From Psychrobacter celer (GTDB lineage Bacteria > Pseudomonadota > Gammaproteobacteria > Pseudomonadales > Moraxellaceae): a DNA stretch of 64,000 bases. The notes under the pieces are model-generated. The model was not told where the DNA came from. It made no database searches and saw only the letters and a program-made list of their open reading frames with translations. Position 1 is the first letter of the stretch. Every line of letters begins with the position of its first letter. The position numbers were made by a program, and so were the translations under genes. The DNA is taken from assembly GCF_016107555.1 (NCBI RefSeq), contig NZ_JABASU010000003.1, positions 62,001 to 126,000 on the forward strand, given 5' to 3'. Shown here piece after piece: positions 1 through 64,000 of this stretch.

Positions 1-178
1 AGCTGAAAAAAAAGGGAGGCAACTGGCATAAAATATCCTCAAAACAAACAAATTTGCAAAAATAATAATTTTGATTAAAGGCTAGCTTAAGCGCTATTTG
101 TTACTCGCTTATACGCGGCTGTTAGCTTCTTATAAGTGCCTTGTAACCGGTACTCCGCACCCCGATTTTGCACAGACC

Positions 179-2077
179 CTAATACAGTTGTATGCGGTCG
201 CTGATATTATGCTGACCAAATGAAAAGCGCTTCTGCAAGTCGGCAAGCAAAGCCTCGACTTTGGCGTTATCGCCCAGACCTTGATAGGCACGTAGCAACA
301 ACGTGCCTGAGCGTAAGGTCGGAAAGACATCATAAGGCGTCTGTAGATAGTCGATGACTTGCTTATAGCGTTGGTTGGTCAAGGCGTTACTTGCCAATAT
401 GTTGAGCGCTTGCAAGTGCAGCTCGTTGTCGTAGCGCGGATCATCATAACGAATTCGGATGATGTCGGTCGCCAAGGCCAAGCCTTGCTCAGAGTTTGGC
501 TCATTGGCCAAGAGCAGCTGGGCGTAACTTAGCCGATAGGCCAGATTGCTCGGATCGAGCGCGCGCAGATGATTGAGCAAGGTGCGTTTGACGATATAGT
601 CGTTTTTATCATCGAGGAGCTGAGCGCGAGCAAACAATAGCCTCTCATTGTCAGGGTATTTACGCGCTGCCCGAGTCAACAGCCGCAGCGCTTCATCCGG
701 CTCGTTTTGTTGCCATAAAATATCGGCCTGCATGACATAAGTGTCAGGGGCAAAGACGCTAAATTGTTTGCGTAGTTTTTCTAAAGTAGCAATGGCGGCG
801 TCGACGTCGTCATTGAGCAATTCAAATGCGACCACTTTTCGACGTGCTTCTAATACTAAGTCTTCTTGCATCACGGCATTGAGATAGTATTTGGCTTTAT
901 CAAACTGCTGCTGGCGCTCAGCACTGATACCGAGATAGTAATAAGCTTGGTCAAGGTAAGCGGGGTTTTTGGCAAGCATATTGAGTAGATCATCCGCACT
1001 CGCATATTCTTCGATATCCAAGCTCACTAGCGCTGCTAGCAAGGTAATCTCCGCATCCTCACGAAAACGCTCGTGCGCTTGTAGTAATAATTGCCACGCC
1101 TCTTGGCTTTGTTTCAAGTCCAGTAAATAGCGAATCTCGTACAGGTATAGACTCTTGCTATCAGGGTTGCGCAGGCGCGCTTGGCTAAGGTAATTGGCCA
1201 CGGTTTCGGCGGTGACGATTTTGCGCAAGATGTCAGCCTTTAGGGTGATAAAAGGCACATAATCAGGCTGGCGCTCTAGCGCGCGGTTAATATGCACGAT
1301 AGCGATTTCGGGCTCATTAAATTGATAGAGCAGGCCTGCCTTTAGTACCGATAATGACGCATTTTGCGTGCTATCGAGCGGCTGAAGCGCAGCGAGTAGA
1401 TCGCGTTTGTCAGCATCGGTATTGGGATAGATACCGATTAATATCTCGCTTAAGTCGGCGCGTGGATCGTAGCGTAAGATGCGGTTTAGTGTCTCGCCTG
1501 CCAAGACGTAATCGTGTGCGCGCAGTGCCAAATGCGCGACATAAAACCAAGCAGGCACGTGATCGGGGTTTTGCTCTTGCCACGTTTTGGCAAACTGTAA
1601 CGAGTCGCCCACACTCTCGTTTTGTAAAGACAAACTCAGCGCCCGCTCAAAGACAGCGGTGGCATCTTTTTTGAATGACTGCTGTTTATAGATGGCGACG
1701 GCGCGTTGTTTGTCATCGCGATCAGCGGCAAACTCCGCTGCCAAAAGCGCGTACAAACTTGGCTCGTTTAGCTCAGGCTGCCAGATACTAGCAGGAGCCA
1801 AGCGCTGCACATCGACAGTCTCAGGCAGTCTTTCGCCGGCGCTGGATGTCGCTGCGCTCGTAAGCGAGCTGGCGCTGTTTTGCTGGTTTTCTGCCTTTGC
1901 TGGGATATCGATAGCACTGGCGTGCACAGGGGCAGATAGGCACAGACAAACAGCCAACGGTAGCGTTAGCCGATAGCGTTGGTACAAGCGCTCTATAATG
2001 AGGTTTAATAAAGCGCGTAGGCTCAATCGCTCATCAAGTGCTGGCGGTGACCGAAATAATGACCCAAAAAAAATCAT
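179..2077 (-). CDS. TPR-repeat protein, probably exported
   Basis: A 632-residue protein rich in 34-residue helical repeats of tetratricopeptide type, seen from about residue 90 to the C-terminus (for example the ALERQPDYVPFITLKADIL and AARKYPDNERLLFARAQLL patterns). TPR proteins act as interaction scaffolds. The N-terminus has a hydrophobic stretch ending in VHASA, which looks like a signal peptide, so the protein is probably periplasmic or outer-membrane associated. The ATG at 2077 leaves about 30 residues before that stretch; an in-frame TTG at 1987 would give a standard signal peptide, and neither start has a clear ribosome binding site. In pseudomonads a TPR gene also lies divergent from hemA and upstream of lolB, so lolB may lie just left of the window. 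The exact partner is unknown. Confidence 0.85.
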   Translation of the reverse strand: MIFFGSLFRSPPALDERLSLRALLNLIIERLYQRYRLTLPLAVCLCLSAPVHASAIDIPAKAENQQNSASSLTSAATSSAGERLPETVDVQRLAPASIWQPELNEPSLYALLAAEFAADRDDKQRAVAIYKQQSFKKDATAVFERALSLSLQNESVGDSLQFAKTWQEQNPDHVPAWFYVAHLALRAHDYVLAGETLNRILRYDPRADLSEILIGIYPNTDADKRDLLAALQPLDSTQNASLSVLKAGLLYQFNEPEIAIVHINRALERQPDYVPFITLKADILRKIVTAETVANYLSQARLRNPDSKSLYLYEIRYLLDLKQSQEAWQLLLQAHERFREDAEITLLAALVSLDIEEYASADDLLNMLAKNPAYLDQAYYYLGISAERQQQFDKAKYYLNAVMQEDLVLEARRKVVAFELLNDDVDAAIATLEKLRKQFSVFAPDTYVMQADILWQQNEPDEALRLLTRAARKYPDNERLLFARAQLLDDKNDYIVKRTLLNHLRALDPSNLAYRLSYAQLLLANEPNSEQGLALATDIIRIRYDDPRYDNELHLQALNILASNALTNQRYKQVIDYLQTPYDVFPTLRSGTLLLRAYQGLGDNAKVEALLADLQKRFSFGQHNISDRIQLY

Positions 2078-2394
2078 AAATAGCTGTGTTCGCCCGATAG
2101 TGACTGCCTAATCCATAGGTAGCGTTTAATAAGGGGTGGTTCGTCAGGTTAAGGTGCGTTTTCAATGGTAATGGCTGAGATAAAAACTTAGGGTAACACT
2201 CAGATGAAAGCGCCTGTCAAACATTATAAGAGTAGAATGACAAGATAAACAATAGCAGCCGTGTTACTCAACTAGCGCACAAGCACAGATGCAGGGCGTC
2301 ATGTAATAATACCAGTCATAAAAGTCGCCTAGGTAGTTGATTTGTTGGGCAAGTGCCCAGATACAAGCAAATACTCATCCGCAGTGGGTGAGTG

Positions 2395-2423
2395 TTAATT
2401 AACGCTGGTAATAATGATATAAT
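2395..2423 (+). promoter_or_regulatory. candidate hemA promoter (extended -10)
   Basis: A TATAAT at 2418-2423 is preceded by TGA, giving an extended -10 element. The region 17 bases further upstream (TTAATT) is only a poor -35, as is common for extended -10 promoters. A start near 2430 would give a leader of about 210 bases that includes a short repeat element. Predicted by eye only. Confidence 0.5.
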
Positions 2424-2489
2424 GGGCGATTTTAAGCTCTTCCTTTTAGCGCTGTCGTCGCAAACGGTATTTTTTGTTTATATATTACA

Positions 2490-2566
2490 TATAGTAAGTT
2501 TAGGATAAAACTGAGACAGTTCCGTGTTGAAATACAATGTATCTGTTTTATTTAGAGTCGACTATA
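2490..2566 (+). repeat. MITE-like family B, short copy (77 bp)
   Basis: The left end TATAGTAAGTTTAGGATAAA and the right end, which reads inward on the other strand as TATAGTCGACTCTAAATAAA, are imperfect inverted repeats. They match the ends of the copies at 30332-30481, 42769-42915 and 56502-56644. This copy lacks the central core of about 70 bp found in the long copies. It lies between the hemA promoter and start codon, so it would be transcribed and could fold in the hemA leader. Confidence 0.7.
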
Positions 2567-2641
2567 TAAGAATTGGTTTATATAAACAATCAAAACACCG
2601 TATGGCTGACAGGTGAGCGTCATGTTTATGGTCTATCAATA

Positions 2642-3997
2642 ATGAGATTAGTGGTCATTGGGGTCAATCACAAAACCGCACCAGTCGCTCTACGAGAGCG
2701 CTTGGCGCTTGTTGGTGACGATGTGAATGTCGCACTCGAGCAGTTAGAGGTCTTTACCGATGGCAGCGTGATCGTCTCGACCTGTAACCGTACCGAGATT
2801 TATGCATTGGTACCGCAGCCTGTAGAAAGCGAGCCTGCCCAGTCTGCAACCAACGCCGCCACGACCACCAGCACCACTCTATCGGCCGCCGCCATCAGCG
2901 CTCATATTATCAAGATAAAAACGTGGCTGGCTGAGTTTAAGCAGCTGCCACTGGCCGAGATTGAGCCTCATCTATACGTGCACCGTGATACCCATGCTCT
3001 GACGCATTGGCTGCGAGTGGCCGCAGGTTTGGACTCGATGATCTTGGGTGAGCCGCAAATTCTTGGTCAAATCAAGCGCGCCGTTCATTTGGCACAAGAC
3101 CAAAAAGCCTTGAGTAATCAGCTCGGCTGGATTGTCGATCAAGTCTTTGCCGCGGCCAAACGCGTGCGAAATGAGACCAAAGTAGGCGCGCAAGCGGTAT
3201 CGCTTAGCTTTGCTGCGGCCAAACTGGTCACGCAGATATTTGATGATTTGCCCAGTCGGACGCTATTGGTCGTTGCCGCAGGAGAGATGAACCGCTTGGT
3301 GGCGACGCATATCGCAGGGCTGGGTGTGGGGCGAGTGATTATCTGTAATCGCAATCCTGAGCGCGCCGAAGCCTTGGCGGCCGAATTGCGTCATCCCAAT
3401 CGCCGCGTCGAGGTCAGAGCACTCGCGGAGCTGTCGCAAGTGCTGGGCGAGGCCGATATTGTCAGTAGCTGTAGTGGCAGTATGGATGTTCTCATTGATA
3501 AAACCATGACGCTACAGGCACTCAAGCGCCGTCGTTATCAGCCGATGCTGATGATCGACTTGGCAGTACCGCGCGACATCGACTCGACCATTAGCCGTAT
3601 CGATGATGTATATCTGTACTCGGTCGATGATTTGCAGCATGTGATCGCAGGCAATATCGAGCAGCGCAGGCAGGCGGCTGTCGATGCCGAGTTGCTGGTC
3701 AGTCAGCTGGTCGTTGAGATAGATCGCCGTTTTCAGGTCCGTCAAGTTGGCAAAGACATCCAGCAGTATCGTACCCGTACTCATGATCAGGTGGACAAGC
3801 TGCTACAGGCTTCTATTGCAAAGCTACAGCAAGACAATGCCGATCCCGAAGATATCCTCACCGAGCTGTCACGTCGCCTTACCCAAACGCTGACCCACGC
3901 ACCATCCAAGCTCATGCGCAAAGCCGCCCGCCAAGGCGACAGTGAGCTGCTAGATTTTGTGGTCTCTGGACTCCAAGACGCCCACCGCCGCCGCTAA
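2642..3997 (+). CDS. hemA: glutamyl-tRNA reductase
   Basis: Reduces glutamyl-tRNA(Glu) to glutamate-1-semialdehyde with NADPH, the first committed step of C5-pathway tetrapyrrole synthesis in the cytoplasm. The N-terminal GVNHKTAPV motif and catalytic cysteine in STCNRTE (Cys48) are present, followed by GLDSMILGEPQILGQ, a Rossmann NADPH domain and the C-terminal dimerisation helices. I place the start at the ATG giving MRLVVIGVNHKTA, because the reading frame open further upstream adds 23 residues unlike the family. An insertion rich in Ala, Thr and Ser of about 30 residues (about 64-92) lies in the catalytic domain and makes the protein 451 residues, against about 420 usually. The gene is divergent from the TPR gene and has a long leader. 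Confidence 0.97.
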   Translation: MRLVVIGVNHKTAPVALRERLALVGDDVNVALEQLEVFTDGSVIVSTCNRTEIYALVPQPVESEPAQSATNAATTTSTTLSAAAISAHIIKIKTWLAEFKQLPLAEIEPHLYVHRDTHALTHWLRVAAGLDSMILGEPQILGQIKRAVHLAQDQKALSNQLGWIVDQVFAAAKRVRNETKVGAQAVSLSFAAAKLVTQIFDDLPSRTLLVVAAGEMNRLVATHIAGLGVGRVIICNRNPERAEALAAELRHPNRRVEVRALAELSQVLGEADIVSSCSGSMDVLIDKTMTLQALKRRRYQPMLMIDLAVPRDIDSTISRIDDVYLYSVDDLQHVIAGNIEQRRQAAVDAELLVSQLVVEIDRRFQVRQVGKDIQQYRTRTHDQVDKLLQASIAKLQQDNADPEDILTELSRRLTQTLTHAPSKLMRKAARQGDSELLDFVVSGLQDAHRRR

Positions 3998-4121
3998 ATG
4001 TCTTACTCGCCCGTTCACTAAACACGGGTTGGTTTTTTGGTAGATTACCCCCTATAATCAATGGGGCGAAAAACACAGGTTATACCCATCCAAAAATCCG
4101 ACAACGAGCAAGGAGCATCCC

Positions 4122-5264
4122 ATGACTGCCTTACGTCAAGATATTGATCCAAACGGCTTACTAGAATACTCCGTGGTTTATACTGACCGCGCCCTAAACC
4201 ATATGTCAGAAGTCTTTCAGCAAGTGATGAATGACTTATCGAGCGACCTAAAATCTGTCTATAACGCTAACGCCGTCGCTATTGTTCCGGGATCGGGTAG
4301 TTATGGCATGGAAGCGGTAGCCAATCAGCTGGCCAAAGATCAAGACTGCTTGATCATTCGTAACGGTATGTTTAGTTATCGCTGGACGCAAATTTTAGAC
4401 AAAGGTAATCTTGCCAAATCCTCTACGGTATTAAACGCCCAGCGCGAAGACGGCGATACGCCAAAGCCGTTTGCTCCTGTCGCGATCGAAGATGCAGTCG
4501 CTAAAATTAAAGAGACCAAGCCTGCCATGGTGTTTGCCCCGCATGTTGAAACCTCAGCCGGTATGATTTTGCCTAATGACTATATCAAAGCTTTGAGCGA
4601 GGCCACTCATAGCGTTGGCGGCTTATTGGTCATTGACTGTATCGCCTCAGGTTGTGTCTGGCTCGATATGAAAGCGCTTGGTATCGACGTGTTGATCAGT
4701 GCGCCGCAAAAAGGCTGGAGTAGTACGCCTTGCGCCGGGCTTGTGATGATGAGCGATGCGGCCGTCCAGCGCGTAGAAAACACAGAATCTAATAGCTTTA
4801 GTCTGGACTTAAAGAAGTGGTTAGAGATTATGCGCGCTTATGAGAATGGTGGTCACGCTTATCATGCGACAATGCCAACCGATAGCTTGCGCCAGTTCCG
4901 CGATACCATTACAGAGTCTAAAAAGATCGGTTTTGATAAACTATGTGATGCGCAGTGGCAGCTAGGTAACCGTGTCCGCGAAGTACTACAAGCTAAAGGC
5001 ATCGAGAGTGTCGCAGCAGAAGGCTTCAAAGCACCAGGCGTGGTGGTATGCTACACCGACCGTGATGATATGCATAAAGGTGGCGCTTTCGCCGAAGCTG
5101 GCGTACAGATTGCCGCTGGCGTGCCTTTGAAGGTAGGCGAGCCTGATAGCTTCAAAACGTTCCGCGTAGGACTATTTGGTCTCGATAAGTTAACCGATAT
5201 CGACGGTGCGGTTCAGCGTTTTGAAAGCGCTCTTGAGCAAGTATTAGCAGAGCAGTCTGCTTAA
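4122..5264 (+). CDS. class V aminotransferase (alanine-glyoxylate/serine-pyruvate type)
   Basis: A 380-residue PLP enzyme of the class V aminotransferase fold. The phosphate-binding GSGSYGMEAV segment is near residue 60, an aspartate precedes the cofactor lysine region (LLVIDCIAS, about 170) and the likely PLP lysine is in SAPQKGWSS (about 195). The family transfers amino groups between small substrates such as alanine, serine and glyoxylate; the exact pair cannot be read from sequence. The start has a good AAGGAG site seven bases upstream. It is followed by a terminator and is probably monocistronic. Confidence 0.85.
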   Translation: MTALRQDIDPNGLLEYSVVYTDRALNHMSEVFQQVMNDLSSDLKSVYNANAVAIVPGSGSYGMEAVANQLAKDQDCLIIRNGMFSYRWTQILDKGNLAKSSTVLNAQREDGDTPKPFAPVAIEDAVAKIKETKPAMVFAPHVETSAGMILPNDYIKALSEATHSVGGLLVIDCIASGCVWLDMKALGIDVLISAPQKGWSSTPCAGLVMMSDAAVQRVENTESNSFSLDLKKWLEIMRAYENGGHAYHATMPTDSLRQFRDTITESKKIGFDKLCDAQWQLGNRVREVLQAKGIESVAAEGFKAPGVVVCYTDRDDMHKGGAFAEAGVQIAAGVPLKVGEPDSFKTFRVGLFGLDKLTDIDGAVQRFESALEQVLAEQSA

Positions 5265-5332
5265 TAGCTACTTTGGCGCTTACAGGCTTCATATTGGAGA
5301 ATATAACCGTCAATAACCCAAGCATTTAAAAG

Positions 5333-5369
5333 TACTGAGCCTGTTAATGCAGTCGCTCAGTATTTTTTT
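5333..5369 (+). terminator. rho-independent terminator of the aminotransferase gene
   Basis: An 8-bp perfect stem TACTGAGC/GCTCAGTA with a 14-base loop is followed by a run of seven T. Confidence 0.8.
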
Positions 5370-5436
5370 AGCTATTTATTATATTTTAATATATAATGTT
5401 TTTATATAAAACAACTTAGCTTTTGGATCTCTCATT

Positions 5437-5874
5437 ATGGGTATACAAATAGATTGGCAAGTTTTTACGCCTATTTCATTGGTAGGCGGCCTCATATTAG
5501 GCGTAGCGACGGTTATCTTACTCTTAGGTATTGGCCGTATAGCCGGTATCAGCGGTATTACTTCAAGCCTGCTACAGCCAAAGCGAGTCGAGATGTGGCA
5601 AGTACTGTTTATTGTAGGCTTAATCCTCTCGCCTTTACTCTATAGTGTGTTCAGACCGCTACCTGATATAGAGGTTACGACCTCTTTACCGCTGCTGATT
5701 GCAGCAGGGTTGTTAGTCGGCTTTGGTACGCGCTTAGGCTCAGGTTGCACGAGTGGTCACGGCATCTGCGGTAATGCGCGCTTGTCGCCGCGCTCAATGG
5801 TAGCCACAGCGACTTTTATGGCGTTTGGCATCATCACCGTGTTTATCGGCCGGCAAGTATTGGGCTTGATTTAA
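5437..5874 (+). CDS. YeeE/YedE family membrane protein, first half
   Basis: A 145-residue integral membrane protein with about four hydrophobic helices and the family hallmark [18 protein letters not shown] (about residues 95-112), whose cysteines are thought to handle reduced sulfur such as thiosulfate. It matches one half of a full-length YeeE/YedE protein, and the second half is encoded 56 bases downstream as a separate gene. Such split pairs (PmpA/PmpB style) are known in proteobacteria. The transported substrate is inferred from the family only. Confidence 0.85.
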
Positions 5875-5930
5875 ATGGTTGTTATGGCTAGAGGTTTTGA
5901 GAAAAAGAAAATAAATAGTGAGAATGAACT

Positions 5931-6350
5931 ATGCTAAAAAATATCATCGGCTTACTAACAGGACTGCTGTTTGGCTTAGGACTGTTGATATCGGGTATGA
6001 CCGATCCGGTTAAGGTGCAAGGGTTTTTGGACGTCTTTGGCGCGTGGGATATCTCACTGGCCTTAGTGATGGGCGGCGGCCTTGCTGTCGCTATCGTTGG
6101 GGTGCAATGGGCTCGGCGGCAGCGAAAGAGCTGGGTAGGCGATGAGATTGAGATGCCGACCAAAACGAAGGTTACTAGCAAGCTTGTCATCGGCGCGATG
6201 CTGTTTGGTATCGGTTGGGGCCTTGTCGGTATCTGCCCTGGGCCCGGTGTCGTACTATTAGGCACGGGCCAATGGCAGGCTTATGTGTTTGTTCCTGCGA
6301 TGCTAGTTGGGATGCTGGTATTTCAGTGGCTTGAGCCAAAGATGAATTGA
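5931..6350 (+). CDS. YeeE/YedE family membrane protein, second half
   Basis: A 139-residue membrane protein with about four hydrophobic helices. It carries the motifs GLLISGMTDPVKVQGFLD (about 18-35) and GWGLVGICPGPGVV (about 95-108), typical of the second YeeE/YedE repeat with its conserved cysteine. It is co-oriented with and close to the gene for the first half, so both are probably one operon and form one sulfur-compound channel. The shared transcript would end at a hairpin that is now split by a repeat element just downstream. Confidence 0.85.
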   Translation: MLKNIIGLLTGLLFGLGLLISGMTDPVKVQGFLDVFGAWDISLALVMGGGLAVAIVGVQWARRQRKSWVGDEIEMPTKTKVTSKLVIGAMLFGIGWGLVGICPGPGVVLLGTGQWQAYVFVPAMLVGMLVFQWLEPKMN

Positions 6351-6386
6351 TAGTTGCGCTTGGTAATATCGCAATCTGTTGATAGT

Positions 6387-6595
6387 AAAAAGCTCAGCCT
6401 AAGACAATTAGGGCGTGTCCCTAATTCAAGCGTTTATGACTAAATGGGTTAAAAATGGCTAAATCTTTGGCAAACGGTGTCAAATAGCTTGTCAATATCT
6501 TGATATTACCTGCGCTATTCTCCTTGTTTGCCTTCGATTTATCTCATTTTTATCACCATTTTTAAAATAGGGACACGCCCTGGGCTGAGCTTTAT
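6387..6595. terminator. terminator hairpin split by a repeat insertion
   Basis: The arms GCTCAGCC (6392-6399, preceded by five A) and GGCTGAGC (6583-6590, followed by three T) are perfect complements and would form a bidirectional terminator for the two convergent genes. They are now about 183 bases apart because a 172-bp repeat lies in what would be the loop. The arms can still pair in RNA, so termination may or may not survive. Confidence 0.6.
6410..6581 (+). repeat. MITE-like family A, copy 1 (172 bp)
   Basis: Bounded by perfect 14-bp inverted repeats AGGGCGTGTCCCTA and TAGGGACACGCCCT. It is nearly identical to 13871-14042 and matches 48088-48259 in inverse orientation. It has no open reading frame of note, as expected for a non-autonomous miniature transposable element. 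Confidence 0.85.
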
Positions 6596-6643
6596 TATTT
6601 AGTGTTAATAAATACTTAGCATCAATAAGTATTCTGCATAGCG

Positions 6644-8308
6644 CTACTCGGAGCTAGCGGTGACTTTTGGTGTCTCATGGGCTAATGACTTGGCCGCTTG
6701 ACGTAGCTCAAACTTTTGTATTTTACCGGTACTGGTCTTCGGAACTTCGGCAAAGATAATGTACTTGGGCACTTTAAAGCCTGCTAAATGCTGCTTGCAG
6801 TGTGCCATGACAGTGTCGCGCTGTAAGGTGCTACCCTCGTGAATCTCAATAAAGGCAACAGGTACTTCGCCCCACTTGTCGTGAGGGGCGGCAACGATAG
6901 CGCAGCTTTGCACGGCAGGTAGTTTGTATAAGACGTTTTCGACCTCGATACTTGAGATATTCTCGCCGCCTGAGATGATGATGTCTTTTAGCCTATCCAT
7001 AATTTTGATATAGCCGTCAGGGTATTTGACCCCCAAGTCACCGGTGCGAAACCAGCCATCTTTTAGCGCTTCATCAGTGGCTTTACGGCTTTTTAGATAG
7101 CCTTTCATTACCATGTTACCGCGCAGCGCCAGCTCGCCCATCTCCTCGCCATTGGCTTCAACCGGATCCGTCGTGCCTTGTTTAAAGACCTCAAAGCCTG
7201 TCATTAAGTGTGAAACCACGCCTTGACGTGACTTTTTTTGCGCGCGTTCAGCGACGTCCATGTCTTGCCATTCGGGCTGCTCAGCGCAGACGGTGACGGG
7301 TCCATAGACTTCGGTCAAGCCATAAACATGGGTGATATCAAAATCCATCGCCTCCATTGCTGTCAGCATCGTCTCTGATGGCGGCGCGCCAGCGACCCAG
7401 CCTTTTACCTTATGATCAATCGCGTCTTTGTACTCTTGTTTACCGCCCGCTATCATATTATGCACCACAGGCGCCGCGCAGTAATGAGTGACCTTGTGCT
7501 TAGCGATTAATTGTAAAATCAGCTCGGCATCAATCTGGCGTAAGCAGACATTGACGCCTGCGCGCTCGGCGATCGTCCACGGGAAGCACCAGCCATTACA
7601 ATGAAATAGTGGCAGCGTCCACAAGTAGGTCGGATGCTTAGGCATATCCCAATCTAAGATATTAGATAGTGCGTTTAGCGTCGCGCCGCGATGATGGTAG
7701 ACCACGCCCTTTGGCTTACCAGTCGTGCCAGAAGTATAGTTGAGCGCGATAGCTTCCCATTCATCCTCAGGTTTTTCCCAATTATCCAAATCATCTGAGC
7801 TGGCAATCAATTCCTCGTAAGTCATTTTACCAAAATCTTCTACCTCAATGGCTGCATCTGTCGCATGAATGACGATCAGATTAGGAAAAGTCTCGTCGAT
7901 AATCTCCGCCAAATCCGCAAACTCGCTATCCATAATCAGCACTTTGGCCTCAGAATGCTGCACGCAAAAGGTTAAGGCATTGATATCGAGCCGAGTATTC
8001 AACGTACAAAGCACACCGCCCGACATCGGTACCCCAAAAGCGGCCTCAACCATAGCAGGGGTATTAGGCAGCATGACGGCTACGGTGTCGTTTTTATCGA
8101 TACCCAGTTTGCGCAGGCCATCTGATAACTGACGGCAACGTTCAAAAGTTTTGCTCCAACTCTGGATGAGATTATTATGCTGAAGATCATCGTAGATAAT
8201 GGCGGCTTTGTCAGGGTAGACCTGCGCGCTACGAATAATAAAGTCGATAGGGGTAAGTGGTTGATAGTTAGCAGGATTCTTACCAAGGCCAGTATGGAAA
8301 TCAGTCAT
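6644..8308 (-). CDS. AMP-binding acyl-CoA synthetase (DmdB/AlkK-like)
   Basis: Activates a carboxylic acid to its acyl-AMP and then acyl-CoA in the cytoplasm. The 554-residue protein has the P-loop YTSGTTGKPKG (about 190-200), the family motif YGLTEVYGP (about 315), the hinge motif GWFRTGDLG (about 420) and the C-terminal catalytic lysine motif PKTSTGKIQK (about 525). The segment LPLFHCNGWCFPWT is typical of the subgroup holding medium-chain, aryl and methylthiopropionate ligases, so the substrate is uncertain. The neighbouring divergent fadH suggests fatty-acid use, by inference. Confidence 0.88.
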   Translation of the reverse strand: MTDFHTGLGKNPANYQPLTPIDFIIRSAQVYPDKAAIIYDDLQHNNLIQSWSKTFERCRQLSDGLRKLGIDKNDTVAVMLPNTPAMVEAAFGVPMSGGVLCTLNTRLDINALTFCVQHSEAKVLIMDSEFADLAEIIDETFPNLIVIHATDAAIEVEDFGKMTYEELIASSDDLDNWEKPEDEWEAIALNYTSGTTGKPKGVVYHHRGATLNALSNILDWDMPKHPTYLWTLPLFHCNGWCFPWTIAERAGVNVCLRQIDAELILQLIAKHKVTHYCAAPVVHNMIAGGKQEYKDAIDHKVKGWVAGAPPSETMLTAMEAMDFDITHVYGLTEVYGPVTVCAEQPEWQDMDVAERAQKKSRQGVVSHLMTGFEVFKQGTTDPVEANGEEMGELALRGNMVMKGYLKSRKATDEALKDGWFRTGDLGVKYPDGYIKIMDRLKDIIISGGENISSIEVENVLYKLPAVQSCAIVAAPHDKWGEVPVAFIEIHEGSTLQRDTVMAHCKQHLAGFKVPKYIIFAEVPKTSTGKIQKFELRQAAKSLAHETPKVTASSE

Positions 8309-10789
<2,481 letters not shown>

Positions 10790-10824
10790 AAGTTTAATTT
10801 TTGAATTAAAGTTTTAAATTGAAA

Positions 10825-10854
10825 GGACGGTAGGGGAGCAATTTCCTGCCGTCT
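10825..10854 (+). terminator. possible terminator hairpin after fadH
   Basis: GGACGGTAGGGGA and TTTCCTGCCGTC form a long imperfect stem with a short loop 36 bases after the stop codon. There is no T-run, so factor-independent termination is doubtful; it may instead protect the 3' end. Confidence 0.4.
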
Positions 10855-10871
10855 GCTTATATCTGCCTTGC

Positions 10872-10951
10872 TGATGGCGTGCGGACTACTCTGTCTAGTG
10901 ACGCTCCTGTTACCTCGATAGCGCCCCTAGCCAGAGTCCGCAGCACCATCA
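10872..10951. repeat. long imperfect inverted repeat (hairpin)
   Basis: The arms beginning TGATGG and ending CCATCA pair over about 30 positions (TGCGGACT, CTAG and CGCT blocks all matched) around a loop of about 14 bases. A second small stem GACAG/CTGTC follows at 10957-10976. It is noncoding and richer in GC than its surroundings. It could be a structured RNA, a terminator or a relic of a mobile element end. Confidence 0.55.
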
Positions 10952-11171
10952 TCTACGACAGGATACCGCGTCTGTCAGGGCTAGCGGTAAGATCTGTTTT
11001 CTTGCAAGTATTGGTCGTAGTTAATATTGTTTTCAAATGTCATAAGTAGCCTACACTCTAAACTCACCACTCAAAAATCCACCTCCCAAAATTTCACACC
11101 CATGCTAAATTAAACCCTATCAACGTTACGCAATCGCCCTCATCAACCACGCCATAAAAAAGGATTTTATA

Positions 11172-11449
11172 ATGGTAGTGTTAAAGACTCTATTTAAATG
11201 GATTGTTTTACCTATTGTAGCGCTACTGATTATTGTCAGTTTAGGCTTGGTTGTGACCGGCAATGCCTATATTACGCGATGCTTGGACACTTAGGTCAGC
11301 GTGTGCTCGTGCTACCCGAGGAGGACGTGATTATCATACGACTTGGCAAGCAAAAAGGCTTACCTACGCCAATTAAAGGGTTCAATTTGGATCCTGATTT
11401 GGGTCAGTATGTGACGGAGGTGAAGGCTGTTTTGGATGGTTTAGAATAA
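11172..11449 (+). pseudogene. remnant of a beta-lactamase-family serine hydrolase
   Basis: Translation from 11172 gives an N-terminal membrane or signal segment (MVVLKTLFKWIVLPIVALL...) that runs to a stop at 11291-11293. The next frame continues with GHLGQRVLVLPEEDVIIIRLG and ends at 11449. That is the pattern seen at the extreme C-terminus of class C beta-lactamase-like hydrolases. The central catalytic part (SxxK, YxN) is missing, so the gene looks like a product of a large internal deletion joining start and end out of frame. Family assignment rests on the C-terminal motif and is moderately secure. Confidence 0.6.
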
Positions 11450-11496
11450 AGTAGCAGCGGTTGCAAGCCTATGTTTTGCTTACAGCCGAAGCACCT

Positions 11497-12516
11497 TTAG
11501 CCTTCCATCTCACTAGTCAGCCACTCAGACACATCACCAACTTGCGCGGCTAATTCATCATGTGCTTGGGCTAGCTCAGCAAGCTTAGCTTTTACCTCAC
11601 TACGATTGTATTTAGTGCCCGTTAAAGTCTGCTTCAACAAGTCGATCAGCTCCACATTTAGCGCATCAGAGAAGATGACGACATCGGTAATGACAGCTTG
11701 CTGGACATCCATATGCAAATCAATAATACCCCAGTCAAAACGGGTCTCAACGTGATGGCTAAACTGCGGCGTCTTACCAAAGCGCCAGTTCCAGTCCGCC
11801 ATCTGCTCGTAATAGGCGTTTAACGAAGGTTCTTTTGCTAGGGTGTCTCTGTCTAGTTCCTCTACGGGCGTAGTATCGTCATAATCAGTGTCTTGATAGT
11901 ATTCACAAAACGCTTCGATAATGGCATCGGATAAAGCTTCGTGATTGATATCTTCATTAAACTCAACCAGATTGGCCACGCGAGAGCGCACCGATTTGAT
12001 GCCTTTGGCTTGCAATTTGAGCGGATGCGGGTTGAGATAATCGCCAAGCTTTTGCATATTGGCATTGACGAGTAACGTACCATGATGAAAGCTACGGTCA
12101 GACGCATGCTTAAAGGCGCTGCCTGATATTTTCTTATCGCCGACTTGCATGTCATTACGTCCGGACTGCTCAGCATCGATACCGAGTTTTTTTAGCGCAT
12201 TGACGATAATAGTGAAGTTAGCATCTTGGTCGTAGTCGGCCTTGGGTGACAAAAAGGTAAAGTTGGTATTGCCCAAGTCATGAAACACCGCGCCGCCGCC
12301 GCTTTGCCGCCGTGCCAAAAACACCTCGTCGGCTTCCATCTTATCGATTTTGCATTCTACCCACGGATTTTGCGAGCGTCCGATGACCACGGTCTCGCTA
12401 TTGCGCCATAGGAAAAGCGTGTGCGAGTCGGGGTTGAGGGTATTAAATATCCAGTCTTCGGTGGCGAGGTTAAACCAAGGGTTGGTAACGCTAGATTTTA
12501 GGATGCGTAGTTTCAT
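11497..12516 (-). CDS. lplA: lipoate-protein ligase A
   Basis: Attaches free lipoate, via lipoyl-AMP, to lipoyl domains of pyruvate and 2-oxoglutarate dehydrogenase and GcvH. The 339 residues match the E. coli length. The lipoate-binding motif RRQSGGGAVFHDLGN (about 70-84), GRSQNPW (about 45) and the KISGSAFKH lysine motif (about 130) are present, followed by the C-terminal accessory domain. I chose the ATG at 12516 because AGGA lies eight bases upstream and the protein then begins MKLRILKSS like the family. The longer frame adds 19 atypical residues. Confidence 0.95.
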   Translation of the reverse strand: MKLRILKSSVTNPWFNLATEDWIFNTLNPDSHTLFLWRNSETVVIGRSQNPWVECKIDKMEADEVFLARRQSGGGAVFHDLGNTNFTFLSPKADYDQDANFTIIVNALKKLGIDAEQSGRNDMQVGDKKISGSAFKHASDRSFHHGTLLVNANMQKLGDYLNPHPLKLQAKGIKSVRSRVANLVEFNEDINHEALSDAIIEAFCEYYQDTDYDDTTPVEELDRDTLAKEPSLNAYYEQMADWNWRFGKTPQFSHHVETRFDWGIIDLHMDVQQAVITDVVIFSDALNVELIDLLKQTLTGTKYNRSEVKAKLAELAQAHDELAAQVGDVSEWLTSEMEG

Positions 12517-12705
12517 GATGGATCCTTTTTTAACAATTTTTATAGATTGAAGATTATAAACAGATGCTGACATTCTTATCGATGATAAGAACGTTGCTAA
12601 AGTTTAAGTATGTTCTTAAAAAACGAGGTGTAAAGCTTAACAAGCTGATAAAGTAGTTAAAAGTTGAGTTTTCCTATTGACATTAGCTTCACGGAGATTG
12701 TATTC

Positions 12706-13287
12706 ATGCAAACAGAATGGGTGAATTGGGTATCTTTATTTATGGCTTTAATAGCGACGGCGTCGGCTATGATTACCTATGCTGTCTATCGGTCCTCAAC
12801 TGATCCAGAAGTTATCGTATATGCTGATACAGATAAGAAGCGCCCTTCAGTTATAATTCTAATTATTGAGAATATAGGTAAAGGCCCAGCGGAGAACATT
12901 AGTTTTAAAACATCAAGAAGCTTACCTGAGAAAGCCTTTAGTATAGAAGAACCTAGAAATATGCCAAACACGATGTCATCCGGACCCATTGTAAGTGGAA
13001 TACCTTTTTTAGCTCCTAATCAGAAAATAGTTCTTACTTGGGGACAATATGGAGGGTTAAAAAAATATATTGGTGGAGAAAGCATTGTGGTCACAGCTTA
13101 TTATGGAAGAGCTAATGCTAAGGTCTGGCTTAACAAACTGTCTAGCTCATCTAAGCTTTCTGTTGAAGCCTTTTATCAGACAGATATTTCTGACTCAAAC
13201 TGGGATAAGAAAATTTCAGAAACTTTAATAAAGACTAATGAACAATTAAAAAGTATTGATAAAGCAATTAAAAGCTTAGGTCCATAG
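12706..13287 (+). CDS. hypothetical protein with one N-terminal membrane helix
   Basis: I do not recognise this 193-residue protein. An N-terminal segment (WVSLFMALIATASAMITYAVY) is a single transmembrane helix, followed by a soluble domain of beta-rich character with IILIIENIGKGPAENISF, a pattern common in small immunoglobulin-like accessory domains of unknown function. An upstream ATG at 12664 is possible, but GGAG lies ten bases before 12706. The gene is clearly more AT-rich than its neighbours and uses AT-ending codons, so it may have been acquired. It sits alone and ends at a bidirectional terminator. Confidence 0.7.
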   Translation: MQTEWVNWVSLFMALIATASAMITYAVYRSSTDPEVIVYADTDKKRPSVIILIIENIGKGPAENISFKTSRSLPEKAFSIEEPRNMPNTMSSGPIVSGIPFLAPNQKIVLTWGQYGGLKKYIGGESIVVTAYYGRANAKVWLNKLSSSSKLSVEAFYQTDISDSNWDKKISETLIKTNEQLKSIDKAIKSLGP

Positions 13288-13298
13288 AACGTCTAACC

Positions 13299-13338
13299 AT
13301 CATAAAGCTGAGTATAATACTTAGCTTTATGATCTTTT
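13299..13338. terminator. bidirectional terminator
   Basis: ATCATAAAGCTGAGTAT pairs with ATACTTAGCTTTATGAT and is followed by CTTTT. It serves the two convergent hypothetical genes on either side. Confidence 0.75.
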
Positions 13339-13359
13339 AAGTATCAATACTATCTCACT

Positions 13360-13773
13360 CTATTCAGCACAAATCTCCCACTGCGAGGTTGTGCTCAAAT
13401 AACATTCTAGAACCTCTTTACCCGACTCTGCATATGTTTGACTGACTACTTTTTTGCTAGATGGTGCGCGATATCTGATGATAGCAGGTTCATCATTGAC
13501 GGTGGTCGTCCATCCGGTATGATTGCCATTGTCATCATAATCTGCACTGTTCGAGGTCGCCATTTTACCGAATCCTGGTAAATTGTAGTCAACTTGCCTA
13601 AAGGCGTAGCTCATCGCTGCGCCTTCGGCACCCTCATATTGACAGGTGAGCTTTTTTTGTAACTCATCTTGTTTATAGACATAGCAAGTGGTGTCACCCG
13701 AAAACTGTCCAACGCCGCAAAAACCTGCTGTTGCTACTGACATAGCACCGATAAACAAAGCTATTTTTCTCAT
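13360..13773 (-). CDS. small exported protein of unknown function
   Basis: A 137-residue protein with a signal peptide (MRKIALFIGAMSVATAGFCGV). Four cysteines in the mature part (CYVY, LTCQ, LECY and EICAE) suggest two disulfides in the periplasm. The ATG at 13773 is preceded by GAGGAG at seven bases, which fixes the start over an upstream TTG. No family is recognised. Confidence 0.75.
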   Translation of the reverse strand: MRKIALFIGAMSVATAGFCGVGQFSGDTTCYVYKQDELQKKLTCQYEGAEGAAMSYAFRQVDYNLPGFGKMATSNSADYDDNGNHTGWTTTVNDEPAIIRYRAPSSKKVVSQTYAESGKEVLECYLSTTSQWEICAE

Positions 13774-13870
13774 TAATGTGCTCCTCAAATAGTGATAATA
13801 AGATTAAAAATGAATGTCTTTTAGCTGTCCTTTAAATAGCAAAAATAAATTCGTTTACCAATGAAATACT

Positions 13871-14042
13871 AGGGCGTGTCCCTAATTCAAGCGTTTATGA
13901 CTAAATGGGCTAAAAATGGCTAAATCTTTGGCAAACGGTGTCAAATAGCTGGTCAATATCTTGATATTACCTGCGCTATTTTCCTTGTTTGCCTGCGATT
14001 TATCTCATTTTTATCACCATTTTTGAAATAGGGACACGCCCT
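13871..14042 (+). repeat. MITE-like family A, copy 2 (172 bp)
   Basis: Same 14-bp terminal inverted repeats and almost the same interior as 6410-6581, with a handful of substitutions. It is flanked by T on the left and A on the right, so it reads TAGGG...CCCTA, consistent with a TA target duplication. It lies between the small exported protein and trpR. Confidence 0.85.
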
Positions 14043-14123
14043 AATTTAGTAAACAAATTTCTATAAATATAGCATTTAAAAGTCTTTTATAGGTAATTTT
14101 CTTGCGCTAAATGTTGATAGCTA

Positions 14124-14435
14124 TCAGATATTAATTTTATCGCCAATATCCGGTAGCAATTCATCGATTTGATGTTGATGAAATACTTTGGCGCCGCGCG
14201 ACACTGTGGCGATACCGACGCCAAGTTGCGCGCTAATCTCTCGTTGCGTCACTTCTTGCTGTAGTAGTGCAAAGATAGTTAAGCGATTGCCAAGCTCAGC
14301 TTGCTCTTTTTCGGTCAACAGCGCTTTAAGTATCTCTGATAAATGGGCTTTATCATTGGTCTGAGCCAGTAGCGCTAACAAGTAGTCATAAGCTTTATTA
14401 GAGTGACTGTTAGAATGACTGTCTTGTTTGGCCAT
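14124..14435 (-). CDS. trpR: Trp repressor family protein
   Basis: A 103-residue all-helical DNA-binding protein of the TrpR/YerC family. The motif LTEKEQAELGNRLTIFALL and the helix-turn-helix QREISAQLGVGIATVSRGAK (about 68-87) match TrpR, where GVGIATVSRG contacts DNA. Tryptophan is the usual corepressor. The ATG at 14435 has AGGAGA seven bases upstream; a longer frame exists but is not favoured. It is divergent from trpB, so it probably represses trpB and possibly itself. Confidence 0.85.
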   Translation of the reverse strand: MAKQDSHSNSHSNKAYDYLLALLAQTNDKAHLSEILKALLTEKEQAELGNRLTIFALLQQEVTQREISAQLGVGIATVSRGAKVFHQHQIDELLPDIGDKINI

Positions 14436-14559
14436 TTTATTCTCCTTTTGCCTCAATCAATAAAGGCGAAATACGTTCATTATTCTACTTGTGAGCACTG
14501 CTTTATTAGCAGAGCAGTAATGCTTGACCTGCCATAAAACTTAGCCTAAAATCTGTTTC

Positions 14560-14600
14560 AATGCACTAGAACATAATAACAAATTTCTATTATAATTTAG
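14560..14600 (+). promoter_or_regulatory. candidate trpB promoter
   Basis: TATAAT at 14591-14596 lies 69 bases before the trpB start. The -35 region contains CACTAGAACA, with an ACTAG half-site like the one in E. coli trp operators. Only one half is evident, so operator function is a guess. Confidence 0.3.
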
Positions 14601-14664
14601 ATCGTTTTCTATATTTAATTCAGCTTCAAATAGACAATAGTGAATCAGACAACAGGAATGAGCC

Positions 14665-15903
14665 ATGACAGCATTAGCCAATGACAGCAGTAACACTTAC
14701 GGTTTGCACGACTCTATTTTGCCAAGCCTTGATGGTCTATACGGCGAGTATGGCGGCAAGATTGAGCATCCTGAGCTGGCAAAAGCGATGGAGGAGATCG
14801 AGACAGGCTTTCGTGCGATCATTAAAGACGATGATTTTGTTAATGAGATGAGCCGCTTGCGTCAGACTTACATCGGTCGGCCTAGTCCGATATTTCATGC
14901 CAGACGCTTAAGCGAGCATTGCGGCGGCGCGCAGATTTATTTTAAACGTGAAGACCTCAACCATACGGGCGCGCACAAGATTAATCACTGTATAGGGGAA
15001 GTGTTACTCGCCAAAAAGCTCGGCAAAACCAAAGTCATCGCCGAGACGGGTGCAGGGCAACATGGCGTAGCACTAGCTACGGCAGCGGCGCTGATGGGCG
15101 TGGAGTGTGAGATCCACATGGGCGTCGTCGATATCGAAAAAGAGCATCCCAATGTCAGCCGTATGCGAATCTTGGGTGCCAATATCGTGCCGGTATCGCG
15201 CGGCGCAGGCACGCTAAAAGAGGCGGTCGATAGTGCGTTTGAGACTTATCTTAGTGATTTGGACAACAGTATGTTTGCCATTGGCTCAGCACTCGGGCCT
15301 GCGCCTTATCCTGAGATAGTCAGCTACTTCCAGTCGGTCGTCGGCCGTGAAGCGCGGACGCAGTTCTTAGAAACTACTGGCACACTGCCTAATAAAGTGG
15401 TCGCTTGTGTTGGCGGCGGCTCTAATGCTATTGGCATCTTTAGCGGCTTTTTGGGTGATACAGAGGTAGAAAAAGTCGGCGTCGAGCCTGCAGGCGAAGG
15501 TCTTGATACGCCCAATCATGCGGCGACGATGACGCTTGGGACGAAAGGCGCGATTCATGGTTTTAAATGCTATGTGTTACTCGACGACAAGGGTGAGCCT
15601 GCGCCTGTGCATTCGATCGCCTCTGGTCTGGACTACCCAGGTGTCGGCCCGCAGCACTCACTCTTGAAGGACAACAATCTGGCCACTTATGAGTCAGCGA
15701 CAGATGCAGAGTGCTTAGAGGCATTTATGGCGCTATCGCGGCTTGAAGGCATCATACCTGCTCTAGAGACGGCGCACGCCATCGCCTATGCGATGCGTGC
15801 GGCCAAAGACATGTCGCCTGATGAGACGATTTTGGTCAATTTATCAGGCCGCGGTGACAAAGATATCGATTTTGTCTTAGACAAAGTGGATTTGTCAAAA
15901 TAG
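14665..15903 (+). CDS. trpB: tryptophan synthase beta chain
   Basis: Condenses indole with L-serine to give L-tryptophan and normally works with the alpha chain TrpA. The PLP lysine is Lys105 in HTGAHKIN; the phosphate-binding GGGSNAIG is near 250 and the C-terminal SGRGDKD near 395. The length of 412 is usual. trpA and trpF are not next to it, so the tryptophan genes are scattered. It has its own terminator and lies opposite trpR. Confidence 0.97.
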
Positions 15904-15965
15904 CAATCAGATGTCGATATTTAATCGCTACTTACGCTATGTTCAATACGTCCTAAGCTGTTATC

Positions 15966-15995
15966 ATTGCCATGTTTTATCACATGGCATTTTTT
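15966..15995 (+). terminator. trpB terminator
   Basis: The stem TGCCATG/CATGGCA with an 8-base loop is followed by a run of six T. Confidence 0.8.
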
Positions 15996-16036
15996 ATGAC
16001 TGCTAAGACGGTCTCAGCGCTAATTAGGACGAACCC

Positions 16037-16939
16037 ATGAGCAAACGCGATCTCATTATTTTTATCACGCTGTCGTTTATGTGGTCGCTGTCGTTTGTGT
16101 TTTATCGCATTGGCGTGCCTGAGTTTGGCTCATTAGCGTTTGCCAGTCTGCGGGTGATATTTGCTGGGCTGGTGATGCTGGCGTTTGTCATGGTCAATAA
16201 GAAAAACCGTGACGGTCTGCGCGATCATTGGCAGCTGCTGGCACTGGTTGGTATTTTTTCTGCGGCTCTGCCGTTTGTGTTGTTTTCTTTTTCTGCTCAG
16301 TCAGTCAACGCAGGAGTGTTGGCGGTGCTCAATGCCTCTGTGCCGATGATGAGCGGCTTTATCGCCAGTACTTTTTTTAAAGACCGGCTGTCCAAAAGAC
16401 AAGTGCTGGGCTTGGTCATCGGTGTGATCGGAGTCGCTATTTTGATGAGCGAAAGCTTGCTTGCTGGCGGTGCCTCAGAGGCCGGATTGGCTAACGGTTT
16501 GTTGCCAATGGGCTATGCGCTACTTGCCTGCGTCGGCTATGCAGTTGGGGCCAATATCACCCGTCATTATTTATATAATGTCTCACCCGTGGCCATCACT
16601 GCAGGCTCGCTGATCATCGCCAGTATTTTGATGCTGCCTGTGGCTTTTTATGCGTTTCCTTATGATCAGAGCATCAGCGCCAAGGCGTGGGTGTCGGTGG
16701 TTTGTATAGGTGTCTTTTCTACAGCGATTGCCCTCATCTTTATGAACCAATTGATTAAAAACATCGGACCGACGCGGGCGACGAGCATCACTTTGGTGAT
16801 TCCTATTTTTGCCATTATCTTGGGCTATGTGCTGCTGGGTGAGGCGCTAGATACCCGCGCCATCATTGGCTCGGTGGTGATATTAATCGGCACTTATCTG
16901 TCGCTTGAGTTGTCGGTTAAAAAACTGCTGAAACCCTAA
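16037..16939 (+). CDS. EamA/DMT-family membrane transporter
   Basis: A 300-residue protein with ten predicted hydrophobic helices in two EamA repeats (about 5-135 and 155-290), including the signature ALPFVLFSFSAQSVNAGVLAVLNAS. Members export amino acids or small metabolites. The substrate cannot be read. The neighbouring trpB is separated by a terminator, so the two are not obviously linked. Confidence 0.88.
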   Translation: MSKRDLIIFITLSFMWSLSFVFYRIGVPEFGSLAFASLRVIFAGLVMLAFVMVNKKNRDGLRDHWQLLALVGIFSAALPFVLFSFSAQSVNAGVLAVLNASVPMMSGFIASTFFKDRLSKRQVLGLVIGVIGVAILMSESLLAGGASEAGLANGLLPMGYALLACVGYAVGANITRHYLYNVSPVAITAGSLIIASILMLPVAFYAFPYDQSISAKAWVSVVCIGVFSTAIALIFMNQLIKNIGPTRATSITLVIPIFAIILGYVLLGEALDTRAIIGSVVILIGTYLSLELSVKKLLKP

Positions 16940-17028
16940 ACTCGCGCAGGCCATCTCATCGCTGAAAGGTAAGGACTTGCAGTCAAATACTAGCAGCTAA
17001 ATACCATGTCAAGCCCGCGGCGGTGTGG

Positions 17029-17578
17029 TTAATTTACGCCTCCGACCATGATCAACTGAATAGGGAAGGTAGTGATGTCAAAGGCTTTGGCAAGAGGCAT
17101 CAGCGCCTTTAGCCTTTTTTCTTCTGCCAACGTGGTGTCTGTCTGATAATGATAAAACGTCAGGGCGAGAGGGGCAGCCGCTTTCACCAATTCTTATCGC
17201 AAAGTGCGGCGTGTCTTTTGTTGGCATGGGTTTAAAGGAAAAATACGCCAGATTGACGTGATTTAGTATAGCTGTCAGCTCAGGGTCTTGGTTTGTGCTC
17301 TGTACCAGATAGCTGCGCTTTTCCCCTGCAAGCACAATCGCATTATCCACTCCTCCAATAGGCGCGCTAGGCTTACCAACGGCGATGAGTCTATCGGTCA
17401 GTTGATCGACCGCGACCCATTTTGCATCTTCTTGTCGCATTAGCTGATAGTCGAGCTTTTCTGTCGCAAGACAGCCGCTCAAGGCCAACATAAGCCCCAC
17501 ACTGCAAGCCGCTGGCAAGTATTTTTTTGCAAGGTGTTTTCGATGCTTTGTTTGGGGCGCTGCGGTTGGCGTTTGCAT
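17029..17578 (-). pseudogene. lipoprotein gene with a frameshift
   Basis: The first frame starts at 17578 and has a basic N-terminus, a hydrophobic stretch and a lipobox LSGC, predicting an outer-membrane or periplasmic lipoprotein. It reads well to about HFAIR (near 17190) and then turns into an atypical Arg/Ser/Cys-rich tail to 17078. Shifting one frame near that point gives a coherent continuation, APLALTFYHYQTDTTLAEE and onward, ending at TAA 17029. Total length would be about 183 residues. This is a one-base frameshift by inference: either a real pseudogene or a sequencing error. The family is unknown. Confidence 0.6.
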
Positions 17579-18035
17579 ATTTTTCTCTATTTGACCGATG
17601 TTTTTGATACGTTAAATACGCGATATTGCTACTATTTAATACGAATAAAACACCGTCTATTATTGGATGACGGCGTTGCTTTTATATTGATAAATGTTAG
17701 CTTTCGCTATTTAATCGAGAGACACACAAGCTAGAGATAAGATATAGGGCGCAGGGCAGTATGGTACGCGTCATTGTGATATATTTAGCCGAGGTTTTAT
17801 CGTCATATCATTGTGCATGATTGGCTGCGTTGATTTGCTGCATGGATGGCAGGACAAGGGGCAGGATAGATAAAGACCAGAGGTGTTTTTGTTTGTAACG
17901 CTTGCTTGAATAAATCCATCCGCTCCCTATAAAGGTAACGGTCGTTCAATATGACTTTTTATGCCTTTATTCGGTCGCAGCGCATATAGATACGCAGCGC
18001 ACCGATATTATAATAAGTATGTATGACAAAGCATT
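17579..18035. other. intergenic region upstream of the old yellow enzyme gene
   Basis: About 450 bases without a supported gene. CGCAGCGCA occurs twice close together (17977-18002), but I see no clear operator. A repeat end follows at 18036. Confidence 0.5.
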
Positions 18036-18081
18036 GAGCGGCTTGATAGCGATGTATCTGATTTATTTAGCGTCGACTATA
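18036..18081 (+). repeat. MITE-like family B, solo right end
   Basis: GAGCGGCTTGATAGC, then ATGTATCTGATTTATTT and GTCGACTATA match, in inverse orientation, the left end of the copy at 56502-56644. The other end and core are absent, so this is a truncated copy. It lies about 57 bases upstream of nemA. Confidence 0.65.
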
Positions 18082-18137
18082 GGCAGCAGTATAATAACGA
18101 ACATTCACCAATCACGACAAACACCATAGGACACAAT

Positions 18138-19247
18138 ATGGCACACGATAATTTATTTGAACCTGTCAAAATGGGCAGCCAAACACTCAAAAACCGTATC
18201 ATTATGGCACCTCTGACCCGTCTGCGCGCAGTCGAGCCAGGCGATGTGCCGACCGCAATGGCAGGCGAGTATTATTCGCAGCGCGCAGGAGCAGGGCTGG
18301 TCATCACCGAAGCGACGCAGGTATCCTTTCAGGCCAAAGGCTATGCTGGCGCGCCTGGTATTCATACTAAGGATCAAGTCACCGCATGGAAAGCTGTGGT
18401 CGATAATGTCCATGCCAAAGGCGGCAAAATCGTCGTGCAGATGTGGCACACAGGACTGGTCGCGCACAAAAGCGTGCAGCCAGATGGGCAAGCGCCGATC
18501 TCCGCCTCTGATGTCGAAGTCGGCGCTCGTACCTCACTGCGTGATAGCGATAATCAAGCGATTCGCGTCGAAGCCACACCGCCGCGTCCGGCGACTTTGG
18601 ACGACATTAAGCAAGTGGTCAAAGACTTCGCTCATGCAACAACCATGGCTCGCGAAGCTGGGTTTGATGGGGTAGAAGTCCACGGCGCTCATGGTTATCT
18701 GCTGCATCAGTTTTGGGCCGAGCACACCAATAAGCGCGATGATGAATACGGTGGTAGTAAAGAAAACCGTGCCCGTCTAACGCTCGAGGTCGTTGACGCT
18801 TGTATTGCGGCTTGGGATAACGATCACGTTGGTATTCGTATTTCTCCGCAAGGCTCGTTTAATGGCGTAGATGCTGGCTATGATGAAGACGATAATATCT
18901 GGCTGATTGAGCAGCTCAATAAACGCAATCTGATGTATCTGCATATCTCTGAGCCTGATTGGGCGGGTGGCACGCCTTATACCGAAGGCTTCCGTCAGCG
19001 CATCCGCCAAGCGTTCGACAACATGATTATCGCAGCTGGCGGCTATACTGCCGAAAAAGCATCGCAAAATATCCAAGCCGGCTATATCGACGCGGTTGCC
19101 TTTGGTCGTGACTTTATTGCCAATCCTGATTTGCCGGAGCGTATTCGTCAAGATGCACCGTTAAATGAGCAGCATCCGCAGAGCTTTTATGGTGGCGGTA
19201 GCGAGGGCTACACCGATTATCCTTATTTGGAGCAAAAGCAGGCTTAG
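18138..19247 (+). CDS. nemA: alkene reductase, old yellow enzyme family (NemA-like)
   Basis: An FMN-dependent NAD(P)H enzyme that reduces activated double bonds and some nitro compounds in the cytoplasm. The 369-residue TIM barrel starts LFEPVKMGSQTLKNRIIMAPLTR. It has QMWHTGLVAH (about 95-105), the substrate-binding pair and tyrosine in GVEVHGAHGYLLHQF (about 177-191) and the FMN phosphate loop GGYTAEKA near 295. The length and motifs fit NemA/xenobiotic reductases. No adjacent NemR-type regulator is seen. Confidence 0.88.
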   Translation: MAHDNLFEPVKMGSQTLKNRIIMAPLTRLRAVEPGDVPTAMAGEYYSQRAGAGLVITEATQVSFQAKGYAGAPGIHTKDQVTAWKAVVDNVHAKGGKIVVQMWHTGLVAHKSVQPDGQAPISASDVEVGARTSLRDSDNQAIRVEATPPRPATLDDIKQVVKDFAHATTMAREAGFDGVEVHGAHGYLLHQFWAEHTNKRDDEYGGSKENRARLTLEVVDACIAAWDNDHVGIRISPQGSFNGVDAGYDEDDNIWLIEQLNKRNLMYLHISEPDWAGGTPYTEGFRQRIRQAFDNMIIAAGGYTAEKASQNIQAGYIDAVAFGRDFIANPDLPERIRQDAPLNEQHPQSFYGGGSEGYTDYPYLEQKQA

Positions 19248-19269
19248 TTTTGAAAAACTAAGACAATAA

Positions 19270-19304
19270 AAAGCCATCTTACTGTAGTAGTAAGGTGGCT
19301 TTTT
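19270..19304. terminator. bidirectional terminator
   Basis: AAAGCCATCTTAC pairs with GTAAGGTGGCTTT (one G-T pair) around a 6-base loop, with T-runs on both strands. It serves nemA and the convergent lipoprotein gene. Confidence 0.8.
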
Positions 19305-19334
19305 CAATGAGAGAGACGAGCAACTTAAAATAAC

Positions 19335-20957
19335 TTAAGGAGCAACACAGTAACGAGGAGTAGAGGCTACAACCTCAAACGTATTGACTGCTTCTTCATC
19401 TGTTAACCAACGATCTACAGACTCGTAAGTGATGTTACAGCTCTCATCTACAACTAAATCAAACGAATGCCAGAAGGTACTGTTAAGGTTATCATCGTTT
19501 ACTGTTGGTGTTAGTGTACGGCTACGAATAGTTGGCCCAGCTAGAAATACATTAACAGGAGAGTTTTTAAGACTCGGATTTTTAGTCTCGCTAAAATTAT
19601 CTAAGCCGTAACGATAGCGTCCTATCATCAGATTGCGTACTGTAATAAATTCAGGACCGAAACTATCGGTATCATCAACATCCAAATTAGCAAACGGCGC
19701 TGCACTCAATCTTCCCTCATTTGCGAAAAAAATATGATCACCTGAAGGGGTTAGAAGATGCGAGTCGACATCTTCTGGCTGCTCGCCCCAAGTGAGACGA
19801 ATAGACAGACTATCGTTCTCTGTACTAACGGTTAAGCATCCTTCGGTAATACGATAGTTGCCGCTTGCAGTAATAATAGATTGAGCGTTAGAAGTGCGAT
19901 TACCGTTTTGAGCAAAAACGAGCATTTTGCTATCACGGCGCACCGGTAACGAGAAGTCGCCATTGCTATCTGTAATAGCAGTAGTAATAGCAGAGTAATT
20001 GATGCCATCGCCTTTAACCAATGCATTGTCAATCCGAACGCCATCAGTATCTGCAACGCAGCCAATGACATTGACAGTCTCCATAGCGACATCGACGTTC
20101 CATGATCCTATCTCATTCACATCAGCAGCATAAACCTGTGTGCCATTGACTAAGGTTTGTAAGGTAGCAGTACTGGTTTGAACCCAGCCTTGCTGTACGA
20201 TGTCATAAAAGAATAAAGGCAATTGCTCTTGTAGTGGTGCTAAACTTCTAGTGGATACTGGGATAACCAATGAGGCCATGTTGCCTTCTACTAATACCAA
20301 CTCATTGTCGTCATCATCTTGAGCGGTAATAATTAAAGCGCCCCAGCTCTCCATAAAACCGCCACCTACGATACCATAGCCGCCTGGCATCTCTTCTGGA
20401 TCAACACTTGGGGTCACAACATCCATACTGACAGTGACGTTACCGACGATAGGTTGTCCATCAGCGCGTTGTAAGGCATTGGCAGGAATACGTACTTGTG
20501 CACCCAAATCTTCAATAACTAGATTGAAGGCTTTTGAGGCAACTTGAGTAACTGACACGACAGTATTATCGTTATTGAGCTGATATTCCACCTCTGTGGC
20601 AGTACCATTAGATACTGATGTTGTAAAGCTGCGCTCTGGATAACCTTCAGCATTGATTATTAACGTTACCGTTTCGCCAACCTTTAAATTAGTCAACTGA
20701 AACTTACCATCAGCGTCGCTAGTATACTGCTGTCCTGCTACTGTAATAGTGGCATTAGCTATTGGCTCTAGACTTATTTGATCGACTATTGACCCTGAGA
20801 TACTTCCCAAATTTTCGCTAGGATTTGTAGGATTTTCGACGTTGGGGGTAGTATTTGAATTATTGTTTGAGTCATCGTCACAGCCTACAAGCAGTAGAGT
20901 TGCAGTTAACCCTAGCGTCAATAATTGATAAGGTTTAGTGAGTTTTTTCTTAATCAT
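19335..20957 (-). CDS. lipoprotein with carboxypeptidase-regulatory-like and DUF2135-like domains
   Basis: A 540-residue predicted lipoprotein with lipobox LLVGC and an Asp/Asn/Ser/Thr-rich linker. A carboxypeptidase regulatory-like beta-sandwich follows (about 50-125, ISGSIVDQISLEPIANATI), then a middle domain with a second Ig-like repeat (about 300-360). The C-terminal region from about 380 contains LRLTWGEQPEDVDSHLLTP and IGRYRYGLDN, as in YfaP/DUF2135 proteins. These are surface or periplasmic proteins of unknown role. The lipobox cysteine is followed by Asp, the classic +2 inner-membrane retention signal in E. coli, though rules differ between genera. Confidence 0.8.
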   Translation of the reverse strand: MIKKKLTKPYQLLTLGLTATLLLVGCDDDSNNNSNTTPNVENPTNPSENLGSISGSIVDQISLEPIANATITVAGQQYTSDADGKFQLTNLKVGETVTLIINAEGYPERSFTTSVSNGTATEVEYQLNNDNTVVSVTQVASKAFNLVIEDLGAQVRIPANALQRADGQPIVGNVTVSMDVVTPSVDPEEMPGGYGIVGGGFMESWGALIITAQDDDDNELVLVEGNMASLVIPVSTRSLAPLQEQLPLFFYDIVQQGWVQTSTATLQTLVNGTQVYAADVNEIGSWNVDVAMETVNVIGCVADTDGVRIDNALVKGDGINYSAITTAITDSNGDFSLPVRRDSKMLVFAQNGNRTSNAQSIITASGNYRITEGCLTVSTENDSLSIRLTWGEQPEDVDSHLLTPSGDHIFFANEGRLSAAPFANLDVDDTDSFGPEFITVRNLMIGRYRYGLDNFSETKNPSLKNSPVNVFLAGPTIRSRTLTPTVNDDNLNSTFWHSFDLVVDESCNITYESVDRWLTDEEAVNTFEVVASTPRYCVAP

Positions 20958-21112
20958 AAAAATCCCTTTTTAACAATTACAATAAAAATAATGGTGTTAA
21001 AAGTCAGAGTTGGACCAAACAAATTTTTTCGTCATACTAACATAGTAGAAACAATTAAGAAACAAAAATTTGTTTAGGATTAGCAAATATTTTTTGGTCA
21101 TCAAGATACAAT

Positions 21113-21148
21113 AAAAGCCGCTTTACATCTTTGTAAAGCGGCTTTTTT
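21113..21148. terminator. bidirectional terminator
   Basis: AAAAGCCGCTTTAC pairs with GTAAAGCGGCTTTT around a 6-base loop, with T-runs on both strands. It lies downstream of the pirin gene. Confidence 0.8.
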
Positions 21149-21173
21149 ATGAGAAATTCGATGTTAGGGCTTC

Positions 21174-21264
21174 GATATTTGTTAATTTTGACAGACCTTT
21201 TAGTAGGCCAGCTCCTCATTTTTAGCTCATTTAGACGGCTATTGATTGAATTGAGATACGCCTT
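21174..21264 (-). repeat. MITE-like family A, degraded partial copy
   Basis: It matches the right half of the copy at 48088-48259: CATTTTTAGC, CATTTAGA, GGCTAT, GATTGAATTGAG and ACGCC occur in the same order and spacing, with several substitutions. The left half is lost. Confidence 0.65.
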
Positions 21265-21273
21265 AGTATCGAC

Positions 21274-21333
21274 GATATAGCGGTCATTGATATAGCGGTT
21301 ATTAATATAGCGGCGATTGATACAGGGGTCATT
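21274..21333 (+). repeat. four tandem 15-bp repeats
   Basis: The unit GATATAGCGGTCATT is repeated four times with one to five differences per unit (21274, 21289, 21304 and 21319). The last unit overlaps the stop codon of the pirin gene. In the opposite strand it would read as N-x-R-Y-I pentapeptides, but I see no gene there. Confidence 0.75.
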
Positions 21334-22336
21334 GACCAAAACGACCCGCTTGATAATCACGCAAGGTTTGATGTAGCTCTTCTTTGGTATTCATGACAAA
21401 GGGTCCGTGGGCTGCTACAGGCTCGCCGATAGGTTCACCGCTAAGTAACAGCAGTTTGGCAGAAGTTTCGACAGGCGTTTTTTTGACAGGCGCTTTGACA
21501 GGAGTAGCGGCCAGCTCGTCAGTGTGAGCGGCGAGAAGGCACAGCTCAATACGGTCATGAGTTGCCACTTGCTCCGCCGCCATCTCAGCGCGGTGCTGGG
21601 TTGGCGCGGCAAATTGTATCAAATGACCCGCACTGATGGCGGTGCCATTCACCAGCACCTCACCTTCTTGTACCAGCAGGAGCACATTGTGAGTATCAGG
21701 GAGCTGTAGTGTCGTTGCGCCTGCACGATGTAGCGCGATGTCCCAGAGGTTAATGGGTGTAAAGGTGCTGGCCGCCCCTTTGATACCTTGCCAATCACCA
21801 GCGATAATCGCCGCTGTGCCAATCGCTGTTTGATAGTTACTATCTGCTGTTAGCGTCACCATCGGCATGTCGGCGCGCTTGATGCTCTGATATCTTGGCG
21901 CTGTTAGTTTATGAGCGCTCGGCAGATTGACCCACAGCTGTACCATGCTAAATAGCCCGCCGCGCGCACCAAACGCCTCAGAGTGAAACTCCTCATGCGT
22001 GATTCCGCGCCCTGTGGTCATCCACTGGGCATCACCTGCCAAAATATCGCCGCGACCGCCGGCCGAGTCAGCGTGACTGATCTCACCTGCATACGCGACA
22101 GTCACTGCCTCAAAGCCTTTGTGCGGATGTTGTCCGATGCCGTGCGGCTTGGTCTGATAATGAGGGTTTGGGGCAAAGGTGGTCGGCTGGCCATAGTCAA
22201 ATAACAAAAACGGGTCAGTATGGCGATAGTTAATGTCGGGGTCATCATCCAAATGGTTGATTAAGGTTTTTACATAAAAACCATCACCTATCCATTGTGG
22301 CGCTTTGTCACCATGAATATGTTTGATCGGACGCAT
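21329..22336 (-). CDS. pirin family protein
   Basis: A 335-residue double cupin. The metal-binding first cupin has PHPHYQTKPHGIGQHPHKGFE with its histidines (about 57-77) and WMTTGRGITHEEFHSE (about 106-121). The C-terminal signature GPFVMNTKEELHQTLRDYQ is near 310-328. Bacterial pirins are iron-binding proteins, some with quercetinase-like activity or roles in central metabolism; the function here is not deducible. It is about 45 residues longer than common pirins because of a Lys/Thr/Pro-rich insert (VKAPVKKTPVETS). Confidence 0.9.
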   Translation of the reverse strand: MRPIKHIHGDKAPQWIGDGFYVKTLINHLDDDPDINYRHTDPFLLFDYGQPTTFAPNPHYQTKPHGIGQHPHKGFEAVTVAYAGEISHADSAGGRGDILAGDAQWMTTGRGITHEEFHSEAFGARGGLFSMVQLWVNLPSAHKLTAPRYQSIKRADMPMVTLTADSNYQTAIGTAAIIAGDWQGIKGAASTFTPINLWDIALHRAGATTLQLPDTHNVLLLVQEGEVLVNGTAISAGHLIQFAAPTQHRAEMAAEQVATHDRIELCLLAAHTDELAATPVKAPVKKTPVETSAKLLLLSGEPIGEPVAAHGPFVMNTKEELHQTLRDYQAGRFGQ

Positions 22337-22539
22337 GTATCACCTCATAAAAATAGTATATGGCTTATGTAGCATAACGGGAGCCAAGCGTCAGATGCCT
22401 CAATATAGTATTATCTCAGTATATATTCAAAATAACATATATTATGCTTGTTTGAGTCATTATTTCACTGACGCAAGATTGGTTGGGTTTTTTACATAGA
22501 GCAGGAGCAGCGGAGGCATGATAATGCGGCTTATACCAC

Positions 22540-23841
22540 TTATACTATCTCGCCGCATACATGGCCACTGGCCCACGCCCACTGAAAATTATAGCCGCCC
22601 AACCAGCCGGTGACGTCTAGCACCTCACCGATAAAATATAAGCCCTCTTGCAAATTGCTTTGCATGGTCTTTGATGATACCTCGTCGGTGGTCACCCCGC
22701 CGCGCGTGACCTCGGCGGTGCGGTAGCCCTCGGTGCCAGAGGGTTTGAGCTGCCAGCCGTTGAGCGCCGCGCCCAGCTCCAGTAGCCGCTCGTCTTTGAT
22801 ATTGGCAAGCTCGGTTTCTTTGATGTCATTCCACAGATGCGCTTGTAGGGCGGAGAGCAGTTTTTTGGGTAGCGGGCTGGTGGTATGGTCAGCCAAAACG
22901 GTACGAACCAGCTGGCGTGGATGGGATTTTTTGTGAGCAAGCAGGAGTGCAGTCATATCAGTATCTGGCAGCAGGTTGATACGGATGGTTTCTCCAGTAT
23001 GCCAATAGTTTGAAAGCTGAAGCATGGCAGGGCCTGAGAGCCCACGATGAGTAAATAGCAGCGGTAGTCTAAAGGAGATGCGCTCATTGCTGGCAATCAC
23101 CGGTAGGCTGATGCCTGCCAGTGAGCGGATAAGCTCGCCAGTCTGATCGGTAAAGGTAAAAGGCACGAGGCTGGCATCGGTTGCCACCAGAGTATGACCA
23201 AACTGCTGCGCCAGCTCATAGCCAAGACCGCTGGCACCCATCGTCGGAATCGACAAGCCGCCCGTTGCCACCACCAGCGACTCACAGCGGTAAATGGTTT
23301 GTGGCAACGTGGGCGAGCTTGTGACCTCTTTTCTTGCTTGCTTTTCTTTTTTACTAAGCGATTTGCTGGTGCTCAACTCAAAGCGCGCATGGTTGGCACT
23401 ATCGATCGGTTTTACGCCATCAATCTGTGTACTAAGCTTGATATGCACACCGACTGCCGCGCACTCATCTAGCAGCATGGTCACGATGTCTTGGGCTGAG
23501 TCGTCACAAAACAGCTGACCGTGCTCGCGCTCATGATAGGGAATATGGTGCGCCGCTACCATACCGATAAACTCCCAATTAGAATAACGGCTCAAGGCCG
23601 ACTTACAAAAGTGCGGATTGGCGCCGATAAAATGGCTCGGCTCGACGACATAGTTGGTAAAATTGCAGCGTCCGCCCCCCGACATGAGGATTTTCTTGCC
23701 TGCTTTATTGGCATGGTCGAGCACCAGCACGCGGCGACCACGGCGACCAGCGGTAAGCGCACAGTATAGACCGGATGCGCCCGCACCGATGATGATGACG
23801 TCGTAATGGGTAGAGTGGGAAGCGGGACGATGGTGACTCAT
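22540..23841 (-). CDS. BaiN/YhiN-type NAD(P)/FAD-dependent oxidoreductase
   Basis: A 433-residue flavoprotein of the HI0933 family. The N-terminal dinucleotide motif VIIIGAGASGLYCALTAGRRG is followed by KILMSGGGRCNFTN (about 50-63), diagnostic for the group. The LVVATGGLSIPTMGASGLGYELA motif (about 190) and the C-terminal GLYFIGEVLDVTGWLGGYNFQWAWASG complete it. The substrate is unknown in most species. A Lys-rich insert (SKSLSKKEKQARK, about 160) is unusual. It is probably monocistronic. Confidence 0.9.
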   Translation of the reverse strand: MSHHRPASHSTHYDVIIIGAGASGLYCALTAGRRGRRVLVLDHANKAGKKILMSGGGRCNFTNYVVEPSHFIGANPHFCKSALSRYSNWEFIGMVAAHHIPYHEREHGQLFCDDSAQDIVTMLLDECAAVGVHIKLSTQIDGVKPIDSANHARFELSTSKSLSKKEKQARKEVTSSPTLPQTIYRCESLVVATGGLSIPTMGASGLGYELAQQFGHTLVATDASLVPFTFTDQTGELIRSLAGISLPVIASNERISFRLPLLFTHRGLSGPAMLQLSNYWHTGETIRINLLPDTDMTALLLAHKKSHPRQLVRTVLADHTTSPLPKKLLSALQAHLWNDIKETELANIKDERLLELGAALNGWQLKPSGTEGYRTAEVTRGGVTTDEVSSKTMQSNLQEGLYFIGEVLDVTGWLGGYNFQWAWASGHVCGEIV

Positions 23842-24248
23842 GGGGATCTCATAAATAAAAAGGGGTGGGGGATGCGCGTGACGTCTAGATTAGCCCATAT
23901 AAAGGGAAGCTAAACAGGTTAAGTGCTTAACAACAGTCAAAAACCCTCATCGGCGAAAAAAAGCTAATATAGGCGCGTGTCATCGCCGCTGGCGTGTAGC
24001 TATTGTCCATATTTCATATCAGGTTACAAGGATTAAATGTAATGGTGCAGTCGCGCGCCAGCAATAAGCAAGTATACGGCTGTATAGTGAAATTGTTATG
24101 AATGGGCATTGATGCCTTGCAACCGTCCCGCTTATTTGTCAAACTAACACAGAGTGTCACACATTATGGAAGATGACTCTTATTGCTTGTACAGGCAGTC
24201 GCGCGCGGCGGTTTGTGCGAGTCATAATAATGAAAAAGGATGAATACT
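23842..24248. other. divergent intergenic region upstream of acs
   Basis: About 400 bases with no supported gene. Promoters for the divergent flavoprotein gene and acs should lie here. I found no convincing symmetrical regulator site. Confidence 0.5.
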
Positions 24249-26210
24249 ATGACGCAAAAATCATTTCCTGTTGCAGACGACTTTCTTGCCGCCGCCAATA
24301 CCAGCGCGGAGCAATACCAAACAGACTATCAGCAATCTATCGAATCTCCTGAGAGCAATGATGCCTTTTGGGCACAGCGTGCTGAGCTGGTCGATTGGAT
24401 AAAAAAACCCACCAAAATCAGCGACGTCAGCTATGATTTGGACGATTTTCGCATCAAATGGTTTGAAGACGGTCAGCTCAATGTCTCTGTCAACTGTCTC
24501 GATCGTCATCTAAAGACCCATCCTTACAAGCCTGCCATCATTTGGGAAGGCGATCACCCGTCGCAGCATAAAATAATCTCATTTAAAGAGCTGCACGAAG
24601 AAGTCTGCCGGTTGGGCAATGCACTGCGCAAGCTGGGTGTCGAAAAAGGCGATCGAGTGACCCTATATATGCCAATGATACCAGAGGCGATGATCGGTAT
24701 GCTGGCCTGTACCCGCATCGGCGCAGTACACTCTGTGGTATTTGGCGGTTTTTCTGCTGAGAGCTTGGGCAATCGCTTGGTCGATAGTCGCTCCAAAGTC
24801 ATCATTACCGCAGACGAGGGCGTGCGCGGTAATAAACATACCCCGTTAAAAGCCAACGTTGATCGGGCGTTGGACATGGATGGCACCGACACGGTCACCA
24901 ACGTCGTCGTCGTGCACCGTACTGGTAACTCAGTACCGATGAGTGGCCGCCGCGACATTTGGTACCATACCTTAATCGATGGCGAGTCTGAGCATTGCGA
25001 GCCTGAGGTGATGAATGCCGAAGACCCGTTGTTTTTATTATACACCTCAGGCTCTACGGGTAAGCCCAAAGGCGTGCTGCACACCACAGGCGGCTATCTG
25101 ACGTATGCCATCTCAACTTTCCGTGACGTGTTTGATATCAAAGACGATGACGTCTATTGGTGTACGGCGGATGTCGGCTGGGTGACGGGGCATACTTATA
25201 CCACTTATGCACCCCTTGCCAATGGTACGACGACCGTGATGTTTGAGGGGGTGCCTGAGTATCCAACGTGGGCGCGCATTGGTCATATCATTGATAAGCA
25301 TGACGTGACGATTTTGTACACGGCGCCGACAGCGGTTCGGGCGATGATGAAAGAGGGCGATGCCTTTGTCCGTGAGTCGGATCGCTCCAGCCTACGCTTG
25401 CTGGGTACGGTCGGCGAGCCAATCAACCCAGAGGCTTGGGACTGGTATTATCATATCGTTGGTAGTGGCAAATGCCCCATCGTCGATACATGGTGGCAGA
25501 CTGAGACAGGCGGTATTCTCATGGCTCCCATACCAGGCACGGTGGCGCCAAAACCAGGGGCGGCGATGAACCCGCTATACGGTATCAAGCCAGAGATTGT
25601 CAATACGGATGGCGAGGTTTTAGAAGGCGCTGCCGAAGGCAATCTGGTAATTAAGAGCAGCTGGCCGGGGCAGATGCGTACGATTTATAACGACCATGAG
25701 CGCTTTTTAAAGACATACTTTAGTGAGTACCCAGGTTATTACTTTACAGGGGACGGCGCGCAGCGCGACGAAGATGGACACTACTGGATCACCGGCCGTG
25801 TCGATGATGTGCTCAATGTCTCAGGCCATCGCTTAGGCACAGCGGAGATCGAAAGCGCGGTGGTGGCGCATCCGGCGACCGCTGAGGCGGCTATCGTCGG
25901 TATGCCGCATGAGATACGCGGCATGGGGGTTTGTGCTTTTATTATCTTAAAATCTGGCGAGACGGCCACAGAGTCGCTAAAAGCCGAGCTAAATCGCCAT
26001 GTGCGTACAGAGATCGGCCCGATTGCCAATCTTGATGCTATCTATATCGTCGATGCACTGCCCAAAACCCGCTCAGGCAAGATCATGCGCCGTATCTTGC
26101 GTAATTTGGCTGCAGGGCAGTATGTGGGCTTGGGCGACTTATCCACGCTAGCCGATAGCTCAGTGATCAATCAGCTGGTTGAGGTGGTCAAGGCAGAACG
26201 CGGTGAGTAA
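24249..26210 (+). CDS. acs: acetyl-CoA synthetase
   Basis: Converts acetate, ATP and CoA to acetyl-CoA through acetyl-AMP; the high-affinity acetate-scavenging route. The protein has the P-loop [14 protein letters not shown] (about 265), [10 protein letters not shown] (about 415), [14 protein letters not shown] (about 500) and the C-terminal [11 protein letters not shown] (about 605). The lysine of this last motif is the residue acetylated to switch the enzyme off in other bacteria. The ATG at 24249 has AAGGA eight bases upstream and is preferred over the ATG nine bases earlier, which overlaps that site. It has its own terminator. Confidence 0.96.
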
Positions 26211-26245
26211 GCAGGTAAGTAAATAGTAATAGTAGTATCAACAAT

Positions 26246-26283
26246 AAAAAAAGCCATGTTATCGACGGTAGCATGGCTTTTTT
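26246..26283 (+). terminator. acs terminator
   Basis: AAAAAAGCCATG pairs with CATGGCTTTTTT around a 13-base loop. Confidence 0.8.
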
Positions 26284-26422
26284 ACGTAGATGATATTGAT
26301 ATCAGCAGGTTTTAAGGGTTCAATAGCTTTTATGAGCCTCGCTATCTGCACAAGACTGCCTGCACATGCTGGCTTACACACATTATTTTTTTGATCAAAA
26401 CACCACAAGGCCGACTGTTGTT

Positions 26423-27607
26423 ATGTCTGAGCACACACTCCACTCTTGTCATCCTGCTGATACCGCTGCACCGACCATTGCCATCATCGGTGGCGGGTTG
26501 ACGGGACTGTTTACCGCCACTTTGTTGGAGCGTGCGTTTGGTCATACGCCTGCCGCCCAGCCGATGCCGCAGCTGACGATTTTTGAAAAATCACGCAGCG
26601 TGGGGCGTTTGGCCACCCGATATCGCCACGATAGCCAAACGCATAAAAACTGGCAATGGGCGTTTGGGGCGCAGTTTTTTACCGCAAAGACCGCCAGCTT
26701 TCAGCAGTTTATAGCGCCATGGCTCGACATGGGTACGATACAGCCGTGGTGTGCCAATGTGGTTGAGATGACCGCTACCCATACGGCGGGTCAGCGGCCC
26801 TCTACCATAAAAAAAGAGCGCTGGAATACCGAGCAAGCTCGCTATATCAGTACCCCAAAGATGACCAGTTGGGGGCGCGCCCTGGCAGGCGAGCTACAGC
26901 ACACCACCATGCGTTTTCAAACCCGTGTGGCACCACTGGCGCAGTACACTGAGCCAGCAGCTGGCGAAAATAAGCAAAAAACTGAGCTGTTTGATGAAGC
27001 AGGCCATAGTCTTGGGCTATTTGACTGGGTGATCTGTACCGCGCCAAACGTGCAAGCAGGCGAGCTGATGGCTGGCAGTGACTTTGACAAACAAGAGAGC
27101 ATCAGCACCATCAAGATGCAAGCTTGCTACACGCTGATGCTCGGCTGGAATGAGGGGCAGGCACTTCCTGCGGCGCTGACGGATGCAGAAGACGGTGGCA
27201 GATGGGACGTCGCTTATGTCAATGATTCGATCATCGATAGGATATTTATAGAGCAGCGAAAACCTGCCCATGAAACGCTGCTACCGAGTATCACCATCCA
27301 TGCCCGCAACGACTGGTCCGAGCAGCAGGTCGATGAAGAGATAGGGCCGGTACAAGCTGCGCTATTGACAGCAGCGCAGCATGCTTTGGGCTGGGATGAT
27401 ACCTGTGTTCCCACACAGATCGACTGTCATCGCTGGCGCTATGCCGCGACGCGCTCGGATGCGCAAATCCCCGCCCAAGGCGTACTCACTGATGCGTCTC
27501 GGCAATGGATCGTCAGTGGCGACTGGTGCGGGCAAGGCAATATTGAGAGCTGCTATCACATGGCGCAGCAGACAGCTGAGGTGATCTGCGCCGCGCTTTC
27601 AGGGTGA
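26423..27607 (+). CDS. renalase-like FAD-dependent oxidoreductase
   Basis: A 394-residue flavoprotein. A Rossmann motif IAIIGGGLTGLFTATLLE (about 20-37), the GRLATRYR pattern (about 70) and FGAQFFTAK (about 90) are as in renalase/amine-oxidase-like proteins of proteobacteria. The C-terminal IVSGDWCGQGNIESCYHMAQQTA is the usual FAD-closing motif. Bacterial renalases oxidise aberrant NAD(P)H isomers, but that role is inferred. The ATG at 26423 gives the family-like N-terminus; an ATG 57 bases upstream is also open. Confidence 0.75.
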   Translation: MSEHTLHSCHPADTAAPTIAIIGGGLTGLFTATLLERAFGHTPAAQPMPQLTIFEKSRSVGRLATRYRHDSQTHKNWQWAFGAQFFTAKTASFQQFIAPWLDMGTIQPWCANVVEMTATHTAGQRPSTIKKERWNTEQARYISTPKMTSWGRALAGELQHTTMRFQTRVAPLAQYTEPAAGENKQKTELFDEAGHSLGLFDWVICTAPNVQAGELMAGSDFDKQESISTIKMQACYTLMLGWNEGQALPAALTDAEDGGRWDVAYVNDSIIDRIFIEQRKPAHETLLPSITIHARNDWSEQQVDEEIGPVQAALLTAAQHALGWDDTCVPTQIDCHRWRYAATRSDAQIPAQGVLTDASRQWIVSGDWCGQGNIESCYHMAQQTAEVICAALSG

Positions 27608-27698
27608 TGCGTTGCTACCCCTTGATAATGACAGAGGGCGTTTATAATAATCGGCGCTGGGCGGGAGGCCCGTTGATAATATCCATGGAGGAGATGCT

Positions 27699-28139
27699 AT
27701 GTTTGGATTCGATATAGACTTAGACCTCATGCAGTACCACTTTTTCCAATTGGGTGTTGCCTTTATTTTATCGTTGCCCATCGCGCTCAACCGCGAGATG
27801 AAAGACAACGGCGCGGGGCTGAGGACGTTTCCGCTAGTGACGATTGCCTCTTGTGCATTTATGCTGGTGGGTATGGATATCTATGAATCAGCAGGTGAGG
27901 CGAGGATTATGTATGCCATCATCACGGGTATGGGCTTTATCGGCGGCGGGGCGATTTTTAAAAACGAGATGGGTTCAAAAGGCACTGCCACGGCGGCCAG
28001 CTTATGGAACACGGGCGCAATCGGTATTTCGGTGGCCTATGGTCGCTACGAGATTGCCATTATTCTGTCAGCGGTTGGTTTTTTGATTTTACAGTTTTCT
28101 GAGCCCTTTAAGAGCAAAAAAGAAAAAGACACGCCCTAA
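27699..28139 (+). CDS. MgtC/SapB family membrane protein
   Basis: A 146-residue protein with four to five hydrophobic helices and the signature ALNREMKDNGAGLRTFPLVTIASC (about 28-51) and GMGFIGGGAIFK (about 78-89). MgtC homologues modulate F-type ATPase or help growth in low Mg2+ and in hosts. The ATG has a strong GGAGGAG site. The last codons and stop fall in GACACGCCCTAA, which resembles the end of the 172-bp repeat family, although nothing else of the repeat is visible. Confidence 0.88.
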   Translation: MFGFDIDLDLMQYHFFQLGVAFILSLPIALNREMKDNGAGLRTFPLVTIASCAFMLVGMDIYESAGEARIMYAIITGMGFIGGGAIFKNEMGSKGTATAASLWNTGAIGISVAYGRYEIAIILSAVGFLILQFSEPFKSKKEKDTP

Positions 28140-28163
28140 TCTACTGTAGAAAATTTACCAGAC

Positions 28164-28196
28164 AAAAAAAAGCCCACAGAGGAGGTGCTGTGGGCT
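28164..28196 (-). terminator. strong minus-strand terminator without an upstream protein gene
   Basis: A perfect 9-bp stem AGCCCACAG/CTGTGGGCT with an 8-base loop has its T-run (seven bases) only in the minus direction. There is no minus-strand protein gene between here and pgsA, so it should end a noncoding transcript. Confidence 0.7.
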
Positions 28197-28408
28197 GAGG
28201 AAAACTGGACAGGTAGCAAAATCGTGCTACAAGGCAGTGGTGGTATCTTGTTGTTGTTATGCGGTTATTACGTGTTTTCATCGACACTGCATGGCACTAG
28301 ACACATAAGTAGTATGCTTAAAAGTACTGTACATGGCCGTTTTGGTTCTTGTCTACAAAGACATCTAAAAAGATATCTTCGGTACTGACTATACTTACTA
28401 AGATTAGG
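28164..28408 (-). ncRNA. candidate small RNA
   Basis: Inferred from the orphan minus-strand terminator. A TATAAT on the minus strand at 28417-28412, with no good -35, would start a transcript near 28405 of about 240 bases. Read 5' to 3', the RNA would contain AACAACAACAAG (28259-28248), a small hairpin at 28230-28213 and then the terminator. Its loop CACCTCCT is complementary to Shine-Dalgarno sequences. AANAANAA is the motif bound by Hfq/Crc in pseudomonads. The boundaries are uncertain and no family is recognised. Confidence 0.4.
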
Positions 28409-28644
28409 GCAATTATAATCCGTTCAATAGGCAGATATATTTACTTACATATTTAAGTGTACAAGTGTTTTCGTTTGCATGGCTATCATAACGCAACTGA
28501 TGGTGATTTGGCTACGATTCGGCGATTTTGGTTACATGACATTACGTTTTATCTTTGGGGGCAGTATAAGAGATGGCATGACGGCTTGCCCGAAAAGTGC
28601 TAAGCTATCTGCCATTATTATGTCTATATAAAACTGGGTTTGCC

Positions 28645-29325
28645 ATGACTGAGAGTACGCATTTGCATACGCAGGAACCACCAAGTAAGCAAAACACCAA
28701 AAGTATTTTTAACTTGCCAAACAATCTGACCATTGCTCGTATCTTGATGATTCCGCTGTTTGTAGCGATTGCTTACTGGCCGCCAGCGATGGGAATTGGC
28801 ATGCCTGCCATCTCAGATAATGTCATCGCGCGGGTAGGAATGAGTGAGTTTAGCGATAGCTTATTGCGCCATTTATTATTGACGGGTGTGTTTATCTTAG
28901 CGGCGATTACCGATTGGCTAGACGGTTATCTTGCTCGTAAGCTCAATGTCACCTCAGCCTTTGGCCGCTTTTTGGACCCTGTCGCTGACAAGCTGATGGT
29001 GGCGGCAGCTTTGATTATCCTCGTGCAGTGGCACCCAAATATCATCATGGCCATCGCAGCGATTGTGATTATCTCGCGTGAAATCGCGGTATCGGCGCTA
29101 CGTGAGTGGATGGCTGAGCTGGGCAAAGGCACCAGTGTGGCGGTATCCTATGTCGGCAAGCTCAAGACCACCTTTCAGATGGTGGCGATTACCGTATTGC
29201 TGCTAAACTGGGAGTCGCTTGAAACCATCGGCTATGCGCTTATGGTGGCCGCCGTGGTTTTGACGCTATGGTCGATGATGATTTATCTAAAAGCGGCTTG
29301 GCCGTACCTCAAACAAAACGGCTGA
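28645..29325 (+). CDS. pgsA: CDP-diacylglycerol-glycerol-3-phosphate 3-phosphatidyltransferase
   Basis: Makes phosphatidylglycerophosphate from CDP-diacylglycerol and glycerol-3-phosphate, the committed step to phosphatidylglycerol and cardiolipin, in the inner membrane. The 226-residue protein has four to six membrane helices and the CDP-alcohol phosphotransferase motif DWLDGYLARKLNVTSAFGRFLDPVADK (D-G-x2-A-R...G...D...D, about 90-116). The first helix is preceded by NLPNNLTIARIL as in PgsA. I chose the second ATG, because the upstream frame adds 16 residues ahead of a polar N-terminus. Its ribosome binding site is weak. Confidence 0.93.
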   Translation: MTESTHLHTQEPPSKQNTKSIFNLPNNLTIARILMIPLFVAIAYWPPAMGIGMPAISDNVIARVGMSEFSDSLLRHLLLTGVFILAAITDWLDGYLARKLNVTSAFGRFLDPVADKLMVAAALIILVQWHPNIIMAIAAIVIISREIAVSALREWMAELGKGTSVAVSYVGKLKTTFQMVAITVLLLNWESLETIGYALMVAAVVLTLWSMMIYLKAAWPYLKQNG

Positions 29326-29419
29326 TATTCAAATCTGTCTATAAAGGCATCTATCGATTAAAGACCCTAGTTTTTAATACTCGATATGGGCACCTAATAT
29401 TTAACACCTAATTCCCAGC

Positions 29420-29455
29420 AAAAAACGCCAGTCGCATCAGCCACTGGCGTTTTTT
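29420..29455. terminator. bidirectional terminator after pgsA
   Basis: AAAAAACGCCAGT pairs with ACTGGCGTTTTTT around a 10-base loop. It also serves the convergent downstream gene. Confidence 0.85.
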
Positions 29456-29518
29456 GCTATGGTTATCGCTTATATTTATACTTCTTGTTATGTAATACTT
29501 CTTATAGCGCGATTGACT

Positions 29519-30013
29519 CTATAGCGTTACGGAGTTGTTTTCCCCCAGATTAGTCGCTTTTTTGCCATCCATGACCGCAGCGGTGGTCATCTTAAACATA
29601 TTGACCACTGAGCTACCACTGAGCCAATATTCAGCGCCATGTGGCACGACTTTGATGAGCTGGACATTTGGGTCTTCTTTGCCTTGCTCGTAGAACGCAT
29701 TATAAATCGGCGACCATAGCTCATCGAGCTTTTCTTGGTCTTCAACCAGTTCGGCTTTACCATTGATCGAGACGTAATTTTTGGCGTCTTGGCTGACATA
29801 AGCCAAGTTTACTTGTGGGTTTCTTTCGATGTCTTTGACGGTTTCGGTGGTTTTATCACCGATAAACCAAATCTCTTTGGCGCCGATACTGGTTTCGCTG
29901 GTGGTCATCGGGCAGGCGTGCAGGTGGTCTTCATGCGTACGGGTGGTCATCATGGCAAATTTAACGTCTTTTACCAATTCTTGCACTTTATCGATATGGT
30001 CTTGTCTACTCAT
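29519..30013 (-). CDS. pyridoxamine 5'-phosphate oxidase-like flavin-binding protein (general stress protein 26 type)
   Basis: A 164-residue split-barrel protein. The pattern FAMMTTRTHEDHLHACPMTT (about 19-38), EIWFIGDKTTETVKDIERNPQVNLAY (about 47-72) and YVSINGKAEL (about 80) is typical of the general stress 26 family, which binds FMN or FAD and is induced by stress in some bacteria. The enzymatic role is unknown. The start has an AAGGAAA site and the gene ends at the terminator shared with pgsA. Confidence 0.85.
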   Translation of the reverse strand: MSRQDHIDKVQELVKDVKFAMMTTRTHEDHLHACPMTTSETSIGAKEIWFIGDKTTETVKDIERNPQVNLAYVSQDAKNYVSINGKAELVEDQEKLDELWSPIYNAFYEQGKEDPNVQLIKVVPHGAEYWLSGSSVVNMFKMTTAAVMDGKKATNLGENNSVTL

Positions 30014-30331
30014 AGGGATTTCCTTTTCTTTATAGTTTGTTAGGGTTATAGATTGTTGATATTTGATAGTGTGTTATTTGATGGTGACGTCGATTGGCTT
30101 TGAGCAGAGACTTTGAATAAAAATATAAAAAACCTCCGCTATCCCGCAACTGCCATCTAGCATAACGACTACTGGCAAAGCATTTATATAGGCTGCCAGT
30201 AATGCGATGTGACGGTTTGTAAGGACTATAAGTATTAGGTAAAAATTGTGACGGCATCCATCAAAGCTTGCTGCTTTGCAAATCCTCAATGCTAAGCAGA
30301 TAAGCCAAGTAAGACTATATGAGTAAGGCTA

Positions 30332-30481
30332 TATAGTTAGCTGAATGTAAAACTGTTATGGATTTAAACGCGCTACTGGTATAAATTTTACTTGCGTGCT
30401 GCGTTCCCAGAGGCTGCGCAACCTACGTTTAAAAATAGCATCCCAGTAGCGCTATGACATTTTTAGAGTGTATCGACTTAT
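30332..30481 (+). repeat. MITE-like family B, full copy (about 150 bp)
   Basis: The left end TATAGTTAGCTGAATGTAAA and right end ...TTTAGAGTGTATCGACTTAT are imperfect inverted repeats shared with the copies at 42769 and 56502. Inside lies a second perfect inverted pair GCGCTACTGG (30370) and CCAGTAGCGC (30443), and a core with GCGTGCTGCG. It is noncoding. The rest of 30014-30631 holds no supported gene. Confidence 0.65.
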
Positions 30482-30631
30482 GCATACAGCACCAGTGAGC
30501 GACAATGCGCCATGTGGCTCTAACGGGCAAAAGGGCAGCCATTAGCACAGTAGATTGCTGCTGCATCAAGTAAAGAAAGCTGTCACTTTGGCAATTTATC
30601 GTGGTTTTGGCCTGCTTATTATGGGGCTTCT

Positions 30632-30640
30632 TGTTATAAT
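30632..30640 (+). promoter_or_regulatory. candidate purL promoter (extended -10)
   Basis: TGTTATAAT forms an extended -10. The start would be near 30647, inside the longest open frame, which rules out initiation at 30555 and supports the ATG at 30696. No good -35 or PurR-like palindrome is seen. Confidence 0.5.
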
Positions 30641-30695
30641 ACGCAGACCATTTACTTTGCATGGCAGAGATGCCTTTCTTACGGATTATGCCTTT

Positions 30696-33600
30696 ATGAT
30701 GACCATCGCCGGACAACCGTTTCTTACCGATTTTCAGACGCAGCAACTCATCAGTCAGTTTCAGCAAAAGACCGAACTAAATGTCAGCCAGATCCATACT
30801 CAGCAAGTATATGTGCTATCACGAAAGCTTGTTGATGAAGAGGCGCAAAAAGCGCGGGACTTGCTGGGCGTCACAGCGGGCACTGAGCTTGTTGCTCCAG
30901 AGGACAATCAGATACAAGTGATCGTCGGGCCGCGTTTTGGGACGATCTCGCCATGGGCAAGTAAAGCGACCGATATTTTTAATAACTGCGACATCGCGCT
31001 CAATCGCGCTGAGCGTGTCGTGGTATATACCCTCACCGTTGCAGGCGGCACTACGGGCACTGATGGCAAGCTGCCTGCTGCCGCTGAGCAGTTGTTATTT
31101 GACCGTATGACCCAGAGCTTGGTTTATGACTTAAACGACGTGAGCAAGTTGTTTGATGACGAACCACCAGCGGCGCTCAACCGTATCGATGTGATGGGTG
31201 AAGGACGCAGTGCGCTTGAGTCGGCCAATACAGAGTTTGGTTTTGCGCTATCGAGCGAAGACATCGACTATTTGATGAATGCCTATGTCAATGAGCTGCA
31301 GCGTAATCCGACCGACGTTGAACTGATGATGTTTGCGCAGGCCAACTCTGAGCATTGCCGTCACAAGATATTCAACGCTGAGTGGACAATCGATGGCGAA
31401 GTGCAGCCAAAGTCACTGTTTCAGATGATCAAAAACACCTATCAATCAAACCCGCAAGGCATCTTGTCTGCTTATAAGGACAACGCGGCGGTGATGGCAG
31501 GGGCAGAGGGGCTGCGTTATTATCCTATTCCAACCGACGCGATGGATGCCAACTCAATCCATCCGTATGCCTTCCATCAAGAGGCCATCGATATCTTAAT
31601 GAAAGTCGAAACCCATAACCACCCAACCGCGATTGCTCCTTATGCTGGCGCGGCAACGGGCGCAGGCGGTGAGATTCGTGATGAAGGCGCAACGGGCCGC
31701 GGCGGTAAGCCAAAAGCCGGTCTAACAGGCTTTCATGTGTCACATTTGCATATTCCTGAGATGCCTGAGAAGTGGGAGCAGTCTGGTCAGTTAAGCACGA
31801 AAGACTACGGTACGCCAGATCGTATGGCGACTAGCCTTGAGATTATGACCGAAGCGCCATTAGGCTCGGCCAATTTCTCAAACGAGTTTGGTCGCCCTAA
31901 CCTATGCGGCTACTTCCGCAGTTTTCAGCTTGATACCTCAGCGGCAAAAGACGGCAGTGAGATGCGCGGCTATCATAAGCCCATCATGCTGGCGGGCGGT
32001 TATGGCAATATCAAACGCAACCTTATTGAAAAAAACGCCATTCGCGAAGGGGATTTGCTTATCGTCCTTGGTGGCCCGGCGATGCAAATCGGTTTGGGCG
32101 GTGGCGCGGCATCGTCAGTCGATAGCGGTGAGTTGGATGAAGGTTTAGACTTTGCTTCGGTGCAGCGTGATAACGCCGAGATGGAGCGCCGTTGTCAAGA
32201 AGTTATCGATCGCTGCTGGGCCTTAGCGGGTAACGATATTGACGCTAGTAATGCCAGTAAAGACGGCAACCCAATCGTCTCTATCCATGATGTTGGTGCA
32301 GGCGGCCTGTCAAACGCCATGCCAGAGCTGGTCGATGACCATGACATGGGCGCGCATTTAAACCTACGTAAAATCCCGTCGCTAGAAGCGGGCATGTCGC
32401 CAATGGCGATTTGGTCAAACGAAGCACAAGAGCGTTATGTCCTCGCGATTCGCCCAGAGAGCAGAGCGCAATTCGATGCGATCTGTGCTCGTGAGCGCTG
32501 CCCGTATGCCATCTTGGGGGAAGCCACAGAAGTACGTCAACTTGTCGTTAATGACGAATTACTGCCTGAGCAGCCAGTCGATATGCCGATGCAGGTATTG
32601 CTCGGTGGTACGCCAAAGATGCAGCGCAGCTTTGAGCGTCAAGAGACTGAGTTGCCTGCGCTGGACTTGGCTGATATCAATCTAACCGAATCCATCAAAG
32701 ACGTGCTACGTCATCCAACTGTCGCGAGCAAGTCTTTCCTTATCAGCATTGGTGACCGCTCGATCACTGGTATGGTGGTACGTGATCAGTATGTGGGCCG
32801 CTATCAAGTGCCCGTCGCTGACTGTGCGGTGACAGCATCAGGTCTGGTGGCGCTAGATGGTCAGCTGATGACTGGTGAGGCGATGAGTGTCGGCGAGCGT
32901 ACGCCTGTCGCCCTTATCAATCCAAAAGCCTCGGCGCGTCTGGCGGTTGGTGAAGCCATTACCAATATCGCCGGTGCCCGTATCGCTCAGCTATCCGATA
33001 TCACCATGTCGGCGAACTGGATGGCGGCATGTGGCGACGACGCGGAAGACGCGGCATTGTTTGACGCCGTCCACGCAGTCGGCGAAGAGCTATGCCCAGC
33101 ACTGGGTATTGCGATTCCAGTCGGTAAAGATTCGCTATCGATGCGTGCCAACTGGACGGATAACGATGAAGGTGAAAACCAAGACAAATCAGTGGTCTCG
33201 CCTATGAGTTTGGTCGTGACGGCCTTTGCACCGGTCGCTGACGTGGCAAAAACCCTCACCCCTGAGCTGATCAACGGCGATAGTGCGTTTTACCGTATTG
33301 ACTTATCTAAAGGTAAGCTGCGTCTTGGCGGCTCAATCCTCGCGCAAACGGCAAGCCAATTGGGCAACGAATGTCCTGACCTTGAAAAGCCAAGCGACTT
33401 GATCGACTTCTTTAACTTTATCCAAGCGGGTAACGCGCAAGGCGTTATCAGCGCCTATCATGATATCGGTGATGGGGGTTTGCTGGCGACGATTGCAGAG
33501 ATGCAGTTCACCAGCCGTCAAGGTATCAAGCTGTCATTGGCTGATGACAATCTACTCGGTCAGCTGTTCAGTGAAGAGCTGGGCGCGGTCATTCAAGTAT

Positions 33601-34703
33601 TACCAGAAAACGTCGCTGATCTCATGCAATTAGCAGAAGAATTTAACGTCAGCGATATGCTTAGCCTCGTCGGTCAAAGCACTGAAGAAGACAGCCTTAT
33701 CATTCAAACCCCTGCTCTTATGGGTGACGATACCCTACGCTTTAGCCGTTCTGAGCTGCAGCAAGAGTGGAGCCAAGTTAGCTACCAAATCGCGCGCCGC
33801 CGTGACAACCCAGCGTGCGTGCAGCAAGAGTATGACTTGATCGCTGATGCCAGCCATCAAGGTCTGATCGCAGCGCCAAACTTTGATCTGAACCAAAAAG
33901 TTGAAGAGCCATATTTAGCTAGCCGTGAAAGCAAACCAAGAGTCGCTATCCTACGCGAGCAAGGGGTCAATGGTCAGACCGAGATGGCAGCTGGCTTTAC
34001 CCAAGCGGGCTTTGAAGCGGTCGACGTGCACATGAGCGACTTGCTAGAAGGCCGTATCAATCTACGTGACTTCGACGGCTTAGTCGCTTGTGGCGGCTTT
34101 AGTTATGGTGACGTACTCGGCGCAGGCTCAGGCTGGGCGAACTCTATATTGTTTCATGACGAGCTGCGTATGCAGTTCGTGCGCTTTTTTGCCCGTCCGG
34201 ATACCTTTAGCTTAGGTGTCTGTAACGGTTGTCAGATGATGGCGCAATTGAAAGATTTGATCCCAGGCGCAGAAAACTTCCCACGCTTTATCGCTAATAA
34301 ATCAGCGCGATTTGAAGCGCGTACGGTCAACGTCAAAGTCGAGCGTACCAAGTCCATCCTGTTCAAAGGCATGCAAGACAGCATCTTGCCAATCGCTGTG
34401 GCGCATGGTGAAGGCTACGCCACCCTGGATAACACCGAGATCGACGGTATGGCGAAACATGGTCAGCTCGCCATGCGTTATGTCGATAGTCAAGGTCATC
34501 CAACCGAGACGTATCCGCTCAATCCAAACGGCTCGCTCGGCGGGGTCACCGGGCTATGTAGCACTGACGGCCGCGTCACCATCATGATGCCGCACCCTGA
34601 GCGTAATCTAAAAGCCTATAACCACAGCTGGAAACCAGAAGCGTGGGATGAGGACGGCGCGTGGATGCGTATGTTCCGTAACGCCCGTGCTTGGTTGCGT
34701 TAA
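30696..34703 (+). CDS. purL: phosphoribosylformylglycinamidine synthase, single-chain
   Basis: Fourth step of purine synthesis: FGAR plus glutamine and ATP give FGAM. The single chain of about 1335 residues has, in order, an N-terminal PurS-like domain, a linker with ANSEHCRHKIFNAEW, two AIRS-like ATPase halves (KVETHNHPTAIAPYAGAATGAGGEIRDEGATG; later GDRSITGMVVRDQYVG and PVGKDSLSM) and a C-terminal glutaminase domain. That last domain has CGGFSYGDVLGAG, the nucleophile cysteine in LGVCNGCQMM (about 1175) and MMPHPERN near the end. There are two adjacent ATGs (30696 and 30699); the first is listed and the ribosome site is weak. The longer frame to 30555 overlaps the promoter and is rejected. 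Confidence 0.97.
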   Translation: MMTIAGQPFLTDFQTQQLISQFQQKTELNVSQIHTQQVYVLSRKLVDEEAQKARDLLGVTAGTELVAPEDNQIQVIVGPRFGTISPWASKATDIFNNCDIALNRAERVVVYTLTVAGGTTGTDGKLPAAAEQLLFDRMTQSLVYDLNDVSKLFDDEPPAALNRIDVMGEGRSALESANTEFGFALSSEDIDYLMNAYVNELQRNPTDVELMMFAQANSEHCRHKIFNAEWTIDGEVQPKSLFQMIKNTYQSNPQGILSAYKDNAAVMAGAEGLRYYPIPTDAMDANSIHPYAFHQEAIDILMKVETHNHPTAIAPYAGAATGAGGEIRDEGATGRGGKPKAGLTGFHVSHLHIPEMPEKWEQSGQLSTKDYGTPDRMATSLEIMTEAPLGSANFSNEFGRPNLCGYFRSFQLDTSAAKDGSEMRGYHKPIMLAGGYGNIKRNLIEKNAIREGDLLIVLGGPAMQIGLGGGAASSVDSGELDEGLDFASVQRDNAEMERRCQEVIDRCWALAGNDIDASNASKDGNPIVSIHDVGAGGLSNAMPELVDDHDMGAHLNLRKIPSLEAGMSPMAIWSNEAQERYVLAIRPESRAQFDAICARERCPYAILGEATEVRQLVVNDELLPEQPVDMPMQVLLGGTPKMQRSFERQETELPALDLADINLTESIKDVLRHPTVASKSFLISIGDRSITGMVVRDQYVGRYQVPVADCAVTASGLVALDGQLMTGEAMSVGERTPVALINPKASARLAVGEAITNIAGARIAQLSDITMSANWMAACGDDAEDAALFDAVHAVGEELCPALGIAIPVGKDSLSMRANWTDNDEGENQDKSVVSPMSLVVTAFAPVADVAKTLTPELINGDSAFYRIDLSKGKLRLGGSILAQTASQLGNECPDLEKPSDLIDFFNFIQAGNAQGVISAYHDIGDGGLLATIAEMQFTSRQGIKLSLADDNLLGQLFSEELGAVIQVLPENVADLMQLAEEFNVSDMLSLVGQSTEEDSLIIQTPALMGDDTLRFSRSELQQEWSQVSYQIARRRDNPACVQQEYDLIADASHQGLIAAPNFDLNQKVEEPYLASRESKPRVAILREQGVNGQTEMAAGFTQAGFEAVDVHMSDLLEGRINLRDFDGLVACGGFSYGDVLGAGSGWANSILFHDELRMQFVRFFARPDTFSLGVCNGCQMMAQLKDLIPGAENFPRFIANKSARFEARTVNVKVERTKSILFKGMQDSILPIAVAHGEGYATLDNTEIDGMAKHGQLAMRYVDSQGHPTETYPLNPNGSLGGVTGLCSTDGRVTIMMPHPERNLKAYNHSWKPEAWDEDGAWMRMFRNARAWLR

Positions 34704-34741
34704 GATAGTTTGAGTTAGTTTAGAATATTGTTTGAGGTAAT

Positions 34742-34773
34742 AAAAAAAGGTGGGCGTAATGCTCACCTTTTTT
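34742..34773. terminator. bidirectional terminator after purL
   Basis: AAAAAAGGTGGGC pairs with GCTCACCTTTTTT around a short loop, with one mismatch. It is shared with the convergent small gene. Confidence 0.75.
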
Positions 34774-34839
34774 GTGTTTGGGTTTATGATTTGGTTCTAT
34801 ATGAGAGAAAAATTACCGTATAGAAGGTTTTTCGATCGA

Positions 34840-35049
34840 TTACTCATCCTCTGAATGTTCATTAATATTCTTCCGAGCCTCAGCAATCAACTCATGAATT
34901 CTAGCGCTTTCTCTTAGCACGCAAGCCTCATAAGCCGACAGCTGCTCAGGCTCTTGTTCTTTTTGCTTTTCTTGCTCCTGCTCTTGTTTGGCTTTTTCTT
35001 CAAGATATTTTTGCAGCTCGTCTTGCTCCTGTTTTTGAGCATTATTCAT
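34840..35049 (-). CDS. small charged coiled-coil protein
   Basis: A 69-residue protein, strongly Gln/Glu/Lys-rich (residues 5-40), with a heptad-like helical pattern and no signal or membrane segment. AGGAGA lies nine bases before the ATG, which supports translation. It starts 28 bases after the stop of the amidase gene and is co-oriented, so the two are likely cotranscribed. The function is unknown. Confidence 0.7.
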   Translation of the reverse strand: MNNAQKQEQDELQKYLEEKAKQEQEQEKQKEQEPEQLSAYEACVLRESARIHELIAEARKNINEHSEDE

Positions 35050-35077
35050 GGTTTATGTCTCCTGATGTGTTGCACCC

Positions 35078-35953
35078 TTAATAAAAATCATCCCGACCAG
35101 CATACTTCTTATTGAGCGCTTGCAATATCGCGTAGGTTTCTCTATCCATATTCCCTGTTGGCTGCTCGGGGCGAAAATGTAGCTGAAAGGCGTAGATGAC
35201 ATCTCGGCTGGCTTTGTCCCACGCGTCTGTGTCATTGATTTGATAACCGTAATCACGAAACGCTTGCTTAATCTCGGGTATCGTCGCTGCGGCAAAGGCG
35301 CCTGGATGCATAAAGAACTGCTTATCAAATTCATCATACCAAGCGCCGATACCATACTCATTGTACAGTCGCTGCCAAGGGAACTTGGCACCGGGGTCGA
35401 TTTTACGTGATGGCGCTATATCAGCATGGCCGACGATGTTTTTCGGCGGGATGTCATAGCGCTTGGCGATATCTTGCACCAGCTCGGCGACTTTTTTAAT
35501 CTGTAATTCATCAAATGCGACATAGTGCTCGTACGGATGATAGTCGAGCGCGCCATTGTTTAGAGCGTTGCGATATTCAGGTTTGATACCTGCATTTACA
35601 ATCTCGATGCCGATGGAGGTATCGTTAAGTATCGTCCTACCGGCAAACCCGCTGTCGCCTGCATGCCAAGCGCGCTCGCTCTCATCTACCAAGCTATAAA
35701 TCTTATCATCGTGTCTATCCAAAATCAGATAGTGGGCGCTGACTTGACCGGTGGTCAGGGTTTTTATCGAGCGTTCATTGTCTGAGACGGTGTAGTGCAG
35801 GACGATGGTTTTGATGCGCTGGCTTTTGCCAGTCGATTGATAAGTGTCGCTATCGACGCTATAGCTTTTGGTGGTGGCGACTGGTGAAGTGGTCGTGACG
35901 CAGCCAACCAAAGGTAGGGCTAAGCCAAGTGCTAAGAAGATGTCTTTTACCAT
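35078..35953 (-). CDS. amiD: N-acetylmuramoyl-L-alanine amidase, AmiD-like lipoprotein
   Basis: Cleaves the bond between muramic acid and the stem peptide in peptidoglycan or its anhydro fragments. It has a signal with lipobox LVGC, then an Amidase_2 domain (about 45-195). Zinc ligands are seen as IVLHYTV (His near 53) and NIVGHADIAPSRKIDPG (His near 165 and Asp near 175), with WHAGDSGFAGR (about 103-113) as in AmpD/AmiD. A C-terminal peptidoglycan-binding-like domain (about 225-285) follows. The lipobox and second domain separate it from cytoplasmic AmpD. The length of 291 is close to E. coli AmiD (276). Confidence 0.87.
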   Translation of the reverse strand: MVKDIFLALGLALPLVGCVTTTSPVATTKSYSVDSDTYQSTGKSQRIKTIVLHYTVSDNERSIKTLTTGQVSAHYLILDRHDDKIYSLVDESERAWHAGDSGFAGRTILNDTSIGIEIVNAGIKPEYRNALNNGALDYHPYEHYVAFDELQIKKVAELVQDIAKRYDIPPKNIVGHADIAPSRKIDPGAKFPWQRLYNEYGIGAWYDEFDKQFFMHPGAFAAATIPEIKQAFRDYGYQINDTDAWDKASRDVIYAFQLHFRPEQPTGNMDRETYAILQALNKKYAGRDDFY

Positions 35954-36051
35954 GAAATGCTCTGTTTAGATAAAGGGTATATGTCGCTGTCCACTTATAT
36001 TTTAACCACCTATTATTATCAGATGATGTCTAAAGATTTTGCTGATTGTAT

Positions 36052-36807
36052 TCAGCCCCTTTTGACCTTCTTCGCCAATACCTTTTTCCAACTCTCTTCC
36101 AAGCACTCAATCGCCAACCACGGCTCAATCACCTTGGCATCAAACTTTTCTTTTGAATTGGACAACTGCCATAGCGTCTGGAGCGTCGCAAAGGGATAAG
36201 GACGCTCGACCAGATAGACAGGCAAACCTGCATCGACCATCCCATCGCGCACCACCTGAAAGTACCAGCCAGCGATGCCTTGTTTGCTTACCCATGCCGC
36301 GATATTGGGCACTTTGGTAAACTGGCCGATTTGGTCGTTTATTTTGTAGCAAGGCCGGCGCGGCTGGACGATACGCAGCTGGAGGCTGGCAGCATTTTCT
36401 ATTTCACCATACTGAAAAACATCACCGATACAGACGCTAGACTCTTCCATCTCAGGCAGGTCATTTACTGCTTCAGTGATGAGGTTTTCGCCGAGTGTGC
36501 CGACCCGTACGTTAAGATCAAACGCTGCATTGATCTTGGTATAAGTGGTGCGCGGTAGCTGGTGCACCGCTTTTAGCGGGCCGCCATGATGCTTACGATC
36601 GGCTTGTTCGTCTGTGGTCAAGCCCATAAAGTCAACGGCGACAGGGGCGCTAATCGGTGCTTTGTCAATCGCGCTCATGGCTTCGCGGGCGAATGGCATG
36701 GCTTTTCCTGCGCGCACCTCTATCAAGGTCGCGATATGCAGCGGTAACGGGTGATTAAAATCTGTATGAGCGTTTGGGGTAGCGGTGTTGGCAATGGCAG
36801 TACTCAT
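36052..36807 (-). CDS. MOSC domain protein, YiiM-like
   Basis: A 251-residue MOSC protein with ADRKHHGGPLKAVHQLP (about 70-86), VGTLGENLITE (about 102-112) and the conserved molybdenum-cofactor cysteine region RIVQPRRPCYKIN (about 145-157). A C-terminal three-helix tail follows. YiiM uses molybdenum cofactor to reduce N-hydroxylated bases such as 6-hydroxylaminopurine, so detoxification of base analogues is a reasonable inference. Confidence 0.85.
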   Translation of the reverse strand: MSTAIANTATPNAHTDFNHPLPLHIATLIEVRAGKAMPFAREAMSAIDKAPISAPVAVDFMGLTTDEQADRKHHGGPLKAVHQLPRTTYTKINAAFDLNVRVGTLGENLITEAVNDLPEMEESSVCIGDVFQYGEIENAASLQLRIVQPRRPCYKINDQIGQFTKVPNIAAWVSKQGIAGWYFQVVRDGMVDAGLPVYLVERPYPFATLQTLWQLSNSKEKFDAKVIEPWLAIECLEESWKKVLAKKVKRG

Positions 36808-36908
36808 GGCGTGTCCTAGCGGATGATTATCTGGAGATAAAATGGTTTTATCATGACATTATAGTAGCGCAAACGCGGCACAGTTGCAGTCTTGTTGATC
36901 AAAATCCA

Positions 36909-36942
36909 AAAAAAAGACCAGACGGGTTCGCTGATCTTTTTT
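36909..36942. terminator. terminator downstream of rsfS
   Basis: AAAAAGACCAG pairs with CTGATCTTTTTT (one mismatch) around a 9-base loop, with T or A runs on both sides. Confidence 0.65.
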
Positions 36943-36990
36943 GTATCACCTGTATATGCGTCTGTAGAAAAGACAGCTGGTGGCCGTAGA

Positions 36991-37392
36991 TTAATTGCGG
37001 CGACCGGCTTTCTTTTCGCGCGGGGTAGCGACCAGCTCAGCTAGGCTCTCAGGCGATGACCACAGACCCTCTAGGTCATAAAACTCGCGGGCTTGCGGGG
37101 TCATCATATGCACAACGACAGCCCCTAAGTCGATCAAGGTCCAATCCGAGTCGTTACCGCCTTCACGGCCAAGTGGCATAAAGCCTGCTTGCTTGACTTC
37201 GGCTCCGACGCTGTCAGCCATCGCGCGGACATGGCGCTTTGAGGTACCGTTTGCGATGACGATACGCTCCATGACATCGGTTAGGCTCTCTACATTCATC
37301 ACGGTGATGTTTTTTGCCTTCATGTCATCGAGGGTGCTTTCTACAACGGCTAAGCATTCTTTTAAACGGTCGTCAGTCATGGTATTGGTCAT
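36991..37392 (-). CDS. rsfS: ribosomal silencing factor RsfS
   Basis: Binds L14 on the 50S subunit and blocks subunit joining when nutrients are low. The 133-residue protein has the family pattern DDMKAKNITVMNVESLTDVMERIVIANGTSKRHV (about 22-55) and DWTLIDLGAVVVHMMTPQAREFYDLEGLW (about 83-111). It lies downstream of nadD on the same strand, with about 200 bases between them; the nadD-rsfS order is common in bacteria. Confidence 0.95.
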   Translation of the reverse strand: MTNTMTDDRLKECLAVVESTLDDMKAKNITVMNVESLTDVMERIVIANGTSKRHVRAMADSVGAEVKQAGFMPLGREGGNDSDWTLIDLGAVVVHMMTPQAREFYDLEGLWSSPESLAELVATPREKKAGRRN

Positions 37393-37593
37393 AAATTTTC
37401 ATCTCTTAAATCGTAAATATATAAAGTAAAATGTTAAAGCATCCGTCTGCCTAGGACGACATTGTTAAAGTGACCATTATGTCAAAGTGGCTATTAAGCA
37501 AGTAGTCCAACCATTAGCCAGAACATCAGTCAGTGTATCAGCGGTCAAGTCCTAGAGGGGCGAGCATGGCGAAATAACAAAGATAAGGCGATT

Positions 37594-38502
37594 TTAACGG
37601 AATTGCGCCGCAGAATATAGCTGATGGGCGATAATATAATGATAAACAGCAGGATTTAGCCATTTAGCGAGTGGATCGGGCGGGTTCATAATAGCATTGA
37701 TAGCGGATGCTGCGGTCATTTGCTCGTCTCTGACTGGCTTGGTATGGTTGCCAGCCGCGCTATCAGGCACCGCTTCGCTATCACTACGGGGCTGCTGCTG
37801 TAGCGTTTGCCGTATCTGCGTGCTGGAGATGGCTGCTACTTGCCGCATATCTATATAAATGCGGCCAGACGCTGGGTTTTTCAAGACCGTCTGCTCTATC
37901 GTAGGGTCTGTAGGCGTTTGAATAAAAGAAGGCTGAGAGATAGGCTGGGTCAATGCCGCTGGCGAGTCGGTGACTGCCGTCTGCAAAGGTGTGGGCAGCC
38001 AATCTTGCAGCGCTTGTCTGGCGTTATCCGTATCAGGGACTGGCATAGTATCGCGATAAAAGACCCACAGATGTACATAATCGGTCAGCTGTAGACCATC
38101 TTGCCATTTATCCAAACTGCGGGCGCTGTCCATACCCATGATAAATATCAAGCTGTCGGCAGGATAACGCTGGCGCAGGGTGCGCACGCTATCGATGGTA
38201 TAGACAGGCGGCGGCTGCCAAATCTCAAGCTCATCTATGTATAGTGGTGTGTCTTGTATCGCCAGCTTTAGCATGGCCAAACGATGCTTAGGGTCGCTGC
38301 TTTGGCGCTTGAAGGGTGAGCGCGAATTGGGCAACAACGACACATAAAGCGCGCGCTGCTGCGCTTGGGCGAGTGGTAGCAGGCTTTGATAGACTGCCAT
38401 CGCCATCTGTATATGCCCGCGATGGACAGGGTCAAATGAGCCGCCAAGATAGGCGCGAATGGCAGGTGCAGGTTGCGTAGGTTGCAGGGCGGTGTTTGAC
38501 AT
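37594..38502 (-). CDS. nadD: nicotinate-nucleotide adenylyltransferase
   Basis: Converts nicotinate mononucleotide and ATP to deamido-NAD, late in NAD synthesis. The ATP-binding GGSFDPVHRGHIQMA (about 20-34), FIMGMDSARSLDKW (about 118-131) and the C-terminal ISSTQIRQ motif (about 228-235) are all present. At 302 residues it is about 85 longer than usual. The extra sequence is a Pro/Thr/Ser/Gln-rich stretch at about 152-210 and another at about 237-262, both looking like flexible insertions between conserved blocks. The catalytic parts are intact. Confidence 0.92.
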   Translation of the reverse strand: MSNTALQPTQPAPAIRAYLGGSFDPVHRGHIQMAMAVYQSLLPLAQAQQRALYVSLLPNSRSPFKRQSSDPKHRLAMLKLAIQDTPLYIDELEIWQPPPVYTIDSVRTLRQRYPADSLIFIMGMDSARSLDKWQDGLQLTDYVHLWVFYRDTMPVPDTDNARQALQDWLPTPLQTAVTDSPAALTQPISQPSFIQTPTDPTIEQTVLKNPASGRIYIDMRQVAAISSTQIRQTLQQQPRSDSEAVPDSAAGNHTKPVRDEQMTAASAINAIMNPPDPLAKWLNPAVYHYIIAHQLYSAAQFR

Positions 38503-38629
38503 AGATAAACGAATAAAAAGCGGATAAAAATATAGTGGCTCAAAGACGTGAGATGAACTATAGCATCATTGTAAGCGTGTGGCAGTAGATGTCATGAAAA
38601 GCGCGTTATATTTGCTTAAATCTCACTAA

Positions 38630-38661
38630 TAAAAAACCGACCATCAGTATGACAGTCGGTT
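38630..38661 (-). terminator. pta terminator
   Basis: AACCGAC (38635) pairs with GTCGGTT (38655) around a 13-base loop, with the T-run in the minus direction. Confidence 0.75.
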
Positions 38662-38707
38662 AAATAACAGAAAGATAAAAGACAGTACGACGCGAGGCAA
38701 GCGGTGA

Positions 38708-40855
38708 TTAAATCAAGTCGCTATAGGCTTGGATTGCGGTCAGGGCGATGGTATAGATGATATCATCGACCAGTGCGCCGCGAGATAAGTCATTTACCGG
38801 CTTGTTGAGACCTTGTAGCATGGGGCCGACGCTGACCACATTGGCACTACGCTGTACGGCCTTATAAGTGGTGTTGCCCGTGTTTAGGTCTGGGAAGATA
38901 AAGACATTGGCTTGACCTGCGACTGGTGAGTCGGGCGCTTTTTGTTTGCCGACACTCATCACAGAGGCGGCATCATACTGTAGTGGGCCATCGACTTTTA
39001 GCTCAGGTGCTCGCTCGCGGACGATTTGGGTGGCACGCGTGACTTTTTCCACATCCGCGCCGCTCCCTGATGAGCCAGTAGAGTAGCTGATCATGGCAAC
39101 TTTTGGATCGATACCAAAGGCGGCGGCCGACTGCGCTGACTGAATAGCAATCTCGGCGAGCTCTTCGGCATTTGGATCTGGGTTGATGGCGCAGTCACCA
39201 TAGACCACCACTTGCTCAGGCAACAGCATAAAGAACACTGACGATACTAAGGAGTATTGCGGTGCGGTTTTGATGAGCTGAAAGGCAGGACGCACGGTAT
39301 TTGCCGTGGTATGAATAGCACCAGATACCAAGCCGTCGACTTCGTCTAGCTGTAGCATGACCGTTCCTAAATAGACCGTGTCTTTTAGGTATTCGGCGGC
39401 CACTTCTGCACTGGTCTTGCCTTTGCGGCGCTCGACGACAGCAGCGATATATTTGCTCATATCAAGGCTATCGGGATCGATGATTTCAAGGTCATCAGGA
39501 ATGGTCAGATCGCGGTTTTTGGCCACTTGCTCGACATCGGCGCGCTTGGCGAGCAGCACACAGTTGGCGATACCGCGGCTTTGACAGATGCAGGCCGCTT
39601 CGACTGTACGTGGTTCCGCGCCTTCTGGTAGGACGATGCGTTTTTTGGCATGTTGGGCTTTTTTGACCACTTGATGACGAAACGCAGAAGGCGACAGGCG
39701 CGGCTCATGGTTTTGGCTAAAGTAAGTCTTAATCCAACTCAAGTCTAGGTGCGCGGCCACATAACGCGCCACTTCATCAGCGCGCTCGGTGTCGTCACTT
39801 GGAATCTCAGAGCTCATATGCACAAGGCTCTGTACCGTCTCGTAGCTGTCGGATTCGACACTCATGACCGGAATGCCCGTTTTGAGCGCTGACTGCCATA
39901 GCTCAGCGACGGTGGCACTTGGCTCGACGCCGCCTGTCAATACCAGCCCTGCCAGCGGGATACCATTGATACAGGCCAAGCCTGCGGCCAATAGCAAATC
40001 ATCGCGATCGCCTGGTACGACGATCAGGGTGCCGCGTTTAAACACCTCGTCGACACGTGACACCGAGCGCGCGGTGAGGCTAATGCGGGTGATGCGGCGC
40101 GATTTGGCTTCGCCGACGTTGAGCCACTTGGCATCAAGCTCGGTGGCGATATCCCACGTGCGAGGCACAGACAGCGAGTCACTAAACGGCACCACCCCGA
40201 TTAGGCGAAATGCATCGGTATTAAAAGTAGGGGAGAGGCGCTGCACCTCTTGTATAAAGGTGTCATCTAAGCTGACGATGGCCTCGCCTGGTGCGACGGG
40301 CTGCGTCTCAAAGGTATTTGGCACGTCGTGTACGCGCATCAAAATCACCCCAAGGGTGCGGGCGCTGACGATACCGCCGAACTCGCGCGCGTGCACATCG
40401 ATTTTATCTGCCAAATGCGCCGGATTTTTGGTGTCGGCGGTGCTGACAAAGATGATTTTGGCATCGAGTGCGTGTGCGATGGCGCGGTTGATTTGTGAGG
40501 CATAAGAGGTTTCTGTGGTCGGCACCAGACCTTCACAGATGACCACGTCATGATTGTCGCCAATCGTATGATAATTGACCACCACTTCTTCCATCAAGTC
40601 GTCTAGGTTGTCATCGCCCAGCATACGCTCAACGCGTTGACGGCTGATCGATTTTGGTGGGTTGAGACCAAAAGCATGCATGGTCAAAGCGCTGGTACTG
40701 TCCAAGCTATGCTGCTTATCAAAGGTATCATCTTGCAAAAACGGCTTCATAAAGCCGGCTTTGATACCGTTATAATCAAAAGCGCGAATCAGACCGAGCG
40801 CCGCTGATGTCACACCGATACCGCGACTAATGGGAACAAGTAAAATGGTTTGCAT
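38708..40855 (-). CDS. pta: phosphate acetyltransferase, long form
   Basis: Interconverts acetyl-CoA and acetyl phosphate. The 715-residue long form has an N-terminal P-loop-like DRTGG-type domain (about 1-210), a middle DRTGG domain (about 225-340) and the C-terminal catalytic PTA_PTB domain from about 390. Conserved segments are KRIVLPEGAEPRTVEAA, YLGTVMLQLDEVDGLVSGA and YSTGSSGSGADVEKV. Downstream of ackA by 153 bases, it is partly cotranscribed at best, because a terminator lies between them. AckA-Pta handles acetate overflow and reuptake. Confidence 0.95.
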   Translation of the reverse strand: MQTILLVPISRGIGVTSAALGLIRAFDYNGIKAGFMKPFLQDDTFDKQHSLDSTSALTMHAFGLNPPKSISRQRVERMLGDDNLDDLMEEVVVNYHTIGDNHDVVICEGLVPTTETSYASQINRAIAHALDAKIIFVSTADTKNPAHLADKIDVHAREFGGIVSARTLGVILMRVHDVPNTFETQPVAPGEAIVSLDDTFIQEVQRLSPTFNTDAFRLIGVVPFSDSLSVPRTWDIATELDAKWLNVGEAKSRRITRISLTARSVSRVDEVFKRGTLIVVPGDRDDLLLAAGLACINGIPLAGLVLTGGVEPSATVAELWQSALKTGIPVMSVESDSYETVQSLVHMSSEIPSDDTERADEVARYVAAHLDLSWIKTYFSQNHEPRLSPSAFRHQVVKKAQHAKKRIVLPEGAEPRTVEAACICQSRGIANCVLLAKRADVEQVAKNRDLTIPDDLEIIDPDSLDMSKYIAAVVERRKGKTSAEVAAEYLKDTVYLGTVMLQLDEVDGLVSGAIHTTANTVRPAFQLIKTAPQYSLVSSVFFMLLPEQVVVYGDCAINPDPNAEELAEIAIQSAQSAAAFGIDPKVAMISYSTGSSGSGADVEKVTRATQIVRERAPELKVDGPLQYDAASVMSVGKQKAPDSPVAGQANVFIFPDLNTGNTTYKAVQRSANVVSVGPMLQGLNKPVNDLSRGALVDDIIYTIALTAIQAYSDLI

Positions 40856-40959
40856 AGTGTATCCTACGGTTTATTGTATTTTTAAAGCGTGTTCATCCTT
40901 GCCAGAATGAGTCAGATAGATGCCGCGCTTTTTGATAGCCCTTATCAAAGGCACGGACA

Positions 40960-41000
40960 AAAACGCTGACAAACCCATCCTAACGATGGATCTGTCAGCA
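40960..41000 (-). terminator. ackA-pta intergenic terminator
   Basis: GCTGACA (40965) pairs with TGTCAGC (40993), with an inner CCATC/GGATGG stem and a GTTTTTG tail in the minus direction. It could attenuate read-through from ackA into pta. Confidence 0.6.
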
Positions 41001-41008
41001 GACAGAAC

Positions 41009-42241
41009 CTAGGTGAGGCTCAAGGCTTCACGGGTTTCTTGAGCGATGCGGCATTCTTCGTCCGTTGGGACGACCCAAAGCTCCAGATGGCTGTCCTCTG
41101 CGTGGAAACTGCCTTCGCTACCGCCAAACAGCCCTGCGTTTTTGTTGGCATCGACCTTGATACCAAAATGACGCATCACCTCTAAGATACGAGTACGCGT
41201 GGTGACCGAGTTTTCACCGATACCACCGGTAAAGACGATACCCGTCAGCTCAGGCAGCGCACAGCTTAAGCTGGCCAGATATTTACCCACGCGGTAGCAG
41301 AACATCTCGATAGCCAGTTTGGCATCTTGGTGGCCTTCGTTGGCCGCTTCTTCGACTGTACGCAGGTCGTTCGATAGCCCTGAAATACCCAGTAGGCCAC
41401 TTTCTTTATTGAGCATCGCATCGATGTCTTCTAAGCTCATATCGAGCTGGCGCTTTAGGTGCATGTGCAAACTTGGGTCGACATCGCCACTACGGGTGCC
41501 CATCATCAAGCCCTCAAGCGGGGTCAGCCCCATGCTGGTATCCAGACTCTTGCCATCATAGACGGCGGTCGCCGAGCAGCCGTTGCCCAGATGCGCGGTC
41601 AGCCAGCCATGTGGGCCCTTTGTTTGAGTGATTTCACTGGCGCGCTCTGAGACATAGGCATGAGAGGTGCCATGAAAGCCATAGCGGCGGATTTTATACT
41701 CTTCGTAGAGAGATTTGGGTATTGGGTAGCGAAATGCCACCGGCGGCATGGTTTGGTGAAAGGCGGTATCAAAAACCACCACCTGCGGAATCTCAGGGTA
41801 GATGGCTTGTACCGCTTCGATGCCCAAAGCGTGAGCTGGGTTGTGTAGCGGGGCCAATATTTTTAGGCGTTTGACTTCGTCTAAGACATGCTCGTCGACA
41901 CGTACCGCTTCTGAGTACTCGCGACCACCATGGACCACGCGGTGTCCGACAGCGATAAAGTGATATTGCTCTAATAACTCAAGGATTTTTTGTAAGGCTA
42001 GTTTGTGTCGGCCGCCTGGGATAGAGATTTCTAGCTTATCGCCATTGATGGTGGTGTGTTTGATACGGGCGGTGTCAAGGCCTAAGTTTTCGGCCAGCCC
42101 AGTGATACGGATAGAGTTGTCTTCGCTGATGAGGGCGTATTTGATAGAAGAAGAACCGCAGTTGAGGACTAAGGTAGGGTTGGTTAGGGTGGATGTTTCT
42201 GCGTTTTGGTCGTAAAAATTGGGATTTAGGCTGTCGCTCAT
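41009..42241 (-). CDS. ackA: acetate kinase
   Basis: Interconverts acetate plus ATP and acetyl phosphate plus ADP. The 410-residue protein has the N-terminal LVLNCGSSSIKYAL (about 24-37), VGHRVVHGG (about 98-106), VFDTAFHQTMPPVAFRYP (about 155-172), RRYGFHGTSHAYVS (about 184-197) and the C-terminal VFTGGIGENSVTTR (about 337-350). An N-terminal tail of about 20 polar residues precedes the fold. It is the first gene of the ackA-pta pair. Confidence 0.97.
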   Translation of the reverse strand: MSDSLNPNFYDQNAETSTLTNPTLVLNCGSSSIKYALISEDNSIRITGLAENLGLDTARIKHTTINGDKLEISIPGGRHKLALQKILELLEQYHFIAVGHRVVHGGREYSEAVRVDEHVLDEVKRLKILAPLHNPAHALGIEAVQAIYPEIPQVVVFDTAFHQTMPPVAFRYPIPKSLYEEYKIRRYGFHGTSHAYVSERASEITQTKGPHGWLTAHLGNGCSATAVYDGKSLDTSMGLTPLEGLMMGTRSGDVDPSLHMHLKRQLDMSLEDIDAMLNKESGLLGISGLSNDLRTVEEAANEGHQDAKLAIEMFCYRVGKYLASLSCALPELTGIVFTGGIGENSVTTRTRILEVMRHFGIKVDANKNAGLFGGSEGSFHAEDSHLELWVVPTDEECRIAQETREALSLT

Positions 42242-42768
42242 ATTCTCTCTATCCTTAGATGATTTTTGTTAAATGGTGACTCAACAAACGAGTCGCGGGG
42301 TAATACACAAAAACCAGCGATATCCAAGCTGACATAGGTCAAGCAAGCATATGGCTGATTTGAGGTATCCTTGGCTGCCACGGTCGATCAGTGTGTGTTG
42401 AGTTGCCCGCTAGCACCCAAACACAGTCGCAAGGTCCGTCTATAATGTAACACATTTTTGTGGCTATACCATGATAACTATCGGGGTTAAATCCATAAAT
42501 CGTTGCTTGGCAAATACAACTGTACACCGAGTGTAGTCAATGTCTATCGAGCGCTAACACAAAAAATAGCAGCCAATAAAAATTGTAAGAAAGTTTGTCT
42601 AAATCAGGATAATGCGCTTTTTTGTGCTCAAAAACTGTCCGTTTGTCCGCCAGTAAAACGATGAGGAATTTATTACCCTATTATATTCAGTATAGAGGAC
42701 GCTTTATGTCATAATGCGATTACCCAATCCGCCCATGGACGCTTTTTTGGCGGACTCATTCGCTTATT
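42242..42768. other. intergenic region upstream of ackA
   Basis: About 530 bases with no supported gene. It contains small inverted repeats such as TCCGCC/GGCGGA (42729-42755) but nothing I can identify. Promoters of ackA (minus) must be here. Confidence 0.45.
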
Positions 42769-42915
42769 TATAGTAGATTTTAAATAAAACAGATACACTA
42801 TATTTCGACACGGAACTGGCACAAATGTTTTTGGCGTGCTGTGCCTGCGCAGACAGATGCGGCGCAAAATTCATCCCAGTCGCACTGTATCAGTTTTTAT
42901 ACTGAGCTCACTATA
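42769..42915 (-). repeat. MITE-like family B, full copy (147 bp)
   Basis: The ends TATAGTAGATTTTAAATAAA and, reading inward from the right, TATAGTGAGCTCAGTATAAA are imperfect inverted repeats. The core has GCGTGCTGTGCCTGCGCAGACAG, shared in part with the copies at 30332 and 56502. It is noncoding and sits about 130 bases upstream of lptM. Confidence 0.75.
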
Positions 42916-43041
42916 TATTGTTATATACACCATTATCGGTCATTCACATAGGTCATCCACGCTATGCTTTTCACTCGCCGCTCGACTCATTTCCAGAACG
43001 CGACCAGCGCAGTCGCCCATCGCCGCGCCAGCCTTACTTCT

Positions 43042-43278
43042 ATGAAGCCAGTACTTATCATGAGTGCTGTATCACTGCTGGTTTTGTCAGGCTGCGGGCA
43101 AAAGGGCGGCCTGTATCTGGTGGATGATAGTCGTCAAACGGTTCAGCAAAGCACAGAGACGCTCGGCAGTACCAACCATCCGCAAGATACCGCCTTTGCT
43201 GGTATTGATGATGATAAGCATCAGCCGCGCGATGATTGGCAGCTACCAGCGCCCAGTACCGATCCCAACGACTACTAA
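43042..43278 (+). CDS. lptM: LPS-assembly lipoprotein LptM (YifL)
   Basis: A small lipoprotein (78 residues) with lipobox LSGC followed by GQKGGLYL, the hallmark of LptM, which helps mature the LptD-LptE translocon in the outer membrane. The start at 43042 gives a normal signal peptide (MKPVLIMSAVSLLVLSGC); a longer frame from 42964 is possible but adds an odd tail. It lies upstream of lysA and dapF, the conserved order in gammaproteobacteria. Confidence 0.85.
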   Translation: MKPVLIMSAVSLLVLSGCGQKGGLYLVDDSRQTVQQSTETLGSTNHPQDTAFAGIDDDKHQPRDDWQLPAPSTDPNDY

Positions 43279-43323
43279 GGCAAATGACCAAACTAGTAAA
43301 TTATGAATTTACTAATTCACTAA

Positions 43324-43358
43324 GCAACTAGCAACTAGCAACTAGCAACTAGCAACTA
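43324..43358 (+). repeat. five tandem copies of a 7-base unit
   Basis: GCAACTA is repeated five times without error between lptM and lysA. Such a tract can vary in copy number by slippage. Confidence 0.9.
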
Positions 43359-43552
43359 AGCATCGCAGGTAGCCGCTCTTAGTATAAGCCAGCTTGTGAG
43401 CTTGATTGTCTCAGTGTCCACACTGTTATGGCAGTGTTTGGGAGTCGTTTATATGCTAGCCATACCATCTTTGATAGGGCTGTTGCCGCGCTAGTCGTGC
43501 ATTTTTGTCCTTGCCATCTTTTTAATACCTTGATCAATGTAGAGATATTTAT

Positions 43553-44911
43553 ATGAGTCATTCTGAGCAAAAAATCGGCGAATCCGTCACTACCCATACC
43601 GCACAAGGGCTGTATATCGACCCGCAGGCGCTCACCGCTCATCTGCCTGCGCTGGCTTATCGCGATGGCGCACTGCATATGGAGCAGGTCAATATCGATG
43701 AGGTGGTCAAGCACTACGGCACGCCATGCTATATATACTCCAAACAAGCAATATTGGACGTTTATCACGCCTATAGCAAAAGCTTTGCCAGCGTAGAGCA
43801 TCAGATATGCTACGCCGTAAAAGCCAACTCAAACCTTGCGGTGCTAGGGGTGCTGGCACAGGCGGGCGCTGGGTTTGATATCGTCTCACGCGGCGAGCTA
43901 ATGCGCGTGCTGGCGGCAGGCGGTAGGGCTGATCGCGTGGTATTCTCAGGCGTCGGCAAAACCTATGGCGATATTGAGTATGCCCTCACCCAAGGTATCG
44001 GCTGCTTTAACATCGAGTCTATCAGCGAGCTTGCGTTGATCAACGAGGTGGCAAAGACGCTGGATAAGCCTGCACCGATCTCGCTACGTGTCAATCCAGA
44101 CGTCGATGCCAAGACACATCCGTATATCTCAACGGGCCTAAAAGACAATAAGTTTGGTGTCGCGCACCAAGAAGCGCTCGCGCTCTATCAGCAAGCCGCG
44201 ACTTTGTCGCATATCGAGATTGTCGGTATTGATTGTCATATTGGCTCGCAGCTGACAGAAGTGGCGCCTTTTGTGGCGGCATTAGATAAAGTCATTGAGC
44301 TGATACAGGGCTTACGTGATAACGGTATTGAGCTGCGCCATATCGATTTGGGCGGCGGCCTCGGCGTCCGCTATATCGACGAGATGCCAGTACCTATCGA
44401 GGACTTTGCGCAAGCGTTACTGCCTAAGCTAAGCGAGCTGGGATTGACAGTGTTTTTTGAGCCGGGCCGTAGCATCGTGGCCAATGCAGGCGTGCTGTTG
44501 ACCCGCGTCGATGTCCTCAAGCCGACGGCGCACAAAAACTTTGCCATTGTCGATGCGGCAATGAATGATTTGATCCGTCCAGCGCTCTATCAGGCTGAAA
44601 TGGCAGTGATACCAACTGTGCTGCCAAGCGCTGGTATCGAGACGGCTGATACCCAAGCGTGGGATATCGTCGGCGCTATCTGTGAGACGGGCGACTTTTT
44701 GGCAAAAGATCGTCTGCTATCCTTACAGACAGGCGATACGTTAGCGATCACAGGAGCGGGGGCTTATGGCTTTACCATGAGTAGTAACTACAACTCGCGC
44801 CCGCGCGCCAGTGAAGTCATGGTAGCGGGCGAGCGTCATCAACTGATTCGCCAGCGTGAGACAGTCGAGGCGCTCTATGCAGATGAGCGGCTGTGGCAGG
44901 ACGCGCCCTAG
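43553..44911 (+). CDS. lysA: diaminopimelate decarboxylase
   Basis: Last step of lysine synthesis: meso-diaminopimelate to lysine. The 452-residue fold III PLP enzyme has the cofactor lysine in ICYAVKANSNLAVL (about 85-98), the phosphate loop HIDLGGGLGV (about 263-272), the substrate loop FEPGRSIVANAG (about 302-313) and the C-terminal active-site GAYGFTMSSNYNSRPR with its tyrosine. It forms a cluster with lptM upstream and dapF, which makes its substrate, downstream. Confidence 0.97.
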   Translation: MSHSEQKIGESVTTHTAQGLYIDPQALTAHLPALAYRDGALHMEQVNIDEVVKHYGTPCYIYSKQAILDVYHAYSKSFASVEHQICYAVKANSNLAVLGVLAQAGAGFDIVSRGELMRVLAAGGRADRVVFSGVGKTYGDIEYALTQGIGCFNIESISELALINEVAKTLDKPAPISLRVNPDVDAKTHPYISTGLKDNKFGVAHQEALALYQQAATLSHIEIVGIDCHIGSQLTEVAPFVAALDKVIELIQGLRDNGIELRHIDLGGGLGVRYIDEMPVPIEDFAQALLPKLSELGLTVFFEPGRSIVANAGVLLTRVDVLKPTAHKNFAIVDAAMNDLIRPALYQAEMAVIPTVLPSAGIETADTQAWDIVGAICETGDFLAKDRLLSLQTGDTLAITGAGAYGFTMSSNYNSRPRASEVMVAGERHQLIRQRETVEALYADERLWQDAP

Positions 44912-45026
44912 CCAGTATGGCCGAACGGATGACGATAATTGGGTATTTAACGGTGATAATTATCATTGTATCTGACAGCGTGCTAATATAACGCATACAT
45001 AAAAATTAGGATAGGATATCAAGGGT

Positions 45027-45914
45027 ATGCTAATAGAATTTACAAAAATGCATGGTCTGGGCAATGATTTTATGGTCATCGATTTGGTGACCCAGCGCTT
45101 AGATCTCACCAGAGAGTTAGTGCAATTGTTGGGCGATCGTCATCTCGGTATCGGCTTTGATCAGTTATTGGTCGTCGAGCCGCCGATGCGTCCTGACGTG
45201 GATTTTAGCTATCGTATTTTTAATACTGATGGTACAGAGGTAGAGCAGTGCGGCAACGGCGCGCGCTGCTTTGCTCGTTTTGTGCAGGCACGAAAGCTGT
45301 CATTTAAGCAGCGTCTGCGTGTCGAGACGGCCAGCGGCATCATCTCATTGACCACCGACCGTTACGGCTGGGTCGAGGTCGATATGGGCAAGCCCAAGTT
45401 TGAGCCAGACGAGATTCCCTTTACTCCAAAAGCCACTACCAAAATTCAAAACGCCTATCATCTCGATGTCGATGGCACGCCTGTGCAGCTTTATGTGGCC
45501 AATATGGGCAATCCCCATGCGGTAATCAAGGTCGATGACGTCCTAAGCGCCGATGTCGAGACATTAGGCAAAGCCATCGAGTCGCACCCTGCTTTTCCAG
45601 AGCGGGTCAATGTCGGCTTTATGCAAATCATGAATCAGCGGCACATTCGCTTGCGTGTCTATGAGCGCGGCGTGGGCGAGACCCAAGCGTGTGGTACAGG
45701 TGCCTGTGCGGCGGTGGCCGTCGGTATTCGTGAAGGCTGGCTCGACGAGGGCGAAGAGATACGCGCGCAGCTATATGGCGGTAGTATGATTATCAAGTGG
45801 CAGCCTGGTTATTCGGTGATGATGACCGGCCCGACGGCCTTTGTCTACGAAGGAGTGTTTAGTCCGGATGGGCTGATGGCGCAAGCGGGTATCAAACCAA
45901 GCCCTGAGGGTTAA
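45027..45914 (+). CDS. dapF: diaminopimelate epimerase
   Basis: Epimerises LL- to meso-diaminopimelate for lysine and peptidoglycan. The 295-residue protein has both catalytic cysteine motifs, [13 protein letters not shown] (about 73-85) and [16 protein letters not shown] (about 220-235), and starts [19 protein letters not shown] as in the family. It sits between lysA and xerC, the common order. Confidence 0.98.
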
Positions 45915-45957
45915 TAAAAAATGCCCAGCGTGTATGTTTGGCGAGTAGGTAACAGCA

Positions 45958-47058
45958 ATGGTCATGTCCAGAAAAAGGGAGTCTCATAACAAAGTGCAGC
46001 GACGCACCAGTCAAAAACAAGACTTAGATAAAGAGGTAGAGCAAGAGGCGGCATTAGCAGCAGACGACGCCTCACAAGCGTGGCGCTCAGGCTCGCTGTC
46101 GACAAGCAGAGAGGCCGATGCGGCACTGCGTGAGCTGCTGTCTCCAGTGCATCGCTGGCTCAACACCTTGTCGGTACGCAATCACTCTGAGCACACCTTG
46201 ACGGCTTATTTTGCTGGGTTAAATCAGTTGGCGCTGTTTTTGCGGGGCAAGCGTCTGACATGGACGCGCTGTGACAAGCGCCAGTTGGCTCAGCATATCA
46301 GCCAGCGCCTCGATGAAGACAAGCTTGCCCTGGCCAGTGTCCAACAGGAGCTGTCCGCCATTCGCCATTTTTATGGTTGGCTGATAGAGGAGGGTATAGC
46401 TCGTATCAACCCAACCACTGGCTATCAGCTCAAACGCAGTGCCAGACCTCTACCATCTATCACGGATGTCGATTTACTCACCCAATTGCTTGAGCAAGAA
46501 ATGCCCGATACTCCAGAGCAGGCGCGCCTTTGGTTACGTGATAAGGCGATGTTTGAGCTGCTCTATAGCAGTGGTCTTCGTGTCGGCGAGCTGGTGGCAC
46601 TTGATGTAAGCGATATCGATTTGTCTGACTTACGCGTGCGCGTCACAGGAAAAGGCAACAAAACGCGTTTGCTACCGCTAGGGCGCAAAGCCGCTGAAGC
46701 CATACGCCGCTATCTGCCACACCGTGAGCTATGGGTTGAGCAGATGGATGCCGCGCTGTTTATCAGTGAAAAGCTGGGCACCCGCCTATCAACCAGAGCG
46801 GTGCAGCAGCGTCTAAAAGTAGCCGCGGCCCGCGCTGGTATCGCCCAAAACATGTATCCACACTTGCTGCGTCACTGTTTTGCCTCACACATGCTCTCAG
46901 GCAGTGGTGACCTGCGTGCGGTACAAGAAATGCTCGGGCACAGTGATATCAGCACCACACAGATCTATACCCATGTTGATTTTGCCAAGCTCACGCAGGT
47001 TTATGACCGCGCTCATCCGCGTGCCACTCACACACAAGTTGATGGGGATACCGAGTAG
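45958..47058 (+). CDS. xerC: site-specific tyrosine recombinase XerC
   Basis: With XerD it resolves chromosome dimers at dif. The N-terminal SAM-like domain is at about 60-165. The catalytic residues are visible as Arg208 in SSGLRVGELVALD, Lys in VTGKGNKTR, HLLRHCFASHML and GHSDISTTQIYTHVDF with the tyrosine nucleophile near 342. At 366 residues it is longer than E. coli XerC (298) because of a charged N-terminal extension of about 55 residues. The position after dapF separates it from XerD. Confidence 0.92.
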   Translation: MVMSRKRESHNKVQRRTSQKQDLDKEVEQEAALAADDASQAWRSGSLSTSREADAALRELLSPVHRWLNTLSVRNHSEHTLTAYFAGLNQLALFLRGKRLTWTRCDKRQLAQHISQRLDEDKLALASVQQELSAIRHFYGWLIEEGIARINPTTGYQLKRSARPLPSITDVDLLTQLLEQEMPDTPEQARLWLRDKAMFELLYSSGLRVGELVALDVSDIDLSDLRVRVTGKGNKTRLLPLGRKAAEAIRRYLPHRELWVEQMDAALFISEKLGTRLSTRAVQQRLKVAAARAGIAQNMYPHLLRHCFASHMLSGSGDLRAVQEMLGHSDISTTQIYTHVDFAKLTQVYDRAHPRATHTQVDGDTE

Positions 47059-47151
47059 GTTTGGCCTTACCTATAAGGTTCTATCGTCTTGTGCCATGTG
47101 ACGGCATTGCCCTATTAACAATTTAATCATCAAATTATTTGTCAGACAGCT

Positions 47152-48051
47152 TTATGCCAAACGATGACAGTCAAAAATCGGCAGTTTTTGTCGTCCTTGC
47201 TGCTGTTGCGATTTGTCTAAAGACGCCATCACCATGGCATAGCGCTGGTTTTCTGTGGCGCTCGTTTTTTGTAGCTCACTGTCATTGTAGCTGCTGAGCA
47301 CCGTGCCATCATAGGCGGTGATGGCAGCATGTCCCCATGTCTGCCGTGTGTGACCGTCCTGATAAGTGTGATCTCCTCCTTGCGCCGCCCCAATCACCAT
47401 GCATTGACTGTCTAGTGCTCGTGCCCGTAGCAGCAGTGACCAATGCGCTTGCCCAGTCAGATAAGTAAAGGCTGAAGGAGCGCTCAGCATATCCGCTCCA
47501 GCTTGACGCAGGCGCTGAGCCAACGCTGGAAAACGCAAATCAAAGCAGACCATCATACCCAGCTGGTAGACTGTATCCTCAGTCTCTAGCGGCACTACGA
47601 CGGTTTGGGTGCCAGGCTCAAAGGTCGCCGCTTCATTATAGCTGCCTGTTTTGTCAGCGACTGTCGCGGTAAACAGATGAATCTTGTCATAGCGGGCCAC
47701 GCGCGTACCATCAGGGGCAAACACTTGGCTGACTTGACGCAGTCTACCATCAGGGACGACAATACCATCAGGGCGATAAGGACAAGGCAATGAGCCTGCC
47801 AGCACATAGATTCCATGAGTACTGGCATAGCCTGCTATCGTCGATGATAGCTCATCGAAGCGCTCGGCTGTGGCAGACTGTTGTCCCATGCTACAGCAGT
47901 TTTCTGGTAGCACCACCATGTGAGCGCCTTGCTGGGAAGCGGCGCTAATGGCCGTCTCGATGTCTGCTAGGTTTTGCTTGATGTCCTGCTGGCTATTCAT
48001 TTGAATGGCAGCGACGGCAAATGATTGGTCGCTTGCTTGGTTGTGGTTCAT
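47152..48051 (-). CDS. carbon-nitrogen hydrolase (Nit family, likely deaminated glutathione amidase)
   Basis: A 299-residue nitrilase-superfamily amidase. The catalytic Glu is in VVLPENCCSMG (about 47-57), the Lys in RYDKIHLF (about 119-126) and the Cys in MVCFDLRFPALAQRLRQAGADML (about 167-189). The pattern around the cysteine fits Nit1/NitA proteins that hydrolyse deaminated glutathione, a metabolite-repair activity, but related amidases cannot be excluded. Confidence 0.82.
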   Translation of the reverse strand: MNHNQASDQSFAVAAIQMNSQQDIKQNLADIETAISAASQQGAHMVVLPENCCSMGQQSATAERFDELSSTIAGYASTHGIYVLAGSLPCPYRPDGIVVPDGRLRQVSQVFAPDGTRVARYDKIHLFTATVADKTGSYNEAATFEPGTQTVVVPLETEDTVYQLGMMVCFDLRFPALAQRLRQAGADMLSAPSAFTYLTGQAHWSLLLRARALDSQCMVIGAAQGGDHTYQDGHTRQTWGHAAITAYDGTVLSSYNDSELQKTSATENQRYAMVMASLDKSQQQQGRQKLPIFDCHRLA

Positions 48052-48087
48052 AATATTCTCAATTGTATTTTAGTTGTCGTTTATTTT

Positions 48088-48259
48088 AGGGCGTATCCTC
48101 ATTTTAAAAATGGCGATAAAAATGAGATAAATTGCCGCCAAACAAGGAAAATAGCGCAGATAATATCGAGATATTAGCCAGATATTTGACGATGGTTGGC
48201 AAAATTTGGCCATTTTTAGCCCATTTAGATGGCTATCGATTGAATTGAGGACACGCCCT
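48088..48259 (-). repeat. MITE-like family A, copy 3 (172 bp, inverted)
   Basis: Same length and ends as the copies at 6410 and 13871, in the opposite orientation and more diverged. It is flanked by TA on the left and A on the right. It lies in the intergenic region between the Nit gene and rpoN. Confidence 0.8.
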
Positions 48260-48499
48260 AATATTGAGCTTTTGCAGGCTTTGCCAGTTGGCTGTGTCGG
48301 CATGCCAACAATGATAGCGAAAACATTGATTTTAGAAGGTTTTATAGTAATAGTAAAATAAGCGTATCTGGGCTAGGTATAAATTATCGTAGCAAAATTG
48401 CAACAAAAAATGCTATCGTCGTGTCCTGTTAGGGCTAAATCATGATCTTAGCCAGTTGTTTATTGACTATCACCATCGTCGGAGTGTAATAAGCCACCC

Positions 48500-50221
48500 A
48501 TGAGTATGTCGTTCGGATTGGCAACCACGCTGAGCACCTCACAAAAGCTGACCCCGCAGATGCAGCAAGCCATTAAGTTGCTGCAGCTCTCTAGTCTTGA
48601 GCTGGCGCAAGAGGTTCAGGCCAAGCTCGATAGCAATCCTCTGCTCGAACGCATCGAGGACGATGAAGAATATGGCGACGGTGAGGGCTCTGACAGCAGC
48701 GTGAACGATAGTATGGAGACAGCTGAGCATAGCTTGACGCTTGATGACTGGAATCAGACGACGGCCACCGATGCGTTTAGTAGCACCACAAAAGAGACGG
48801 ACGAGTATGGGGCAGATAGTGGCGTAGACATTGACCGTTTGGCGATAGCCGGTCTGGAGACAAACGGCGATCCTGCAAGTGATGATAATCTAACGGACTT
48901 CGGCGCAGCGACCTACAATGATGATGACAATGGCACTGACTATCGTACCGATAACTATAGTATCGATAATTATAGTGCCGATAACTATGCATCCGCCGCG
49001 AGCAGTCCGACTAGCAGCAGCGCGCCGCACGCGAATGAGGACTTTGATAGCTATCAAGGGGGTACCTCTGCCACCATTCAAGACCATGTGCGCTGGCAAT
49101 TAAACTTTAAGCGTTTATCAGACACCGATACCTTGATCGCTGAGTATTTGATTGACTCGATGGATGAGATGGGGTTTGTTCGGCTCGATATCGATGAGCT
49201 GTTACAGAGCTTGGATACCATGGCCAGCTTTTATCAGTGGGAGGAGCGGGTCGAGCGCGATGAGATACTAGCCGTGCTTCGTATTGTCCAGTCTTGCGAT
49301 CCACTTGGCGTTGGCGCTCGTGATTTGAGCGAATGCCTTGCCCTGCAGCTCGCAAAGCTCGATCCTAGTACCGCATATCTAAAAGAAGCTCACGCGCTTT
49401 TATCTGCCAGTGAGTATCTGGTCAGCAATAATATCAAGGCATTGACCGAGCACACAGGGCTGACTCCTGAGGACATTATGCCTGCCTTGACGTTACTGCG
49501 CACATTGACCCCGTTACCAGGCGTCGTCTTTCAAAAGAACCAGCCTGACCATGCTCAGTCGCCAGATAGCTACGACATACCCGATGTGCTGGTCACACCC
49601 ATTCGTCGCCCTACGGGTTTGCCTGACGCGCAGGAGGCCGGCTGGCAAGTACGCCTAAACCCTGAGACGCTACCCAAGCTACGGGTCAATCAAGAGTACG
49701 CCAGTTTGGTCAAGCGCGGTGATGATAGCCCTGATAATCAGTACCTGCGTGACAACCTCACCGATGCCAGATTGTTTATCAGGAGTATCGAAGAGCGCAA
49801 CCAAAACCTACTAAAAGTCGCGACCAGCATCGTGCATCATCAACAAGCCTTTTTGCAGCAGGGTGCCACCGCCATGCAGCCATTGGTTCTCAAAGTCATT
49901 GCCGATGAGGTCGGGCTGCACGAATCGACGGTCTCACGCTTGACCACCAGCAAAACCATTTTGACACCGCAGGGCTTATTTTCGCTTAAGCACTTTTTTT
50001 CTTCGCATGTCAGTAGCGCAGATGGTGATATCTCATCGACCGCTATCAGCGCCATGATAAAACAGCTGATTGCTGATGAAGACCCCAAAAAGCCCTTATC
50101 AGACAGCCGTATCAAAGAGACGCTATTGGCTGATGGTATCGATATCGCTCGGCGTACGGTGGCCAAATACCGTGAAGCGATGAATATTGGCTCTTCCACC
50201 CAGCGTAAACAAAAATACTAA
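48500..50221 (+). CDS. rpoN: RNA polymerase sigma-54 factor
   Basis: Directs transcription from -24/-12 promoters with enhancer-binding activators. Region I is at about 1-52 (MQQAIKLLQLSSLELAQEV, NPLLERIEDDEE), the core-binding domain at about 195-370 and the C-terminal DNA-binding region with the RpoN box ARRTVAKYRE at about 553-562. Between about 55 and 195 lies an unusually long acidic, Asp/Ser/Thr/Asn/Tyr-rich linker with a three-fold 15-bp repeat, making the protein 573 residues against about 480. hpf follows 607 bases downstream. Confidence 0.96.
   Translation: MSMSFGLATTLSTSQKLTPQMQQAIKLLQLSSLELAQEVQAKLDSNPLLERIEDDEEYGDGEGSDSSVNDSMETAEHSLTLDDWNQTTATDAFSSTTKETDEYGADSGVDIDRLAIAGLETNGDPASDDNLTDFGAATYNDDDNGTDYRTDNYSIDNYSADNYASAASSPTSSSAPHANEDFDSYQGGTSATIQDHVRWQLNFKRLSDTDTLIAEYLIDSMDEMGFVRLDIDELLQSLDTMASFYQWEERVERDEILAVLRIVQSCDPLGVGARDLSECLALQLAKLDPSTAYLKEAHALLSASEYLVSNNIKALTEHTGLTPEDIMPALTLLRTLTPLPGVVFQKNQPDHAQSPDSYDIPDVLVTPIRRPTGLPDAQEAGWQVRLNPETLPKLRVNQEYASLVKRGDDSPDNQYLRDNLTDARLFIRSIEERNQNLLKVATSIVHHQQAFLQQGATAMQPLVLKVIADEVGLHESTVSRLTTSKTILTPQGLFSLKHFFSSHVSSADGDISSTAISAMIKQLIADEDPKKPLSDSRIKETLLADGIDIARRTVAKYREAMNIGSSTQRKQKY
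48947..48991 (+). repeat. three tandem 15-bp repeats inside rpoN
   Basis: The unit ACCGATAACTATAGT and two variants encode the pentapeptide pattern (T/S/A)DNY(S/A) in the acidic linker of sigma-54. Confidence 0.8.
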
Positions 50222-50312
50222 CGCATCTTTTTATCATCAAGCACTCATATTTAAGCGCTTATCTTCGAATAGATATGTCTTCAGCTCATTTTATTTTATA
50301 TGCTCAAAAACT

Positions 50313-50357
50313 AAAATAGCGCCACTAGTATCACGATATGAGCGGCGTTATTTTTTT
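50313..50357 (+). terminator. rpoN terminator
   Basis: AATAGCGCC pairs with GGCGTTATT (one mismatch) around a long loop, followed by seven T. It suggests hpf has its own promoter. Confidence 0.55.
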
Positions 50358-50828
50358 GCGTCAATATCAGCCATAGACCATACTACTGTGTTGCTGCACT
50401 CTATATCTAGTTATAAAAAATAAAATTTTTTGATTATATAGAAACTTGATAGAAACAACAGTTTTTATTACATTTAATTACAATTTAATGGCTTGCTACT
50501 ACGCCGCTTTCATGACAAATTAGAGTCATACCAACAACGAAACCCAAGTACAAAATCTAAGTATCTAAAAATCTAAGTGTCTAACCTCAGTACGTATTTA
50601 TAGAATGTATTTACCTTGACGGTATTTATATTCATTAGCAACCAAAGAGACGATATAAGGATACGTTGATTTTTTGCTAGAGATACTGGTGGCTAACGGT
50701 CTATCTATCAGAGACATAGCTAACAAGGGTCTTAGATTTAATTAATGAGTTGTTGGTAAGGCAGGGTGATACAGGCAGGACGGCTATGTCATCTGTTGAT
50801 TGTGAGTTATAAACAAAAGGACAATAAT
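50358..50828. other. rpoN-hpf intergenic region
   Basis: About 470 bases. Short imperfect repeats such as AAAATCTAAGTATCT and AAAATCTAAGTGTCT (50552-50582) are visible. The hpf promoter should lie here, but I cannot place it. Confidence 0.45.
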
Positions 50829-51209
50829 ATGAATGTTTCTATCAGTGGTCATCATATCAGTGTTACCGAAGCCATGGACAAGGCAGTTCGCGAAAAGCTA
50901 GAAAAAGTAGAGCGACATTTTGATCAGATACAGAGTATTAAAGTGATACTATCGCTCGATAATAGCGGCGCCAGTGACGGCGGCATGAAGAGCCATAAGG
51001 CCGAAGCCATTATGCGAGTGGCGGGTCAAGAGATGTTTGTCCAAGCGTGTGAAGATGATATGTACAAAGCCATCAACGACATGGCAGACAAGCTCGATAG
51101 ACAAGTCCGTAAGTACAAAACCCGTCAAGAGCGTAAGAAAACGCAAGGGGCAGGGCGTGATGGACGTTATCAGGATGTGACGCCAGCCGAGATAGCGCCA
51201 GCGGTATGA
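50829..51209 (+). CDS. hpf: ribosome hibernation promoting factor
   Basis: Binds the 30S subunit and promotes inactive 100S ribosome dimers in stationary phase. The 126-residue short-form protein begins MNVSISGHHISVTEAMDKAVREKLEKV and has the beta-alpha-beta-beta-beta-alpha fold with DDMYKAINDMADKLDRQVRKYK (about 77-98). The start is set by AAAGGA eight bases upstream; the longer frame is rejected. Its place after rpoN is widely conserved. Confidence 0.95.
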   Translation: MNVSISGHHISVTEAMDKAVREKLEKVERHFDQIQSIKVILSLDNSGASDGGMKSHKAEAIMRVAGQEMFVQACEDDMYKAINDMADKLDRQVRKYKTRQERKKTQGAGRDGRYQDVTPAEIAPAV

Positions 51210-51306
51210 TCCTATTAAGGTCTAATAGGGCGTAGGACAACACAACTACTATTATAATGTCATTACCTTATTAGGCCTTAATTTCTTATAAACAAATAAA
51301 CGGAAT

Positions 51307-51350
51307 AAAAGAAAAGACCTTAGCACTTATGAGCTAAGGTCTTTTCTTTT
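51307..51350. terminator. bidirectional terminator
   Basis: An 18-bp perfect stem (AAAAGAAAAGACCTTAGC and its complement) with an 8-base loop is shared by hpf and the convergent thiS. Confidence 0.85.
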
Positions 51351-51482
51351 ATGCCATTTACTATATCAGAGCCGGTTGCTATATCAGAACTATTTAATCA
51401 GAGCCGTTTATTATCAGCATAGCGACTTTATGTCGAACTGACGATACGTAACGGCAGTATATGGCAATACGGTCGTTGAGAC

Positions 51483-51683
51483 CTAGCCACCGCCGACGGC
51501 TTGTACCACTTCGATGCTCATGCCTTCTTTGACACGCATGCCAGCAAGCTCGCTTTTTGGTATCAGCTCGCCGTCGACTTCTACCGCATAGCGACCTTTA
51601 CTCAAGCCAAGCTCATTGAGGACCAGCTGCACCGTCTGGTGTGTGGTTTGTAGATGTTTACCATTGACACTAATAGTACTCAT
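51483..51683 (-). CDS. thiS: sulfur carrier protein ThiS
   Basis: A 66-residue ubiquitin-like protein with the C-terminal Gly-Gly (VQAVGGG) that is adenylated and thiocarboxylated to donate sulfur for the thiazole of thiamin. The N-terminal ISVNGKHLQT and central EVDGELIPKSE match. thiG is not next to it in this window. The protein ends in three glycines rather than the usual two. Confidence 0.92.
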   Translation of the reverse strand: MSTISVNGKHLQTTHQTVQLVLNELGLSKGRYAVEVDGELIPKSELAGMRVKEGMSIEVVQAVGGG

Positions 51684-51797
51684 AACAGATGCTCCCTAAC
51701 GCAGTCTTGTTCCTTTTATCGGCGCTGACATATGGGTCATACTAGCAGCCGCCTTACTCTTTATCATTTTTTTATCATGGCTATCAGCCCTGACAAG

Positions 51798-52175
51798 CTA
51801 TTTTGCGGCCGCCGGCTTGATGGCAAATGCGGATATCGCCAGCCATAGCCAGCCTACTATCATCAGCACGCCGCCGATAGGCGTGATAGCACCAAACCAG
51901 CGCGGCGCGCCCAGCGTCATCGCATAGAGGCTACCAGCAAATATGATAATACCGACTTGTAGCAGCCATGCGGGGGCTTGCGCGGCGTACCTTAGACGTA
52001 TCAACACGCCGACGATCAGCAGGCCGAGCGCATGGACAAATAAATACAGCGTTGCGGTATGCCACCACTCTAACTGCTGCAGGCTGACGAGGTTTTTTAG
52101 ACCATGCGCGCCAAATGCCCCTAGAGCCACGGCAATGGCCATATTAATCGCCGCAATTCCTATCCAATTTACCAT
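51798..52175 (-). CDS. DUF423 family membrane protein (YgdD-like)
   Basis: A 125-residue protein with four hydrophobic helices and the family start IAAINMAIAVALGAFGAHGLKN, then WWHTATLYLFVHALGLL and FAGSLYAMTLGAPRWFGAITPIGGVLMIVGWL. An inner-membrane protein of unknown function, common in proteobacteria. Confidence 0.88.
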   Translation of the reverse strand: MVNWIGIAAINMAIAVALGAFGAHGLKNLVSLQQLEWWHTATLYLFVHALGLLIVGVLIRLRYAAQAPAWLLQVGIIIFAGSLYAMTLGAPRWFGAITPIGGVLMIVGWLWLAISAFAIKPAAAK

Positions 52176-52257
52176 AGTAAAACTCGTGTTATGTACTGCA
52201 TCATGCTCTGCACTACCTACTGCTCTGTACTATTTGCTGCTATGTACTCTGTACTGT

Positions 52258-53283
52258 CTATTGAATGTCATCAGGTAAGATAACGCTATCGATGGTCATG
52301 GCATCGCGAATCTTGTCCATGGCGTTTTTTTCGATCTGGCGTACGCGCTCCGCTGAGATAGAGTAGACTGCTGCCAGCTCATGCAAGGTGGATTTTTGCT
52401 CAGAAAGCCAGCGCTGCTCGACAATGTCACGTGAGCGATCATCCAATGTGCCCATCGCGGCAAGCAGTGCTGAGGAGTTGTTTTCTTCCCAGTCTTCTTC
52501 TTCGAGCTGCTCGGCGGGATCGATGCCATCTTCTAAAAACAACTGCGGCGCATAGCGGCCATCGTCATCATCGCTAGATTGCGCTTCAAATGAGGCGTCG
52601 TAAGAGGTCAGACGCGATTCCATCTCTAGCACTTGCTTACGCGTGACGTTTAAGTCCTTGGCAATGGCATCCGCTTCTTCTAGCGTCAGCTGATTATTGG
52701 TTTTCTTTAAGCTGCGTAAATTAAAAAACAGCTTACGGTGCGCCTTGGTGGTGGCGACTTTGACGATACGCCAGTTACGAATCACAAACTCATGAATCTC
52801 CGCCTTGATCCAATGAACGGCAAAGGATACCAAACGTACGCCTTTATTGGGATCAAAGCGTTTGACCGCCTTCATCAGCCCCAAGTTGCCTTCTTGAATC
52901 AAGTCCGCCTGCGGCAATCCGTAGCCTGAATAGCTACGAGCGATATGAATGACAAAACGCAGATGTGACATGACCAATAAGCGCGCCGCTTCTACATCGC
53001 CTTCGTCATAGTAGCGATGAGCCAGCTCCTGCTCTTGGGTCGGTGTCAAAATAGGGATTTGGTGCACAGTATTGATATAGGCACCCAAGTTGACGCCTGG
53101 AGCGGACAAGTGGGTCGGCATCGCAGGCACCAAGTCACGAGTGCTGGTGTCGCCAAGGGTGCTGGCGTCGTAGGGTGGCCGCTCGGCAGCGGCTTTTAGC
53201 GCCGCATCGCGTGCTTCATTTTTTATCGGCGCTGCCTCGTCTTTTTTACTCGTTTTTGCAGCATTGTTAGAAGTATTAGCCAT
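52258..53283 (-). CDS. rpoH: RNA polymerase sigma-32 factor (heat shock)
   Basis: Directs heat-shock transcription. Sigma region 2 (SHLRFVIHIARSYSGYGLPQADLIQEGNLGLMKAVKRFDPNKGVRLVSFAVHWIKAEIHEFVIRNWRIVK) and the RpoH box in region 2.4-3 (TKAHRKLFFNLRSLK) are clear, and region 4 ends with VYSISAERVRQIEKNAMDKIR. A start at 53283 has AAGG seven bases upstream and gives 341 residues. The N-terminal extension of about 55 residues (Ala/Lys/Asp-rich) is longer than E. coli RpoH. Thermosensor folding in the leader was not assessed. Confidence 0.95.
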   Translation of the reverse strand: MANTSNNAAKTSKKDEAAPIKNEARDAALKAAAERPPYDASTLGDTSTRDLVPAMPTHLSAPGVNLGAYINTVHQIPILTPTQEQELAHRYYDEGDVEAARLLVMSHLRFVIHIARSYSGYGLPQADLIQEGNLGLMKAVKRFDPNKGVRLVSFAVHWIKAEIHEFVIRNWRIVKVATTKAHRKLFFNLRSLKKTNNQLTLEEADAIAKDLNVTRKQVLEMESRLTSYDASFEAQSSDDDDGRYAPQLFLEDGIDPAEQLEEEDWEENNSSALLAAMGTLDDRSRDIVEQRWLSEQKSTLHELAAVYSISAERVRQIEKNAMDKIRDAMTIDSVILPDDIQ

Positions 53284-53362
53284 ATTCTTGACCTTGGTTA
53301 AATAGTTAAGCAAATAGTCAGATAAAAATCTTTATAGTTGTAATTGTAAAGGATAGCCACCG

Positions 53363-53827
53363 TTAGTTGCTATCGGTTTTGGTAATGATGAAGTGATATA
53401 TTGTATCGAAATGCGCGACAGGTTTATCATCATTGGCAGGTTGATGGGTCACTTCATGGACGCTTAAAGACAAAGGTGCTGCGCTGCCCGTTTGCTGGCT
53501 TTGGCGACAAAACGCGGTGATATCTGCCTGTGAGTTGGGATCAGTCGCTACCACATATAGTGATTCGCCTGCTGCCACCTCACGCAGAGCCACTTTGGTC
53601 TTTAATAAAGGCATCGGGCAGGCCAGTCCGCGGCCGTCGACCAGTTTTTTTATTGTCAGGCGCGGCGGTGTCATGTCCAGCGGCGTATCGCTGATGAGTA
53701 CTGCGTCACCCAGCAAGCGTAGCAGCTCGCAGCTTTGCTGTTGCTCAGTTGCAGACAAATCCGCCGCGAAGTAAATAACGTCAGAGGCGGGGCGGGTGAT
53801 GGGCTGACTATCGGCAGACATAAACAA
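53363..53827 (-). CDS. TusA-like sulfurtransferase domain protein
   Basis: A 154-residue protein whose residues about 55-130 form a TusA/SirA domain: VDGRGLACPMPLLKTKVALREVAAGE with the CPMP cysteine. TusA relays sulfur for tRNA thiolation and molybdenum cofactor. The N-terminal 50 residues (YFAADLSATEQQQSCELL) are an extra region I do not recognise, so it may not be TusA itself. Confidence 0.8.
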   Translation of the reverse strand: MFMSADSQPITRPASDVIYFAADLSATEQQQSCELLRLLGDAVLISDTPLDMTPPRLTIKKLVDGRGLACPMPLLKTKVALREVAAGESLYVVATDPNSQADITAFCRQSQQTGSAAPLSLSVHEVTHQPANDDKPVAHFDTIYHFIITKTDSN

Positions 53828-54205
53828 ACCTTATCATATGCGAGGGTTTTAACTTAAGAGAGGGGTGATGGTTTGTCATTATAACAAATAGCGCAGGGGC
53901 GATTGCAGTTGAATATAGTCAACGTCATGTTCGGTTCGTTAAAATGATAACGATAATGATATAACGATTGCACAGTCATGTTGCACAATCGTGACGGTCT
54001 GCGTGGTGATTGGTAGTCACAGGCGCGGGACAATTGATTTTGCACAAACAAGCTCGTATAGTCAAAACGACGTTGGGATTTATTTGTATAGGATGCGCAT
54101 TTGTTTTATTTTCATCAATCGTTCACAGGCCGTACAGTCGCCTATGAAGTAGCATCGTCGCCGACTTTGCTGACGCCTGATACTGTCTCTATCCATAAGC
54201 GCAGT

Positions 54206-55798
54206 ATGGCTCACCGGCTATCCTTATCTATCCTATCAGCGGCGATATTGACCATATCGGCGATGACCGCTGTGACCCCTAAGAGTAGTCACGCCGCCGG
54301 CAGTGATCTGCGTCAAGCGTCGTCTGCGCCTTATGATTCGTGGCAGTCCACCAATACCCCAGAGCTAAGTTTGCCAAGCTTGCGCGGGCAAGGACTGAGC
54401 TTTGCTGAGCAGTATCATAATAAGCTGCTCGGTGAGTGGTCACTACGCAATATCAATAAAAGCATCAAGATGGAGCATGATCCGTGGATACACGAGACCG
54501 TCAAAGATATGACATGGCGGCTCAATGCACAAGCAAGGCAGCAGGCACCGATTGGCTTGGTCATTATTGACAATCCAAGTATCAACGCTTTTGCCGCGCC
54601 AGGAGGCGTCATCGGTATCAACACGGGGACGATACTCGCCGCCAGTAGTATGGATGAGCTGGCAAGCGTCGTTGCTCACGAAGTTGCTCATATTAGTCAG
54701 CGCCATTATGAGAGCGGGGCAGACGAGCGCAAAAAAGCGCTACTGATGCAGATAGGCGGTATGCTGGCAGCCATTGCAGCGTCGGCGGTCGATGGAGATG
54801 CTGCCGCGGCCGTGATGATGGGGAGCCAGACTGCGACGATGAACAGTAGCATGGCGTTTAGCCGCAATAACGAGCGCGAGGCCGACCGTGTGGGCATGCA
54901 AATTATGACCCAAGCGGGCTATGATCCAAGGGCGATGCCAAGGTTTTTTGCCACCATGAATCAGCAAAGCCAGCTCAATCAAGTTGAAAATCGATTTTTA
55001 CCAAGCTTTGTGCGCTCGCATCCACTAAGCAACGAGCGTTTGAGCGAATCGCAAAGCCGAGCCCAGCACTATCCGCCTTTATCATTGGCCGAGCAGCAGC
55101 GCCACCAAGCACTGTTTGATCTGCTCTATTGGCGCGTACAGAGTACCGGTAAGCATGCGTCAGAAACAGTGCTAACGACAGCGGCCAAAAACAGCGTTGG
55201 GGCCAAATTGGCATTGATGCAGTGGTATGGTGAACAGCAGCGCTTTGACGATGCCGATGAGATACTTGCAGCGCTAAACAAACTGCCCGCAGCTCAGCGT
55301 CAAAGGCTTGAGCCACTTTTATCGATTACTCATAGCCAGTTGTTAGCTGAGCAAGGTAATTGGGCAAAAGCGGCGGATATTTTGGCCAGTCAGCAGCGTC
55401 TCTATCCTGAGCGCCGTGATTTGCGACTCTATTTGGCAGAGGCGCTGACCAATAGTAATCAGCCGCTCCAAGCGCAAGCATTACTCAAGCCTTTGACCCA
55501 GCAGCAGCCAAGTGACCGCTATGCGTGGCAAAGCCTGCAATTGGCCAACGAAAAACTGGCGAAAACCACTACTACACCAAAGCTGGCCAATATTGCTACC
55601 ATTAATGCGCTGCGCTATCGCAGTCATGACCAGCTGTGGAGTGGGCGTTATGATGCCGCGCTTACCTCGTTGACACAAGCCAAGCAGCTGGCAGACCATC
55701 TCCAAAATACTGCGCAAGCTGGTAGCGCGCGCCCACTACTGGCCAATATCAAAGCTGAGATCAAAAACGTAAAAACCGCCCAAGACTTTGAGCCTTAG
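54206..55798 (+). CDS. bepA: M48 family metalloprotease with TPR region, BepA-like
   Basis: A periplasmic zinc protease that degrades or helps assemble outer-membrane proteins such as LptD. It has a signal peptide (MAHRLSLSILSAAILTISAM), then a protease domain with the zinc motif HEVAH (about 155) and the third ligand Glu in NNEREADRVGMQIM (about 228). The C-terminal half, from about 300, has helical TPR-like repeats. The start at 54206 gives a normal signal peptide; a TTG at 54101 opens a longer frame. The presence of lptM in the same window fits a shared LptD-maturation role, by inference. Confidence 0.87.
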   Translation: MAHRLSLSILSAAILTISAMTAVTPKSSHAAGSDLRQASSAPYDSWQSTNTPELSLPSLRGQGLSFAEQYHNKLLGEWSLRNINKSIKMEHDPWIHETVKDMTWRLNAQARQQAPIGLVIIDNPSINAFAAPGGVIGINTGTILAASSMDELASVVAHEVAHISQRHYESGADERKKALLMQIGGMLAAIAASAVDGDAAAAVMMGSQTATMNSSMAFSRNNEREADRVGMQIMTQAGYDPRAMPRFFATMNQQSQLNQVENRFLPSFVRSHPLSNERLSESQSRAQHYPPLSLAEQQRHQALFDLLYWRVQSTGKHASETVLTTAAKNSVGAKLALMQWYGEQQRFDDADEILAALNKLPAAQRQRLEPLLSITHSQLLAEQGNWAKAADILASQQRLYPERRDLRLYLAEALTNSNQPLQAQALLKPLTQQQPSDRYAWQSLQLANEKLAKTTTTPKLANIATINALRYRSHDQLWSGRYDAALTSLTQAKQLADHLQNTAQAGSARPLLANIKAEIKNVKTAQDFEP

Positions 55799-55804
55799 GC
55801 GGTT
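55769..55804 (-). terminator. possible yqeY terminator overlapping the bepA end
   Basis: AACCGCC (55774) pairs with GGCGGTT (55798) across a 17-base loop and has a T-run in the minus direction. It spans the stop codon of the convergent bepA. Confidence 0.5.
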
Positions 55805-55928
55805 ATTGATTGGGGCGGTTACTGATGTAAATGCTCACTGAGATACCGCTGCTCGCGCGAAACCGTTATATTTAGATTTATACTTAGATTTGTAGTGCCT
55901 AGCTTTACAGTACCTAGATTTGCAGCGC

Positions 55929-56378
55929 TTAGCCTTGTAGCGCGTTTTTGACCAGCTTTGAGATGGTGGCAGGGTCGGCGCGGCCTGCCGTTTTGCTCTT
56001 TAGCACGCCCATGACACTGCCCATATCGCGCATCGATGTTGCGCCTTGCGCTTGAATCTCTGCATTGACCAAGGCAGCAAGCTCGTCATCGTCCATCTGT
56101 GCAGGCATAAACTCATTAATGACATCGATCTCAAACTGCTCTTTGGCTGCCAAATCATCACGGCCATTTTCGGTAAAGATACCGAGTGACTCTTGGCGCT
56201 GTTTTAGCTGCTTTTGTAGTACCTCTAAGACGGCGGCATCGTCTAGCTCGATCTGGCGGTCGATTTCGATTTGTTTGACGACTGACTGCACGTTGCGTAG
56301 CACCTTGACGCGCTCGAGCTCACGCGCTTTCATAGAAGCTTTGATGCTGTCTGACAGTGTTTGTTTAAGTTGGCTCAT
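55929..56378 (-). CDS. yqeY: GatB/YqeY domain protein
   Basis: A 149-residue helical protein related to the tail domain of the GatB amidotransferase subunit. It starts MSQLKQTLSDSIKASMKARELERVKVLRNV and has EFMPAQMDDDELAALVNAEI (about 88-107) and MGSVMGVLKSKTAGRADPATI (about 119-139). The function is unknown; it is usually next to rpsU, as here. Confidence 0.93.
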   Translation of the reverse strand: MSQLKQTLSDSIKASMKARELERVKVLRNVQSVVKQIEIDRQIELDDAAVLEVLQKQLKQRQESLGIFTENGRDDLAAKEQFEIDVINEFMPAQMDDDELAALVNAEIQAQGATSMRDMGSVMGVLKSKTAGRADPATISKLVKNALQG

Positions 56379-56501
56379 TGTTATTATCCTTATGGATTAG
56401 AGACTAGGGATGCGTGCCATAAAAACGGCTTGTGCTGGTGTTTTTTATGGGTATGGTTTATGAGTATAGTTTTATGAATACCGTATGAGCTGATAATAAT
56501 A

Positions 56502-56644
56502 TATGTTTGAATCCAAATAAATCAGATACATGGCTATCAAGCCGCTCAATGAAAAGTTGGCTTGCTTGCTGTGCCTACGCCGACAGATGCTGCGAAAAAC
56601 AACTTTTCATCTCACTGTACCGTTTTTATATCGGATCGACTATA
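56502..56644 (-). repeat. MITE-like family B, full copy (143 bp)
   Basis: The left end, with AATCCAAATAAATCAGATAC, and the right end GATCGACTATA are imperfect inverted repeats. The inner pair AATGAAAAGTTG and CAACTTTTCAT (56548 and 56600) brackets a core with TGCTGTGCCTACGCCGACAG. It lies between yqeY and rpsU. Confidence 0.7.
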
Positions 56645-56672
56645 TCAGTAATAATAATAAAAATTGTAGCAC

Positions 56673-56710
56673 AAAAAACGCCACTGATATCAATCGATAG
56701 CAGTGGCGTT
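56673..56710 (-). terminator. rpsU terminator
   Basis: AACGCCACTG (56677) pairs with CAGTGGCGTT (56701) around a 14-base loop, with six T in the minus direction. Confidence 0.8.
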
Positions 56711-56746
56711 CCTGTAGCGCTGGTATTTAGCTAATCAAATAAGTGA

Positions 56747-56962
56747 TTAGTACATACGAGTGGTACGAATGGTTTCGCGTTGCAATTTTTTCTTATAACG
56801 CTTTACAGCAGCGGCTTTTTTGCGCTTGCGTACTTGCGTTGGTTTTTCATAAAACTCACGCTTACGTACGTCTGATAGTACACCGGCTTTTTCACAAGCA
56901 CGTTTGAAACGACGGATAGCGATGTCAACTGGTTCGTTTTCTTTAACCTTAACTGCAGGCAT
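56747..56962 (-). CDS. rpsU: 30S ribosomal protein S21
   Basis: A 71-residue basic protein, [25 protein letters not shown], with the Lys/Arg-rich tail [17 protein letters not shown]. It is needed for base pairing of the 16S 3' end with mRNA. It has its own terminator and lies opposite the tsaD side of the cluster, the widely conserved rpsU-tsaD arrangement. An AGGAG-like site precedes the ATG. Confidence 0.97.
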
Positions 56963-57405
56963 GAAGACTCCTTGATTAGGATGAGATATAAGGGCATTAG
57001 TTTGGCTGTATAGTAGTATTTAGCCGTAATATCTCAAGATTACCGGCATCAGCTCAAACTAGGACAATTTTGTGCTAGAGCACAAGGGCGAGTATTCTAA
57101 TAAAAAATAGCAATAAAGTCAATGGTTTTTGCTGATTAATTCATAATTATCATTAAGTTGCGCCCTTTTTATCCACTGGTACAGTATGGCGGCGTCATGA
57201 ATACCAAACAAAAGCGAATAATGTTTGATAAGGTGTGATTGGTCAGTGCAAGGTGAGATGGACTATATGCATCAGTAGAGCCGCTTTTGGCAAGTGTGGC
57301 CATCAAGAAAAAACCCTACTGTCTATAACGGTTTGGGTAGAGTTTATGCTATGATTATTTGCATCATATCAATCGTTTTATGTGCACTTTATTGAGGATG
57401 TTGCA
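56963..57405. other. rpsU upstream intergenic region
   Basis: About 440 AT-rich bases with promoters for rpsU (minus) and the lipoprotein gene (plus). No repeat or RNA is recognised. Confidence 0.45.
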
Positions 57406-57774
57406 ATGAAAAAATCAGTACTAAATACAGCGCTAAGCACCGCATTTGTCGTCGCTTTAGGCTTTGGTATCAGCGCGTGTAGTGGCGACAAAGAAGGCGA
57501 GTCGCATCAAGTGTTGGCCAAAGACCGTGTCGATGAGGCCTCTGAGCTTGCGCGTAGCAACGCTCCTGCCGCTGAACAGATGGATTTCCCCGAGTCAGCG
57601 CCGACGACGACAGAAAGCACTGATGCCGAAAGTACTGATGCCGAAAGCACAGACACCCAAGGTGAGGCGACAGATGCTGGCACCACTGAGGCCGCTGCTA
57701 CCGATAGCGCAGCTGACATGCCAGCTAATGATGCGGAAGCAGACGCCGATGCTGAGCCTGCGACCAACGAATAA
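57406..57774 (+). CDS. small acidic lipoprotein of low complexity
   Basis: A 122-residue predicted lipoprotein: signal MKKSVLNTALSTAFVVALGFG, lipobox ISAC, then a mature part rich in Ala, Asp, Glu, Ser and Thr, with a short internal repeat of ESTDA (three times, about 70-85). It is probably disordered and anchored at the outer membrane. GAGGA lies upstream of the ATG. The function is unknown; the next gene encodes a related-looking lipoprotein with a cytochrome domain. Confidence 0.8.
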   Translation: MKKSVLNTALSTAFVVALGFGISACSGDKEGESHQVLAKDRVDEASELARSNAPAAEQMDFPESAPTTTESTDAESTDAESTDTQGEATDAGTTEAAATDSAADMPANDAEADADAEPATNE

Positions 57775-57854
57775 CGCTCTTTTGATGGTCTATCAGTGTA
57801 TGCGCTGTCGTCGGCAGCCATCGACATACAATAGCAAATAGAGGTGTGATCACG

Positions 57855-58376
57855 ATGAACAAACCACAGCGTATAAATACATTGACCGTATCGGCCATCA
57901 GCATCAGTGCATTGTTGATGCTAAGCGCTTGTAGTGATAATAATACTGCCGAGCCGCCCGCTGACGCGTCTGCCGAAACGAGCACGGTAGTAGAGGAGGC
58001 ACCTGCCGCCGCGCCTGAAGCGCCTGAACCGCAGACGTCTGAGCCAGCTGTGCCGGCAGAAGCGCCAGCAACGACGACAGCTGAACCGGCCGAAGCAGTC
58101 GAGCCACCAACCCCAGATGAGCCTGAAGTGTTGGCAGCTGATGCAGGGGCGAAGCTATACGAGTCCAACTGTAAAGTCTGCCACGAAGCAGGTCTGCTCG
58201 ATGCACCAAAATACGGTGATAAAGCAGCGTGGGCGCCGCGTCTTGCTAAGGGTATAGAGACGCTACATATGCACTCAGCGCAGGGCTTTAACAAGATGCC
58301 CGCGCAGGCGACTGACAAAGTAAGCGAAGCGGAGGTCTATGCAGCGGTCGATTATATGGTAGCTGCCGTGAGCTGA
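57855..58376 (+). CDS. cytochrome c5-type lipoprotein
   Basis: A 173-residue protein with a signal peptide and lipobox LSAC, an acidic Ala/Pro/Glu-rich linker (about 25-98) and a C-terminal monohaem cytochrome c domain. The haem is bound by CKVCH (about 108) and a distal methionine in FNKMPAQ (about 148). The motif GAKLYESNCKVCHEAG and the C-terminal EVYAAVDYMV are as in c5 cytochromes. It is probably a membrane-anchored periplasmic electron carrier. The ATG at 57855 has GAGGTG upstream, nine bases after an alternative GTG. Confidence 0.85.
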   Translation: MNKPQRINTLTVSAISISALLMLSACSDNNTAEPPADASAETSTVVEEAPAAAPEAPEPQTSEPAVPAEAPATTTAEPAEAVEPPTPDEPEVLAADAGAKLYESNCKVCHEAGLLDAPKYGDKAAWAPRLAKGIETLHMHSAQGFNKMPAQATDKVSEAEVYAAVDYMVAAVS

Positions 58377-58527
58377 TTTAGGCGATATGAGCCATTGAAA
58401 TTTGCTAAACTGGCCGTCATTGTGACAGACAATGGCGGTTTTTTTGTGCAAGTGCTTAGATAGAGAGTCGCAGATAAAAGCGTGGTCAAAACCAACACGC
58501 AGACCAAGGTATGATAAAGGCAAAAAT

Positions 58528-59577
58528 ATGAAGGTATTGGGTTTAGAAACGTCTTGTGATGAGACGGGGCTGGCGATCTTTGATAGCGAGCAGATTAACA
58601 GCGCTAATAAGGGCCTAGTTGGGCAAGTGCTATACTCACAAATTGAGCTGCATGCTGTCTATGGCGGCGTGGTGCCTGAGCTGGCGAGTCGCGATCATAT
58701 TCGTAAGCTCGTACCGCTACTCGATGAGCTGCTCGCGCAGTGTGATATGAGTAAAAACGACATTGATGCTATCGCCTATACCAAAGGCCCAGGCCTTATC
58801 GGTGCGCTGATGACGGGCGCGCTGTTTGGTCGTAGCTTGGCATACGGCTTGGATATCCCTGCGATTGGGGTTCATCATATGGAAGGTCACTTACTTGCAC
58901 CGTTGATGGGTGCCAATCCACCAGCGTTTCCATTTGTCTCGCTACTGGTATCTGGCGGGCACACGCAGCTGATCGCCGCACAGGGTATCGGACAATATGA
59001 AATCCTAGGTGAGTCGATCGACGATGCCGCGGGTGAGTGCTTTGATAAAGCCGCTAAAATGCTAGGCCTGCCATACCCCGGTGGCCCTAATATTGCCAAG
59101 CTTGCTGGGACCGGTAATCCAAACGCCTATGAGCTGCCGCGGCCGATGCTGCATCGTGGACTGGATTTTTCTTTTAGCGGTATGAAAACAGCGGTGCATA
59201 ATCTTATCAAAGACACTGCTGGCTCTGACAGTGACCCACAAGTGCGCGCCGATATTGCCGCCAGCTTTCAACATGCCATGGTCGATACGCTGGTGAAGAA
59301 ATGCGTTAAAGCGCTCAAACAAGCAGGCATGAGTCGCTTAGTAATCGCGGGCGGTGTCAGCGCCAATATGCACTTGCGTGAGACCTTAGAAGCTGAATTG
59401 GCTAAAATAAATGCGACCGTCCATTATGCGCCGCCTGCGTTATGTACTGACAATGGCGCAATGATCGCTTATGCTGGCTTTGAGCGCCTACAAGCGGGGC
59501 AGGCTGATGATCTAGCCGTCAGCTGCGTACCGCGTTGGCCGTTGACAGAATTACCAGCACTGTTACCTGCGGTGTAA
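58528..59577 (+). CDS. tsaD: tRNA N6-threonylcarbamoyladenosine transferase subunit TsaD
   Basis: Transfers the threonylcarbamoyl group to A37 of ANN-decoding tRNAs, with TsaB and TsaE. The 349-residue protein starts [19 protein letters not shown], has metal-binding histidines in [13 protein letters not shown] (about 111-123) and the ASKHA motifs [12 protein letters not shown] (about 133) and [11 protein letters not shown] (about 278). The ATG at 58528 is preceded by AAAGGC; the longer frame upstream is rejected. Confidence 0.97.
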
Positions 59578-59627
59578 TGTCTAGCAAGCATATAAAGTGT
59601 AAAAGCCATACAAAGGAAGGATAATCT

Positions 59628-59999
59628 ATGCAGTGGCTAGCAATAGGCTTAGGAGCAGCATTAGGCGCGTGTTTACGTGGCTATTTAGCGCGCTTTAATC
59701 CACTGCATCACTGGATACCGCTTGGTACGCTTGGCGCAAATGTCTTGGGCGGCCTGCTGATTGGCCTTGCGCTCGTCTGGTTTGAGCGTATGGGTAGCAA
59801 CTTATCTGATCATGTGCGTGTGTTTGTGATTACCGGATTTTTGGGCGGGCTGACGACCTTTAGCACCTTTAGCGCTGAGGTGTTTGGCTTTATCCATGAT
59901 GGACGGCTGTTGGCAGGTTTGGCGTTGATCGGTCTGCACGTTGGGCTGACACTGCTGGCGACTGCGATTGGCTTTTATTTCTTTAAGTGCGTACTTTGA
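59628..59999 (+). CDS. crcB: fluoride efflux channel CrcB/Fluc
   Basis: A 123-residue, four-helix protein that forms dual-topology dimers exporting F-. It has the motifs [14 protein letters not shown] (about 8-21), [15 protein letters not shown] (about 33-47) and [15 protein letters not shown] (about 70-84) with the pore-lining Asn and Phe/Thr residues. AAGGAAGGA precedes the ATG. I see no fluoride riboswitch in the 50 bases upstream. Confidence 0.93.
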
Positions 60000-60227
60000 G
60001 CTTGTATCGATATCACTTGCTTAATGAGTCTGATTTAAGTGGTTACCGAAATACAGTCTGTTTTAAATGGTCTGTTAATGAGTCTAGAGGGCATAATGAC
60101 TGGTTCCGCTGGGGTATACCCATATCGATCATTGCTGAAAAATATAGTGCAGCCAATGCTTTGCTCTTGTGAAAAAAACGAATATTTGTTTATAAGATAA
60201 TTATTACTATATTTAAAAGGATACAAA

Positions 60228-60992
60228 ATGAACCAGTCTTATAGAGTAAGACTTTTAAATATAATGATAGGATTGTTTGCTACATCAGGGTTAATAGCTT
60301 GTGCAAATGATATAACAGAGGGTATGGCTCATAGCCAAAATAAATCCCATTCAGCCGTTGGTGAAGACGTTAACTCAATTAGTAAAGCTGATGAAAGCGC
60401 TATAGCAAAAGGTCAATACCCTGTTGCATCAGTGCTGATTAAATTAATGGAAGACATGGACCTTACCTTTGTCTCCGTAGATCCGGAGGATGCTCATGAG
60501 CTGCGACTTAAAACAGTGAAAACGGGAGATACTGAGCTCGACGGCAAAACGGCTAAATATGCTCAGGTTCAAAATATTTACAAATTAGGTGACGCACCGA
60601 ATATTTATTTTCCAAAGCAGTATTATTATTCCTTAAATCCTCTACAGCTATACTTATACGTTGTGAACGAAGACCTTGACGTACAAACCATGGTAGGCCA
60701 ATCTATTCCAGTGCCGAAATATGCAAAGGTTGGCACATCGCAAAATCACATCCCAAAAGCCACTTACAATAATATTTTTGATAATATCAAATCATCATGG
60801 TCATTAAGCAAAGCCACGTCCAATACGGCTTGGTTGTGCGATACCTTTGAATATTCGGACCAGTCATCAGGAGCAGATGCTTTTTTAAAGGCTTGTTATG
60901 AGATTAATCAAGCAGGTGACATCTTAGATGGCAAGATAAATATGCCCTCTATGTTAGAGGCTAAGAATATAGACCTGATCTTAAAGAAGTAG
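60228..60992 (+). CDS. lipoprotein of unknown function
   Basis: A 254-residue predicted lipoprotein with lipobox LIAC, a polar linker and a domain rich in Tyr and Asn (KYAQVQNIYKLGDAPNIYFPKQYYYSLNPLQLYLYVVNE, about 105-145). AAAGGA precedes the ATG. It is AT-rich with AT-ending codons, unlike tsaD and crcB next to it, which suggests acquisition. No family is recognised. Confidence 0.7.
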   Translation: MNQSYRVRLLNIMIGLFATSGLIACANDITEGMAHSQNKSHSAVGEDVNSISKADESAIAKGQYPVASVLIKLMEDMDLTFVSVDPEDAHELRLKTVKTGDTELDGKTAKYAQVQNIYKLGDAPNIYFPKQYYYSLNPLQLYLYVVNEDLDVQTMVGQSIPVPKYAKVGTSQNHIPKATYNNIFDNIKSSWSLSKATSNTAWLCDTFEYSDQSSGADAFLKACYEINQAGDILDGKINMPSMLEAKNIDLILKK

Positions 60993-61081
60993 ACAGATTA
61001 ACTTGGCGCTATTAAAGGGCTGCTGGTTTTAACTCGACCTATGCTGTAGAGCATCCCATACACCTTATAAAGTCTGATGCT

Positions 61082-61531
61082 TTAATTTTTTACTGAATAT
61101 AACGGCCTAAGTTTTTTATCTAAATAGTAATAGCAAGCAGCACACATCGCACCGCTGACGGCGATAATGACCACTATCAAAATAGACTCTACGCTTTTAT
61201 GGTCAAATAGAAGTGGTATGAGTCCGTAAATAAAACCACTGATTATCACCACCAATAAGCTAAGCTTCTTCGTTTTTTCCAAAATAATCAGATATAAGAA
61301 AAATACGAGGTAAGCCAATAAATAATAAACGTAAAAAGTAAATATGTTGCCTACTAATATTATTATCGAGACTCTTATATTCTCTAATAATGTAGCATGA
61401 CCCCAAAACATAGTATCAAAAGTTGATATCGAGTACACCAACACCAAAAAAACCGCACCAACCAAGGGCGGTAAGAAGAACTTTGATAACCAAATCAGTA
61501 TGAATTTTAAGATTTTATTTTTAGTTTGCAA
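61082..61531 (-). CDS. small membrane protein of unknown function
   Basis: A 149-residue protein with four hydrophobic helices (about 10-30, 50-80, 90-110 and 115-135) and a Lys/Arg-rich end. It is AT-rich, like the convergent lipoprotein gene. No family is recognised; translation is likely but not certain. Confidence 0.55.
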   Translation of the reverse strand: MQTKNKILKFILIWLSKFFLPPLVGAVFLVLVYSISTFDTMFWGHATLLENIRVSIIILVGNIFTFYVYYLLAYLVFFLYLIILEKTKKLSLLVVIISGFIYGLIPLLFDHKSVESILIVVIIAVSGAMCAACYYYLDKKLRPLYSVKN

Positions 61532-61855
61532 GAATATTTATTCCTAATTATGGCTTGACGTTAAACGCTTAGAAGCTGATAACATATTGATATATAGTTA
61601 AGTCTTTGCAACAAGAAAGCTGTAATAACTTTAGGGATCTAAATCAAAATTAAGTCCGTTTGACCTCAAAAAATTAATATGATGTATACCGTGAAGTACA
61701 CTACGGTTATTTAAACAACCCAAACTATTGCTATCATTAACCTACAGCTAAAGATTCAAGTCCTCACTAGGGAACCATTATTTACCATAACATTCATTAC
61801 GATATGAAAAGGTGAATAATATTTCATCACTATAAAAAAGTAATTAGTAATGAAA
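61532..61855. other. intergenic region without a recognised feature
   Basis: 324 AT-rich bases between the small membrane protein and metR; I see no gene, repeat or RNA. Confidence 0.5.
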
Positions 61856-62746
61856 CTACAACGGCTTAACAATCCCATCAAGTAAACTCGCAAACCCCTG
61901 CATATACGCCATATCTTGGTTCGCCGTGCGCGTTGCGGCATAAAGCTGACAATACACGCCATTGCCTAACGGACGGGAGACCACCCAGCCTTTTTTCTCG
62001 TATTCTGCCACCACCCAATCGGGGAGAGCCGCAACGCCTCGCTCACTGGCGACTAGCTGTATCAGCATTGCTGTCAGCTCTGTGGTACGGACATTTTTGA
62101 AGCTCACATCGCTTGGCGTCATAAAATTAGCAATAATATCGAGGCGTTTGGCTTCCACCGGATAAGCGATCAAGGTTTCATCGATTAAGTCATGAGGCGC
62201 GATAAAGTCTTGCGCCGCCAAGTCATGCGTGGGCGATAGTACCAAACGGCTCTCATACTCAAATAACGGCTGATAGCTAATACCGTCTATTGGTAAGTCA
62301 CTGGTGGTAATGAGCAAGTCGATATCGCCTTCCATCAGCAGATGATGCGGCTCAGGCTCAAAGCCCGTGGCAAAATCCAACTCAACATCCGACCACTCGC
62401 GGCGATAGTGATTGAGTATCGGCATGAGCCAATCAAAACAGCTATGACATTCAGACGCTAAGCGCAGGCGACCGGCTTGCCCATGGGCAAGGCGCTTTAG
62501 GTTGGATTTGGTGCGGGTGACTTGCGGTAGGATGCTGTCGGCCAGTGCCAGCACTATCTTGCCTGCTGGGGTAAAGCTCAGCGGGCGCGTGCGGCGATTG
62601 ACGAGGCTGACATCATAATAGTTTTCCAGCTCTTTTAGCTGATGCGAGACGGCAGAGGCGGTAACATGCAGCTCATCGGCGGCCGCAGCCAGCGAGCCAT
62701 GCGCGCGCAGTGCCGTCAGTGTATTGAGATGACGAAGCTCTAACAT
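61856..62746 (-). CDS. metR: LysR-type regulator of methionine genes, MetR-like
   Basis: A 296-residue LysR-type regulator. The N-terminal helix-turn-helix is at about 15-40 (GSLAAAADELHVTASAVSHQLKELE) and the effector domain follows, with LASECHSCFDWLMPIL (about 97-112) and DIDLLITTSDLPIDGISYQPLFEYE (about 140-164), both typical of MetR, which senses homocysteine and activates metE and metH. No met gene is adjacent, so its targets are elsewhere. Confidence 0.87.
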   Translation of the reverse strand: MLELRHLNTLTALRAHGSLAAAADELHVTASAVSHQLKELENYYDVSLVNRRTRPLSFTPAGKIVLALADSILPQVTRTKSNLKRLAHGQAGRLRLASECHSCFDWLMPILNHYRREWSDVELDFATGFEPEPHHLLMEGDIDLLITTSDLPIDGISYQPLFEYESRLVLSPTHDLAAQDFIAPHDLIDETLIAYPVEAKRLDIIANFMTPSDVSFKNVRTTELTAMLIQLVASERGVAALPDWVVAEYEKKGWVVSRPLGNGVYCQLYAATRTANQDMAYMQGFASLLDGIVKPL

Positions 62747-62853
62747 AAGATAACCTAAGCACTTGGGTGAGAAAAATTCATTATAAACAATCTATCGGTG
62801 AATTCCACTCAAATATTTTTATCAAGTGCCTGTCATTAGCCAGCCTCCAACGT

Positions 62854-63654
62854 CTAGCGTCGTCGTAATAATAACTGTGAGATGACGACCAGTACCAAAG
62901 AGGCCGCCAGTAGCAACGTGCCGATGGCGTTGACCTCAGGTTTGAGGCCGACGCGTACCATCGAATAAATCCGCAGCGGCAAAATCTCATAGCTAGGCCC
63001 CGTGACAAAGGTCGAGACCACCACATCATCGAGTGATAAAGTAAAGGCAAGCAACCAACCGGCCATTACCGCAGGCATAATCACCGGAATCAGTACCGTA
63101 CGTATCATCGTCGACTCAGATGCGCCCAAATCGCGCGCTGCTTCCATCAAGCGCTCATCCAAGCTGCTTAGGCGTGCAAACACAGTAATGACCACAAAGG
63201 GCAAGCAAAAGGTAATATGAGCAAGCAGTAGCGAGACAAAGCCTAACTGCAGACCAATTAATAAAAATAAGGCCAAGAGTGAAATCGCTAGGACAATCTC
63301 AGGTGACATCATCAGCACAAATAGCAGCCCGTTTAACAAGCCTTTGCCGCGAAAGTCGTAACGATGTAGGGCAAGGGCGGTGAGCGTACCGATTAGGGTT
63401 GAGACGGTGGCAGCGACCAAACCCAAGACGATAGAATGCCAAAATGCATCGAGCATCGCTTGGTTGTTGAATAGCGACTCGTACCATTTGAGGCTAAAGC
63501 CGCCCCAGTTGTAGCCGATTTTTGATTTATTAAATGACATCACCACCAAGACGATGATGGGCAGATATAGCAAAGCATAAATCAGGCCAAGATAGCCTTT
63601 GGCCGCGATACTGCCGAGGCTTGGCGGTTTGATGTGGCGTTGGTTATCAGGCAT
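62854..63654 (-). CDS. potI: putrescine/spermidine ABC transporter permease PotI
   Basis: A 266-residue permease with six hydrophobic helices and the EAA-type loop EAARDLGASESTMIRTVLIPVIMPAVMAG (about 177-205). The segment KSKIGYNWGGFSLKWYESLF (about 43-62) is typical of PotC/PotI. Its ATG overlaps the stop of the upstream permease by one base (TAATG), so translation is coupled. With PotF, PotG and PotH it imports polyamines. Confidence 0.9.
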   Translation of the reverse strand: MPDNQRHIKPPSLGSIAAKGYLGLIYALLYLPIIVLVVMSFNKSKIGYNWGGFSLKWYESLFNNQAMLDAFWHSIVLGLVAATVSTLIGTLTALALHRYDFRGKGLLNGLLFVLMMSPEIVLAISLLALFLLIGLQLGFVSLLLAHITFCLPFVVITVFARLSSLDERLMEAARDLGASESTMIRTVLIPVIMPAVMAGWLLAFTLSLDDVVVSTFVTGPSYEILPLRIYSMVRVGLKPEVNAIGTLLLAASLVLVVISQLLLRRR

Positions 63655-64000
63655 TAGGCCACCTCATTAAAATCAGTCTTACCAATGCGGCGGCTACTGG
63701 CACGATAAGCCAGCAATAGCACGGCCATCGCCAGTGTCAATAGCACGCTTGCTGCCGCCCCAAAGGGCCAATCACGCGCGTCCAAAAACTGGTTTTTGAT
63801 GATATTGCCAACGAGTAGGTTACGCGAGCCGCCCAGCACGTCTGCCACATAAAACATCCCCATCGCAGGCAGCAGCACCAAGAGCACGCCTGAGATAATC
63901 CCAGGCGTGGTCAGTGGCAGCACCACGTGCCAAAAAGTCTGGGTTTTCGACGCACCCAAATCTTGCGAGGCCAGCAGCATATCATGACGCAAATCGGTAA
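63654..64000 (-). CDS. potH: putrescine/spermidine ABC transporter permease PotH (3' part)
   Basis: Only the C-terminal part of about 115 residues lies in the window; the gene continues past 64000. It shows the EAA-loop remnant ASQDLGASKTQTFWHVVLPLTTPGIISG and the final two helices, as in PotB/PotH. The overlap with potI indicates an operon. Confidence 0.88.
   Translation of the reverse strand, partial: TDLRHDMLLASQDLGASKTQTFWHVVLPLTTPGIISGVLLVLLPAMGMFYVADVLGGSRNLLVGNIIKNQFLDARDWPFGAAASVLLTLAMAVLLLAYRASSRRIGKTDFNEVA

Follow-up and report, generated by a model that had tools for sequence, protein, structure and literature searches.

The minus strand beside pgsA in Psychrobacter celer carries what is, with very little doubt, a real and conserved small RNA (sRNA) gene. 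The window, the whole 64,000-nt stretch of DNA that was analysed, had been marked at this place by a first-pass annotation as holding a candidate sRNA that either acts in trans or sequesters a protein. The first of these readings has strong support in the conservation and covariation of the RNA, in its conserved promoter region and in its constant position on the pgsA side, and we consider it probable that the gene produces a stand-alone Hfq-type trans-acting sRNA, which would pair with Shine-Dalgarno (SD) regions through a linker and a terminator loop.

Read from 5ʹ to 3ʹ, the RNA consists of an A-rich tract, hairpin 1 (CACUG...GUAGC/GCUAC...CAGU), a linker, a terminator and a U tract, and its conserved core is the last ~95 nt of the predicted transcript. 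Direct reading of the sequence bore out the motifs and coordinates given earlier for the loop CACCUCCU, the A-rich motif AACAACAACAAG and the small hairpin, as well as the strong terminator facing left, which is conserved in 91 of 105 genus genomes. The terminator scan, which found the U tract on the minus strand only, was by itself no better than chance (1 terminator found versus 2.4 expected in shuffles), so that conservation was needed to decide whether the locus is real. The ORF scan (at least 40 aa) yielded a sole minus-strand ORF across the region, a 48-aa GTG ORF at 28287-28141 that reads through the terminator. When the 520-nt region was used as the query in a paralogue search of the P. 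celer genome, only the region itself was recovered, the next best match having an E value of 0.39. Rfam at gathering scores gave no family in the whole 64-kb window; when five loci were searched permissively, no matches but two to tRNAs reached the gathering score, and the only listed match on the sRNA was RyhB, with 25.2 bits versus 55 required (E 0.57).

Table 1. Features of the sRNA locus and of related loci (window positions unless a locus or contig is named)
Feature	Position	Strand	Basis or remark
sRNA gene, predicted P2 transcript of ~229 nt	28165..28393	-	Conserved in 91/105 genus genomes; P2 placed by comparison
Terminator U tract, seven further T to 28164	28164..28170	-	Five T columns invariant, 48/48
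Predicted intrinsic terminator stem-loop, 9 bp, AGCCCACAG-CACCTCCT-CTGTGGGCT	28171..28196 (28196-28171)	-	Sequence and covariation
Terminator loop CACCUCCU, anti-SD-like	28180..28187	-	CCUCC/CUCC conservation
Single-stranded linker UUUCCUC	28197..28203	-	89/89 loci; invariant columns in 48/48 aligned
Hairpin 1, CACUG...CAGU closing helix and inner GUAG/CUAC helix	28204..28239	-	Covariation
A-rich tract AACAACAACAAG, ARN-type Hfq motif	28247..28258	-	AAN-repeat enrichment
P2 -10, AATCTT (relatives TATCTT/TATAAA)	28400..28405	-	Comparison
P2 -35, TTGAAC, 16-nt spacer	28422..28427	-	Comparison; predicted start near 28393
Box B region (TTGTAAGCAGATGTAAG in relatives)	28436..28450	-	Second half degenerate in the window
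Conserved element ACACTTGTACACT upstream of P2	28456..28468	-	TTGTACAC in 30/48 loci; shuffles max 2
P1 -10, TATGAT	28485..28490	-	Comparison; also among consensus-scan sites
Box A tandem repeat ACGTAATGTCATGTAAC (GTAA-N6-GTAA)	28531..28547	-	Likely response-regulator operator
mgtC	27699-28139	+	Pfam MgtC
pgsA	28645-29325	+	Pfam CDP-OH_P_transf
Second conserved intergenic RNA, between PspC-domain gene and glyQ	L115 1505-1588 (G000:C11:156953-157036)		Linker UUUUCCUC before terminator
Partial sRNA-end copy, island of ~12 kb	L101 1501-1532 (G008:C1:209977-210008)
Partial sRNA-end copy, island of ~12 kb	L100 1501-1533 (G057:C14:50880-50912)

The sRNA was matched by blastn (query 28440-28141) in 91 of 105 genus genomes, with the matches centred on the final ~100 nt of the RNA, and each of the 91 places was counted as a locus (L009-L099). 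Core and pgsA could both be placed in 89 of them, the exceptions L013 and L047 lying at contig ends. The sRNA is divergent from pgsA in every one of the 89; the distance from the linker start to the pgsA-proximal end of the cut-out stretches was 235-736 nt (median 468). A covariance model added three of the 14 blastn-negative genomes (G097, G062 and G074; E < 0.001), bringing the count to 94 of 105, and in these three the sRNA is likewise divergent from pgsA and the linker is present. In seven of the 11 remaining negative genomes, no TTTCCT followed by a T run was found within ~1.5 kb upstream of pgsA. The first-pass annotation had placed the sRNA between mgtC and pgsA and looked to that interval for conservation in other Psychrobacter. 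The placement holds in the window, but elsewhere pgsA alone is constant, and mgtC was found within ~1.5 kb of the sRNA in 31 of 91 loci; the terminator recurs through most of the genus, with CCUCC in its loop region in 78/89 loci and AAN repeats before the linker in 34/48.

Outside the genus, a family-wide model search of 299 genomes gave 112 matches at E ≤ 0.01, composed of the 94 in the genus and 18 others. Six of the 18 (L151, L152, L153, L155, L158 and L159) carry UUUUCCUCAGCCC and a terminator and are divergent from pgsA, and the anti-SD loop CUCACCUCCUG is kept in three of these six and absent in three. Five more (L146-L149 and L154) carry UUUCCUCA and a terminator with CCCCUCC or CACUCC at loci other than pgsA, and nothing similar was found beside pgsA of G184, G113, G173 and G169, four genomes with the UUUCCUCA RNA. 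These five matches lie near 1500-1570 of their loci in one other genus of the family, with hemA nearby in L147 and L154. At the remaining seven of the 18, there was no TTTCCTC-terminator at the match. Five weak model matches in genus g15 (E 0.0008 to 0.007) showed no TTTCCTC followed by a T run and were taken as chance. A long exact pattern gave 55 matches in a collection of 84,980 species, all in Psychrobacter, a pattern too strict to show absence elsewhere.

Within the RNA, the linker UUUCCUC was found in 89 of 89 loci and is invariant in the 48 non-redundant aligned sequences; the 89 loci came from matches mostly spanning the linker, and the three genomes found by the model alone carry it too. 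The stem-loop region has CCUCC in 78 and CUCC in 85 of the 89 loci, and the anti-SD loop is lost in L099, L107, L151, L158 and L159. The best-conserved pairing element would thus be the single-stranded linker rather than the anti-SD loop (89/89 versus 78/89), and the linker is most likely the putative pairing seed. Such conservation of unpaired bases exceeds what a terminator needs, and the exposed pyrimidine-rich segments look suited to covering the ribosome-binding sites of mRNAs.

To evaluate the structure, the fold drawn from one member (L014) was scored on the 48 non-redundant sequences. Changes on both sides were present in 14 of 18 pairs (5 of 9 in the terminator and 9 of 9 in hairpin 1). 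The covariation score was 0.248 versus 0.159 in shuffles, none of 500 being as high, and at most 0.096 for the slid structure, a control in which the choice of L014 favours the structure; the count of further pair types was equalled by 30 of 500 shuffles. The closing and inner helices of hairpin 1 were paired in 74% and 68% of cells, respectively. RNAalifold on the alignment recovered the terminator helix only, without hairpin 1, and by eye hairpin 1 is not recognisable in every species. When read on the minus strand, the inner eight terminator pairs contained 24 G-U versus 1 A-C cells, indicating that the RNA is the minus-strand one; at the outermost pair of the terminator, 18 of 48 sequences have A-C instead, and the hairpin 1 helices show no strand asymmetry (28 G-U versus 31 A-C cells, badly aligned rows included). 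The wobble pairs of the terminator therefore appear to favour the minus strand.

The region between the sRNA and pgsA contains two predicted promoters. The minus-strand sites from the consensus scan each scored 9/12, in keeping with the weak promoter described earlier, and P2 (TTGAAC-N16-AATCTT, 28427-28400) was absent from these sites. Across relatives, the P2-type -35/-10 pattern recurred in 21 of 48 loci at a spacer of 16 (shuffles: mean 1.1, max 3) and in 1-6 loci at other spacers, and a GTAA-N6-GTAA repeat was found upstream of the sRNA in 46 of 48 loci (40 shuffles: mean 0.78, max 3) and in 87 of 89 overall; the shuffles used for the GTAA, AAN and promoter motifs preserve dinucleotides and ignore kinship, so that significance is overstated, and the 48-locus set for the GTAA count differs by one from that for the alignment, AAN repeats and promoters (L094 versus L092). 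GTAA repeats with spacings of 4, 5, 7 and 8 occurred in 0-4 loci only. Two forms of the repeat exist, each at its own place: box A and box B. In relatives, box B directly precedes TTGAAT-N16-TATCTT, that is P2, and box A (ACGTAATNNCATGTAAC) was found together with a TATRAT-type -10 in 27 of 48 loci. The gap from box A to the P1 -10 is 28-30 nt in 26 of these 27 loci; that of the window, at 40 nt, is longer by roughly one turn of the helix, a comparison made with no shuffle control.

The predicted transcripts in the window are ~229 nt (P2) and ~314 nt (P1) long. In 15 hand-picked relatives, the P2 RNA would be ~90-145 nt and start closer to the A-rich tract. The stretch from P2 to the A-rich tract in the window (~28260-28393) is ~90-140 nt longer than in the 15 relatives read; it holds a strong AAGATATC/GATGTCTT hairpin and forms a lineage-specific 5ʹ extension. 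Reading by eye also gives a conserved candidate promoter for pgsA at 28578-28606 (ATGACG-N17-TAAGCT), which faces away from those of the sRNA.

As for the regulator, the classic RstA box is given as TACA-N6-TACA in the available part of PMC4117788. Box B matches it on the opposite strand, and box A in one half only. Only 16 of 48 loci (shuffles ≤3) had TGTA-N6-TGTA, the full RstA-type repeat, since box A begins CGTA, and not one of the 48 had TACA-N6-TACA on the sRNA strand. The P. celer genome encodes ten OmpR-family DNA-binding proteins, one of which is the BfmR orthologue (PDB 5hm6/6br7), and that BfmR regulates the sRNA is our guess; the bfmR promoter in the same genome has no GTAA-N6-GTAA box. 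A GTAA-N6-GTAA repeat also stands ~60 nt upstream of the tmRNA gene of this genome (gene at 1574-1932 on the plus strand, ARAGORN; repeat at L253 1501-1514, G000:C36:4213-4226).

In the mechanism that we propose, an OmpR/RstA-type response regulator would switch the sRNA on via the tandem GTAA-N6-GTAA operators in boxes A and B, RNA polymerase would begin at P1/P2, and the RNA is strongly predicted, from sequence and covariation, to end at the intrinsic terminator. Hfq would contact the U tail and the A-rich tract, and the linker UUUUCCUC and the terminator loop CCUCCU would pair with SD regions, blocking the translation of mRNAs. ARN or A-rich motifs are ligands of the distal face of Hfq, and hfq is present in the P. 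celer genome (G000:C24). In the stretch from 100 to 20 nt before the linker, at least three AAN repeats occurred in 34 of 48 loci (mean 8.2, max 16 in the same kinship-blind shuffles) and at least three ARN repeats in 40 of 48 (shuffles: mean 19.7, max 27). The perfect complement of the linker, GAGGAAAA, has 43 sites in the P. celer genome, six of them near a possible start codon. One candidate target, ilvC (ketol-acid reductoisomerase), was rejected: when 30 loci of the 60 matching genomes were examined, the start could be read in 25 genomes, and just 5 of these, P. celer included, had a perfect GAGGAAAA site.

A second conserved intergenic RNA with the same linker was found upstream of glyQ. 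Two of the 43 TTTTCCTC sites in the P. celer genome precede a strong terminator, namely that of the pgsA-side sRNA and that at G000:C11:156995, and three others have weak hairpin-T arrangements only (-6.4 to -8.0 versus -16.6 kcal/mol). The glyQ-side RNA consists of an A-rich start, a small hairpin, UUUUCCUCC and a terminator, and it was matched in 104 of 105 genomes at E ≤ 0.1 and in 88 at E ≤ 2.7e-12 (counted by hand). A linker common to two otherwise different conserved RNAs fits a shared, putative pairing function. The glyQ-side RNA may be either a transcript of its own or the 3ʹ end of the PspC gene. A leader peptide opposite this RNA was considered and dropped, its ATG not being conserved by eye.

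The 3ʹ end of the sRNA gene also coincides with the border of integrative islands. G008 and G057 contain a second copy of the terminator 3ʹ half only, at distances of ~11.7 and 12.5 kb; next to it is a tyrosine integrase with the Pfam domains Arm-DNA-bind_3, Phage_int_M and Phage_integrase. In both genomes, the sequence after the sRNA is island DNA common to the two islands, and the sequence that occupies this position in relatives free of the island (L054 and L061 in one case, L037 in the second) comes after the second copy. This comparison of flanks indicates that the islands integrate around CUCUGUGGGC..UUUUUU without disrupting the sRNA gene, and that the terminator is apparently used by islands like an att site in two genomes. 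Among 73 genus genomes with an integrase match (E ≤ 1e-60), the close type was confined to G008 and G057 (100 and 91% identity, next 63%), and among 30 integrase loci examined, these two showed a clear copy of the sRNA end. At a third integrase locus (L395 3942-3960, in G033), 19 nt match the end of the sRNA, a doubtful similarity (E 0.044). Tyrosine integrases favour the 3ʹ ends of tRNA, tmRNA and sRNA genes; the island sites are thus independent support for an RNA gene, and integrase use of the terminator would make this one more RNA gene known as an integration site.

The locus can be explained in other ways. In one of these, the terminator would just stop stray transcription coming from the region upstream of pgsA, without any RNA function; three results suit this explanation, namely that the terminator is, with the linker, the best-conserved part, that RNAalifold recovers the terminator helix alone and that the terminator scan was at chance level. 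The invariant unpaired linker and the conserved loop are, however, unnecessary for termination, and neither the second covarying hairpin nor the conserved operator and promoter region is accounted for, so we regard this explanation as unlikely. The other half of the earlier proposal, an RNA that would sequester proteins as CrcZ/CrcY do, its A-rich motifs titrating Hfq/Crc, draws on the enrichment of AAN repeats in 34 of 48 loci and on the presence of hfq. CrcZ, CrcY and CrcX carry several separate CA (AAnAAnAA) motifs, and the CrcZ family is included in the Rfam library. The P2 transcript has one A-rich tract made of two overlapping AAnAAnAA (one tract within 28165-28402), no Rfam family matched the window at gathering score, and the constraint is strongest on the pyrimidine linker and the terminator rather than on the A-rich tract; this part of the proposal did not hold up, and we judge it very unlikely.

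A functional RNA on the plus strand, either a CsrA/Rsm-type sponge or the 3ʹ UTR of mgtC, seems highly improbable. On that strand the same hairpin does display AGGAGG in its loop with GAGGAAAA alongside, giving GGA motifs, which CsrA binds, in both loop and linker, and the outermost pair becomes G-U in the 18 of 48 sequences where the minus strand has A-C. But the minus strand alone carries a U tract, its inner eight terminator pairs show 24 G-U versus 1 A-C cells, the conserved operator and promoters lie on the pgsA side and are oriented for a minus-strand RNA, and mgtC was found nearby in just 31 of 91 loci. For a small protein gene, the candidate is the 48-aa ORF, which is uninterrupted in the window; it reads through the terminator, and the lengths of loop, spacer and hairpin vary among relatives and not by multiples of three, which makes this explanation practically negligible. 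The trans-acting sRNA thus remains our preferred reading.

With its invariant linker of seven bases, its conserved anti-SD loop and its operator-like promoter region, this genus-wide RNA offers a clear and testable entry to post-transcriptional control in Psychrobacter. By title, the papers listed included none on Psychrobacter small RNAs and none on Moraxella catarrhalis sRNAs. Acinetobacter and Psychrobacter belong to the same bacterial family. More speculative, and in our view doubtful, is a wider picture in which a BfmR/RstA-type system would drive a dedicated anti-SD sRNA in Psychrobacter and related genera, with the glyQ-side look-alike sharing UUUUCCUC, and in which the sRNA gene would also be an att site for integrative islands. 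If true, the sRNA would form an arm of the envelope stress response, which is run through sigma-E in enterobacteria. According to the available text of PMC12153292, Acinetobacter baumannii has the genes of the RpoE regulon without control by an ECF sigma factor, and BfmRS is named among the other regulators that must govern its outer-membrane response; this report makes a BfmR/RstA envelope-stress reading of the sRNA worth testing.

We regard the sRNA as a fresh example of an already known type of regulator, and the likenesses drawn here concern function, parts or description, with no homology claimed for LhrC, NgncR_162/163 or RepG. Aar of Acinetobacter resembles it by description, being, in the accessible part of its report, an sRNA of ~100 nt whose two 3ʹ hairpins are best conserved and which represses by sequestering ribosome-binding sites; it differs in that the same text gives it as solely Acinetobacter (PMC11472050). 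RepG of Helicobacter pylori uses a similar part, since its terminator loop, rich in C and U, pairs with the G-rich leader of an mRNA, whereas its target as described there is a G-repeat of variable length (PMC8295292). NgncR_162/163 of Neisseria gonorrhoeae have similar parts, but are presented in the available text as two sibling sRNAs with a metabolic regulon (PMC9973317). As a working model, LhrC of Listeria monocytogenes comes closest, and the available part of PMC4132741 describes for it C/U-rich motifs in loops and between stem-loops and a promoter under the two-component system LisRK that answers envelope stress. C/U-rich motifs stand at the corresponding places of the Psychrobacter sRNA, in the loop (CUCC, 85/89) and between the stem-loops (linker, 89/89). 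The two also differ, since LhrC, in that account, has five copies, UCCC in both loops and the stretch, and a Gram-positive host, whereas the Psychrobacter sRNA has an A-rich tract and a putative regulator and putative targets (PMC4132741).
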